Assembly (NCBI GenBank): GCA_022264855.1
Contig: JABYQU010000015.1
Coordinates: forward strand, 620,001-684,000
DNA from: Lenzites betulinus
Taxonomy: Eukaryota > Basidiomycota > Agaricomycetes > Polyporales > Polyporaceae
DNA: 64,000 nucleotides
Direction of reading: 5' to 3'
The notes beneath the pieces were generated by a model. That model was not told the origin of the DNA, did no database searches, and was given only the letters and a program-made list of their open reading frames with translations. Shown one piece after another: positions 1 through 64,000 of this stretch (its first letter is position 1; each line of letters begins with the position of its first letter). The position numbers and the translations under genes are program-made.

Positions 1-1186
1 GGGAGGCGAGGTACTTGATGGCAGCCTTGACGGGGATGACATCGTGACCGTGCGTGGTTCCTTCAATGTCGGCGACCTGGAAGTTATGTCAATCCTGCAT
101 TGCAACGCATGTAATTTTATATACGCACACCAGGAGCCATCTTACGTTTGCAGACAACTGTGATTTCCGCAATGTTAGCATGGCTCTAGTAGCACAATCA
201 ACCGAACGCACCTGCAGCGGGACCCTTGTGCGCAATAATCTGGCAAAGACCGCCCCAAAGCGCGTCGATGTCCTCGCCTTGTACAGTAATGACCTTCAAG
301 CCGTGACCCGAGAGGGTCTTCTCGAGGTCGTATCCCTTCAGGTATTCAGACGGGTGACCGGCAATAGTGACGTCGTTGTCATCGATAATGAGCTTGACGT
401 TAAGGCCCTGTGCAACGGCAAGACGGGCGGCCTCGGCATCGTTGCCTTCCTGAAAAGCGGCGTCTGTCAGGCCACACACGTGCGAGAGCATGGGAGAAAA
501 ATCACCTGCTGGGAGCCATCGGATCCGAGCATGAACACGGTCTTATCACGGTTGGCGAGCGCGATACCGTTGACCCACGGCCAGACATGTCCAAGACGGC
601 CGGAGGAGAACTTCACACCGGGGGTGAGACCGAGCTCGGGGTGGCCCGGGAGCTTCGAGTTGGCCTCGCGGTAATGGAGGAGATGCTCCCAAGGGATGTG
701 CCCCTCCATCGCCGAGAGGAGATACTGAGTCGCAACACGGTGTCCTACGGCGAGTGTGTCAGGCATGTGCAACGAATGGTCCTCCGGAAAACCAACACGA
801 ACCTGCCTCGTCGAAAAGAATAGGAAGGTAGCTGTCCGAGTAGTTGAAGAGGGACAAGAGCATTGTCACCTCTGGGACAGTGTCAAAGGCACCACCTGGA
901 AAGTGATACGGATGAGAGAAGGATATAAATTAGTCGAGTGGGCGTACCGGTGTGTCCGCTGACGCCCCGCGCAGCGCCGGTCGCGGTGAACAGTACGATA
1001 GCATCGCGCATGATCTGAATGTTGCTCTTAAGAGCAGCCTTTTGCTCTGCCGTGAGCTGGGGCTTCGACGGGTCGAGCGTAAGCCTGACATTAATTGGTG
1101 AGGGCGCGCAGGTCGGTACGGGGTGCGTGTACACACTTCTGAAGCTTGCTCATGTCGATTGGGAACGTCGCCTCTGTGCCAGCCAT
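1..1186 (-). CDS. Transketolase-family enzyme, 5' part (gene runs off the window start)
   Basis: Thiamine-diphosphate enzyme of the transketolase/dihydroxyacetone synthase family, which moves two-carbon ketol units between sugar phosphates in the cytosol or peroxisome. Seven exons are inferred: 1137-1186, 948-1084, 803-895, 506-744, 212-449, 129-157 and 1-76, with phases consistent throughout. The ATG at 1186 is followed by an N-terminal ThDP-binding domain with SGHTGGAF, the GSDGSQQEGND stretch (cofactor/metal loop region), DDNDVTIAGH and IEGTTHGHD. The start is the first ATG of an exon joined in phase to the conserved domain. Only about 287 residues, the N-terminal half of the ThDP domain, lie in the window. 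Transketolase and dihydroxyacetone synthase cannot be told apart from this part. The GHTGGAFDTVPE variant is not the commonest transketolase wording, so a transketolase-like paralogue is possible. Confidence 0.85.
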
Positions 1187-1655
1187 GTTGGAAAAGTTAA
1201 CGTCGTAGATGTATGAAGAGACAGAAAGGACGAGGTGGTGGGGGAATGAGAGAGGGTCGTGAAGGAGCTGATCTTGGAGGAGATAAACCGCAAGCGCGGC
1301 CGCCCTCTGACGTCTATTCTCAGGCTATAACTTTCGGCTATTCCGGTCCGAAACCCCGAGGGAATCGGTGCCACGCGAGTCCCTGACGCTTCCTAGATGA
1401 ATATTCCCTACGACGCAACCGCGTCTATACCTGGATTAAACAATCAAACGTCGCACACAACCTGAGTTAAACGAAAGACTCCCACCTTATCATACTGGAG
1501 AGTGCCGGCAGCGTACAGCTGGGCCCTACTAATCACGGAGAGTCTGTCATCATGATACATATCTACAGCGTGCGATATTTGCAGCATGACAGTAGGAGGA
1601 AGGAGCCAATTGCGAGAATACATGGGGGGAGTGCATGCAGTATTACTGATACCAA
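1187..1655. other. Intergenic, 5' region of transketolase gene and 3' end of the FG nucleoporin gene
   Basis: About 470 bases without a supportable gene. It must hold the promoter of the minus-strand transketolase gene and the 3' untranslated region of the minus-strand nucleoporin gene. I see no clear TATA box or repeat. Confidence 0.6.
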
Positions 1656-4600
1656 CTACTTTTGCGCGTTCTGTCCTACGCTAGAGCCGAAAGAAAACGC
1701 GCCGGAGGATGCCCCAAAACCGAATGAGCTTGCGCCAGGCTGGGAGGCGGGAGGGGCGCCGAACGGCGAGGACGCAGCAGGGGTAGCCGCGTTGCCTGAA
1801 GAAGGCGTCGCCCCAAAGCCGAATGATGAAGGGGTGGACGCAGCGGGCGTCGTGCTGCTAGTCCCGGCACTGGGCGCTCCAAAGTTGAAAGACAACGATG
1901 GTTTGCCCGTGGTCGATGCCGGGGTTGTCGTGAACGATGACGCTGCACCATTGCCTCCGAAGGCGAACGTAGCCTTGCTTCCATCGGAAGCGCCTGGAGT
2001 GCTCGTCGCGCCAAACGCGGCCGAGGTGGAGGGCGCGCCGAACTTCGGGGTGGTCGAGGATGTGAAGCCGAAAGCGGGCTTCAGCCCAGGGATGTCTGTC
2101 TTTGGGGTCGTCGTGTTCTGCGACGCGCCACCTCCAAAGAAGGGCGAACTAGACGAAGACGTCGTGTCGCTACCAGACGAGAACGCCGACTTCGAGGTCT
2201 CCGCCGGTTTCGCCGCGGCGCTGCTCGCCGTACTGGCCCCGAACGAAAACGCGGACTTGGGAGCCCCGGCGGGGGTGGAGGATGTGCCATTCGTGGGCGC
2301 ACCAAATGGTGAGGAGTTCGACGAGGACGTGAAAGAACTTCCAGCGGCAGCGAACGGCGATGGGTTGGACCCCGGAGCCGCTCCAAACGGAGATGGGTTG
2401 GCCGCCGGTGTCGATGCTCCTCCGAATGCACTCGAAGTGTGCGCACTTGAGGCTCCAAACGCTGACGTAGATTTTGGAGCACTCGATGCGGAATTGCTGG
2501 CGCTATTCAGGAAGGGGCTAGGAGTTGCTGCGGCCGGAGCAGAAGCGGCGGGCTGAGGAGCGGTGCTGTTCATGCCAAAGCTGAACTTGGGCGCTCCCGT
2601 ACCAGAAGGTGCTGATGTCGATGTGGGCGGGGGCGCGGAGGGTTGAGCCGCAGGACCGTTCGCCGCAAATGCAGACGGGGCTGCGGGAGGCGCCGGCTTG
2701 GAGGGCGCACCAAAACTGAACTTGGGCGCTGTAGAGCCAGCGGCACCCGTACCATTTGCAGTCGAACCAACTGGGCTCGTTCCTGGTGCTGCGGGTGTTG
2801 ACGCGGTTTTGCCAAACGAGAATGGCGAAGAAGGTGATGACTGGGCGACCGGCGGCGGACCCATGCCTAGACGCGACAGCAACGAACCCCCAGGGACGGG
2901 TTTCGTTTCTGTCGACTTGGAGGTGTCATTCGCAGCGTTCGTGAAATTGGACGGGGGTTGGGTAGAATGCGAGGCTGGCGCTGGAGTGGGTGCAAAAGAG
3001 TGTGCAGGGGCGGTCGGTGTGGGAGCAGTGTTCCCGCTTGAAGTCGCAGGTTTGGGGGCAAAGAAGTTACGCACGCCACTGGTGGGCGCAGTGGCAGCGG
3101 AGGTGGGAGCCGAGGACTTCCCGAAGTAGCTGGGAACAGAGGTGGATGTCTGAGAGCCAGGTGCGGTGCTGGCTGGAGTCGTCGACGAAGCTGGCGGGAT
3201 GGATGAAGATGATGTGTCGTTCTTCGTAGAGGCGGGGAATGGGAACGAGGGTGTGGGGGGTTTGGGCTGTGAGGCAGTCGCCGGGGCGGGGATCGAACTG
3301 GGGGCAGTAGCTTTGAGAGGCTCCGTTGCGCATCTGGTAGCCGGAGCTGACGACGAAGCGGGTGGGAAGCCGAACGAGGGTGTCGCTGGCTGCGGTGCTT
3401 TCTGCGCGGCTTTGGGGGCCGCCGTCGCGGATGAGGGAGTGTTGAACAAAGGCGGCGCTGATGGGGCGGCCTTACTTTGCTGCAGTTGCTGCTTCTCCCT
3501 AATCTTCGACATAGCAGCGGCTTCTAAGTCTTGCTTTTCCCACTTAGAGTACGACTTGGACTTCTGCATTTTGGGGCTGTCAGAAGCGGGAGAAGCCGGT
3601 GCCTGATATACCGACGAGATGCGACGACTGGAGGAAACTGGCGAGGGAGCAAGCATACTGAGGCGCAGAGCGACGTTGGTGTTCACGGACTGCCTAAGTG
3701 GACCACGCGTCGCGGGGCTCTCGCGGGATGCCATGGTTGAAGACCACAAGAGGCTCTTCCCGAGTTTCGAAGGAGATTCCTTGGGCAGCCAAAGGTCAAA
3801 ATCCTGCAGACATAGCACATGCATAACACTCACAGGGATCAGAACGGGAGTTTGTGACTCAGGGGGTGTAGGCGGCGGATCCTGCCACGCCAATTCATGG
3901 CGTTCTTTGGCGACCTGGTATTCCTCTTCCGACAGCCACACTTCAACGTAAACATCGAAATTGGCACGTCGGTCAGGATGTTGAGAGTCGCTAGGCTGCG
4001 CTATTTTAGAGGCCGATGCTCATGGTAACACATTAATTGTACTCACCATAGGGAATCGAGACCTTGACTTCTTCACCAACTCCTGGCGTAGCCTCTGACC
4101 ATTGGGGCCGACCTTGTAACGAATGCCATTTGACTCCCACTCCTCGCTAATACGCCTGCCTTTACACAGAGGGTCGTTCGAAAGAGGTACTATATCTTCT
4201 TCGGACCGTTTACCACGTTTCTTGCGCGTGTGTGTCCGTGTAGGTCGCTCAGCCTCAGATTCATCGCTGTCGTGGGAGTCGACATCCCGCACGCGTTTCT
4301 GACCACGTGAAGATGACTGCGAAAGCTTGGTCGAGACCGTTCGCCTACGCCTATGCCGGCGAGGTTTCTCGTCATCATCCATGATGGAGTCGTCGCCACC
4401 AAACGTCGAGCCAGCCTCAGCACGATCGCGCTTCTTGCCTCGGGCGGCACCAGAGGTATCCTCCAAGTCATCAAGTTCGTCCTCTTCCATGTCGTAGTCA
4501 GGAGTTTCTGCCGATTTGTCCAATGAGACCTTGCGTGCCCTTTTGTCGCGTCGCTCCGCGCGCGACGACGCAAGACCGTCATCGTCCTCCGAGCTAGCCA

Positions 4601-5581
4601 TGCGCTTCGAGCCTCGCTGTTCGGGCAACGGTACATGGGAGTCGACTTCCATGCCGTCACCATCCCCGTCCTCACGCCGCCCAGACTCCTTGTCATCGTC
4701 GACGGGCTCTTCGCCTTCTATACGGGACTTCTTGGCCAGCGTCTCTAGTTCAGCGTCCATCTCGTCATCAAGAGCGTGTTTGCCGTGACGCGTCCGCGTG
4801 GCCGTGCTTTGTCTTCCGGTAGCAGGACGGTGTGTCTGAGTTCCTGAGCTGCTGTGAACAGACGGTTCTGTCGTTCCCTGAGCGAAAGGACCGTGATGAG
4901 AAGTCGACGACTGAGCGACGTCTTGTGCGTGATTGAGGCTTCAATTGAGTGGTAAGACACGCAGCCCGCACGGAACAAATATTATAGCACACCTCTCTCC
5001 TTCTGTGGGAAGGGTTATGGACCCGTGTCCATTCGTGTAGCCCAGGTACGGTCCCGCTGGTGTAGGCAATGGTTCCACGCCTTCTCGAGGACCAAATGAG
5101 AGCCGTATGAGACCATATTAGGTAGTGCACGAGAGTGTGTTGCTTACCGGCCGTAGTATCTATCACAGAAGATGGGAACTGAGAGCTACCCCCACCCTCA
5201 CCAGACGGTGCTTGTGGAGCCTGTTGAGCGACACCCTGACCTTTACCCTCCCGTTTCTTTCGGGCCTGTAATGCAGCCGCATACGCTACATTGAACGGTC
5301 GATAGTCATCATCGGGGATGCCATGGCGGCGCCGCATTGCCCTAGTGTCGCGTTTGTCATGAGTACCACACGGGCCTGAATAGACAGCATATAACTCACT
5401 TGCGATACCGAGTTTCCCTCCACCGCCTAAAATGGGGGCCAAAACGTACCCAACTGAACGCAGCGATGGCGGCGAGCCCAAGCAAGAGTGTCATTTGTCC
5501 AGGATCGGCCCAAATAGCGGGACGTGGCGGTGAAACCTGAAGACGCCCTCCAAGAATGTCGGCAGATTCATCGTTGTCCAT
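1656..5581 (-). CDS. FG-repeat nucleoporin with an N-terminal transmembrane segment
   Basis: Inferred protein of about 1,196 residues from exons 5400-5581, 5148-5341, 4047-4921 and 1656-3995; all phases agree. Residues about 30-45 form one hydrophobic segment (MTLLLGLAAIAAFSW) followed at once by a very basic stretch (HFRRWRETRYRKAMRRRHG). The middle is charged and rich in nuclear-localisation-like clusters (RRHRRRR, RKKRGKR). The C-terminal 600 residues are Ser/Thr/Ala/Pro-rich with about twenty FG repeats of the FSFG, SPFG and AFGFG types. FG repeats bind transport receptors in the nuclear pore channel. The membrane segment suggests anchoring in the pore membrane, as in vertebrate POM121; that comparison is inference. 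The 226-nt second intron is long for this genome and may hide another exon. If the join were wrong, the first two exons would be a separate small membrane protein. Confidence 0.75.
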
Positions 5582-6637
5582 TGCGTGTCCAGAGCGTGAG
5601 TAGAGACCGTAAACGTGGAGACTCTGCTTGGAGGGGGATGGCTGGCACGTCGATGACGGCGGCGGGGAGGCGGTGGATGATGGCGGCTTGTAAGATTTGA
5701 GCGCCCGTTGGACCGACGTTGGCGGAGCTACAACACTTGCCTCATATGGCTAAACAAAGCTCGGCAAACGCCGGTGCTTGCTGGAAGCATAGTTGAACAT
5801 AAGTAAGGCTGCCGGCTACCACAAGTACACAGCGCGCAGATCATATTCTAGTCATGAAAGATGTACGTATTGATGGAAGGTCTATGGAAGAACAGTTAAT
5901 TTTACTGGAGACAGGAACATAGGAGGGGTGCAATGCACACCATTCCCGTATAGTAGTTCTGGCAGTAGCGCCTGATGTAGATCTTGCAAATGCAATACCG
6001 CCAAACTATGGTTTCAATAAGCTTTGCCTTACAGCACCACGACCGTTTAATAGTACTCAAAACCAGACAGGTTTTGCTAGCGATAGCCTGTCTGTTGTAG
6101 TCGAGGTTCAGCGAGTACCAATCACTGGCATCATGGCTGTCTGCAGTGCGCAAGCGCCCAATGTCGTCCGCTTGTAAATTATGAGACCGGAGGTACGCCG
6201 TTTGATATAAACTTAGAGAGACTTGGCGCGTTGTGGACGGAACAGGCCCAACGCAGCACACCGTATCTGTACGGATCCAGAACGCCGGGTAGTGCGCCAT
6301 GCACTTACCGGTAGTATAACTGTGGTCAATAGACTGAGCTGAGATTTGAAGGGACATCCGACTGTACACGCCGATAGCAACCGTACGTACGACGAAGACA
6401 GGGCCAGATCCTCCGAGACCGAGGTCTGCCGTGTCTGTGAGGCAGGATTGCGTGCATGGAATCACTGGGAGCTGATGGGGACAGGGAGGCCGCCCATACC
6501 GACAGCATAATCTTGCTCGCCACGTGGGAATCGGGCGAGCTCATATAGCGCGACGCTCATTTGTTCACCATCACTCCGCTCGTCCCGCCCAGCTCTGCTG
6601 TCCCTCCGCTCTCTCCTCCCTCCCTCACTCATCCTCC
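5582..6637. other. Intergenic, divergent 5' regions of FG nucleoporin and cytochrome b5 genes
   Basis: About 1 kb between two divergently transcribed genes. A pyrimidine-rich tract lies just before the cytochrome b5 ATG (about 6580-6635). The one long open frame here (5902-6465, minus) begins with GTG and has no recognisable features. No gene is called. Confidence 0.55.
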
Positions 6638-7312
6638 ATGGCTTCCAAGCTCGTTACCTACGCTGAGCTCAAGGCTCACAACAGCAAGGACAGCCTCTAC
6701 TTGCTGTTGCACGAGAAGGGTATGTCATGGAACCTTATCTTCGCTGTGCGCTGACAGCTCATGCGCGCGCCTCAGTGTACGATGTCACAAAATTCATTGA
6801 CGAGGTGTGTTATGGTCTGCTGTGGATACACAGGTCCTAGACAACCCTTACCTGTGTCTTTAGCATCCCGGAGGCGACGAGGTCATCATCGCAGAGGCTG
6901 GTACGTCGTCGTGTCTTAACAGGGGGAACTGCTGCCTAATTCTCTCGTTCAGCCCGGGATGCCACCGAGGCTTTCGAGGACGTTGGCCACTCTGACGAGG
7001 CTCGTGCGCTTCTAACGGATCTCTTCGTCGGTGACTTTGAGAAGACGGATGTGCGTGGTTCTTCTTCCATATGTGGTATGATGCTGAACGTATTCGGTCC
7101 CGCAGGAGCTCAAGACGAAGGGTCCTTCTGCATCCTCCTCTTCCGGTAGCAGCGCCGTTAACACGGCTGTTGAGCAGGGCTCTAAGTAAGTCTCCTGCAA
7201 AGCCAGCCCCGTGCTCATACTAATGCACGTCGCTAGCTTGATGTACTTTGTTCCTCTTGCTGTTCTCGGGGCCTACTTCGCGTGGCGTTACTACTCGAGC
7301 GGCTCGATATAA
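6638..7312 (+). CDS. CYB5: Cytochrome b5, tail-anchored
   Basis: Haem protein of the ER membrane that passes electrons to desaturases, sterol enzymes and P450s. Six exons (6638-6719, 6776-6804, 6864-6900, 6953-7050, 7106-7185, 7237-7312) give 133 residues, the usual size. The haem-binding domain has the HPGGDE motif with the first haem histidine and VGHSDEAR with the second. A Ser/Thr linker is followed by a C-terminal hydrophobic anchor ([15 protein letters not shown]) and a short polar tail. The ATG lies after a pyrimidine-rich leader (CTCATCCTCCATGGCT) typical of fungal starts. Every exon is short and all phases close. Confidence 0.95.
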
Positions 7313-7729
7313 GTGCAGCCACCCTCGCCGTATCATTTCCCCCTCCGCACACTCCTGGTCATGCTTTGTTGTTTCTAGATATATCCCTTAATCTGTTTTG
7401 TTTTACTTCTGTCCTACTACGCCGACACTTCTGAGGAGTAGGCCGTGCGCGTCGTACGACGTAGCGCTCATTCCGGTTTTCCTCGTCGTACGACACAACG
7501 CCGCTGGTTTCTGCCCCTCCTATATGATGTGCCTCGTCACCGAGACACGTACTGAACGGAGGAACATTCCACCGAGCGACACGTTGCTTACGATGATCTC
7601 CAATTAAACGGCTAACAGTGCTAGTGAGTGAAGGGAATCGAATCCCACACCGGGAAACGTTTAGCCGGGCGAGGTTGCAATGACCGGGTGCGGGCGCTTG
7701 CCTGTGCTCGTTCCGTCCTTCTCGCCGTC
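7313..7729. other. Intergenic, 3' region of CYB5 and 5' region of TRAPPC2L
   Basis: About 420 bases between two same-strand genes. It holds the 3' UTR of the first and the promoter of the second. No repeat or RNA gene was recognised. Confidence 0.5.
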
Positions 7730-8336
7730 ATGCCGCCTCAGTTGAGACTGAACGCAGTCGCGTTTGTCTCTCCGCAAAATCATCCTATTCTCATCCGTAC
7801 GTTTGTACAAGGCCAGGATGAGCTGAAATACCACTACATCGCGCATACAAGCCTGGACGTCATCGACGAACGTAGTGCGTCGGATCCCACGCCGTGAGTG
7901 CCTTCGCAAACCCTGACCACGCGGGTTGGCCGCGCGCCGGCGTAGTCACGGCCGCGATGTCATCCAAATCGACCGAGTGCTACATGAACCTGCTGTATAC
8001 CATGGAAGATGTCGCGGTGTACGGGTACATAACGCCGTTGAAAGTCAAGATTATCATCGCTCTCGCCTTGGCAGACTCTGTGGTAAGGGATGCGGACATC
8101 CTCACGGTGAGTCCCGTTACGTCTCTAGTGGAACCCGCGTCATTGACCACAGTTTCATCCAGATATTCAAAGCATTACATACCGTGTACCGCCAGTCGGT
8201 TGCAAACCCATTCCTCAGGCTCAATGCGCCGATTGACGGATACAACGACCACGCCGCGCTTTTGGCGGCCGGTAGTCCGAAGTGGAAGGCCTTTCGGAAG
8301 CGCGTAGATGACATAGGCAAGGTCGTTGGGCTGTAA
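7730..8336 (+). CDS. TRAPP complex subunit, TRAPPC2L/Tca17 type
   Basis: Small longin-fold subunit of the TRAPP tethering complex, which acts as a Rab exchange factor at the Golgi. Three exons (7730-7874, 7946-8106, 8163-8336) give 159 residues. Family landmarks in order are an N-terminal strand of the form LRLNAVAFVSPQNHPILIRT, then HTSLDVIDERI, TMEDVAVYGYITPLKVKII, and the C-terminal half IFKALHTVYRQ...NPF. The donor GTGCGT at 7875 was chosen because it keeps the family wording DERI and the phase; a later GTGAGT would break the frame. Orthology to Tca17/TRAPPC2L rather than Sedlin (TRAPPC2) rests on these phrases. Confidence 0.88.
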
Positions 8337-8647
8337 CAGTTACGTCCGGAAAGATGCTTCATCGCGTCCCTCGGCCGGTCGGCTCCCCGGTTCGTACTCA
8401 GCTCAGGCAATGGCTTATCCCACCCCGCTGTCTGCAGAGCGCATACCCAGGTCATGCCAGCATGAATCCTAGGGCATGCAGAACCAAGAACGAACGTCGC
8501 CCTATAGTTGACTCAGCTACCTCGAGCACTCCGGTGCTGGGACAGATACGGGGCAGACAGCACGATTCACACACGCCGCGTCATTCTTAGTCATGTATTG
8601 CTAGTATATCCAAACCTCTATACGCCGAACCGGCTTCGTGCGTAATT
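8337..8647. other. Convergent 3' regions of TRAPPC2L and RTP1
   Basis: About 310 bases between convergent genes, presumably the two 3' UTRs. Nothing further was recognised. Confidence 0.5.
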
Positions 8648-11600
8648 TTACAACCCGACGATGGCTTCCGCGAGCTGATCCAAGCCTTCCAACGTCTCTC
8701 TAGCCATCACGCGCACGACGTCGTCCGCGTCCGTCGCAGCGATGTAACCCAACGTTACCCTCGCGCGCCTGAGCAGCTCTGGCGGCAAGAGCATCCGATC
8801 CGCACTTCCTGTCTCGTATACATGGTTTGTGCACGCCTGTGTGAGCAGCGAAAGGAAATGAAGCGCCGCCCGACGGAGCGGAGGGAATTTCGTATTCGCA
8901 GATGTTGGCTGCGTGTCCATCGTTGCAGGCGGTTTGTTGACACCCTTCTCGTCATCGTTGGCGTCCGGGTCGGGGTCCGGCTCCGAACGGGGCTCCGTCT
9001 TACGCTGAGTCGCCGGGACAGATTCGACTTGGAGAAGGTCGACCATGGCGTCCGCGAAGTCGACGGTGTACGGCAAGGCCGCGAGTGCGTTTGTCTTGAC
9101 GCACTGCGCGAGCAGCGATATAGCGGACGTGCGCAAGACAGTCGGGAAGTGGGAAGCACGGATGACTTGGAAGAGTGGAGCGATGACAAGCGACGCTGCG
9201 AGAGTTCAGTCAGCCAGTGTCATTCGTGGACACGGTGTTGTGATTTTCCTACTGTAGGATGGCAAGGCATCTCCGCAGCGCCGGATGACCTGTGCGAGGG
9301 CCTCTCCGATGCGCGTCCGCATATCGACGTCATGCTGCGACATTGTGCTCGCGCTCAGCCCGTCGAGGCCGTCCGAGTAGGCGGAAACCAAGCTGCGAAG
9401 GACCTCCTTCCCGAACCCGTCTACCATCGCTGACAGACCCTGGACCGCGTTCAGAAACATGTACGAGTCGTCATCTTGGATCGACTGCATGAATATCGAC
9501 AGGATTCCAGGAATGAGCGCACGGTCTACCGAGGGCTCGGCAAGCTTCCCGGACGCGTCCTTGTGGGGCAACACCAGCTGCCGCAACAGCATGAGGCCAT
9601 GAGCGCGCACGGGCAAGAGAGGGTCCTGGAGGAGCTTTAGCGCGTTCTGATAGGTCTCTTGTGCATCCTCTGCGCCGTCCGACGAGGGTGACTTCTTCAT
9701 CTTTCGGCCGGCGGTCTCGGAAGTTGACGCGAGGCGGGCTGTCATAACCATCCGAGCCTCGCGGGCGAGAGACCGCAGGTCGTCCCCCGACGCCTTGGAC
9801 AAGGGCTCGAGTAGAGAGAATATGTCATTCAGTACGGGAGCGGTGCGTGCGGACAGATCGGGGTTGGCTGCGTTGCTTTTAGCGATGACGCAGTGAACGT
9901 CAAACTAATCCAACGCACCTTCGAGAACGGACAGCAGGAGCTTTACCGCGGTGGATGTCATATCATCGGGGCCATGATCTTGACTATCTTCGTCATCTTC
10001 ATCGTCGCTGTCGCCTGCTTCTAGGTCTTCAAACGCCTCATCTTCCTCCGGAACGATGCGCAGGTCGTCTATGTTGAGTCCGGCCCTCCCTTCCGATCTT
10101 CGTCCGCCCACCGATGCCTCCGCTTGTCGCGGGTTTTCCAGCGCATGTTTGATGAACAAGAGGATATGCTCTGGTCTCTTCAGAACACTCGAGGTATCAT
10201 CTGTAGACAGCTGTTTCTGCATCTGTAAAACCAGCTGCAAATATAGCAGAGTTCTGCGTGAATGTGTCAGTTGCTAAGTTTATGTTGAAGAATTGGCGGA
10301 TTACTTCAGAGGGTCCATATCTGCGTGAACTCTGAAATTCCGGTATGCCTCTAACAGCTGGACAAACAAGTCGGAAGATACGTCCGCACGGCCGAGAGTT
10401 TTGATGAATTGCACGAGCCGAACTGGGTCGGGCTTGAGACCTAGCAGATTAGAGTCAATGTCGAACTCTCCGGCTTCCTCTGCTTCTTGCAGGCTTTGCG
10501 GGGTGAAAAGCGACAAAGGATCCTCATTCCCCTCAGGTATGCTGCCATCTCTGCGTGAGCACCTTCCACAGTCATGATCGTACTGACCCCCACCTTTCCA
10601 CCCTTGATATCTCCCCCGCAATGTCTACGCGCCAATCGCTCGTTTCGCCGTTGATGATGCGCCATAGCGTCGCAATAACCTCTTCCTTGTTCACAAGCCT
10701 CCCCCATGTCGCAAGGAAGCTCTTGATGGTTTCCCGAACAAGGGGGTCGGACGCCTTCGCTTGCTCCAGATACGCATACAGCGAGTATAGCGAAGGTACG
10801 ATGGGTGTGAGAAGCGAAGTGATAAGATGCGGTGACGGGTCAGTGTTTGTCAGGATGACCTGTATCGTGCGCAGTGACTCTGTAGGAGATAGGTCTCCTG
10901 AGCCTGTGATAAAGGTCAGCACGTTGTCGCTGCGTACAATAAGAAGGTTTACCATTCAAAATTGGATTGTGCAGTGTGGAGAAGACCAGCTCTGTCGTCA
11001 ATGTCTTTTTCTCGACGTCTTCGTTCGTCAGCAGACGTGACAACGAAAATGCGATGCCACGACGGTGCGCAGGCGGAAGGCTCCGATCGTCCAGACTAAG
11101 CAGTAGTAGCATACGCGGGACCATAAGGCCAAGATAATCCTGTGAAAGATGTGAAGATAATTTCCCCTGCAGCTGTCGTAGGACTGACCTGGGCCTTCAT
11201 GCCTGCGGGAATCGCGCTCAGCAGACGCGACACATGTTCGAGCTTATCCAAGGCGACATCTTCTCCGGAGGCATCCTCCTCCCCAAATATGGATTCGCAC
11301 AGTCCGCGGACTCCATCGGGACGTAGCAGCTGACGGCTTAGCAGGAATGTGCATGTCTTGCGGACGTACGGCAAAGAAGACGATGCGTGCGTGAGTGCTC
11401 GGCCCACAGCGGATATGACATGGGAAGCTGGGAGCCTGTGTAAGATCGATCAGTGGGAATGCGGGAGTGTGACCAACGATGTGGGTACCTTGAAAGAAGG
11501 TGCATAACGAGGGGACGAACGCTATCGGCTGTAGGCATGTCTTCTGAGGCTAATGACTTCGGAAGCCATCCAATCACAATGCAGGGCACCAGGAGGTCTG

Positions 11601-12183
11601 ACAACTGCTGATTCAAAAGCGCTGCGGTTACTCCAGATTGGGCTATCGGCGACCCAGGCCCGGCAGGCAGGACGAGGGCCAGCAGGCGTGAGGAGATCGA
11701 AGACAGCGTGGAGAACTCGTGAGGAAGGCCAGTGAGATCGATGATGCCGGCACGAGCGATTCCTTGAGAAGCAGAAGTAGACGGGATGGCGGAAACAATG
11801 CGCTGCAGGAGAGGGTCTACAGCCCACTGGAATAGTATTGAGAGCAGGGTGCGAATCATGGCGAGATCTCGAGAGCCAAGAAGAGGTTGCTCGTGTTCCG
11901 GAACAGCGCCATTCGAGACATCATCTGGTTTGATCAACGTGTTTGGGACCTTTAATCGTTCCTGCAAGCACTCTAGCAGGAATAACGCTTCTAGTGCGGT
12001 ATGAGACTGCAGCACTTCCAGAGACAGGTCGCCTGTCGGAGCTGGCTTGCTCATGGCATGGCTATAGTCAACGATGCGCCTTCGAAGAACATCCTTTAAA
12101 TGTGATGGACGCTCGTCTGAAGATCCTGATGGGCCGGTGAGAATGGCGGCAGCACGGAAAAGGTCAGTAACGCTGTGTGCCAT
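8648..12183 (-). CDS. RTP1: RTP1/TANGO6-type RNA polymerase II nuclear import factor
   Basis: Large HEAT-like repeat protein of the Rtp1/TANGO6 family. In yeast it is needed for assembly and nuclear import of RNA polymerase II. Eight exons (11489-12183, 11189-11435, 10953-11139, 10594-10903, 10305-10541, 9919-10253, 9253-9867, 8648-9195) give about 1,057 residues with all phases closing. The C-terminal third carries the family domains: PVRAHGLMLLRQLV with DDDSYMFLNAVQGL (first RTP1 C-terminal domain) and PPLRRAALHFLSLL with LGYIAATDADDVVR (second). An acidic insert (DDEDDEDSQD) lies before them. It is convergent with TRAPPC2L and divergent from the RBR gene. The identification rests on the two C-terminal domains; the N-terminal half is only weakly conserved in the family. 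Confidence 0.85.
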
Positions 12184-12708
12184 TTTGCGATGCGCGAGTG
12201 CTCCGAATATTTAGGACAGTTTGCGCGACCGTTTCTATCCGGGAGAAGAGTCTGTTAGGCTCGGAAAGCGTTTAGCAAGCACAGCACGTACAGTTTAGTT
12301 GCACAGTCTTGTGTATTTTAACACGGTCACGGTGGAGTCGTTGATGGTTTCTGACCATGTCGGAGACGCCGAGTACGGTGGCGATGTGGGTGTTTGTGTT
12401 CGAAACTCCCGAGCGCTTGGCGGGACCGCCGTGCGCAGCTGGTTATTTCCGCACCACCAACATGAGAATCCGCGGGTAACGCAGCGTCCGTTCATATAGG
12501 TGACATCGAACTCGTACAATGATCCGCGATGTGCTCATTCATAACGCAGCCTTGGGCAAGGAAAGCCTCGCCGCCGCCAGCGGAAATCACAACAGCTTGA
12601 CTAGTGCTGCCGCTGCGCCTCACAGCAGGAAGCCTCGCGCCCACCTGCTGCGTTTGAACTACCGCAGCTATCTTAATATAAAGTACTTAACGTCGCGGTA
12701 GACGAACT
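12184..12708. promoter_or_regulatory. Divergent promoter region of RTP1 and the peptidase-RBR gene
   Basis: About 525 bases between two divergent starts. A TATA-like AATATAAAG sits near 12675, only about 34 bases before the first plus-strand ATG. If it is used, the transcript may begin too late for that ATG, and the in-frame ATG at 12781 would be the start. No gene was found inside. Confidence 0.45.
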
Positions 12709-15323
12709 TTGTCTGCCCATCGTCCTTTGGAACGACGGATACAGCTGTACGCCCCGCCCCGCCCTACCAGTCCCGCCGACATGAGACTACCAGGTGCTTT
12801 TCATACCTCTGACGATCACTATGCTCCCAGCGCCGCCCCTAAGGTTGCAGAGGACGACGATAGCGTCACTCCGCTCAAGATCCTCTCGGGAAAGATACCC
12901 GAGTACGTTGTGACTCATCCTGGACAAAGCCAGTACAGCCAAGCAGGCGGCGGCGTGTCCGCTTGCGGTCTTGCTGCCCTCAACTGCGCAAGACTCGTTC
13001 TCGGGCTACACCGCACCGGCCTTGCCACCGTCGAGCTCGTGCGAGAATTGATGGGGAGCCATATTTTGGAGGTAGAACGACTTTTTGCTCCTGTGCCGAG
13101 CTGAGAGATGTTTGCTCATCGACGTGGTACTAGGACGTCCTGAAGCCTTGCCTGACATGGGAGAACTCCGGCCACCTCCAAGTGGAAGACATTTACAAAG
13201 CCCCCTTGTTCAACAAATCGATGACGCATCTGTCCTCCTCTTATGGGCCATCGAATTACGCGTTCTTGTCAAGAGTTGTCATGTCTGTCCATTTCAAGCT
13301 CACCTCCTTGCAGACACCTCTGACGTATCCATGTCCTCCCCAGGGGTCTCGCGGATGTCACCAAAGAACGCGGCGTGTCCGCCTGCACGATCATCACCCG
13401 TCCGCCCGAAATCCTCGCCTGCTTCAGCATCGCCAACGTCCCCGCCGGCACCCAGCTCTTCGTCATCTTCGACTCGCACCCGCGCCCAGACAAGCACCCG
13501 CACGGCGCCGCCTTCATCTTCTTCAACTCCGTGCGCAAGGCCGCGCGCTACCTCGCGGATCTCCTGCATTTCGACGAAGGCATCCTCGAGGAGTCGGGCA
13601 TGCAGTGGCAGGCGCAGCTCCTCTCGCAGTGCTCAGGCGACGTTTTTGTCACGTCTGATACGCCCCCCGACAGCGCCCAGTGGGCAGAGGCCGCGCTGGA
13701 GGCGAGCCTGCTAGCGCTGAGCGCACAGGCACGCGTGCGCGAGCTTGAAGAGCAGAAGGTGGAGCTCGAGGGCCAGAAGAAACGTCTCCGCGAGGAGATC
13801 TCCGGGCTCGAGCGGGATCTCCTCCAGCTGGATGACATGTTCCAAACGGAGCGGCGAGAGCGGAGGAGGGAACGGGACGAGTTCAATAGGAAGCAGTCCG
13901 CCGCAGCGTATACACAGGGAGGCTGGGGTTCGTATTGGTGGAACAAGGGCACTGCGACGAACAGTTTTTGGCGTCCGGTGTCTTCTGCGGGCGACAACAG
14001 ACATGATGCGGATGCTAAACGCGATGGCCAGGCTCACGGCGACAGCAGCACGTCAAAAGACATGGACAATTGGCGCACTGCTGGCAAAAGGCGGCATGGG
14101 TCCTCGCGGCGTGGTGGCGACCCAAGGCGCGAGAGCGAGACACTGCGCGAGGACGAAGCGAGGCACAAGGACGTCCGTGCGCCGGCCGCGGGTGCGAATA
14201 GGGCGACTCCCGCCCCTCCTGCGCCCTCCCCCGCGCTCGACCGCGTTCCCTCCGTAGACCCCGTCGCGGTACAGCTCCAGATCTACTACGATGAGGAGAA
14301 CCGCATGCTCGAGGACCAGTTCCGGCAGCTGCAAGCGGAGCAGCCCCAGTTCTTTGAGTGTGGCATTTGCTTTGAGCAGATCCAGGAGGACTACATCGCG
14401 CGCGTGCACCCGTGCAAGCACGCGTTCTGCAGGGACTGCCTTACGGGCTGGGCGGGTTCGAAGATCGACGAGCACCGGTATCCGGTTCTGTGCCCCGTAT
14501 GCGTGGCTGACCGGAGTCGTAAGGAGGCTCCCGGAGGTGCGTGGGCCTATGGGCATGTACGATTCGCTGAGATGCTAACAATGTGTACACCACAGAGGTA
14601 GACGACGAGGCAATTCAGCAGCTCGGCCTGACGGAGCAGCAGTACGCGGTGTTCGTCGAGATGCAGATGAACCAGTTCTCTACGATTATTGATTGTCACG
14701 GGTGCGTTTTTCTACCTGGCCTCCATATAGTTTACATAATGCATAGCTGACAGCAAACGATTCACGGCGATAGATGCAAGGAGACCCTGTTCGTGGACAG
14801 GGACGAGTACCAGAACAGCAAGATCATCCACTGCCCGTTGAAGGGATGTGGCTACGTGTGGTGCAAGGTGTGTTCGCAGAAGGTCGATCCCAAAGGCCCG
14901 GAGCACTCGTGCGACGGCACAAACGAGCTCGAGCACATCATGAAGGAGAAGGGGTGGAAGCACTGCCCGGGTAAGTCACGGTCATATATTTCTCGCCAGC
15001 TGTGAGCTTTCGGGGCACGCTGACCCTGCACTCAGGATGCCAGACTCCTGCAGAGAAGATAAGTGGGTGCAACCACCTGTCGGTAAGTTGCAATCGGGGC
15101 TGCTTCCTCTTCTTGTGCAAGGCTGACGCGAGGTGTTTATCGTAGTGCCTGACCCCGGGCTGCAATACGTTAGCGCCCGCCATTGAACTCACCTTGTCAC
15201 TGGGGCTGACATCTACTGTGCAGACACTTCTGCTACCAGTGTGGTGTGCTTATCGTGCGCTCCGCGCTGCCTAGGGAGATCGCCCAGACCAAGGCAGAGC
15301 ATTTCAAGCGGTGCCAGGCCTGA
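12709..15323 (+). CDS. Papain-like cysteine peptidase-like domain fused to an RBR E3 ubiquitin ligase
   Basis: Eight exons (12709-13071, 13134-13267, 13344-14536, 14596-14701, 14774-14970, 15036-15082, 15146-15168, 15224-15323) give 720 residues with consistent phases. The C-terminal part is a complete RING-between-RING ligase: RING1 from residue 505 (CGIC...HPCKHAFCRDC...CPVC), IBR near 600-650 (C-P-x3-C...WCKVC...H-x-C) and RING2 near 663-705, with GCNHL holding the expected catalytic cysteine. RBR ligases take ubiquitin from an E2 onto that cysteine before transfer. Residues about 30-260 look like a papain-fold peptidase: Gln73, Cys86 in GVSACGLAALN, and Asp209-Ser-His211 in FVIFDSH. A coiled coil (about 300-350) and a charged linker join the halves. 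Possible starts are 12709 and 12781. The ligase call is firm; the peptidase call is inference from motifs. Confidence 0.85.
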
Positions 15324-15517
15324 GGTGGTGCGGAGTGTGAGGGCCTCCTCTTGGGACAGGCTGTAACTTTCAGGCTGTGATTTCGTTTCGTTTGTGGTGT
15401 ACGATAGCTTGGGTTCGTGATGTTGTATATGATACGGAGATGCTACATAGGCGGCGCTGCGGGGCGTGAAGGAGGTCGTTATCGTTACAGCAATTCTTCT
15501 GGCGGCCTTTTTCCTCT

Positions 15518-17524
15518 TCAAGCGTTCGAAACAGAGAGGTTGGCGACACCCTCCGCAGCTTCGTCGATCGTCCCCACGTCGATGAGCTTCGTAATCTATG
15601 TATAGCGGGAAGGCACGAATGATTAGCACATGTACAAGGCGAGCAGCATAGCGGGTTCACCTTGCCGATGGCGATCGTCTTGCCCTCGTCTCGGAGGGTG
15701 AAACGGCCGAGTTGTGGGTAGTCGACGAATCGTTCAACGCATACGGGCTCGGTAGTCTCGATCAGAGCGACGATCTTCTGACCCCTCTTCGCGAACTGTG
15801 GAGGCTTCTTCGACTTGCGGCCTGTCGCCTTATCGAAGTAGTGAAGGAGAGACTACGAAGGTCGTCAGCACGCGCTGTGGCAAGAACATTTCCGTGAGTA
15901 CATACAGCGAGCGTGACTTCCTCAGAAAGAGTATGGCAGTGCATGACGGCGGAGTAACCCGCGCAGATGATACTTTTGTGGTCGAGGATGGCAAGCTGTG
16001 CTTCGAACTGGCGGACCGCATGGATAGGGTGTGATGGGCTCGTGAGGACGAAGCCCGGGCTGATTTCCTCATCGTCGACGCCGCGCAACCGAATGCGGAC
16101 GTTGTCACCGCACATGCCATACTCAACCTCATCCTCCATTTCGTTGTAGACCGCGGACACTTCGACCAGGTTCTTGTTCGGCATGAGGAGCAGGGTGTCG
16201 CCTTTGTGCATATGCCCGGATTCGATTTTCCCGACGACGATCGTGCCCATATCCTTGTACTTTTCCGAGACGGGCATCATGAGGGGCCCGTTGATCTTCC
16301 GTTCAACCATGGGCATCCTGTCAAGGAGCTCTAGCAATGCTGGGCCACTGCGGACGGCCGGTCAGCACTTGGGTACTTGCGCGGTTTGCCGATCTACTTA
16401 CTCCCACCAGTCGGCCACACCCTTGGCTACCCTGTCTTTCAGGTTGGCACCGGTGTACGCGGATACTGGGATGAACGTCACATCGGTCTTGATATTGAAG
16501 CCTGCGGCCTTGATGAACGGCGTAAGCTTATCCTTAATCTCATCGTACCGAGCCTTGCTCCATCCGACAGTCGGTTCGTCCATCTTGTTGATGACGACGA
16601 TCACCTTTTGCACGCCGGCAGTCTTGACCAACATGATGTGTTCCCTGGTCTGCCCACCCTTTTCGAATCCAGTCTCGAACTCGCCCTTCCGGGCAGAGAT
16701 GACCAGGATAGCTACGTCCGCCTGCGCCGCGCCGGAGATCATGGAGGGCACGAAGGTCTTGTGGCCAGGCGCGTCAAGGATGGTGTACCGCCGTGTATCG
16801 GTCTCGAAGTAAGCGCGACCCACTTCGACGGTCTTGCCCTTCGCGCGCTCCTGCGGGGTGGAATCGAGGGCCCAAGAGAGGTACCACGAGTCCCGGCCAG
16901 CCTCCTTGGCCTCCCGCTCGTACTTCTCCATGGTACGCTTATCGACCATACCCGAGAGGTAGAGGATGTTCCCGCCCATGGTACTTTTGCCCGCATCGAC
17001 GTGCCCGATGAAGACGATGTTCAGGTGCTGCTTGGCTGGTTGTGGTTATTGTCGTCAGTAATCGAGGCTAACTTCACGATTAGATACGCACTATGTCCGA
17101 ATAGGTCCTTGAGGGTCTCCTCATCGGCCGCGGCCTTGACATCCAGGGCTACCGCAGTTGTATCTGTCTTCGCGCGCTCAAGGGTGAACGATTTGGCCGG
17201 CGCTGAAGGTGCTTTGACTGAAGATGTCGCCGGTGCTGTCGGCTTGGTTGCGGCAGGTGCGGAGGTCTTCTGCACGGCGGGCGCAGGAGGTGGCGGAGCG
17301 GGCTTCGGTCCTCCGATGTTGAGTGAAATGGTAGGTGGCGGAGAAGGGGGGCGCGACGACGGCTTTGGGGCTGGCTTGGGTCCACCGATACTGAGAGAGA
17401 TGGTGGGGGCAGGTGCAGGAGCTTCCGTCTGTGGAGGTCGTTCTATCGGCTGAAGAGGTGGTTGAGCAGGCTGGAAGCCGCCGCCCGGAACAAAGGAGAA
17501 AGCGTTTGCGTTGAGCTTGCTCAT
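15518..17524 (-). CDS. SUP35: Translation termination factor eRF3 (Sup35) with N-terminal PAM2 motif
   Basis: GTPase partner of eRF1 in stop-codon recognition and peptide release in the cytosol. Five exons (17092-17524, 16402-17035, 15906-16347, 15661-15852, 15518-15595) give 592 residues with all phases correct. The G domain shows GHVDAGKST (P-loop), DAPGH (G3), NKMD (G4) and SAYTG (G5); beta-barrel domains 2 and 3 follow to the stop. The N-terminal region of about 160 residues is Pro/Ala-rich and not Gln/Asn-rich as in yeast Sup35. It starts with LNANAFSFVP, which fits the PAM2 consensus (LNxxAxxFxP) bound by the MLLE domain of poly(A)-binding protein, and holds two near copies of TISLxIGGPKPAP. 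EF-1-alpha and Hbs1 are excluded by the N-terminal extension and the KTFVPSMISGAAQAD wording. Confidence 0.93.
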
Positions 17525-18270
17525 GGCTACAGATCGTGTACAACAAGCAGTATCGGAAAGATCGACAAAAGTACAGAGCAGACGAGAGGGAGAGGAGAAG
17601 GTCGTGGTCAGAGAGGGAGTGAGCAGTGCAAGTTCAGAGAAATCTCGCGCATAGTTTTCCATCGCCGGCCCGATGATCTCGCATGCCGCGCCCGCTCCTA
17701 GCTAGATCCACTCTCGTTTTCATTGTTTATCTCATTCGCTCTGTCTCCTGTTTATTGTCCGTCGGACCTCGGGGTAGAGGTTTGGGATTAATCCGTCCAC
17801 AACGGTTTGGAAGTACTTGGGCTATCTAGCAAACATAGTCTCCAATACTTGCGGCCCGAAGCTGTGTATATTAATATAACTCACATACCTGTGTACTAAC
17901 GTACAATAAGGCGCCCAAACGTACCTCAAATATGTAATTTAAATCTGCATATAAATTATTGATTAATCACGAGACGCGGGGAGATCACCTGTGGCTTCCT
18001 AGTCCGAGAAGCATAGCTGCGTGCGCGGCACTCGCACAGATACTCAGGGCTCCGCAGAGGCAACCCTTCTTGGGTCTCTGTATGTGGATAGTATTAGTGG
18101 TCCACATAAGACTTTAGTGTGGTGCCTGATATTGCGATGAACTCACCAGGGCCATCCCCAGATAGGCGCTCAAGCCCGTATGCATGCGATCATAAGTAGC
18201 GACTCTTCGTGCCGCCGCACATTGATCCCGACCTCAACCTCCCGCCCACGCTTTCACCTTCATCCACTCC
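17525..18270. promoter_or_regulatory. Divergent promoter region of eRF3 and SLA1
   Basis: About 750 bases between two divergent starts. The middle (17870-17960) is AT-rich compared with the surroundings. A CT-rich leader runs up to the SLA1 ATG. No gene or RNA was recognised. Confidence 0.5.
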
Positions 18271-21200
18271 ATGGCGGCAGAGCCAGACACGTATCTTGCA
18301 GTGCTCAAGGCTTCCTATGACTATGACCCACAGCCCGACTCCGAGGACGAGATAGCAATCAAGGAGAACCAGATCCTATTTCTCCTGGAGCGGACCGACG
18401 ACGAGTGCGATTGCCCCCTTCGCTGACCCAGTTCATTCTCTAACCACCTGTGCAGCTGGTGGAAGGTTAAGGTCAAGTCCGAAGACGAGGGCCCCTCCGG
18501 ACTAGTGCCCTCTGCCTATGTTGAGCTCGTATGTAGCTCTGCATCACGTACCCGGTCCACCCCGCTCACGGTGGATGTAGGCCGACCCCATCCAGGTCGT
18601 GAAGGCTCTGTACGACTACGATGCAACACAGCCAACGGAACTCACCGTGAAAGAAGACGAGATACTTCATGTCTACGAGAGGGACGAGGACTGGTTGCTC
18701 GTTGCGAGCCCTACAGGAGAGGGCAGAGTCGGCTACATCCCGGGCAATTATGTCGAAGAGGTGCGCTACTATTCAAAACTACTTCCTTCCACAGCCCCTG
18801 AACATTGTGGGTCTCTCCAGACCAGTGCAGACGAAGCGGACGCTGCTGCCGCTGCTGCTCCTGCAGCCCCAGCTGTGTCATCGTTCGCATCAATTGTCAT
18901 TCCGGATTCGGTGGGTACACCTTTTGCTGCTCCCTGACACGCTTATGTGAACATCCTCGGTATAGCCACCCAAACCCTCCCGTCCTCTTAGCACGTATGT
19001 CGATCCCGCGGACAGAGTTGCGGCCACTGCGAACAAGGCACAAGCCGACTCTATCCAAACGTGGGCCATCTCCGAAGTCGATGCCAAAGGGAAGAAGAAG
19101 AAGGGGACCCTCGGGATTGGCAACGGTGCGATGTTCTTCGCGAGCGAGTCCGATAAGGTCCGTCCCACCCGCGTTCACCCTGCCCCCCGTCTGGTCTCCG
19201 GATCCTCACAGAGACGCCGCAGAATCCCGTCCGGAAATGGCAGACCGCAGATATACAGTCCGCGAAACTCGAGAAGTCCAAGCACGTCCACATCGATGTC
19301 GGTGGCCCGGATCCCACCAGCCTCCATTTCCACGCAGGCGGCAAGGACACCGCGGAGGCAATCATGGCCAAGCTCGAGTCCTCGCGCAGCATCGCTGGCG
19401 GAGCCAATGGTGCTGCTGCGCCTGCCTCTCCGCCGCGTGCTAGCGCGTCCACGGAGGAGCCCATCGAACGTCCACGTAGCAGCGCCCAGAAGTCGGTACA
19501 CTTTGCTCCAGACGAGCCGGAGGAGATCCCGTTGTCGGATACGTATCCAGAGGACGAGCCGGAGGAGGCCCCTGAAGAAGAGGAGGAACTCGTGGAGGCA
19601 GAGGGCGAGACCGCGGTGGTTCTCTACGACTTCTCGGCCGACGGGGATGACGAACTGACCGTGCACGAGGGCGAGACCCTGATTGTCCTGGAGAAAGACA
19701 GCGCCGAGTGGTGGAAGTGCCGGAACGCCGCCGGAGACGAGGGCGTTGTTCCCGCCAGCTACGTCGAGGTACGAATGGTGCTTGTCATTTATCATCTCCC
19801 GTGACTCACTCATGTCATCGCCAGACTGTTGGTGATTCGCCCCCCGCTGCTGCACCCCCAGCCCCGGCCCCATCGTCTTCTTCTCAGGCTGCTGGACAGG
19901 CGGCTGCGGCTGCGGCCAAGGCGAGGGCTGCCAAAGAGTCCGCCGCGCGAGAGGAAGCTGAGCGTCACGAGGCAGAAGACCGCGAACGGCGCGGGCGCGA
20001 GCGTGCGGAGAAAGAGCGCAAGAAGCAAGAGGCGGAGCAGCGAGCCAAGGCTGCTGCCGCTGCCGCCGAAGCTGACCGAAAGCGTCGCGAGCGTGAGCGC
20101 GAGAAACAGAAAGAGAAGGAACGGGCTGTAGTCGCAGACGACGACGCGAAACGGAAGGAGGAGCGGCTGTCTGTGGACGGTGCCACAGCGAGGTTGCCCA
20201 AAGTCGGGAGATCGTCGAGTGACGCAAAGCGTATGTTCTCGCATATCACGTGCTACAACATTGGACACTGACGCAGTGTCGTAGGCGCTCCTCCTTCGGA
20301 GAACCTACGCGTATGGCACGACCGAACGGGGCAGTTCCGCGTCGACGCTGCGTTCCTTGGATACGCAAACGGCAAGCTGAGACTGCACAAGGTGAACGGC
20401 GTCGTCATCGAAGTGCCGGCGGAGAAGATGTCGGCGGAAGACTTGCGCTATGTCGATTCGCTCACCAAGAAGAAGTCCGGCAGCTCCTCGCGAAAGTCGG
20501 ATGACGACGATAACCAGCCGCTGGCGGAGCGTCGCATGTCGCTTCTGCCCGAAGCCACACGCGCGAAGGAGGCTGCCTCGAAAGCGCCGGTCAAGAAGGG
20601 TCCTACTATCGACTGGTTCGAGTTCTTCCTGAATGCCGGGTGCGACGTCGACGACTGCACGCGGTACGCGTCCTCGTTCGAGCGCGACAAGATCGACGAG
20701 GCACTCCTTCCGGACATCACGGAATCGACGATGCGCTCGCTCGGGCTGCGCGAGGGGGACATCATCCGCGTCAAGAAGGCCATCGAGCAACGGAAGCCCA
20801 AGTCCAACGCGCGCGAAGAACAGATCAAGAAAGACGAGGAGATCGCGCGCCAGTTGCAGGCGGCGGAGGAGAACGGCACGAACCTGAAGACCCGCAGTCC
20901 TGCCCCCGGCCTATTCTCTGGGCCAAACGGCGAGCTCAAAGCCCCGGCGCGCCGCGGCCGCCCCGAACGCAAGACACTAGCGCCGTCGACCGTCGACCTG
21001 CAGGGCATCTCTGCCGCATCCGACGCGATCAAGCGGACCGACTCTCCCTTAGTCGCAGGCCCAGAAGGCATTCAGCAGTCTGTCTCGAGTCCTGCGGAGC
21101 TTCCGTCGAAGTCGAGTACGGCGGACCCGACGCACAAGTTCGACAACGACGCATGGACGGTTCGTCCGGCCTCGGTGAAGCCTGCAGCTGCCACGCCGCC

Positions 21201-22472
21201 TGCGGTTGCTGCACGCCCGCCGTCTGCACCCCCGGCACCACCGGCCCCCCCGGCCCCGCCAGCACCAGCCCAGCCTGCGGTTACCGTAAGTCCTCCGCCG
21301 GTACGCGCTGCCTCCGTCGCCTCCGGTGCTCCCGCACAGCAATCACAACCGAACCTCGCGAAGACAACGGACAACGACATCTTCGAGCAGCTCGCGCGGC
21401 TCAGCCAGCTCCGCGTCAGCAGCCCTGCCGCACCGCAACCGATGCCTCCGCAGGCCCCTCCACGAGCGCCGTCGGTCAGCATCTCGACGCCCGTCGGCTT
21501 CCAGTCAGGTATGGGCATGGGCACCTCGCCTGTGCCGATGGGACACGCCCTCCAGGCGCAACAAACCGGCATGCTCCCATCCTCGTCCCCGATGAACGGG
21601 CCGCGCGGGCCATTCGCGCCGGTCCCGGCGAACCAGTCCCTCCTGCAGCCGCTCGTGCCGACGACGACCAACTTCACGGGCTTCATGCCCACGCGCCAGG
21701 CAGCGTCACCCTCGCCCTTCCAGCCTATGCAGCAGCAGCAACAACAACAGCCGATGCTCGCCCAGCCGACGGGCTTCCAAGGGGGGTCGATGCTCCAGCC
21801 GCAACAGACTGGGTTCCCGATGCAGCAGCCGATGATGTCGCAGCCGACGGGCATGCCCAACGGTGGCTTTGGCGGGATGGGCGGTGGCATGTCTGCCTTC
21901 CAGTCAAATCCGGGTTATATTCAGAGCAGTGCGTTGTATCGTATTCTATGTGTGTTCACTCTATTAACTTGGCCTGCTTTAGACCCCACAGGATTCGCAC
22001 CTATCCAGAGCAGTGAGTCGAGCAGTCATACGCGCCGTGAGATGTCATGCCTAATGCCTTTCACAGACCCGACTGGATTCAACCCTGGCTACGGAGGGTC
22101 GCCGTTCGGTAGCGGAAGCTACAGCGTCCAGGCGCAGCCCCCGCCGCCACCACCGCCAGCGCCAGCGCCGCCCGTAGTCAACACCAATCCCGCTAATATC
22201 TTTGCCCAAATGAAGAGCGGAAACTTCGCCGACGATGACGGGGGTCCGCAATCGCAAGGTGCGCGCTACCCGCTACAGTACGCGGCGTGATGACTAACCA
22301 AGGCTTGCAGATAAATACAACGCACTCCGCCCTAATCGTAAGCCTGCACTTCTCTAGGCCTCAGGGAGCGCAACTGACATTCTCCCCAGCTCAACCTATT
22401 CCCGTCCAGGCGACCGGCTGGGGCAACTTTGGTGGTATGAATGGCTACCAGGGCGGAGGATACGGCTACTAG
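18271..22472 (+). CDS. SLA1: Sla1-type endocytic adaptor (three SH3 domains, SHD1, SHD2, TG-motif tail)
   Basis: Adaptor of clathrin-mediated endocytosis that links cargo and clathrin to actin assembly at cortical patches. Twelve exons give about 1,201 residues, phases verified. SH3-1 (about 7-68) and SH3-2 (about 72-130, ALYDYDATQ...GYIPGNYVE) are at the N-terminus. SH3-3 (about 355-408, VLYDFSADGDDELTV...GVVPASYVE) is followed by a Lys/Arg/Glu-rich helix. SHD1 (about 546-605, RVWHDRTGQFRV) binds NPFxD cargo, and SHD2 (about 650-712, IDWFEFFLNAG) is a SAM-like domain. The Pro/Gln-rich tail has repeated LxxQxTG-type motifs (LQAQQTG, LQPQQTG, IQSNPTG, IPVQATG), the sites used by Ark1/Prk1 kinases in yeast. 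The motif IQSNPTG is repeated through two small exons (see findings). Confidence 0.93.
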
Positions 22473-22667
22473 CACTGAACACTTTACGTTTGTATACTAC
22501 GTACTACTTCACCGCGACGCGCCCGTCTTCGCGTCTCTTGATCCCTTCCAGGGCTGGATTAACTGGAAATATTGCATTAATATACCCGAAGATGCCATTA
22601 TACAACCATGCAGAGCAATAAGATACGAGAGGCGACTGTACGAGCGAGCGGCGCAGGCGTGGGCGGC

Positions 22668-25600
22668 TCATGGGTGTTCGATGATGCCCTGGAGGTATCC
22701 GACCCGGAGGAAGTACTCTCGCAATCCCTCGCGAATCTCGGGGGCCATCTCTCGTGACAAGAGGTCCGTGGCCAAGGGATAGACTGCGGGCAGGTATCTG
22801 GTGAACTGCAGAGCATGCTGTCAACTTCGATGTATACGGATGATCGCGCATACGTACAGCTTTGTCGTCGAAACGAACAAATCCTTGGAGAATCTCGGAA
22901 ACGACCGGAGTCCAGGCGGCGATGTTTTTGGCCTGCGTATCGAGGCGTAGCTTGTTGAAATCTTGCAAGACGCCCAGTCCCAGACTATGGTTCATCTAGG
23001 GTCAGTCATGGCCCTACAAAAGGGGCGAACAGAAACCTACGGCATGATACGGTCCGCCACCTGTGGTCGTGCCGCCTGATGCTCAGGACGAGGATCGTAG
23101 TACATGCGCAGAAGGACATGGACGAGCGTGGACGCGCTGCTCGACTCCTGCTTCAGGAGGTTCGGCAGATGCTTCATGAAGCCTTCACAACGCATGAGCT
23201 CAAACCGTCAAACGTAGTGGTGAAGGCGTATACGCACCGACTTTCCACAGCCCTGTACGGAGATCCTTGTCCTCGTTGAACATCCTCGCGAACTGGTAGC
23301 TGTGGTCCAATACGCCCATCAAGCGAAGGAGGTGCTCCGGCGGGATGGTGTTGTACACATCGTCGTTCCGCAGCAGGTCGTTCGTCATCTCGATCAGGAG
23401 GAGCTGAAGGACGCATTTGACGATGATCTGCCTAAAGATACGCCGGCGCTCATTGAGAGAAACTCGGGCACCAGCCTTCGGCTGTTCGCTGTTCGGTGAG
23501 AGCGGCGCGGGGATCATTGCTTGGTCGTTAGACTCTGGTAGGTGTGTTAACTCTGCCCATGATCTACAAGTGCACACGTACCTGCAGTGTCTTGGATCTC
23601 CATACCGTTGCTGTCGATTTCGACCCTCAGACTCTCGTCGAACAGCTGATGGGGTGTCGTTGTCCTGAAAAGCTTCACGAAAGTGGTCGCTACACGCTCC
23701 CACTTCGAGGCACCAAGCTTCTTAACGTTGCTCTCCAACAGCTGCTGTAAGCACGATGTCCCTATCCGAGCTAACGTGTCGTTCTCTGCGAATGCCGTGA
23801 GCAATAACATACATCGCCATATAGCGAACCTTGTCTACCTTGACAGATGCACACGCACAACAGATCCAGGAGGCCATCGAGGAATCTTTCCAGAGTCTCG
23901 AAGTAGAACGTGTACAGGTCGATGAGGTTCCTGAGAGCCTGGATCATCGTGGTGGACAGCCACACGCTCATGTCCTCTTGAGTGCTGAAACGCGACAGAT
24001 CCTGGCTCGACTTGAGCACCGCAAAGATAGGGAACAACAACTCCTGGCAGACTGTGTCCCAAAACTCGACGGGGTATGTCGACCCATACGTCTTCAAGGT
24101 GCTGAAAAGCGAGTCTAGGGCACTACAAAAAACTATGTTGGTCAAATTTACAGAGATCAAATGTCACAACTTACAGACGCCGCACTTCGAGATCCTCGCC
24201 GTTCATGATGACGTCATAGAAGCCAAACAAGACGGGGAACCAGTACTTGATCATCGGGTCGTCCGTCGAGGAGTGGTTGGTATCCTTGAAGCCGCATTCG
24301 GGGCATTCCAGCATAGTCGGGATGATGTCGCGGAGCATCCCGATCGCCAGCAAGCTGATCTTCTGGTACTTGCTCACTTTGCAGAAGTCCGTGATGCACA
24401 CCGTCAAGTCTGCGAACGAGCCATGGCGAACAATGGCGGAGAAGTTGTCCTTGTTCAGCCGCGTGACGATTTCGAATGCGGAGTTAGCGATACGCTCTGA
24501 TGATGTTCTGTTAGTCAAGATGGATGGGCGTATGGGAATCTGGCAAGACGAACCTGTGGCGACCTTAGAGGCTGCGGAGAAGACAGCGAACATCGTCCTC
24601 CAGCCTGAACGAAGATTGTGGACACGCGCTTGTATCATTTGTTGCAGGCATTGCAGAACCTGTGAGAGCGTTAGTATCGTCACAATGCCTGTGGACCGGT
24701 AGCGCATACCATGTCACGAATATCCGGGTTGGAGTTGTGGATCATGGTGTACTCGAACGGTCGCAGGAAGTCCTTTTGGAACTTGAAGTGGGGAAGCTCT
24801 TCCTTCTCCAAGAAGCGCATAGCCAGTTGACGTAGCGCATCGAGAGCGAAGAACCCGACGTGAGGGTTCTTGTGGCAACAGACCTACGAAGGGGGGACAC
24901 ATATAAACATCACCGTAGATTGGATAGCTCAGTTTCCCGTTACTCACCTGGTTGAAGTGCTCTCCGAGGATATCCCACATATTCGACCATTCCAAACGAA
25001 TACGGTTCATGTTGTAGTACGAGATCTCGACCAGCTTCTGCAAGCTGAAAAGTCGTGGATGCTGCGAGAGACCGGAGGATTGTATCTCCTCCCACGATAC
25101 GTCGCACAGTGCGCGAACGAAGTCGACAATCGCTGTCTGCAAACAGAGTGAGCTTGAGCATCATAGCGCACCGCCAACACTTACTCCTGAGAGGTAATGG
25201 CTCAACGAGAACACCATATCCGCGGCAACGGTAATGTGAGTCGACCGACTCTCGTTGGCCAGCTCCTCGGTGGGCGGTTTGCGTACACGACTGTGGAGAG
25301 TCAGCTAGAAGCCGATGGACAAACAACTTGCCACCCACCCTTTGCGTCCCGCATCCGGCACATCGACACCACTGCTAAGAAGCTGCATGTGCTCCAACTG
25401 GCTAACGCAAGTGAGCACCTCGCGCCATGACCCCTTCAGGTGGTTTCCCTCTGTAACAGCGACATCTAGCAACGTCTTGATAGCCTCCATGTTCTTCGTC
25501 TTCATCTCGCCTAGGTTGTTTAAGAACGTGAACTTCGCCAATGTGCTGACGAAGGCGTTGCGCTCAAGCTCCAAGTCAAAGAAGCAGACGATATGGATAG

Positions 25601-28600
25601 CTGCCTTGAAGCCCTCCAAGCAGAGTTCGACCGTCTCCAGGTCGTCGGTGTCTTGGAGCGGACCCGAAAGTCCAGCTAGGAAAGGAATCCAGGCGACCTC
25701 GAACATCGGACGAACGTGCACAAAGTGGGACGCGCTGAAGAACTGCTCGCCTGACTTTGTCCCCCTCCGTTGCGACCGCATGAGGGTGCGGAAGAGTGCC
25801 TAAGAAACGTGTTCAGTCGGAAGTCTCAACACTGCACTCATGATACACACCTCCGTCTTACTCGCCATATTGTTCGATTGCGTGATGTACGCCTCTTTCT
25901 GGAAATCTCTGCCAACGTTAGCGAGCACACCGGCGATTCCAGGCGTAGGCGCGACGACGATAGGTGCAGCTTCGACCTCGTCCTTCATGCGGATTTCGTT
26001 ATGAACAATCTCATCGTAGATAGCGTTGAGCAAATCCTCGGGAAGATCTTGGCCGTCGTTGATGCTTCGGTTGTTGGCGATGAATCCCTGCTTGGTCATG
26101 CGGTTTTTCACCTGAGGATTGTGCGCGTCCGTGTTGAGCATGATGGTGGAATACGCAAGGATGTAGGCAGTGTCTACGATGGGCGGTTAGATCCACGTAC
26201 ACTGTAAGAGACTTGCGGCCTCACCTGCATTGGTGAACGGAGTACTGTTGTTGGTCGCAATGTAACGCTCAGCGAACTTGAGCATGTAACGATCGATCTT
26301 CTGGGCTTCGCCTGGAAGACGGAAGGCCTGCAAGAACGATCGCAGGGCGTCGACGAAGGGTCTGTTGCTTAGGTCCATCATGTCAACGAATGCATGCATG
26401 ATCGCGATGTTCTCCTCTTCGCTAATGGGTACATATATGAGTACGATGAAAGCACGTTTTGCTCCTTCACGGCTTACCCTTCACCAAGGTATTCACCGAT
26501 CGCAGACTTGCTCAAGCCGTCAGTCTCGAGCAAAAACTGGGCAATGTCTTTGGGCTCCTTGCTGGCGATGAACCCCGTTTGTATCAGGAATTCAATGCCC
26601 TATGGTAGACTATGAGCGCGGAACTGTACAGCGAATTATTCCTCCTTACCCGCTTCGGCTTGAAGTTAAACTTCTTGATACCCTCCAACAGCGTCGTCTT
26701 CTTCTGCTTGGCGCTCTCGAACTTCGTCGGGTCGTCGGTTACTTCCGGTGTCGGGCCCCTTGTCGGGTCTACACCTCCAGGAGAGAGCCTGTCGGCGATG
26801 ACATCGGGTGTGGAGCTGTCTCGGCGAGCCTCTTCCACCTGAGAGCGCGTCATGGGATCCGAGGCAGGTTCAGGAGTCGATGAATTCGTCGTCCCCCAAG
26901 CGACGAGAGACTTCAATACGGCCACAAGACATTCCAGTCCTTGCCTCCGGAGTTGCGCCTCAGAATTGCCAATAGTAGACACATCTACGTTACCAGGCAC
27001 TGAAAGGGCGGCCGTACTGAACGAGGGTGGCACCTGGTTATGTCCGTGCTGCTGCTTCGTCTGGGGCTGTAGAGCAGGACTGTTGGGGTCAGTGCCCTTC
27101 TGAGGCACGGACGACAACGGTGTACTGCCGATCTTCGAGATGATGTTCATGAAGCTGGGCAAGCTTAGCATAGTGCACACGAGGGGTATATGCGATGGAT
27201 ACGTACTGTTCGTAGATGTTATCGACGGCCTCGCTGTCGCAGTCATAGTTCAGATAGATCTCGACTAGAGCCTGCGGCTCCTGACATAGTCGCTGAAGCA
27301 TGCTGAGAATGACAGCCTTTTGCTTGAGCGTCGCCGTTTTCATCTCTAGGATGGGGATGAAAATCTCGTGTAATAGCACCTCAATCTCTTTCTGTAGAGG
27401 AATAAATGAGGTCGGTTCTGATCAGATGTGTCCAGACAAACCTTGAGCTTAGTGCGAAGGCCTGAGATAACTCTCCAGAAGATCTCGACACTAGTTTCGA
27501 ATACTTGAGGCACGGGGCTGACAGCATTCCTGCTCAAAGACAGACACAAGTACTGGCTAGCCGCTTGAATGAACGGAGTGGCCTCGTTGGTCGAAGACGA
27601 GTAGATGATAGCGGACGGCGAGACAAAAATAGGCATATGTGAGTTCAAGATCATGAGAACGAGGTGCAGCGATAGCAACTTCGACCGCATGGCGTGCGAC
27701 TTCAGGTCGCGTTCACTGGGACCGAGGTGAATAAGGGTGCGCCAAAAACATGAGTTAAACCAACCTCTCGCTGTTCAATGGCTTCATAGTCAACTTGCAA
27801 AGAGCTCTGAAGACAAGGAAGGCATCTTTGATGAACAAGTCGTTCGTTGTAAGCTGCCTTGGTGGACCATCCGCGGGCTCATGCTCCTCGTCGTGGAACT
27901 CTTCGCTCCTAGCAGACTCTGAAGCCTGTCGACTGTGGACATAGTAAGAAAAATGCGTTATAATATCCCTCAAGACTTACGTGGGATGATGCGAACCGGC
28001 CCCTTCTTCCTCTACGACACCGTTCTCCACGGGCTCGGCCGAAGTCTTTTCAGCCTGGGATTCTGGCCGTCCTTCGTCATCGTCCGGAACCAGAGTAGAG
28101 GCTGTCTCCTCGGTGCCATTGACTGAAGGCGTCTCCGAGCGCAACGGTAACGAGTTTCGCGGCGACAGCACGACGCCAGGTCGTCTTGGGGACCTTGGGG
28201 TGTCTTCTCGGACAGAAAGCGTCGCGGTAGAGTCACTCTGGGAAAACGAGAGATGACTGAGTTTGCAGCGTGCGAACACATGGTTCACCATTTGAGTTAG
28301 TCCCCCTTGGGCTACCATTTGGTTCACAGGGTCGACGCTCAGCAGGAAGATGTTGTAAACAGTGCGAACGGCCTTCAGGAGAGATGACTGGTGAACCAAA
28401 ATTGTCGGGGAAAGAACAAGCGCAAGAAGGGCCTTCACAATCTGCAGAGAGACAGTCTCGGGAGTGCTCTCCGTGTGACAAGAGGTAATGGTATGAACAA
28501 CGAGGTCAACCAGGGATGGCGGTGGAAGATACGCGTGTGACCCGTTAGACATAGAGTTGCGGGAATTCGGACCAGGCGAAGGTGGTGGTGAGGATGGCGC

Positions 28601-29431
28601 CTGAGGGGTAGACACGGCCTCTGCGAAGAACGAGTACGAGATGAGCTTCGAGATGCAATCCAAGCTAGCTATCATGAGTTTCTCGTTGCGCGTCTCGCAA
28701 GCTAAGCGCAGCGGTTCGAAGATGTCCCTAGGGCGGTCACCACCTTGTCCCAGCTTCACCATTTCCAGTGCGCGTTGCACACTGTCGCGTAGAGGAACGG
28801 AGCGTTTTGCCTCCTTAGATGCGGCGATCGTTTCCAGAGCAGAGGAGATGAGAACGACTGAGACTGTGTTTCCCTTGGAGATTGTGAGTGAGCGTTTGTG
28901 GGACTCGGAGGACGGTCTTGTCGAAAGACGGCCGTTGGGTGTGGAGGGCCTACTATCCACAGACGTTCTGGGGTGACCATTCGCTACCCTGGGAGATATT
29001 GGAAGTGGATTCTCGCGACGAGTTGCGGGAGAGGCAGGATTTGAAGGCATCGGCTTAGCAGGCGGTGTTGGAGGGGGCGCTGAGTCCTCTAAGTCTTCTA
29101 CGGGCTCCACCGAGGCCTGTATAAATGGGGCTCTTTGTGTAGGTTGCTCCGGCTGGGGAGATGAAATGCCGTTCGGCGCAGACGCGGATGCTTGCGGAGC
29201 GGACATAGTCGCGGCGTCTGGTTGTAGCTGAGACTCACCCACAGCGGGCTCGTGCTCAGAGGGACTGTTAAAGCTTTCGCGTTCTCCATCTGCTGACCGT
29301 GCCCGGTTCTCGTCCACAGGGTCCCGCATAGAGGCGAATTGAGATAGGATGTTTGGCATGGGCTCGTCATGGGGCGGTGGAGAAGGCGGGAGGGGGATTG
29401 AGGCCTCCTGGATAGGTACTGCGGCGTCCAT
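22668..29431 (-). CDS. SEC7: Sec7/BIG-type ARF guanine nucleotide exchange factor
   Basis: Large Golgi ARF-GEF that loads GTP on Arf1 at the trans-Golgi. The gene is long and intron-rich; I traced the coding order but give exact splice sites only for the last exons (23041-23182, 22858-22984, 22668-22805). The order is a Ser/Pro-rich N-terminus, the DCB and HUS regions (HUS box YLNYDCD near 27250), the Sec7 domain (about 26600-25950) and HDS repeats to the C-terminus. The Sec7 domain has [13 protein letters not shown] with the catalytic glutamate loop, [14 protein letters not shown] and [12 protein letters not shown]. The start is the ATG at 29431; an upstream in-frame TTG is not a plausible start. 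It is head-to-head with deoxyhypusine synthase, 270 bases apart. Confidence 0.92.
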
Positions 29432-29701
29432 GGCGGCCGGCGACAATATTAGGTGCGTCCAGGTCGTCAGCGACGTCTACGGGAGCTTGACGAAGTCGTG
29501 TCACCGCGGGAGGGTATGGTGTTGTGAGCGAGAGAAGGGCGGTGTGTTGCTCATCAAGAGACGCGTCGCTCGTTTCGGTAACTGCGCGCACCCAGATCGA
29601 GATCACGCGCGTATCTAATCTTACTTCTCGGGCGCTTGCAGCGGTTTTCTAGCAGCTAACCGCGACAACCTTTTCCTATTCTCCACCAGCGTCCCTTAAA
29701 A
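29432..29701. promoter_or_regulatory. Bidirectional promoter of SEC7 and deoxyhypusine synthase
   Basis: 270 bases separate two divergent ATGs, so both promoters and both leaders lie here. A CTTAAAA stretch just before the plus-strand ATG is AT-rich. Confidence 0.5.
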
Positions 29702-31053
29702 ATGGCACAGTCAATCCCGACTGGTGCCTCGGCGGCCGTTCTGAAGCCCTCAGAACCCATGCCAGACTTTGCGGTCTCGGTCGAAGGGCCCAATTTCGAA
29801 CAGGACATATCTCTTCAGCAGCTATTGGACAGCTACAAGAGGATCGGATTTCAGGCGAATAGTTTGGGACAAGCGATTGACATCGTGAACAAGATGGTAT
29901 GGTCGCCGTATGCGCTCGCACGACCACTCACGCATTCAATTACCAGCGTAAATGGCGACTCTCGGAAGAACCTATTGGAGCCGACGAATCTGATGAGTAC
30001 TTGGATCCAGACGTCCGCGCCAACACCAAATGTAACGTCTTTCTGGGCTACACGTCGAACCTCATATCTTCTGGGCTACGGGAAATCATTCTTTACCTCG
30101 TAAAACACAAACATATCAGCGCCATTGTCACTACGGCTGGCGGTATCGAAGAGGACTTCATCAAGTGCATCGGCAAGACATACCTCGCCGACTTCAGCCT
30201 GGATGGTGCAGATCTCCGAAAGAGGGGAATGAATCGTATCGGGAACCTCATTGTGCCAAACGACAACTACTGCAAGTTCGAGGACTGGTTGACGCCTATT
30301 CTGGACGCCATGCTTGTGGAACAAAAGGCGACGGGTCAGGTGTGGACCCCGAGTTCGTTCATCCGCCGGCTAGGAAAGGAGATCGACAATGAGGAATCTG
30401 TATATTACTGGGCCTACAAAGTGAATATATGTGCTCTCGGTTCTGTCCGTTCGCGCTGAGCTCCGCTTGCATTCTTTAGAACGACATCCCTGTGTTCTGT
30501 CCCGCGCTCACGGACGGCTCCCTGGGGGACATGATGTACTTTCACTCTTTCAAGAATCCGGGCTTGGTGGTGGATATCGTCCAAGATATCCGTAACATCA
30601 ATGAGCTCTCGCGCAAGTCACGAAAGGCTGGAATGATTATCCTCGGCGGTGGTGTCTGCAAGCACCAAATAGCCAACGCTATGCTGATTGTACGTAGTTT
30701 GCACTTCGATGCCGCTGTGTGCTGGACTAAGATGTATTTCATAGCGTAATGGCGCTGACTACTCGGTGTACATTGTGAGTCCAACCCTCTGTAAGCGAAG
30801 CGCACGTTTCTAACTCCTCGGGCAGAACACTGGGCAAGAATTTGACGGTTCAGATTCTGGTGCTCGGCCAGATGAGGCTGTTTCCTGGGGAAAGATACGA
30901 GCGGGTTCGGAGTCCGTTAAGGTACGCATCGGACATCAAAGAGCATGCTCAAGTTGCCATTTTAATGCCTCCTCCAAGGTGTATGCGGACGCGACTTTGG
31001 TCTTTCCGCTCCTAGTTGCCGCCACTTTTGCCAAACCAACCCCATCTGAATAG
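29702..31053 (+). CDS. DYS1: Deoxyhypusine synthase
   Basis: Uses spermidine and NAD to modify one lysine of eIF5A to deoxyhypusine, the first step of hypusine formation. Six exons (29702-29896, 29947-30420, 30480-30689, 30745-30774, 30826-30921, 30979-31053) give 359 residues, normal for the family. Landmarks are [43 protein letters not shown] and [12 protein letters not shown], which contains the active-site lysine; then [18 protein letters not shown] and a C-terminal [12 protein letters not shown]. Every intron is phase 0. No key residue appears lost. Confidence 0.96.
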
Positions 31054-31570
31054 AGGAATGAGCGCGATGATGTAGCATACGCATTTTGTATCATTTGATT
31101 CCAATTTCGCATCACGAACAAACGCAAGACGATACACATTAATGCCTCCGCCTGATGAGATTTCGGCGCCTAGTCTTCCGTAGCTGACTCCTATCTCCGC
31201 AGGCTGCCTTGTTCCAGTCCTTCTGCACGAAGTAAAAAAGTAGATGACTACCGCAGGGGTCGAACATACATGCTTAGTCAGACGCAATGCCATTTCCCCG
31301 GGCGGCCGTTATGTTTTACATCAAGAAGCATCGCATCGTTCCTACTTCCGTGTGCACGTGAACATCCTTCCCTAGTACTGGGACTAGATCAATGCCTTCA
31401 TACACGAATTGCTTCCGACTGCATTGATAATTAAATCGTACATGTATGGACATGGTTACAGTCAAACCACAAGAGAAGAGCGAATATAGTGCATCAATGA
31501 ACCAAATGCGCGACACTAAATTCGAGCAGCCAACGGGCTACCAGAAGCACGACAGCACCGGCGAGCCGTT
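31054..31570. other. Convergent 3' regions of deoxyhypusine synthase and 14-3-3 gene
   Basis: About 520 bases between convergent genes. A minus-strand GTTCGACCCC followed by a T6 run (near 31236-31270) resembles the end of a tRNA gene, but the rest of a tRNA cannot be folded around it. No gene was called. Confidence 0.5.
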
Positions 31571-32489
31571 TCAGTCTACTTCCATCACGCCTGGTAAGCA
31601 TGTGTTAACCTGCATATGCTAGAGTACGTGAACGCACCTTTCTTAATCTCCCCGTGCCACAAGATCAAGTCGTCTCTCATGAGCTGCAATATCATCAGAG
31701 AATCTTCCAAATTTGTGCCCACGGCTGACGGGGATTGGGAAGCCGTCGCTATCGCCTCGTCGAAGGCATGTTTCGCCAAATGACACGCCCTTTCCGGACT
31801 GTGCATGATATCGTGAAAGAACACCGCGAAGTTGAGCGCCAACCCCAGACGTGTGGGATGAGTGGGAGGGAGAGTGGCAAGGGCATGTTGGTAGGCGAAC
31901 TTGTATGCCTCGAGTGAAGTTGCTCCGAGGTTCTCCTTAGCGTTCAAACGGGTGAGCTCGGCAAGGTATCGATAATAGTCTCCCCGCCTGCGAAGTAAAG
32001 ATCAGAATTCGCGTCCTACGAGACCGACTTGAAGAAGACCTACATCTTAGAGTAAAAGACCTTCTCTTCGCCATCGCTGGCTGCTGGTATAAGGGAGCGC
32101 TCGAGCAGTCCGACGACATCTCTGCATAGCGCATCAATGTCCTTTTCAATCAGCTCCTTCTGCACGCGCATGAGCTTGACTTCCTGTCGAGTGGACGAGA
32201 GTGCCTCCTTCTTCTGCAGAGTGTCGATTGTGCGCCAGCTCGAGCGTAGATTAGCGGTGAGATTCTTGTACGCTACCGAGAGAAGGTTTCGCTCGTCGAT
32301 AGTGAGCTGGGCATCGTTAGCGTCGATGACGTCCTTGAGCTGATTGATGACATCTACCGCGTTAAGCGAATAAAGTTAGCCTATCCGTCGACCGGTGCAG
32401 ACGGAGATATGCTCACCTTGGTATCGTTCAGCCTGATCAGCAACTTTGGCGAGGTAGAGTCTGTCTAGTCGTGAAAGCGTGACGTTCAT
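31571..32489 (-). CDS. Divergent 14-3-3 protein
   Basis: Phosphoserine/threonine-binding dimeric adaptor. Four exons (32417-32489, 32044-32353, 31638-31987, 31571-31590) give 250 residues with phases closing. Recognisable family segments are YLAKVADQAERYQ, LSVAYKN, LRSSWRTI, RGDYYRYLAE, RLGLALNFAVF and ACHLAKHAFDEAIA. The groove residues Lys of SVAYKN, Arg before SSW, and Arg-Tyr of YYRYLAE are kept. The last groove asparagine, normally in the RDNL segment, is Asp here (RDDLILW). The loop before it (SQSPSAVGTNLED) is unlike the usual one. The tail is short and acidic-ended (KKGVMEVD). This is probably a second, diverged paralogue and not the main fungal 14-3-3. Confidence 0.9.
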
Positions 32490-33121
32490 CTACGATTGAT
32501 GTTACTGGGTGGTCCAGATCGTCTGGCATCGACATCTGAACGTACCGAAGACGTTATGGACGTAAAGCGGACGGGGTTCACGGAGGTTCACGCGGAGTGC
32601 GGAGGCAAAACGGGGCCAGCAATGTTGTCCCACGGTTGTGTGCGTGGTCAGCTTTTATCGTAGTTCCCCACACAGGGCAGAGGGGAGGCGGCGGATGCCA
32701 TGCCGCTCAAGGATATCTATACGTAAGGCAGTTATGCCACTTTGGTCTCATGCCCTATACCCGAACACCTCCCGAAACCCTCTCGGGCCTAGGGGGAGGC
32801 GGCAATATGAGCCTACAGGACAACTGAGAAGGTTCTGAGCCTCACCGTTAGCAGCTTGCAGTTGTGCGGTGACGTGCGTCTCGTGGTGGCAATGAGGCGG
32901 CAAGATGTATCAAGATCGTGCGGATGCCCGTTATGGCAACCGCTGTGGTTCAAACGGCGGATCCGCAAACCCGGCCACTGTCAGTGCCAAAGATGCCTGG
33001 AGAACACGTTTCACCACTGCTTAGTGTTCATATATAGGACTGTATCACAGCTGATGATAGGGGCTCGGACAAGTCGTATGATTGTCCAATACACAACTAT
33101 ATACTACATTACAGACCCCTC
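32490..33121. other. Intergenic, 5' of 14-3-3 and 3' of AA9 gene
   Basis: About 630 bases between two minus-strand genes. No supported gene; short open frames only. Confidence 0.5.
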
Positions 33122-34289
33122 TCACCCAGACCAGACGGGGCCACCCGGGCTACGGTTTCTGTTCAGCACTGATGTGATGTACAAGCTCAGCAAATGAACT
33201 CACGCAGTGTAGCTCTGGAGGTTGTTGTAGATGTTGACAGTGATACCGGGGTCAGAACCCTTGTAGGCACCCGGAAGGGCGATCTTAGGGGGGCTCGCAT
33301 TTCCGCCGCCGGTGATCTTGACCTGAGCACAACCTGTGTGTGATAGATAGTAAGTGTGATATGCCCTACCGAGTGTAACACCCGTGTATCACTGACCGAT
33401 GTACTACAAGTTCAGACAGTCAGTGATGTCGTCGATACTCGAAACGACTATGAAACTTACGAATTGGGCGCCCGGGTAGCTCGAAGCGACGTGGAGGGCG
33501 ATCTGTCACGAAAGGATTTGAGGTTTAAATCACACATCCGAGGAGAGGGTACATACGATCTCCGAGCGAAGGAGGTACTCGCCGGCAGGGAGCGATGCGG
33601 GGATCACGACGCTGTGCTTGCCTATGTAACTCATCATCAACAATCACATCGACCCGTCGACTGCCTGATTGACTAACCGTTGGCTGCATTGACGATGTCC
33701 GTCGCCCACTCCTGGCTCTGGGGGTTGATCAGGCCAGATGAGTAGATCTTGGTCCAGATAGCGCCCTGGCCATCGAAGGCCGCAGCTGTAGACGGCGCCT
33801 TAGCGATGTAAACCTGGACAGGTCCCTTGTGTCCGGCAGCAATGGCATCCTCGCCAGTGCGCTGGGCGTGTTGATGCCACTCGAAGGTGATCTATATGAG
33901 AGCGATGAGTGCGGTGTCTGTTTCTCGTCTCACATCACGTACGTTTGTGCCCGCGGGGATGGAGACAGTTGAGACCCCAGCGCCAGAGAGGCCGTTGACG
34001 TTGCAGGTTATGTCCGTCGAGGTGACGTCGGTGACGGGGTTGTTGTTAGGTGGAATACGGATGTCCGTGTTCAAACCTTGGTCGACCTTGAAGGGTACGT
34101 CGCATGAGCATCGGCAGTTTCAATATTGCACGTCCCGACACTTACGCCGTTGACCCAGATGTATTGCATGGTGACTGTGCAATAAACTTGGGTTAATAAT
34201 CAATTGCAGCCACAGCGAGGAATATACAGACAGTGTGCATTGGCGCCAATGGCAGTCGCCGCCAGGGAGCAGAGGAGTGCGAGCTTCAT
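33122..34289 (-). CDS. AA9 lytic polysaccharide monooxygenase (former GH61), secreted
   Basis: Copper enzyme that oxidatively cuts cellulose outside the cell. Nine exons (34232-34289, 34146-34174, 33943-34086, 33678-33891, 33557-33621, 33461-33502, 33397-33403, 33204-33333, 33122-33149) give 238 residues; the sum closes exactly. A signal peptide ([18 protein letters not shown]) would be cut before His19, giving the N-terminal copper histidine. The second copper histidine is His98 in GHKGPV, and the axial tyrosine is Tyr185 in QFYIGCAQ. DITCN and GCAQ supply the usual disulphide cysteines. The C-terminus ends PGGPVWSG, the typical end of a catalytic domain, so there is no CBM1. One exon is only 7 nt. 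The TATA box upstream fits inducible expression. Confidence 0.92.
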
Positions 34290-35330
34290 GTCGAGCGATT
34301 GCTGGTGACAAGTCTGGGGTCAACCATGTTCACTTGCGTCCCATTTATACCTCATACGAAGTTGCCTCCGGCTGAGCAAACAAGTGCTTCTGGCTTGGCG
34401 TCGCGTGCGCGAAAGCGTTGTGGAGCGTTTCCGAGTGTGCTTCGGCGATTCACGCTTGCGTGACCACATCTCCGGGCAGTTTGAGGTCTTCCTCAAAGGC
34501 ATAAGACGCTGCTAACCATTGTGTACATCGGAGGCCGTGGGTCACGATGGGACGTGCGTTTCCGAAGTTGAGGCGATACGTATTAGGAAAGGGGTTATGT
34601 CGGAACAGGATCAAAGACGTCGCGGCGAAGTCAATAAGAGCAAGTCTCTTCTGCAGGTCATGCTGCTACTGTTGGAGTCCCGAGCCCCACGCCGAAGCTG
34701 CGTCTTTCACCTGCTTGCTGGTGACGTTGCGTAAGGTGGGTGTCCGAGACATCGCTACTGACCCGGCAGACGTGCGGCGCGTTCGACGGCTTGCTGAAGG
34801 TGGTTAGCGTAAGCGCGGAGCCCGCTTATCACGGAGGTCATGTCACAAATTTTACTCTCCGATTGCAATCCGGCGGTTATATTAAAACCCCGCCATAACT
34901 CCGATGGGCGCTTATATGCCTATAATAGTAAACCCGCCCAATCATAAGAGGCGGAGCCTGGTTGTAAGCGGTTCTAATCCAATGCGCTGTAGACATCATC
35001 AACAGACCGGACTGTCGTCTCTTCGTGACCACAGTTAACACGGTTGAACCTCTCTTGTACATAGAAGGATCTACTGGCGGTCTCTTTTGCTTGTTTACAC
35101 TCTTTCAGCATCCCGTTTGCTCAACGTGGACATCTCTAACATCTTGGTATCTACACCAGGTGATTTGTTCGATTTGGCGATCCTGTGGAACTTGAACTGA
35201 TCGCTTGATTCCCAGCGACGCACATATTGCGTTGAAGACGAGGCCATCCTCAACTCATCATTCCATTATTGCACAGTATGTTCACCCATCCGTCACCACG
35301 AGAGTAGTGGCACTTACGCTGCTGGATCAG
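34290..35330. other. Intergenic between AA9 gene and the Plavaka transposase gene
   Basis: About 1 kb holding the AA9 promoter and the left flank of the transposase gene. 34860-35000 is AT-rich with several CTTATA/CATAAG-like words, which recur near 45250-45390 on the right side. This could mark sub-terminal element sequence, but I could not align a terminal inverted repeat by eye. Confidence 0.4.
34343..34349 (-). promoter_or_regulatory. TATA box of the AA9 gene
   Basis: TATAAAT on the minus strand, about 54 bases before the AA9 ATG at 34289. This spacing suits a start of transcription 25-35 bases downstream and a short leader. Confidence 0.55.
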
Positions 35331-38300
35331 ATGCTGTCTGGATCGAAATCCTCCATCCGTTCACCCCTTCGAGGTCGTGTCAAGTCGAAGCTGGTTCCTT
35401 GTCCGTTTTGCGGTGAAAGCTTCAAAGCTCGCGGTGTGGCGAGCCACCGGACAAAGTGCCAGAAGGAGTCGCAACGGGCGGTCAAAGTAGCCGCATATGA
35501 AGCAGCTAGACCACGGTATCAGTTTGATCACAGTGGTGCGTCCGCCTTGCCATACGCTTTCCAAGGGTTTTCTGATGAGTCTACAGATCCTGGAGCTGGT
35601 TCATCTAGCAATATCCCTCCCCATTTCCCCGCCCCTATTCCTCCATCTCCTTATATACCCACCTCAGCTGTCCTTCGCACCGATGCTCCATTCAGCGTAT
35701 GGTGTCGAACACCTGAGGCTTCACATCCCACAACACGCCCTGCTGACAGAGGCAGCATCCCCTTCGACATCGGCACCATCCCCTCTGCTCCTGCCGGCCC
35801 CGCCCTCGCTCCCACTGCCGCCGCCGCCGCCGCCACTGCCGCCGCCGCCGCCGCTGGCCCCGCCACCGCTGCCGGCCCCGCTGCTGGCCCCGCTGCCCTC
35901 CCTCCCGCTGCTGCGGGGCCCGCCCGTGCCGCTGTCCCCCCCGCGCTCCCGCCAGCACCATGGGCCCCGCCCGCGCTGCGGCTGCCGCCATGGGCCCCGC
36001 CCGCACTGCGGCCGCCACGGGCCCCGCCCGCGCTACTGCGGCCGGCGCCGGCCCCGCCCGCGCTGCCACTGCCGCCACGGGCCCCGCCCGCACTGCCGCT
36101 GCTGGCCCTGGCCCTGCGCGCGGTGCTGGCCCAGCCCTCGCCCCCGTTGCTGCCGCTGGCCCCGCCGGTGCTGCAACGATTCCTCCCGCCATCCCTACAC
36201 ACTCCGATGTCTTCTACCAACCTCCTGCCACCGTTCCAATCGGTGAGGGTTCCCCCAGTCCCGCAGAGGCAGACACCATCAGGGTAGAATATCACCCTAA
36301 TAGCCGGCGTCCGCCTAAGATCTCACCGATCGAGGATTTCACTCGCCGTCGTGCCCCAGATATTCAGCCCACCCACCATCGGGAGCCCTGGCACCCGTTT
36401 CTATCACGCCTTGACTTCGAGTTTGCCGAGATATCCCTCGCTGCCGCCTTGAGCAAGAAGCACATGGATGAGCTGATTGCGCTTATCCGTCGTGCCAAGG
36501 AGGGTGAGGACACGTTTTCATTGCGAAGTCACGCCGATGTCATGGATGGTTGGACCCAAGCACAGAATAAGGTCACACCTGTTAGTCGTTTATTATGGTG
36601 ATGTCATGTATGATTTGAACAATGGTATTTAGTTCACAAAGACTACGATTTCGGCAATGTACAAGAAGGAAGAGCGTGAATATGACTTGTACACCCGGAA
36701 CGTATGGGAGTTCCTCGAAGACATCCTTCGCAATAAGAATTTGGTAACGCAGATGGAGTGGGATGCCCATAAGCTCCTCCGTCTCGACGGTCCATCAAAT
36801 GAGTGGGTGCGCTTCTATGACGACCCTCTAACTGGTGATATAGCATGGGACATCCAAGTAAGACTTCATCCAAATGTCATGTGCAATAACTAACACCATT
36901 CAGTCTGATCTGCCCTTTCCTCAAAAGCCACTCATCCTCATTCTGTATGCAGACAAGACAAAGCTCTCGTCATTTGGCACTGCGAAGGGATATCCAGTTA
37001 TAGCTCGCTGTGGCAATCTTCCTGTTGACATCCGCAATGGCGAGGGGCCCGGTGGTGGCCGTGTAGTTGGTTGGCTTCCCATTGTAGGTGATACATATAT
37101 TTTCTGCTCCAAACCTAAACTTCTACTATCACAGGTTGAAGAAGAGGCTAGTGAGAAACACAAGGCTGGCTTTGTGAACTTCAAGCGTGTTATCTGGCAT
37201 GAATCATTCCGCAAGATTCTTGAGCCTATCGCTTCCCACTCTCACACTGGTGTCTGGTTTTCTTGTGGTGATGGTGTAGACCGACAGTTCTGCCCTTGTG
37301 TTGCTATACTGTCTTCTGATTATGAAGAACAGTAAGTAATTTAAGATGCCCTGATGTAGGTGGCATGTGCTAAGAGTGCTCACAGAGCTGTCATGGCCCT
37401 CATCCGTGGAGTCAATGGCTTGTTTCCTTGTCCAATCTGCCTAGTCCCAAAGGATCAGCTGGCGGAGTATGACCTCATCTTCCCCCTCCGTAATGGCGCA
37501 GAGGTCCAGAAGATCTTGGAGAAAGCACTCTCTGAGAAGACTAAGTATGCATGTGAGGCTGTTCTGAAAGAGACCTCATTGAGGCCTGTCAAGGTCTGTC
37601 ATCATTGTCTTGGAATCACTTATACATTACTCATCATGTGAGTTCAGAATGCCTTCTTTGATGTCAAGCATTCAGACCCCTACACAGCACTGTCCTTCGA
37701 TCGGCTGCATGCTTTCCATTCAGGCCTGTTTGGCCACCACCTGTGGGGAGAGTTCAAGCAGGTGCTTAAACAGGAGTTCACAACGGAATGTGATAAATTG
37801 ATAAACTCCCAGTAAGTTCCCTAGCTCTCATGAGGTAGTATAAGCGCTAATTTGTATAGGTTTGAATCCTTTCCACGATGGAGTGGCCTGAATCACTTCT
37901 ATGGGGTGCTTGACACCAGTTTCACTGATGGTAGCAAATATGAGGATATTGGCAAGGTCAGATATCTCTACTTCAACAGTAAAGCAAATACTAATTTGAT
38001 ATATATATGCAGAACCTTGTTCTAGCAAGCCACAATGTGCTCACTGAGGAAGTCAGTCCCAGGGGCTATGCACTTCTATGTACTATCCGCGCGCACAAGG
38101 AAGAAGATACGTATGTTGGATTACAGCTCCATACAACATGGACTTTGGCCGATGGTAGAGCAGCTCAACGCAAATTTGGAGAAAAACTAGCGGTGAGTGT
38201 ATCTGTTCTGTTAGTTGGGACTTTGGGGTGCTCAGTTGTCCTTATGCTTGCTCCTAGAAATATCGTGCGCTCACTAGCGAATCTGAGGAGGACAGCAAGA

Positions 38301-39360
38301 ACTGGAACTTCCCTAAGGTTCATAGTCACCTCCATGCCTTCGACGATATTGAGGCCAAGGGGGTATCTCGCAATTACAACACAAAACCCAACGAGAAACT
38401 CCATGGCCCTTTGAAGCAGACTTATCGCTTGCGTACTAATAAGCGTGATGTTGCAGAGCAGGTAGGTTGCTAATTTACATCACCTATTTGAAGATACCTA
38501 CTTTATTTCAGATTCTCAATGTCGACCATCACTACTACGTTGCAGGATATATGCGCGACGAGCTTGACCGTTATGACACTCTGCGACTCGAGGAGGCCAA
38601 GCAAGCTGCGGAACCCGACTCAGGCCCAGGCGCAGATGAAGACAATGCTGATGAAGCAGTCGGAGGCGGACACTTCTCTCTGGGCGCCATGCAGCGCCGT
38701 TTGCAAACAATATCTGACATCGAGGCTGCACATGCTGGTGATCCCGCCTTTCGAAACTTCGCCCGTCATCTGGCACAGGTGCTCACTCAAGCATACAAAG
38801 CTCATGACATCCCCATGCCTCGCGGCGGCGTCATACAGTTTACTCCAAGTTCTAAAGTAAGTGGCTGTCAACCATTTGATACTATTCTGGTAACTCATAG
38901 TGCGCTACACTAGATCCGAGAATACCGGCTTCTCCGTGTCAATTACGAGTCTATGGTTGACTGGCGCCAGGAAACCGACATACTACGTTGCAGCCCCAAG
39001 TTCTACAATGCGCCACGTTACGACTGTGCTTCCTTCAGTGCATCACCCTCGGACTTCTTCGGCAGAATCCTGTTCATGTTCACCTGCACCGTAGGCAACA
39101 AGGTCGAGCCGATGGCCCTCATCCAACCCTACGAACGATATCCCGGTGCACCATCCAAGAAGGATATCGACCTTGGCCTTTATCGACTGCAAGAACGGCC
39201 GCGCTCAAAGGCTGAATTTGTCTCTTTGCACTGTGTTCTACGTGGTGCGTTGTTGGTTGAGGACTTCGATACAAAAGGATCGGACTTCTTTGTGCATGAT
39301 TTGGTTGATGCTGACATGTTCTTACGGATGAAGGCGTGGAGGGCGCAGTCCGAGTCATGA
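35331..39360 (+). CDS. Plavaka-type DNA transposase (CMC/CACTA-like), frame broken in a GC-rich repeat
   Basis: Transposase of the Plavaka group of cut-and-paste elements found in Agaricomycetes. From the ATG at 35331 there is an N-terminal C2H2 finger (CPFCGESF...ASHRTKC), then a Pro/Ala-rich low-complexity region, then the conserved core: WHPFLSRLDFEFAE, FYDDPLTGDIAWDIQ, ILILYADKTKLSSFGTAKG (first catalytic Asp likely in YADKT), VVGWLP, FPCPICLVPKDQL and LHAFHSGLFGHHLWGEF. The C-terminal domain ends ADMFLRMKAWRAQSES. Ten or so introns are traceable (for example 36573-36632). The finger and the core are in different frames, and the switch falls in the repeat at 35780-36190 with no usable intron. 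Otherwise the core is open and looks recently active. Confidence 0.85.
35780..36190 (+). repeat. GC-rich imperfect repeat (GGCCCCGCCC-type) inside the transposase gene
   Basis: About 400 bases of Ala/Pro/Gly-coding repeats built on CCGCC and GGCCCCGCCC units, with a seven-C run near 35935. All three plus frames and the minus strand stay open here, so coding frame cannot be judged inside it. The transposase frame changes somewhere in this tract. Confidence 0.8.
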
Positions 39361-39489
39361 TATATTACTTTGAGAATATACGAGTTTGTATTGATGTGCG
39401 GAACGTTGACGAGACAGAGTAGCAGTCATAAAGGTGCGCTACCATCAGCACAGACGCATGAATGTACTAGTCGCAGGACGTCTTGTGAG

Positions 39490-40127
39490 GGAATCGGCGC
39501 GGCACTAACTTGAAGTGTACTACCATTCCCTTCTCCGCAACCACCTGCCCCGCGTCGCCCGTTCCTCGGATCCTCGCGTAACTTGGCAAGTCGATTCATA
39601 TACAGAAACGCGCTACACTGACACAGTTTCGCAGGGATACAACCACATCTCAAAGTTCGCCCTTTGGCGCAATCTCAAGCATGTGGGATCCCGCGAATTG
39701 CGCGTGCCGCGTCGCTCGCTCCTCGGATCCTCGCGCAACTTGGTACGTTGATTCTTATACAGAAACGCGCTACGCTGACGTAGTTTCGCAGCGATACGAC
39801 AAGATCTCATGGTTCGCCCTTCGACGCCGTCTCGAGCATACAAGATCCCGCGAATGGCCCGCGCCGCGTCGCTCGCTCCTCGGATCCTCGCGCAACTTGG
39901 TACGTTGATTCTTATACATAAACGCGCTACGCTGACGTAGTTTCGCAGCGATACGACAAGATCTCAAAGTTCGCCCTTTGGCGCCGTCTCGAGCATACGA
40001 GATCCCGCGAATGGCCCGCCCCGCGTCGCTCGCTTCTCGGATCCTCGCGTAACCTGGTAAGTCGACTCGTATACAGAAACGCGCCACGCTAACACAGTTT
40101 CGCAGCGATATGGCCACATCTAAAAAA
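39490..40127 (+). repeat. Four-copy 157-bp tandem repeat
   Basis: The word GCAG(C/G)GATA recurs at 39631, 39788, 39945 and 40102, exactly 157 bases apart; CTCGGATCCTCGCG recurs with the same period. Copies 2 and 3 are closest to each other; the first and last are more diverged. Each unit contains an intron-like stretch: donor GTAAGT/GTACGT, branch-like CTGAC or CTAAC, then TTTCGCAG. 157 is not a multiple of three, so the array is not a simple protein repeat. It sits between the transposase stop and the cyclin fragment. Confidence 0.88.
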
Positions 40128-40158
40128 CGGACCCCGGCCGACCCCTTGCATCCTGTAG

Positions 40159-41428
40159 TGTGCCGCTCTCGGCGAGGTCCCCAAGCCCGAGAACAAGGCG
40201 AAGCTGGCCATTGCCCCAGGTACGACAGATCCCAAGGGCAAGGAGCGCGTCACGGAGATCAAGGAGAAGTTCGAGGGCGTTGTCCTCAAGCAGACCACCA
40301 CAACCACGACCGTCCGCAAACCTTTGCGCACGGTGGTGGAGTCGACGACAACTGCGACTGCGGTGGCGGTGTCGCGTCGGACTAGGAGCACAACCACTGG
40401 AGCTCACTCGCAGGGCCATCATCATGCCAAGCCGCTGGAGGTACTACGCGAGCACGACGAAGACGCAATGGCCATTGACCCTCATCCCCCTGCACCCATT
40501 CCCTCTCCCCAACGATTTGTAGCTGCCCGGGACGCTGTTAGGGCAGGCACCACCGCTGCTTCACGAGTACCCCGGCGGATCTCGTCGCGTTCATTAAAAC
40601 AGGAGGACGATGACGAAGAGGCACACCGCACGCACAAGAAACGGCGAACGTCGTCTGACGTCCCGGACGTCGCGGCCATGCACGAAGAGGAGGTTGAAAA
40701 CACTGTGATACCCAAGGAGGATGTGGATGCCGATCACGAAGAGGAGCTTTGGGATGACTTGGATGCAGAGGACGCAGACGACCCGCTCATGGTGAGCGAG
40801 TACGTGGTTGAGATATTTGAGTACCTCAAGCAAGTCGAGGTATGTCATAATTTGCATGAGTGTATGCGCGTTTCTCATCCTTTTGCAGCAAACCACAATG
40901 TCGAACCCCAACTACATGACGAACCAGAAGGATCTCGCGTGGAAAATGTGTGGTATCCTCACCGACTGGCTGATCCAAGTCCACTCGCGCTTCCGTCTGC
41001 TCCCTGAGACCCTGTTCCTCTGCGTCCACATCATTGATCGTTTCTTGTCCGCTCGTGTCGTCTCCCTCGCAAAACTTCAGCTCGTCGGGATTACCTGCAT
41101 GTTCATTGCCGCTAAGGTAGAGGAGATCGTTGCGCCATCCGCTAGCAACTTCCTCCTTTGCGCAGACTCCTCGTACACGGAGGCTGAGATCCTACAGGCG
41201 GAGCGCTACGTCCTGAAGACCATCGAGTGGAACCTCAGCTACCCCAACCCGATTCACTTCCTCCGCCGCATCAGCAAGGCCGACGACTACAACGTCCAGG
41301 TACGGACCGTCGGCAAATACCTGCTCGAGATCCAATGTCTCGAATGGCGTCTCATCGCTGCTCTGCCCTCACTGCTGGCCGCTGCCGCTGTATGGCTCGC
41401 CCGGTTGATTCTTGGCTACACGAACTGG
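40159..41428 (+). CDS. B-type (mitotic) cyclin fragment, 5' and 3' ends missing
   Basis: Two exons (40159-40839, 40889-41428) read in one phase. The first holds a Lys/Thr-rich N-terminal region and acidic stretch up to VSEYVVEIFEYLKQVE. The second holds the cyclin box: QKDLAWKMCGILTDWLIQVH (the MRGIL-type CDK-binding segment, here MCGIL), LFLCVHIIDRFLS, FIAAKVEEI, and the start of the second fold up to ARLILGYTNW. An in-frame TAG directly before 40159 is read here as the end of an intron, and no matching 5' exon with a start was found. After 41428 the expected last 70 or so residues of a B cyclin are absent. The destruction box is reduced to CAALGEV, lacking the first Arg. It may be a pseudogene or a captured fragment. 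Confidence 0.7.
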
Positions 41429-41744
41429 GTAAGTCTAGCAATATACATCTGGGAAGGCTTCCATGCTCATGACGTCGCAGACACCTAGCTTCATTTGCCG
41501 GATGATGCTTCACATGCAGCACACCCGTATACCATCGGGACACCTCCATTCACATGGACAATGGGAGCGGCGGGAGAAGTTTAACTTACATGTATGTCAT
41601 GTGATTGGACTTGCACATTCGGGATGCCTTCTGCATCCGCGCGTTGCCTGTTCGATGAGGATTGTGAGCACACTCTGCCCGAGACTCTGAAGCACTGCCC
41701 TGCCCTCGCCCTCGCCATCGTGCTTCCTAGAGCAACTTGTACAT

Positions 41745-44700
41745 ATGGCTCAACCGCCGACACCAGAGGAACAATTAGCTCAGGTACGATCACAGCATAA
41801 TCAGTGTGATCAATCTGCCATCTACTAACGATGCTGTATCTCTAGGCTCTCAAAGATGCCCAGCTCGCGAACACACGGAAGGAGGAGCAAAACCGGGCGT
41901 TGCAGGAGGAGATGGCGGATTTACGCAAGATGATGGCGCAAATGAAAGCAGGCCAGAGTCAAGCAAGTGGCGATAGTCTCCCGCATCACCGTATATCATT
42001 CTCACATGCATGTAGTCATCCAATCCATCGCGATCAAAGAGACCACATGCGCTCCCCAGCATGCCGCAAGGTACGTTAGACATCGCCACTCCACCCTACG
42101 CCTCTGATCGCAGTATGCCCCGGCACGCCGGTGCCCCCATTCCCCGTATGGTGCAGGTGCAACCCCTCCATATGGTGCGGGCGCCGCTACCCCCTACGGC
42201 GTGGGCGCCGCTACCCCCTACGGCGCAGGCGCCGCTACCCCGTATGGTGTGGGCGCCGCTACCCCGTATGGTGCGGGCGCCGCTACCCCGTATGGTGCGG
42301 GCGCCGCTACCCCCTACGGCGTGGGCACCGCTACCCCTCCCTACGGCACAGGCACCGCAACCCCTCCGTATGGAGCGGGATTCGCAAACCCCCAATACGG
42401 CACGGGCTTCACTACCCCGCCGTACAATACAGGCACCACCAACCCCCCGCGCGCTAGTGCTGCTGCTCCACCTACGTACATTGTCACTCCGCCGGTCGAT
42501 AATCCGTACCCAACATTCGATGCCGCAGAGGTCAGGTTGCTCGGCAAGAAGTTCGGAGCATGCATAGAGCCGTGGATCCAGCCGAGCACCGGCGATGTGG
42601 AGGCAGCCCTCAAACAGCCGCGACCACAAGTTCGCTACAATGACCCGCAGCGATGGAAGCTTACCGACGAACAAGAGCTGCTGCCGTACATCCTCGATGA
42701 GATCTACGAGTTTTTTCCGCCGAAGTATCATGAAATGATTGGTAATCACAAGATGTTTGCTCAAGAGGTATGTTGCGAAAGAATTTAGTCATCTGTCACA
42801 ACGTCTTATGCCTTGACAGTTCAACACCGGAATGGGTAACATACGTGCCGCGGCCACCCACAATGTGCGCCAAGCTGCGCCGTCGATCTTCAACCTGAAA
42901 TCAGAATGGGTTGCACGCGGAAAAGCTGACGTCGACCAGACACAACCTATCGTCGCTCGCCTGCTAAGGTGGAACATTACAAACCTTGACGAAAAGTACC
43001 CCACATATCCCCCAATCCTCTTCCCCCAATGTATCAGAGACAAAAAGACGCTTTTCCAGAACGAGCAGCTTATCCTGGTATGTAGTACATGATCATCACG
43101 CATGACGCCAATTAACAGGCTCCATCCTACAGGTTTTGATGGTCATTCTGTTCGGCCCCGGTTCACTTGCCTGCGACAAGGCACTGCGTGAACAGAGCGC
43201 GGATGGGAGCACGGGCCGTCGCCCCACTCGTACCGGCAAGCTGTGGGCAGGGCCACCACCGAACGCCGTGTTGTGGGGTCTGACCGAGGTTACTCCAGGC
43301 CTCATCTCGTTCGCCGCAATCATGGTGAGATCCCCGATATCTTAACACGTGCAACTTACTGATTCTTCGCAGTCCATCTTCATTCTTTCGCCCGATACCT
43401 CCTTCACCCCCGTTGGGACGATGACAGGAATCAACTACTGGGATCTGTTCCGGATCTACAAAAAAGTGCTGAGCACGACGCGTCACTCGGCCACGACAAA
43501 GGCAACATTCCGAATGTATAACCAACGGCTGTTTCCACAGTTGGCAGCGCGTTTCGAGGACAATCAGTCCGCTGCCTCTCTGTACACGGACCCCGCTGAC
43601 GAGATGATTGAAACCATCATGTCAGCTGATGTAGCTGATGATCGCTTTCTACAGTCCCCAAGCCCTTCTGGAGTCCCCCGCTTATCCCCTGACATCTCCG
43701 AGTCCCCTTTGGACATAGTCTCGTATGCCACGTTCAGTGCAGAAGTCCCCGACATACCTCCCATTGCCAGATCGCCAGAGATCATGCAAGGTGTGCCCTC
43801 CGCTGTCTCCCAGCCCTCCGAGGGCGTATATGTGCCCTCCGCAGTGCCTCGACGGCCGAGTATTCGTGCTAGACATATCTCCCCCCCTGCCATTGCACCT
43901 GACCTGACTGCGACGCCCTCCGATGCAGTACATCACGTCGCCGCGCCCCCGCATGTACCGGCGCCGACCCTGGAACATCAGGCGGTGCCCCATCAGCGCT
44001 CTCCCAGCGCCGGTACATCTCGTCCCATGTACATTGATGACAATGACACATCCGCACTGGACTTTGAAGATTACGACGAGATCGAGTACATCGATATCGA
44101 CGCGATTGGATCTGATGCAACAGACGAAGATGCCGGCGAAGGGACAGATACCTATGAAGATGTCGTCCCTCGTGACGCACGTGAGCACTTACTCCCTAAC
44201 ATTGTTCTGCAATATCTATGCTAAATTATTGGACACCAGCGATAGCCCGGAAGCCCTCGATGGCCCACAGCGGACACCCTGCACCCAACCGTCCACCTCC
44301 TCAGCGCGTTCCCCCACCACAGCTGCAAGAGCCGTTCAATCCCAATCTCCTCCGTGTCCCCACGCATGGACTTTCCCGGCCTGTTGTCGCCCCACCAGTA
44401 GCTCGCGCGGTCTCAGGACCCATGGCCGGGATTCCCCGAGGCCGCGCGCCGATGGCCCGTAGCTACTCCGGATCTCCCGTCGTCCCTCCTACAGCCTCTG
44501 ATGTTGGTGAGCAGCGAAGTGCTGCTGAGATGCCAAGCAACGATCGCGATCGTGATCGCGTTAACATCCAACGTCAACGGGCAGAGACGGGTAAGGCAAC
44601 TGTTCTCTTTCAGGCCATTATTGATGAAGTTATCGCAGCTCCGCTCTTGCCCACCACCCCGGCCCATACGAGTCAAGTACACTCCGGTGCAAACACCCGT

Positions 44701-44868
44701 GGTTCCCGGAGCGGCCGGGCGCGCGCGAAGAGGGGGGAAACTCCCGGCGTGGTCAGACCTCTACTACAGACTCGCGGGCACCCGACGACGACGACCAGCT
44801 GGCCTCCGCTCAAGACCACGCTGATGCACCTGCGCCGCGCAGGTCGACTCGATCCTCAGCGCGAGTAA
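41745..44868 (+). CDS. DUF6532 protein with coiled coil and octapeptide repeat
   Basis: Basidiomycete-specific protein of unknown function. The ATG at 41745 begins a short exon (41745-41783). A coiled-coil exon follows (RKEEQNRALQEEMADLRKMMAQ), then about twelve PYGAGAAT-like repeats, then the conserved DUF6532 region from about 42530 to 43560. That region contains PKYHEMIGNHKMFAQE, RDKKTLFQNEQLILV, VILFGPGSLACDKAL and WGLTEVTPGLISFAAIM. The C-terminal 350 residues are disordered and acidic. At least seven introns are implied; the first joins near 41950-42110 are less certain. Proteins of this family are abundant in transposon-rich parts of agaricomycete genomes; whether it belongs to the neighbouring element is unknown. 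No enzyme motif was recognised. Confidence 0.7.
42150..42440 (+). repeat. 24-bp coding repeat (PYGAGAAT octapeptide)
   Basis: About twelve near-perfect 24-27-base units of the type GGTGCGGGCGCCGCTACC plus CCGTAT, encoding Pro-Tyr-Gly-(Ala/Val/Thr)-Gly-x-Ala-Thr. The central units are almost identical at the DNA level, which points to recent expansion. Confidence 0.85.
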
Positions 44869-45880
44869 AGAGATAGGGTCGGCGTCGTAATAATTCTACT
44901 ACTGTTCTACCATGTATAACATATCAAACTCGTCATCCAACGTCTATGCATGTTTGTATCCTCCAGGCGTGTCTCACTCCGAACTTTTGCGGCCGCAGAT
45001 GAGGTGAATGCTTGTCGGGGACATGGGCGCCTGCACCAAAAAGGTCCGACCAAAAAGTCCCAGAACTTTCGAGGCATAAATTGCTAAGGAAAACGAAGCA
45101 TTCAGGGACTTGTGGGATATGATCTACTACTATATTCCACAAAAATGTTGTTCTGCAGAGTAATATTGAAAGATACACGGGAGCTATGAGGCGAGCAAGT
45201 TCGAGCGCCCAAATCAAGCCAAGCGCCCAAATCGAGCCAAATCGGGCGAGCCTGCTTATAATCTGCTCATTCAAGCGCCATGGAGCTTATAATCGTATTA
45301 TGATAATTATGAAAGATCATAAGCTAACCGCTTCATTGGTAAGAGTGTGATATCTTTACGGATTGTTATAAGCTGATTATGGAGTAGGGTGTAAATTTCC
45401 GACACAGGTTGACCGCGCCGACTTGACCAGACGGCAAATTGTCGTCGTTGCGCTTGTACAGTTGAAACTCGGGTGGTCACAGCGTTGTGGCGACGCAGGG
45501 CGTGATTTCGAGAGCAGTGCCTCACCGTAATGGAGAGTCTTCAGACGGCGCATTGAGCTATCGGTAGAATCCCGAGGGCCGTTGTGCAAAAATAGCATTC
45601 GCGGTGATTGGGTCCTGGCGGTCTTCAACGAAGCTTAGTCGTGGAATGCCAACTCTACACATCGTCGAAAGGCTTGGCATGGCTTCCCCGGCACTGGGCC
45701 CGGTTGCGATCCATGACGCCTCGAAGTGAATGACTGCTTGAGTTCGAAAACTTCGTTGATACGGACATGCTCACGAGTGATCGGACGCAATCATATCAAT
45801 ACATGGGTGGGCAGCGACGGCCCGTAAACCCTTGACATACCCTTACTCGTACACAACTGCTGCATCGTTTGGCCCGGCAT
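44869..45880. other. Intergenic right flank of the accessory island
   Basis: About 1 kb without a supported gene. 45200-45260 contains short direct repeats of (A)GCGCCCAAATC(A/G)AGCCAA. CTTATAA/CATAAG words recur at 45250-45390, echoing the left flank near 34900. No terminal inverted repeat was proved. Confidence 0.45.
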
Positions 45881-47338
45881 TTACCAACCCATCTGTTCAT
45901 ACGTCCAGCCATTAATCTTCCCATGCTCGTTGGCGTAGTTGCAGAGCCGTTGGTTACGGTCCAACGCGGTGATGCGCTTGACATCATCCGGGTCAAGGTC
46001 TAGAATCTGTGCCACAGCATAGCGGGTCAGCTAGTAGGACAAGCGCGTGATACGACGGAAGACATACGGCCAAGTTGTCCTTCTGTCGCTGTTCGTTCGA
46101 ACTTTTGGGCACAACAGAGACACCCCTAGCAACATGCCAGCTAAGAACAATTCGGCCTGGTGTAGCTTTGTATTTCTCCGCAAGCTCGATGATGGTTGGA
46201 TCGGTGAGTACATTCTTGTAACCTGAGATATTGTCAATGTACAGCTCGTTTCCCCTTAACGGAAAGAACTATACCGGTAGGCGTGTACGCAGTGAGCGCG
46301 ATGCCTTTCTTGTCGCAGTACTCTTTCAGCTCGGGCTGCGCCAGATATGGGTGCAACCTATATATGCTCGGGTCACAAACATATCGTCAATGATCGGTAC
46401 GCCACACTCACTCGACCTGATTGACAGCTGGGATGATTTTCGCTATTTCCAAGAGCTTCTCGAGGCTGTAAAGCCAATCGATGAACAAGTAGTCGTGCAC
46501 GCTGTAAAGTCACGCACTTTTTCACAGAGAAGTTGCTGACCCCGATGGCCTTGGCCCTACCACTCTCGTAGATTTTCTCCATTTCAGCCCACGTTTCATT
46601 GAAGGTGGGACTATCAACGACGAGGAGATTTCCCTGCTCGTCCGTGGGTTCCAGGTCCCCCTCTGGTACGCGAGTGAGTATTATGACAGCTGACCAGGAT
46701 ACACTGTATGCTCACCAACTTGTTTGGATGTCTGAGGCCAGTGTATCAAATACTGAGAACAAGGTGTTAGATGAAGATACGTCATTAGCTACAGTGGGTA
46801 GATACCAAATCCACGTAGTCAGTCTCGAGGTTGGCAACGCTCTTCTGGAAGTACTCCTCCACGAACGGCGTGTGCTGGTGGCTGGAGGGGGTCAGCGTGG
46901 ATAGTCGTGTAATGGTCCGGTCCATACGCACTGAAGTTTTGTGGTAATCCAAATCTCTTCGCGAGGTATTCCGGACTTCTTGATAGCAACAGCTGTGGTC
47001 TTTTCCGTACCTGCCGACTGGGTTCAACACATACGATATACGATGAGCATAGTGCAATTACCATAGATGTACGCCGTGTCGATCAATCTGTAGCCCACCT
47101 AGATAATATCGTCGTTAGTCAAGATGGCATGGGCCAATATTAACACAGGGCTCCTCACTTGCAGTGCGCTGAGCATAAATTTCCATCCATTTTCACGCTC
47201 TTCTTGGGTGTTGCCAGACCAACCGCCGAGACCTAACATTATGATATATCATTGCCTCATGGTACTGCAGGGGTCGCACATACCGACGGCAGGCATCAAA
47301 ACGCCGTTGTTCAGCTTGATTTTGGGGACGTTAGCCAT
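45881..47338 (-). CDS. Aldo/keto reductase
   Basis: NADPH-dependent carbonyl reductase with a TIM-barrel fold. The ATG at 47338 starts [23 protein letters not shown]. Several short exons joined in phase give LIDTAYIYG (catalytic Asp and Tyr), EEIWITTKL (catalytic Lys), DYVDLYLIHWPQ (catalytic His), [30 protein letters not shown], and the cofactor signature [13 protein letters not shown]. It ends [12 protein letters not shown] at the TAA at 45881. All four tetrad residues are present. The substrate cannot be predicted. The third exon uses the acceptor GGCAG, not the CCCAG a few bases earlier, because only that keeps [12 protein letters not shown] in frame. Confidence 0.9.
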
Positions 47339-47657
47339 TGGAAAAGAAGACTTGCGTCGCGAGATGATGGAGTACCTGGCTCCTGGGGTTCAGCCTTAAA
47401 TGCCTGTGTCTGACCTGATGTCTTACCAAGCACCAAGGACCGCGCCGCTGAGCCGGAGCACCTGAGCATCTGATGCCTGGGAAACATCCTTTGGTTTGTG
47501 GTGGGTAGAGATGTCCGACTTATGAATAGCCATTGGTCGACCACGAGAGTTGAAGACGGGTGATATAGCTGCGATAACGGCGACCACACGATCGGTATGC
47601 GGGTATGGAACTGTGAGGACAAACAGTTCCTGTAGCATTCAATGTGATCTGGCAAAG
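47339..47657. other. Intergenic, 5' of aldo/keto reductase and 3' of CCDC97
   Basis: About 320 bases between two minus-strand genes; no further feature seen. Confidence 0.45.
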
Positions 47658-48402
47658 TCAGTCTTCCTCCTCCTCGTCATCAAACCACCTTTCCTCGGCA
47701 TCTCTGTCGAGATCTCCATCCCAGCGCTCCTCCCAATCAACCTTGTCGTAGTCAATCGACTACTCGCGTACCAGCATCAATTAGCGGGAAACCGTCTCTC
47801 TGAATACATACACTTACCTCGAGGAAACCATATATGAATTGCTCCCTGACCGACCTGACAAATGACTGCTCGACTTCCGAGGGGTCTGGGTCTTCAGGAA
47901 CCTCCTCGTCCTCGGAGTCACTCTCATCCTCCTCCGGGAGTGATTCAATGTATTCCGCTCGTTGCCTTCGTATAGTCCTCACGCGCTCGGATTCGCGTTC
48001 CTCTTCGTAATCACCGAGTAGAGAACCTAGGTTCCCCACCTTTTGCTTGCCATCGCCCAAAAAATGCCTCGCTGCCCACTCCCTTTCCTCCTTCGCCTGC
48101 TCCGTCCCGGGCCGTTCCCTGCCTTCCCACAAAGCCGGCCACATTGACTTCGCATTAGTTAAGGAGAGCTCCGTAGGACTGGAGTCCACATATTTAAGCC
48201 TCCTGTTCCGAATGATCGATACTGATGTTCTTTGTTTGGGCGTTGTGTTCGCAGAGAAGAGCGCAAGAAGCTGAGGAGGCAAAGCTCGGACATGCTGCTG
48301 CAAAAACTCTATAGGCGCGGTGTGTGGCGATGGTTCGTATGCATCAGGAAGACCGAGGTATCTGAGGACGGGAGAGAAGCTCGTAGTATTAGACGGAGAC
48401 AT
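47658..48402 (-). CDS. CCDC97-like protein (DUF2052)
   Basis: Conserved eukaryotic protein of poorly known function; the human relative has been linked to the SF3b splicing particle. The ATG at 48402 opens a first exon with QRTSVSIIRNRRLKYV, an EEREW/RHFLG segment, a charged helix and a long acidic run (EEDESDSEDEEVPEDPDPSE), then VRSVREQFIYGFLE. After one 57-base intron the second exon gives the family C-terminus IDYDKVDWEERWDGD...DRDAEERWFDDEEEED, ending at the TGA at 47658. This C-terminal pattern is what identifies the family. It is head-to-head with the alpha/beta hydrolase gene, 228 bases apart. Confidence 0.85.
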
Positions 48403-48630
48403 GGTGGTCGCGTTAGAACCTCAGTTGAAGCGCGTTTCCCGATGGATTTGACCCCGGGCGCTAGCCCTGTCCGCGAAACCCGGGAGGGTCACATGACGCA
48501 CGCGTAGCGCGTCCACACCTAATATGGAAATTCCCGCCACTGGCAACTGCGGGCAGCATCGCCGCGTTCACAGCTCAGCGTCCTGCTCTTTCCACAGCGC
48601 GCTCGTCTTGTGTGATGCAGTACCACCAAC

Positions 48631-50264
48631 ATGCAAGCCACATCACCAACACTTTCTGCTGAGCAGGCCGCCGCGTCTCCTGCTACTTCTGCAGACCTTG
48701 TCTTGCTTGTCTTCATACACGGGTGCGAGACCTCGCAACTTGTCCACTATACAGTGCATCATTGACACTCGATCAGTTTCAAAGGCACAGACTCCACGTT
48801 CGCTGAATTCCCACAACGACTTCAGCATATCTTGACCGAAACGCTCGCGAATACAACTGTTGAGAGTATCGTGTTTCCTGCATATGAGGTGTGTGTGTAT
48901 GAATAGTGAACCCGGCGACGTGCTCTGACCTCTACGCGCATTAGACAAAGGGTGAACTCGTGAGTCCGTTCTGCGTAGCAATGATGCCGAACTGGTCTAA
49001 ACTCTTGAGGGTCAGAATGCGGCCGTGACTCGGTTTGCGGATTGGTTGACCGATCTCACTGTGAGACGAGAGGTTGCCAATGGTATAGGAGGTGGTGCAG
49101 GCAAGGCCAACATCGTCCTATGCGGTCATAGGTACGCCGTCTTCAATGTAAACTCAATCCATTCTGACCTGCTAGACAGTATGGGAGGTCTCCTTGCGGC
49201 CGACTCCTTAATCGAGTTCGTGAATACACGGCCCGATAAACTCGCTCCTCTGTGGCCTAACATTGTTGCATGTATTGCGTTTGATACACCCGTTAGTTGC
49301 CCACTTCTGTCCCTGTATATTTGCCTAACGTTAGTATATAGTACCTAGGTCTCCACCCCTTCGTCTTCAAGAACAGCGCAACCCAGGCCGCAAGTTATGT
49401 TCGCTCGGCCACCAATGTCTTAAGCGGCTTCAAGGGATGGGGTGTAAAGACTACGACCGCTACATCGTCGACTCCTGCTGCGTCTGCCGCCGCAGCTGGA
49501 GCTCAAACTACAACCACTACGACCACTTCTGTGTGGCAGAAGTGGGCCCCTGCAGCGTATGCAGTTGGCGGCGCGCTTCTTGCGGGAGCCGCAGCCGGGA
49601 CTGCGTACTACAAACGGGACGATATCGGAGTCGGCTACACATGGGTCTCCGACCACATGAAGTACGTCGGTAACCTATGGAACCAAGCTGAGCTGGAGGA
49701 GCGGCTGAGGAAGCTGCTGGAGATCGAGTCCAGTATGGGTGTCCTGTTTCACACGTACGTTAGCCCGTTCGTCCGACGCCAGTTCATCGAGCTCACTAGC
49801 ATCACAGATTCTACACATACCTCCCGCCCAACCCGCCGTCGTATCCATCCCCGCGAACGTTTGCTGTGCTGCCCAGGCCAAACACTCCTCTCGGCGCTCA
49901 CTTCGTCGCAAGTCGCAACACGCTCGCCTCTGACGAGATTCAGGCGCACACGGGGATGTTCGACGGCAAGCTGAACGATGGTTACTACGAGCTAGGACTG
50001 TCGACGGCTCAGCTCGTCCGGGTAGCTGTGCAACGCCATCGAGCCGCCACGATGAACGGGCAGCACCCAAGCAAATCACCGCCCTTGCAGGAGAAGACCA
50101 CAGGGGGGCAGCCGCTTCCATCGGTACAAGAGGAGTCGCTATCTGAGGAGACAGAAACTTCTGCTCGGACTGGTCTTGATACAGAGGCTGCCCCCGTTTC
50201 CTCGCTTGATGGAGAAGCACTACCGGCGGCCGCCGCAGAGCCTTTGACCGAGGTCCAGACGTAG
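48631..50264 (+). CDS. Alpha/beta hydrolase, lipase-like (DUF676/SERAC1-like), with internal membrane segment
   Basis: Serine hydrolase of unknown substrate. Several small exons joined in phase give VLLVFIHGFKGTDSTF (oxyanion HG region), PAYETKGEL, NIVLCGHSMGGLLAAD (nucleophile elbow GHSMG) and CIAFDTPYLGLHP. The nucleophile serine codon is split by the intron after 49131 (AG|T). A glycine-rich hydrophobic stretch (WAPAAYAVGGALLAGAAAGTA, near 49540-49600) probably inserts in a membrane. The part after that carries NLWNQAELEERLRKLL and a C-terminal ASRNTLASDEIQAHTGMFD segment typical of fungal members, then a disordered tail. The start at 48631 is the first ATG in frame after a short leader. 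SERAC1-like lipid remodelling is one possibility. Confidence 0.82.
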
Positions 50265-50365
50265 AACGGTCAATTTCACGGTAGGATGGTTTATGTAACA
50301 CACCATGTAGTGTATATATGTAGCGCAGAACACGCGGTTGTACGATACATGCGATGTTGTTTACC

Positions 50366-51113
50366 CTACCTCGCAAGATCCTTGAGTGACAGCCGCATAG
50401 CATACGCGTCCTCTCCATCCGCATCTACAGGCCGTGGCGTATGTCAGCATTCTATGCATGCCGTGTGTGAGGGTTGCACTCACAGTAAGCCTTTTCAATG
50501 TCCCTGACCGTGAAGCCCAGCGTGTCGCGGTACAGACCAAGCGCGGCGCGGTTCGACTTTCGTACATGCAGGGATACGTAGGACGCCTTGTACACGGTCG
50601 CCATTGCCTCCTCTGCATCTTCCCATCAACACGGAGTCCATGCATACGGGCGGGAGGTAATAACTCACGCGACTGCAGCATGAGCCTTTTTGCCAGCCCA
50701 AGCCGGCGGTATGACCGCAGGACGGAGATGGAGGTGACATGCCCATGAGCTTCGTCGTCATCTGGCAAGTCTTCTTCCCTGCCATCCCTGGGTTTGAGTC
50801 AGCGTGCCGCCTCTGAAGTATGCGCTCACTCACATCTTCGCCAGGATGTACCCCACGATTTTCCCGTCCTCCTCCGCGACGTAGGACAATTGAGGCCAGG
50901 TTAGAGCATGGTACATGTCTGTAGCATCTCGTTTATTCAGGTTGGATAGGGAAAGGGCAACAGGCCACGTACAATACTTCAGCGTGTAGTTTTCAGGGAG
51001 GTTTTGCAGGTTGCATGCTTGCATGCCCAAGAGGTCGTCTACCTGGCGGCCTTGAGAGGCCGCTCACCACAGATGACAGTATGCTTACCTACCCGTACCA
51101 GTCTAATGTTCAT
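50366..51113 (-). CDS. ARD1: NatA N-alpha-acetyltransferase catalytic subunit
   Basis: Catalytic subunit (Ard1/NAA10) of the ribosome-associated NatA complex, which acetylates N-terminal Ser, Ala, Thr, Gly and Cys after Met removal. The ATG at 51113 gives MNIRLVR, then after an intron [20 protein letters not shown]. Next come [27 protein letters not shown], the acetyl-CoA loop [12 protein letters not shown] (RxxGxA), then [15 protein letters not shown] and [27 protein letters not shown]. The protein stops soon after LSLKDLAR (TAG at 50366), so the long C-terminal tail of some relatives is missing. The GNAT fold is complete. Confidence 0.93.
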
Positions 51114-51541
51114 GACGATGTCGAGGCCTAGAGACGGCGAGCGAAGGGTTGCGGAAAGAGAGCAAGGGTGGCTGAACCGTATGTTACGCGCACTTGGCAG
51201 ATCCACATCTGCTCACTTGCGGTAGACGCCCGTCTACAGTAGCACTGGTGCGGCCCGCCAGATCGAATGCAGTGTGAAGTATAAGTTCAAGACATGACGT
51301 TCTACGAAGCCTATAGAGAGTGCGCGAATGCTACATAGAATACAACTGTGCGCATACAGAGGAACAAGCCTCAACAAAGCCAGGAATCCAGGGTGTGAAT
51401 GAAGAGAACAGTTCGTAACGAACAGGGATAACTCGGTGTACGGGGGTCGTGTGGTATATACATTACTAGCGGCAAGATAGCATGAGAGACGGAGGACAGG
51501 ATAGAAAGTGTGAGAGGATACGGGATGGCCTGATACACGGC
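51114..51541. other. Intergenic, 5' of NatA subunit and 3' of GRR1
   Basis: About 430 bases between two minus-strand genes. No additional gene or repeat seen. Confidence 0.45.
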
Positions 51542-54504
51542 CTAGTGTCCATGAGTGTCAACGTCGCGGCCGTTCAATCCAGCTGCACCGTCCGCACCAC
51601 TACCGCCAGCGGGGCGACCGCCGAAGAATGTCTCAGCGGCGGCGAATGTGTTACGCAGCGTCCTCTTCACACTCCGCCCCCTTGCATCGGTCTCGATCAT
51701 GGGGTTCGTGCCCGCGAAAGCAGAGTGCACGGACTCTTGCAGCTCCCGCGTGTTCGATGCTGGGGACAAGGAGCGGGGTGATGTTTCTCTGAGGACTGAG
51801 AACCCTATAGTGCCGTCAGGGTGGTGATGAGGGCGCATATAGGAATTCGACGCGTCATGGAGGATGGGTGGGCGGCCGGGCACGAAGTCGGGTCGCGGAT
51901 CGCGATGGTGTGGTGCGTGACGAGGTTCGAAGACGGCCATGCCGAGACTGGCTTGTACGGGAGCGGTCAGATTGCGAGTGGGAGAACTGGTAGACGCGGC
52001 GGGATACGAGTTCTCCATGGCGGGCCCGGGGTCGCGACGGCCATGGTTTTGGACGAGTATAGTACTCGGACCCGGACCTGCCCCACGTCCGTGTCCGATC
52101 TCTGCGTAGATGAGGTCGGGTGTCATGACTCCGTTCCGCATGCCATTTGCCTCCGCGTACGTACGGAAGAAGGTCGTGCCAGTGGAGTGATTTGTACCTC
52201 CACTACGGTTGGACGCCGCTTCGCTCGGGGTAGGAGATGTCGATTGCTCGACGAGAGGCTGCTGTCCAAACCCACGGCGGGGTCGTGAGGGTCCTGCAGC
52301 ATCCAACCAGGTTGGAGGCCCGGCAATCTGGGCACGGGGCTGAGCGCGGGTGGTAGGGTGCCGCCTGGGCTCTCGTGTCATTACGAACTCTCTGCCTGGT
52401 GGATGAAATGGACGATTGGTGGCGGGCTCTTCGTGTGCGGGACGAACGTGGTGTCGAGGCGTTCCGTGTGTGTAGTGGTTTCCAGGCGCGACAAACACCT
52501 CTGAAGCTGTGTCGTCCTTGTCATCCTCGTCGTCGTCTTCATCTATAGCGACGGCCTCGTCCGTAGGTGCTCCCGGGCGGACTGTTTCTACGTCATCGAA
52601 GTCGTCTTCATAATCCGTGTCGTTCGATGTTAGGAGCTCGTTGGTGATAGTGTTGAAGAGCTCTGCAAGAAAGTCTCGGAGCTTGGCCACTCCGTGCCCG
52701 GAGTACACGCAGAACGCGGCACGTTGTTGCGTGTTGAACTCCTATAATATAGTATGAGCGATACCACAGCTATGATGATGGAACGGGGCGCACTGGAGGA
52801 GGTGAGCGACAAAACTGCTGCAATTCAGCCCTCCGGAATGCCGGGATACCCGTCAAGCTCAGGTGCGTCAATTTCGGGAGCTTTTGGAGGAGGAAATGAA
52901 TTGCCATGACGGATATTTGTTCGCAGTACGATAGATGAATGCGTTCCAGAGTAGCATGTCGCTCCCCTAAGGCCTGGATGGCTTGGTCTGTCAGGTTGTT
53001 GACGCGTACGAGCCCTATGCGGCGCAGCTTCGGAAGACTTGAGAGCTCAAAGACCGACATGTCTGTGAGCTGCAGGCAGTCTACGCGCAAAGACATGATG
53101 AGAATAACACACTATCAGGCACAAACCAGGATGCTTACTCGCGAGGTCGATATAGCGAAGCCGTGTACACGACCTCACAAGGCTGTTGATGGAGCGATCG
53201 GTGATAGATACCGCATGGCCAAGATGAAGATAATGTAGACCCTTGCCGAGTCGACAGATGCTCTCCACAGCGGTGTCCGTGAGTTGCGTGCATTTGGCTA
53301 GTACAAGATTGCGGATCTTCGGGGCGGCGGACACGATGCCTTCAATAGCCTCGTCTGTGATCAGGCCACATGCGGTGAGGTCGAGCATGCGTAGCTGTTC
53401 GAACTGCTGGGGGACTTTGAGGAGCTGGGCATCCGGTGTTGCGTAAGGTGCGGAGTTGAATGGATTCACGGCGGGGGTAGGAAGAGGGCCGTCACGTTTC
53501 GGGGGAGAGGGGAAGGCCGCGTCTGTGAGCTCCGTACACTGGGACAGCCGCATCTCGCGCATTTGGACGGAATACGTCCACAACTCGCGTACGCTGCTGT
53601 CAGTGATACCCTTGCAGTTATTGAGATCGATCTCCAGTAGGAGCGGACAGGATCGCGCCAAAGCCGAGATGGACACGTCTGTGATTTGCTCGACATTGCT
53701 GAGTTTGACGCGACGGAGGAAGGAGCAGTTGTGCGCCAGTGCCACGACAGATACATCGGTCAAGTTCTTGCACCCAGTGAGATTGATTCCCTGCAAGCGC
53801 TTCGCGGACATCGCGACCGCTACAATAGTCCTGTCCGTGACCTCTGCTACCCCGGTGAGATCAAGCGCAACAAGGTTGGGGCATTGAGGGAGAACGCGCA
53901 TGAGGCCCTCATCGGAGAGTGCTGTACAATGCATGAGGGTAAGCCGCTCCAGCCGGACGCATTGTGCGAGGCGTGAAAAAAGGGAGTCGGAAAGGTCTTG
54001 TGCGACATTGAGGAAGTTCAGTCGGCGGATGAACTGCGCGTACACAAAGGTCTGATCTTCTCTGGATAATATGCGCATCATCTTCACGAGGGTTGGAACC
54101 TTGGAGAAGTGCGGCCGATACCAGAGGAGCTCAACGGAGCACTCGCACCAGGCACGAGAGACAAGGAGGGCGTGGTAGAGGTCGCGGGAGGAGTGGACAT
54201 GCTTGAGGATGTGAATCAATATTTCGGGCGGAAGACGAGATGCTTGTGAGGGTGCAGGATGAGAGCGAGAGTCAGTTGAACGGAGACTGAGCCGATGCGA
54301 CCACTGGGCGGGAATGATGTCCGCGGTGCCCTCGCCTTCGGGGAAGAAGGCGGATTTGCTAACGTATTCGTCGTCGTCATCGGAGAGCGATGTTGTAGAC
54401 TGCGCAGGAGAGGCTCTGGAGTACATGATGGAGGAAGGACAAGGAGGCGAGGAGCCCTTTGGCAGTGGTTGGAACTTGGAACGGACGAGCGGCGGTAAGT
54501 ACAT
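51542..54504 (-). CDS. GRR1: Grr1-type F-box and leucine-rich repeat protein
   Basis: Substrate receptor of an SCF ubiquitin ligase; in yeast Grr1 targets G1 cyclins and nutrient-signalling regulators. The ATG at 54504 opens a low-complexity leader. An F-box follows (SRLPPEILIHILKHVHSSRDL, about residues 88-135), then about thirteen cysteine-containing leucine-rich repeats of the L..L.L..C..ITD type running to about 52830. The repeats are split by at least one intron near 53130. The last exon (from the acceptor near 52742) starts EFNTQQRAAFCVYSG and carries an acidic run and a long disordered C-terminus with FFRTYAEANGMRNGV, ending at the TAG at 51542. It is head-to-head with the next gene, only 97 bases apart. 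Confidence 0.92.
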
Positions 54505-54601
54505 GGTGATGGCGGCACGTGGGCTCTAGGAGGATGCGACTGTGCTTACGTCAGCACCGGGGCTGCCATGTCGGGCAGGCAAGGCGACCGCGCTTCCTCC
54601 C

Positions 54602-55438
54602 ATGCAGAAGCCGAGCGAAGGCCCCAGCGGGGCAAGCTCTGCTGCTGCTGCTGCAGCCGAGCCTGCTGAGCAGATCCCTCTCGCGACCATCGTGATCACT
54701 GCGCCATCCTCCCCGGAGGATTCCCCCAAATCTTCACAATCACACCTCCCGTCCTCGCTCGCCCGGACCTCCGAGGTACGCACGCTATCAGATGTGACAT
54801 CCCGCGCTCCGGTCGTTACAACCTCTCCTGCAAACACTCCTGTGCCTGCGGCTCGTCCCATGCCACCAACTCCGTTTGAGCAACGCCTCGCAGCTGCGGA
54901 TCTGCCCAACCATGGCCCGGAACTCTTCGAAGCCCGGAAAGCCCTGTGGCGTCAACCCGGTTCGCATGCACGCGTCCCGCCACAACCAAACCTATCCCAG
55001 CAGAAACTCGAACACATACTCGCAACACCCGGAGCCCTCGAAAGCGACAAGACTTGGGCGGCAGGAATAGACAGAGTTTGGGACGGTTTAGTGGGCGGGG
55101 CAAGGCTCAGACATCATCTGCCGCTTGCGCTTGTCGTGCGTATTTTTCTGCGCAGGGTTTTCAGCTGATGTTCATGTGGGCCGTCCTGCAAGATCAAGAT
55201 ACTGCAAGCCGGATGGATACGCGAAGGTACATGGCCCAGAGGGGCTGTCGTCGCCGATTCCGACGATACAAATGACCAAGTTGTCGAAGCTACTGGAAAG
55301 CAAACCTTCGTGCTTTCGACAGCAACCGACTATACGCCGTCTGTGACGACACCCGGTTCCACCTACGCATTTGGTACGCCGGAACATGTAGAGACCAAGA
55401 ACGAGGCAGAGGCTGTACGAAATAAGGGATCATGCTAG
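54602..55438 (+). CDS. DUF4050/Gag1-like clamp domain protein
   Basis: Fungal protein of largely unknown role. The ATG at 54602 gives a Ser/Pro/Ala-rich N-terminus, then PTPFEQRLAAADLPNHG, ELFEARKALWRQPG and GIDRVWDGLVGGARLRHHLPLALVV. The family motif GWIREGTWPRGAVV follows in another frame near 55205-55245, so one intron lies between about 55138 and 55205. I could not fix its exact donor: GTGCGT is the best donor sequence, but GTATTT is the one that keeps the phase. The protein ends at the TAG at 55438 after a short disordered tail. The family call rests on the LPL...GWIRxGTWP pattern. Confidence 0.75.
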
Positions 55439-55671
55439 CTCTTTTCATTCGCAGTTTGGCTGTACAAGAGACTCACCGGTATCACAGGGTGAATAAGGCT
55501 CACGCGTGGCTGACGTTCCGAAATCCAGTGTACACGGTCAATACAACGACATGCAGCTCGAGAGCATAGTCCACAAAAGTGCGATGGTAGCCGGGAAGTT
55601 TATTGGTAGGTGCACGACCATCGAGCATGGATGTGCCATGCATGATGAGCAAGTCATGACGGTCCCTTCAC

Positions 55672-56129
55672 TCAAGTTCGGGATGGTGGCGAGACCTTTT
55701 GAGCGAAGCAAATCATTAGACGGAATGCCGCAGTCAGCGGACGACGTACCAGAATAACACCATCTCCTCTCACAAAAAGCATATCCATTTTCCGTTTCGC
55801 AATCTTAAAAACGCAAGTTCACTGTAGGACTCAGCACGCCAGGGCAGCCATTACTCACGTTGACCGTCGTATGCCCTTCTGGTGCGCCCTCAACTTGGTC
55901 AATAATCATTATGGTCTCCTCGACGTCGCTCAGGATCAAATTCATATGTCCGTCATATGCCTGCATGCATGGACTTCAGTAGCAGAACGTTGATGTGCAC
56001 GCAACCGATACGGACATGAAGGATCCCATTGAGCTCCCTGTCTCCTCGAAGTTTGACAAAAACGCGTTCGCTCAAAGACAGTCGAATGAGATCAAAAGGC
56101 TCCTGGATGCCGTTGGCAGCAGCGTCCAT
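55672..56129 (-). CDS. LSM3: U6 snRNA-associated Sm-like protein Lsm3
   Basis: Subunit of the nuclear Lsm2-8 ring on U6 snRNA and of the cytoplasmic Lsm1-7 decapping ring. Four exons (56016-56129, 55859-55960, 55750-55803, 55672-55695) give 97 residues, all introns in phase 0. Sm1 motif: [28 protein letters not shown]; Sm2 motif: [18 protein letters not shown]. The final exon encodes only seven residues and the stop. The start is the ATG at 56129. It is divergent from the U1-C gene, 189 bases away. Confidence 0.96.
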
Positions 56130-56318
56130 GTCGAGATCGCGAACACGAGAGTACTAGGCGAAGGATGCTGGTCTCGCGACGCCTGCTGCAGGAGGCGTGG
56201 ATCACGTGCCAGTGCGAGCTTCAAGCTCCGATGAAAACCTTGTGGCGGTGCGCTTCGAGTAGGCGCTCGCTCCTTGGTCTGTAACCCTCAGCACTGAGTT
56301 CAGTCCTCTGCTGCCGCC
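56130..56318. promoter_or_regulatory. Shared promoter of LSM3 and U1-C
   Basis: 189 bases separate the ATGs of two spliceosomal protein genes transcribed in opposite directions. Both core promoters must be here. No clear TATA box, as usual for housekeeping pairs. Confidence 0.6.
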
Positions 56319-57252
56319 ATGCCAGTACGTGTTTCATCCCCCTTAGCTATCCGCTTTTGCTAACAATTGCTTCGTAGAAACACTACTGCGACTACTGCGA
56401 CGTTTTTCTGACGCACGACTCCGCTTCGGGTAGGTATCGTCGAGGTGGCCTATCACTCAACGCTGACACGCTCCCCCATCTATAGTTCGGAAGGCTCACA
56501 ACAGTGGTCGGAATCATTTAGCGAATGTCCGGGATTACTATGCATGTGCGTCATCTTGTCATCGTTTGAAGCTCAGTACTGACGCTTCTCGTTTCTACAG
56601 CGCTCGGCCACGACAAAGCGCAGAGCATCATTGACCAAATCACAGCTGCATACGAGAGCGGTGCTCCTCCCCCTCCAGGCGGCTTTGGCTTTGGCCCCCA
56701 GCACCTAGGGCCTCCTGCTCCTCCCTTCGGCGGCCCGCCCATGGGTTACGGTGCTCCGCCGTTTGGCGGCCCCCCTCCATTTGGTGGTACGTGCGCTGTG
56801 GTCCAAGCATCCCTGAACATTACTCACCTCGAAGCAGGTCGTCCTCCCATGCCGCCGGGTATGCCGGGTCCTCCCGGCATGATGGGACCCCCAGGTGCGC
56901 CCCCTTTCCCTCCAAACGGTGCTATGCCCCCTCCTGGGATGGGTCTTCCAGGAATGGGCCCCGGTGGTTTCCCTCCACCAGGTGAGTCTGTTCCACCTAA
57001 TTGAGAGGCTTGACCTGACACTGCCCAGGCATGCCTCCTTTCCCCCCTATGGGTAATCTCAATGGTCCCCCTAACGGCAATCGCCCGCCATTCCCTCCTG
57101 GTGGCCCTGGACTCAACGGACTCCCTCCTCCCCCGAACGGCTTCAATCCCTCACAGGGTCCTCCTCCGAACGGACAGGACTTTGGAGGCCCCCCTCGTCC
57201 AGGGGGTGGAGGTGGAGGTATGCATCCTGACAGGGCGAGGATGATGAATTGA
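56319..57252 (+). CDS. U1 small nuclear ribonucleoprotein C
   Basis: U1-C stabilises the pairing of U1 snRNA with 5' splice sites. The first exon holds only ATG CCA; after the intron the N-terminus is [24 protein letters not shown], a U1-type C2H2 zinc finger with Cys6, Cys9, His24 and His30. RDYYASLGHDKAQSIIDQI follows. The rest is a Pro/Gly/Met-rich tail (GPPGMMGPPGAPPFPP type) ending GMHPDRARMMN at the TGA at 57252. Small introns interrupt the tail (near 56786 and 56983). The finger and the proline-rich tail match the family. Confidence 0.94.
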
Positions 57253-57628
57253 TGGGCGGAAGGTAACCGCTCTTCGATGGGGCCATTCAGGCCATCCCCG
57301 GGTTCTCGTTTTGTAATTGTATGCCAGTTGCCCCGAACTCAATGTGGTGTTTTCGTGCTATACTTTGTTACCTGTGCATGTCGACCCCGTGTCGCGCAAA
57401 GAAATGCCATGACTGACGTAAAATCTATCGTAAAAGTACGAGGCGTGTACATCATGTGTGGGCGCCCATGGGTGTAGGCGGGAATTGGTGTATGAGGTCA
57501 CCGTGTGACTGGACGCTTCGATGATCTGACTCGTTAACTTGCTCTCCGGGATTGGCGACCTCTGACTCTACCCCATCGATGCTTGGACTCTTATCTTGTG
57601 ACCTCTCAGCCGCATAGAATGTGCTTAC
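57253..57628. other. Intergenic, 3' of U1-C and 5' of SUA5
   Basis: About 375 bases between two plus-strand genes. No gene or repeat seen. Confidence 0.45.
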
Positions 57629-58918
57629 ATGCACCGGTTCCGGTATCTCTGGCATAGATGTGCATCGCGGAAAATTTCTCCAGCTAAGGCTCAACCAACG
57701 ACTCTTCTAACAACCATGCAATTCACGACCCATGTACTCCCCTGTGACCCGGCGTCGGTCTCTTTTCAATCGGACAGGCCCATCGTCGAATCTGCGGAAA
57801 CGCAAAAGGCGTTGGAACGCGCCTCGGAGCAACTTCACGCCCTCCAAACGGTCGCGTTCCCTACCGAGACTGTATACGGTCTCGGCGCTCTAGCCCTTGA
57901 ACCTGACGCGGTTTCGCGCATCTTCTCCACCAAGGGTCGCCCACCAGACAACCCGCTCATCGTTCACGTGTCGTCGCGTGAAATGTTGGACCGGGTACTG
58001 CCCAAGGGCTACAAAATGTCGCAGACGTATGAAGCCCTCGTAAAGCGTTTTTGGCCAGGACCTCTTACCCTCCTCTTCCCCACCGACCCAACCATCGTCC
58101 CCTCTATTATCACAGCAAATCAGCCGACCGTCGCGGTGCGGATGCCCTCCCACCCCGTCGCGAGAGCCCTCATCGCGCTCGCAGACGCGCCGGTTGCCGC
58201 CCCGAGCGCTAACTCTTCGGGCAAGCCGAGCCCTACAAGAGCCGAACACGTCTTCAAAGATCTTCACGGGAAGGTGGGCGTCATTCTGGACGGAGGGCCA
58301 TGTGGGGTGGGACTGGAGAGCACAGTTGTAGACGGGCTACAGGAAGACGGGAACCTACGCGTGTTGCGCCCAGGAGGGGTAACGGTGGAAGACCTCGAGC
58401 GCGTCGTCCGCGAGGATCTCGCAGATCTCCTCCCACCGCCGCGGGTTCTGGTGCACCGACGCGACTTTCACGACGAGGCGATGGAGCAGGCGCCGACGAC
58501 GCCCGGGATGAAGTACCGGCACTATTCTCCCAGTGTACCGGTGACGTTACTGCACACCCAATCCTCGCCTCCTCCTGGTACGCAGCGCGTTCCCGTGAAG
58601 GATTTCGCGGAGTCTCTCAGGGCAGGCGCAGGTGATCTCGGGAGGCCACTCCGCGTCGGGATACTGTCACCCTCCGATTCCTCTCTTCCGGCGACCCTGC
58701 TGTCGCTTGCGGTGCCTGGCGTAGAATGGACTTTACACGTGCTCGGGCCCATCGCCGAACCAGCCGTATCCGCTCAAAGACTGTTCGACGGACTGCTTTC
58801 TCTTGACGGCGCGAAGATGGACCATATCATAATAGAAGAGATACAGGAGGAGCGGGAGGGGCTTGCGGTCATGAATCGCGTGAAGAAGGCCTCTGGAGAC
58901 ACTGTGTGGATAGAATAG
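57629..58918 (+). CDS. SUA5: Sua5 threonylcarbamoyl-AMP synthase
   Basis: Makes threonylcarbamoyl-AMP from threonine, bicarbonate and ATP, the first step of the t6A37 modification of ANN-decoding tRNAs. This is an intronless gene, rare in this window, of up to 429 residues. The YrdC domain shows FPTETVYGLGALAL, STKGRPPDNPLIVHV, WPGPLTLL, VAVRMPSHP and APSANSSGKPSPT. GMKYRHYSP is the ordered linker before the Sua5 C-terminal domain. Two in-frame ATGs are possible: 57629 gives an Arg/Lys-rich, Asp/Glu-free extension (MHRFRYLWHRCASRKISPAK) like a mitochondrial presequence; 57716 gives MQFTTHVLPCD, the usual start. Confidence 0.94.
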   Translation: MHRFRYLWHRCASRKISPAKAQPTTLLTTMQFTTHVLPCDPASVSFQSDRPIVESAETQKALERASEQLHALQTVAFPTETVYGLGALALEPDAVSRIFSTKGRPPDNPLIVHVSSREMLDRVLPKGYKMSQTYEALVKRFWPGPLTLLFPTDPTIVPSIITANQPTVAVRMPSHPVARALIALADAPVAAPSANSSGKPSPTRAEHVFKDLHGKVGVILDGGPCGVGLESTVVDGLQEDGNLRVLRPGGVTVEDLERVVREDLADLLPPPRVLVHRRDFHDEAMEQAPTTPGMKYRHYSPSVPVTLLHTQSSPPPGTQRVPVKDFAESLRAGAGDLGRPLRVGILSPSDSSLPATLLSLAVPGVEWTLHVLGPIAEPAVSAQRLFDGLLSLDGAKMDHIIIEEIQEEREGLAVMNRVKKASGDTVWIE

Positions 58919-60024
58919 TCAATCAAGACTGTCTTGGTGCGCATATCTTACTGTTATGCAATCTGTTATCGTAGAGGCTGCTGCGTAGGCGCAATCAGGT
59001 CGACGGCGTGGTTCTTGCCTTGTGCAAACACGTTTACCTTCGCGCGCCTCCTCCGCCCGGACCCGAACGCGTGAAGGTGGGCGGGATGGCGGGTGACGGG
59101 TAAGCGTCGGGAGAGTGGGGGCATGCAAAGAAAGGACCTTCATGTCCCTTTGACTGTCTCGAGAGCACGCGTCGCGGCTCGCTGATGCGGTGCTCTCTGG
59201 AAAACATCCGTCAGGTGTATGTGTGAACGATCAAGCCTCGTTGTGGCCTCGAGGCGAACACATGTAGTGGCAGAACTACGGTGCGTGAGCCGCCATCCTG
59301 GGATGGTATTCTTCTGCGATATATATTATACTGACAGGGCTGCGTTTTAGAGCCAAACGTTGGAGAAAAATGTCATATGTGTGGACCTCCATCTTGCTGA
59401 ATTGACGCCCAGCCGCATAACGCTCGCGGGGAAAGCATGTCCTACAAGTACACCCCCACATCAAGATCCAACATAATTACCTTGCCCCATTCCGGCACGC
59501 ACGCAAATGTTAGGCGAAAGGAATATTCAATTTTCGGAGCGGTGCGTCACCGGGATCCACCGTCCGCGGATGGGAGATCTCGATGTGGTACGGAACGTGG
59601 GCGTTATGCTTTGTCCCTTTCCTCTTCGAAGAAGCTGACATTCAATATTTTGTAGGGCTGGCCGGGCTGTCGCTGAGTTCGTGCGCATGTCTCACGACAG
59701 ATGGTGATCTCCCGTCGGGGTACACGATGCACGTGAAGCCACTTGTGCCCCTCGACCGTCTCCCGTCCGCTGTGTGTGAAAGTGGAATGACGCGCCTAGC
59801 GTGGCAAATGCCACACTGTGATCTTAGAGAGTAGTTGTTGCCCCTTCTCGTCGTCCTTTGACTTCTGCTCACCGGGCGCTCCTCCCCCTCTGCCCGCCCT
59901 ATAAAGCCTCGGGATCGCGGTCGACAATGGCTGGTAGAGCTCCCCGACTTCCTCCTCCACGTCCCCCGTACTTCAGAATCCGTCCCCTTCCACATTCTCC
60001 TCTTGTCATCTGCGCGGTTTCACA
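58919..60024. other. Long intergenic region upstream of the HMG-box gene
   Basis: About 1.1 kb with no supported gene. It probably holds the promoter of the HMG-box regulator; regulatory genes often have longer upstream regions than the 100-500 bases usual here. The last 130 bases are C/T-rich and contain a TATA box. Confidence 0.5.
59899..59906 (+). promoter_or_regulatory. TATA box of the HMG-box gene
   Basis: CTATAAAG, 119 bases before the inferred ATG at 60025, within a C/T-rich stretch. An ATG at 59927 lies about 20 bases downstream and may or may not be in the transcript. Confidence 0.5.
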
Positions 60025-61513
60025 ATGCAGCCGAACCGTATGTGATGTTGTGTCCTCGTGGTGCATGTAGACTTTGTTAACATCCCCGATTAGGCCACAA
60101 CACTGCGTCCCCTTTCCTTCCCTCGTGTGCATCGCCTGGCGCGCTGCCCCAGGGGACCCCGGACACAGAGTGGAACTTCGGCGGACTCGCCCTGCCTTCC
60201 CGCACAAGCACTCCCGCCCTCAGTGCGGGGCGCTCTACCCCGAGTCAAGGGCAGGTTTCCATGAGCCACGAGCAGTTTCAATACCTCATTGCACTTATCC
60301 ACTCCAACCGGGCCGGCTCCTCCTCTGATGGGGGCTCCGCCAGCAGCTCCCCCGCTATTCCCAGCCTCGCGTCCTTTAGCCCGTCGCTCGGCCAGGTCTC
60401 TTTGTCTCGTCCCGGGACCCCGGATGTCACGAAGCGCAAGCGCATTCCCCGCCCTCCGAACGCGTTCATGCTCTACCGTTCTCACCTCCTCAAGACGCGC
60501 CAGATCCCCCCGGGGGTTGAGCACCGCCAGCAGAACATCAGCCGCGTCGCTGGGGAGTCATGGAACATGCTCCAGCCGGAGGAGAAGAAGCTCTGGCACG
60601 ACAAGGCGAAGGAGGTGTTGACGGCACACATGGCTAAGCACCCCGACTACAAATTCTCGCCCGAGCGCAAGGCTTCCCGGCGCAAGACGCCACTGGACCC
60701 CGACACCCCCGCCATGACTGGTGAGGACTACATCCGGTCCCTCCGCGAAACGTACCTGGGCCTTAAGGGCCCTGCCCCCAAGCCTTCGCGTCAACGCAAG
60801 CCTAAGTCGCGCCGCGGCGTCGAGGCGAGCGAGCCCCCCTCCTTCTCCCTCCCAGGCTCTCTTCGGGCATCGCCCTCTACATCCCCCGACATCCCGCACG
60901 TTGCCTCTGCGCCTCCTTCGCTCTCATCGTCCCCGGTGACCGAGCATGCCGCTGCTGCGCATGACCCCACCTTCAACGTGTACGATGCCTGGGCTGCTTT
61001 CCGCCAACCCCCTCAGAGGGACGAAGAGCAGAAATTCGACCTGCTGAGTGCTCAGGCCAATGCGTATGACAACGACACGGTACGTCTATCCCTTCGTTCA
61101 CCCCATGAGTTGCTGCTCATCATCTGCTGCAGACGCCTAAGAACTCGTCGTTCGGGGAGATCACCATCCCCGCCCAGCCGAAGTTCAACTTCCCGTCCTC
61201 GCTCGGCTTCCCCGGCTACGGCCTCGACGAGTCCCATCTGGGCTTGGACAACGTGCCCCTGCCCGGGCAGACGGGCGCAATGGCGTCGCAAGGTCCCTCC
61301 GATTCCGCCACCCCCGCACAGTCCGACCTCTACCCGCTCGACTCAATGTGGGCGAGCCTCATCAACGACCCCTTCGGCCAGAACGGCGGCGCGGAGGCCA
61401 GCGGCTCAGGGACGCAGGACGACTCCGCAGGCTCCCCCTTCGCGTCGGGCGAGAGCAGCAACCTCATCGACTTCGAGAGCGTCCATTTCCCCCTCTTCTC
61501 GGGCACCGACTGA
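60025..61513 (+). CDS. HMG-box transcription factor (MATA-HMG type)
   Basis: Sequence-specific DNA-binding regulator. Three exons (60025-60037, 60094-61079, 61133-61513) give 459 residues. The 13-base first exon (MQPN) was chosen because it splices in phase to an open frame that runs upstream of the internal Met at 60261. The HMG box lies at about residues 118-190: RPPNAFMLYRSHLLKT, NISRVAGESWNML, EEKKLWHDKAKEVL and HPDYKFSPERK. The RPPNAFMLYR wording is that of fungal MATA/Rop1-like proteins. The rest is Ser/Pro-rich and the C-terminus is acidic. It may act in mating or development, but no target can be read from sequence. Confidence 0.88.
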
Positions 61514-61918
61514 ACGTCGCGCCGTTCTCTCGTCGGCGGCAGCTGGCTGTCTGCTGATGTCATTTCCCTCTTTCTCTCCTACTCTTTCTCTTTGTCCTGG
61601 TCATCATGTTCCTTTCATACCCGCAATGTAGCCCTCCTCTCGTTACATGTCTTCCACGCAGTCTCAGGTCTCATCATGTCTCCATAATCGTGTGTTTGTA
61701 CATATATCCATGACTGTATCCATAGCCCGTTTCTCCGTTCCACAATTGCCCTGTGCAGCGCACACCTCCGGACTTCGCAGACAGGTGGAAATTCTTGTAT
61801 GAACGGAACTCCGGCCCGGGACAGTGTTTTGCTGCACGATCGGTGTCGGCTGTTCCCGAAATCATCTTCGCCTTCTCCCTCTCCGCTGCGCCCGGGACAT
61901 TTCACGTCTTCTGTACCT
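61514..61918. other. Intergenic, 3' of HMG-box gene and 5' of DBP8
   Basis: About 400 bases, starting with a long C/T-rich stretch just after the stop. No gene called. Confidence 0.45.
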
Positions 61919-64000
61919 ATGGCTGGCTCAAAACGACACGCACTTACTGCGGATGACCTCATGCGTATGCAGGAGGAGGGCCCGCTGAGGAAAAAGCTGC
62001 GGCTGGAGGATTCCGATGAAGAATTGGACGCGGAGGACGTTTCCTCCGAGAACGAGGAGGCCCAAACGAATGGAGAGGAAGACAGCGACGAGGAAGAGAG
62101 TGGATCTGAGGGCGTGTCATATGGCTCTGATAATAGTCTGATGGATGACGGCACTGGGGTTCATAGGGAGAATCTACCACCACCAGACGAAGAGGACACG
62201 AACAGCCGCTTGGCATCTTCACGAATTACTGTCAGGCCAAGGGCAGCCAACTCGCCTGCGCAGACTACGCCGTCTCGGCCGGGGCCGCTCCCAACTAGCT
62301 ATGAATCCATGGGCATATCCGCCGCCCTTGTTAGCACGCTCGCGAAAATGTCGATCAATGCGCCGACCGAGATTCAGGCCGCGTGCATACCTCCCCTCCT
62401 GCAAGGCAAGTGCGTATTCGACCAAGCCTATTACTTCTCGCGTCTGAACTCCGACGCTATGTAGGTAGGGATTGTATAGGAAACGCGAAGACCGGCTCTG
62501 GAAAGACGATCGCGTTCGCACTGCCCATATTGCAGAAGCTCTCATACGATCCTTATGGCATATTTGCGCTCGTCTTGACTCCCACACGGTAAGTCTGTCC
62601 ATGCCAAGGCCTAGTCTATAATGCCTCATCCATATCAGAGAGCTCGCGTTCCAAATATCCGAGCAATTCGCGGTTCTCGGTGCGCCGCTGAACTTGCGGA
62701 CGGCGGTCGTCGTGGGTGGCATTGATATGATGGCACAAGCGGTCGAGCTGGGAAACCGTCCGCACGTCGTTGTTGCCACCCCTGGCCGTATAGTAGACCT
62801 GCTCAAAAGCACGTCTGGGGAATGGGACCTGTCGAGGATTAAGTTCTTGGTATGCACGCGCCCTTAGATCGAGTAAAAGCCGCTAACCTACGCCTCATAG
62901 GTGCTGGACGAAGCTGATCGGCTGCTCACCTCATCGTTCGCACCCGAGCTGTCGTACTTGTTCAACATCCTACCGAAAGAACGGCAAACGTGTTTGTTCA
63001 CGGCAACGCTGACGGACGCGGTCGAACGCGTCGCGGATGCGCCGCCCAGACCCGGTAAACAGAAGCCGTTCGTCCACCGGATGTCGACAAAGTACGTTTC
63101 TCACCGGCCCTGACCAATGAGACATACTCACCCCGAGAATGCAGGGTGGAGACAGTAGAAACGCTAAAGCAGCATTATATACTCGTCCCCTCCCACATCC
63201 GAGAGGCATACCTCTACCACTTCCTCTGCAACCCGCCCGAGTCCACCCTCCACCTCCGCCGTGCCCCACCAGAGCCAACAAAGCCCACCAGCAAGAAGAC
63301 CGCAAAACCGCGCTCCCGGCCGTCCAAAAAGAAGCAAAAAGCCGAAGAAGCCGACACGGTCCCCCAGCCCCCGCCCACGATCATCTTCTGCACGCGCCCG
63401 CGCACGGCCGCATACCTCACGCACCTCCTGCAGACGCTGCACATCCGCACGACCGCGCTGCACTCACGGCTCACGCAGCGCGAGCGCCTCGCGTCGCTGC
63501 AGCTCTTCCGCGCGTCCGTCGTGCCCGTGCTCGTCTCGACGGACGTCGGCGCGCGCGGGCTCGACATCCCCGACGTCGCGCTCGTCGTGAACTGGGACGT
63601 CCCCGCCGAGCCCGAGGAGTACACGCACCGCGTCGGGCGCACGGCGCGTGCGGGCCGCGGCGGGCTCGCGGTCAGCTTCGTCACAGAGCGCGACGAGGAG
63701 CGCGTGCTGAAGGTCGAGGAGCGCATCGGTGCGTGACTGGCTTCTTCCGCGCTCGTCTCTTCGGCGTGGAGCGGCAGGCACAGGCGGGTGGGCACGGTGT
63801 GACCCCGCCCGGTGGCCGCTCCACGGCGTGGGTGCATGCGTCTCCGAAGGGAATCGCTGACCCGTCTGCTCCATGCAGGGACCAAGCTGGCGGAGATGGT
63901 GCTCCCGGAAGGGAAGGTGCTCGAACAGCTGAACGCGGTCGCGACCGCGAAGCGCCTCGCGAATATGGTGCGTCGCGCCCAGGACGGCGGCCGCGGTGTC
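61919..64000 (+). CDS. DBP8: DEAD-box RNA helicase Dbp8 (DDX49), 3' end beyond the window
   Basis: Nucleolar RNA helicase needed for 40S subunit maturation. The ATG at 61919 starts [17 protein letters not shown], followed by an acidic region. Helicase motifs in order are the Q motif ([13 protein letters not shown]), NAKTGSGKT (Walker A), [21 protein letters not shown] (DEAD box), FTATLT (motif III), [18 protein letters not shown] and [14 protein letters not shown] Lys/Pro-rich insert (about 63260-63370) separates the two RecA domains. Introns lie near 62411-62470, 62589-62638, 62850-62900, 63092-63145 and 63732-63878. The C-terminal [17 protein letters not shown] fits Dbp8. The gene is cut by the window end. 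Dbp8 is preferred over Drs1 because of the [13 protein letters not shown] and TKLAEM...EGKVLE wording. Confidence 0.9.

Follow-up and report, generated by a model that had tools for sequence, protein, structure and literature searches.

A VTD-RBR gene of Lenzites betulinus encodes a putative deubiquitinase and a RING-IBR-RING ubiquitin ligase in one protein

Results

The window analysed here is a stretch of 64,000 nucleotides from the Lenzites betulinus genome. A gene of eight coding exons on its plus strand (12781..15323) encodes, after splicing, a protein of 701 amino acids that is letter-for-letter identical to its best database match, L. betulinus C2E23DRAFT_884804 (P0001). All seven introns have GT...AG borders. 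Exon 1 (12781..13071) encodes residues 1-97, an N-terminal tail followed by the first part of a VTD domain with Q51 and the catalytic C62 (GVSACG). The middle of the VTD (HLQVEDI..APLF), where P121 is invariant and F123 nearly so, is carried by exon 2 (13134..13282). Exon 3 (13344..14536) holds the end of the VTD, with ITRPPEI, D190-x-H192 and the W235 helix, and continues through a helix (257-335), a disordered linker (337-448), another helix (453-479) and the whole of RING1 (C486-C533); deubiquitinase and ligase are thus joined by a single open exon. Exon 4 (14596..14701) encodes the linker from RING1 to IBR and C578, the first IBR zinc ligand, and exon 5 (14774..14970) the remaining IBR ligands (C581, C600, C605, C610, C613, H624 and C626) together with C644, the first ligand of RING2. 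RING2 is spread over the last three exons: C647, the catalytic C657 (GC-NHLS) and H659 in exon 6 (15036..15082), zinc ligands C662 and C667 in exon 7 (15146..15168), and C672, C675, H695, C699 and the stop codon in exon 8 (15224..15323).

The original prediction, a papain-like deubiquitinase head and an RBR ligase in a single protein, is confirmed as an observation: both halves lie where it had put them, and their conservation is far beyond chance. Details of the gene model changed. The codon at 12709, where translation had been started, is TTG, and the first in-frame ATG is at 12781, which makes the earlier residue numbers 24 too high as far as the end of exon 2. That exon ends at 13282 and not at 13267, as the earlier numbering implied; the five residues so added (SRVVM) are backed by the exact match to P0001 and by P0021 and other relatives, in which the spacing agrees. 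A search of the L. betulinus genome (37.4 Mb, 108 contigs) with the VTD part revealed no second copy, its three matches being exons of the VTD-RBR gene itself.

Downstream, tail to tail with the gene, lies a translational GTPase (15762-17045, minus strand; Pfam GTP_EFTU plus domains 2 and 3) that resembles eRF3. Yeast ITT1 binds eRF1/eRF3; an RNF14/ITT1-type ligase beside its eRF3 partner is, however, a remark only, as we found no sequence evidence for RNF14 kinship. Ordinary genes recognized by Pfam elsewhere in the window are those for RTP1 (8648-9904, minus strand) and, on the plus strand, an SLA1-like protein (19157-22290), deoxyhypusine synthase (29881-30459), a cyclin (40796-41488), Sua5 (57602-58918) and an HMG-box protein (60081-61631).

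We examined conservation of the VTD active site in 144 database relatives (the best 120 of 190 matches and 24 new ones). The order Cys, then Asp-x-His, is present and conserved in this half. C62, previously numbered Cys86, is Cys in 122 of the 125 rows with a residue; the column is a gap in the other 19 of 144, mainly partial or short models. The exceptions are P0025, with another annotated N-terminus, P0259, a model without VTD, and the decayed P0251. The former Asp209-x-His211 corresponds to D190-x-H192, with Asp in 142/143 and His in 141/143 rows. To our knowledge, the VTD family requires a conserved Gln before the Cys. The residue first proposed for this role, Gln73 (now Q49), is variable (of 107 rows, 50 have Thr here and 22 have Arg), and the conserved Gln is instead Q51, 11 residues before C62 (121/126 rows; 103/107 in a smaller alignment), which we suggest contributes to the oxyanion hole. 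The arrangement had been described as that of peptidase family C76. Its VTD-like D-x-H order stands; its restriction to C76 does not, since the same order occurs in UFSP2 and ATG4 (PMC9741609; this paper, PMC10643670 and PMC5640506 are cited from the available parts of their texts).

W235 and L240 are also conserved among the 144 relatives and fall in a helix of the predicted model (231-241, QWQAQLL). This helix may be equivalent to alpha-9 of Wc-VTD1, a mark of the K6-specific VTD subgroup, an assignment made from the spacing to D-x-H and from the model.

Peptidase-family profiles, which the original prediction had proposed as a check on this half, gave nothing: profile A2, built from the VTD half, matched no Pfam family, herpes tegument included. 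Neither A2 nor a single-sequence search matched a solved VTD among PDB chains. The missing direct match does not amount to failure of a defining feature, because Erven et al. themselves reached the fungal group through iterated HMM searches (PMC9741609). Scans with A2 found 29 stretches with the pattern in prokaryote contigs and 13 in viral contigs, none of them a relative by tblastn; the patterns are fungal-derived, so that absence is not implied.

The predicted model of the full protein has a pTM of only 0.48 and is therefore silent on any fixed arrangement of VTD and RBR. In it, the VTD half has a papain-like fold nearest to VTD/M48 structures, residues 257-335 probably form a coiled coil, and the disordered linker spans about 110 residues. 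Fold searches were run with the whole-protein model. VTD structures ranked first only in a second look with VIA-align; none was among the 50 Foldseek matches listed from the PDB, which were RBR/RING structures and MCF-like toxins. In the viral Foldseek table, herpesvirus tegument proteins stand at ranks 18, 26, 32 and lower, with whole-model TM-scores of at most 0.2. Residues 260-272, between the VTD and the coiled coil, are conserved (S268 in 136/144 rows) and loosely resemble a UIM; we do not claim one, as UIM was absent among the 25 of 201 matched Pfam families listed for 64 members.

The RBR half had been called complete, and it is: in alignment A1 (64 sequences), conservation is complete or no lower than 90% at each of the 24 expected Cys/His zinc ligands of RING1, IBR and RING2 and at C657, and the Pfam RING and IBR models score above cut-off. 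We take C657 (GC-NH) to be the catalytic cysteine of RING2, as the presumed counterpart of parkin C431 and HHARI C357. Of the 141 rows among the 144 relatives that have a residue here, 140 keep Cys; the sole exception (P0257) has there a stretch that resembles a faulty exon joint. A profile match spanning the RBR is to ARIH1 (E 9.4e-10); neither an Ariadne nor a ubiquitin-like domain is listed by Pfam for the protein. Likeness to the RBR family suggests that ubiquitin would be transferred through a Cys thioester at C657.

Annotated gene models of the family vary among fungi. Each of 14 species compared has at least two, as against the 'single protein' of the available text of PMC9741609, although some close pairs may be alleles. 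Irpex rosettiformis has four (P0054, P0055, P0075 and P0084, all on contigs of equal length), Mycena sp. CBHHK59/15 three (94 to 98% alike in the compared parts; some may be alleles) and the remaining 12 species two each. In Wolfiporia one of the two (P0259) is without VTD. P0251 of Chiua virens has N-x-R at the D-x-H site and Asp in the Cys column, and P0254 of Scleroderma citrinum, a partial model that lacks the Cys region, has D-x-R; both keep C657 and H659. Judged by these residues, P0251 and P0254 are possible pseudo-DUB ligases, and C. virens has an intact copy (P0258) besides. Conversely, three models of Pluteus cervinus (P0128, P0129 and P0130, each from a contig of 76 kb; D-x-H site DPH, DPH and DPN) comprise the VTD and the following helical region, with the RBR absent. 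Such models would be exceptions to the active-site conservation that Erven et al. report for all fungal and protist members (PMC9741609).

In four of the 14 species, paired models (P0002/P0003, P0011/P0012, P0014/P0110 and P0015/P0021) are 13-14 points more alike in the VTD than in the RBR, whereas the means over all pairs per identity band differ by 1 to 10 points the opposite way. Either gene conversion or faulty gene models could account for the excess likeness. P0263 of Ceratobasidium sp. 392 (1190 aa) contains two VTD-RBR units in tandem, the second with a shortened RBR, and probably represents two tandem genes fused by annotation.

Discussion

The residue patterns and the predicted model together make it highly probable that the gene product is an Agaricomycete VTD-RBR protein, an assessment that covers identity, anatomy and two separate activities jointly. 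The VTD-RBR fusion has been known since 2022: Erven et al. described it in Agaricomycetes, found it encoded in most sequenced genomes of the class, and noted RBRs without VTD in Dacrymycetes (PMC9741609). As the fusion was thus described for mushroom-forming fungi in general, the Lenzites copy is an ordinary one. The ubiquitin-cutting activity predicted for the head is borne out for two fungal relatives: the VTDs of Serpula lacrymans (LOC18815922) and Serendipita indica (PIIN_06337) cut K6-linked di-ubiquitin, leave other linkages uncut and do not react with mono-ubiquitin probes (PMC9741609). The original interpretation is supported. Our literature search, from which subscription journals were mostly out of reach, found no later work on the fungal fusion and no assay of the ligase half from any fungal VTD-RBR, nor one of the Lenzites protein itself. 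A K6-cutting enzyme joined to a ubiquitin ligase throughout a class of fungi offers a good handle on K6 signalling, since the 2022 authors knew of no other truly K6-specific eukaryotic deubiquitinase (PMC9741609) and little is understood of what K6 chains do.

How the halves might work together can be sketched as follows. The RBR would be charged with ubiquitin by an E2 at Cys657 and hand it to a substrate or to its own chain; the VTD, attached through the flexible linker and so able to reach the ligase's own products, would trim K6 linkages from them, and a coiled-coil dimer could possibly bring VTD and RBR together. The whole protein would then be a self-editing ligase. We offer this coupling of writer and eraser tentatively, as a step that may well prove wrong. 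RBRs that make K6 among other linkages do exist, as RNF144A and RNF144B produce mainly K11 in vitro, with K6 and K48 besides (PMC5640506). A stronger version, in which the RBR builds the same K6 linkages that the VTD cuts, giving a timed or self-limiting K6 writer/eraser whose functions were separated after duplication in some fungi (boletes, where a live ligase carries a dead VTD, and Pluteus, which has genes for the VTD alone), is speculative and, in our judgement, rather unlikely. If true, the Agaricomycetes would provide a natural experiment that bears on the reason for the fusion. Counting against self-editing, RNF144A/B form more K11 than K6 (PMC5640506), and some database models keep only one half or have a decayed VTD, which means that VTD-RBR coupling is not essential everywhere.

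A20 combines an OTU deubiquitinase and a zinc-finger E3 in one chain. By analogy only with the A20 model, the VTD could strip K6 chains that other ligases have put on a substrate, before the RBR adds another linkage. The strict K6 specificity of the two tested fungal VTDs (PMC9741609) favours such chain switching, as does the mainly K11 output of RNF144A/B, which makes a K6-building RBR only one option (PMC5640506); even so, we regard it as doubtful. An in-cis tether through the long disordered linker (337-448) would favour self-cleavage. Auto-ubiquitination is common in RBRs, and the deubiquitinase half could chiefly keep the ligase from ubiquitinating itself and being broken down, with no part in substrate signalling. 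Yet P0251 and P0254 keep the ligase Cys despite decay of VTD residues, so protection is not always needed, and we consider this explanation unlikely. That two adjacent genes were merged into one model is ruled out for practical purposes: D190-x-H192 and RING1 share one open frame in exon 3, annotations from many species include proteins that have both halves, and the fusion has appeared in print (PMC9741609).

Set against known systems, the protein is closest to the Agaricomycete VTD-RBR described in PMC9741609. It comes from the same fungal class and has the same fusion with a conserved active site; nothing essential differs, though the available text does not name the Lenzites protein. The K6-specific bacterial VTDs, Wc-VTD1 of Waddlia and SnVTD of Simkania, share 13% identity with the Lenzites VTD over the aligned part, and the available portions of the sources, the Simkania study (PMC10643670) among them, mention no RBR half for either. 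From the herpesviral large tegument deubiquitinases (M48, C76) the Lenzites VTD differs in having no Pfam herpes tegument match, and the fungal K6 group has been placed apart from the viral and transposon group (PMC9741609). The ligase half has the same RING1-IBR-RING2 order and catalytic Cys as ARIH1, HOIL-1, RNF216, RNF144A and parkin, and its Foldseek matches include HOIL-1, HOIP, RNF216, parkin and ARIH1.
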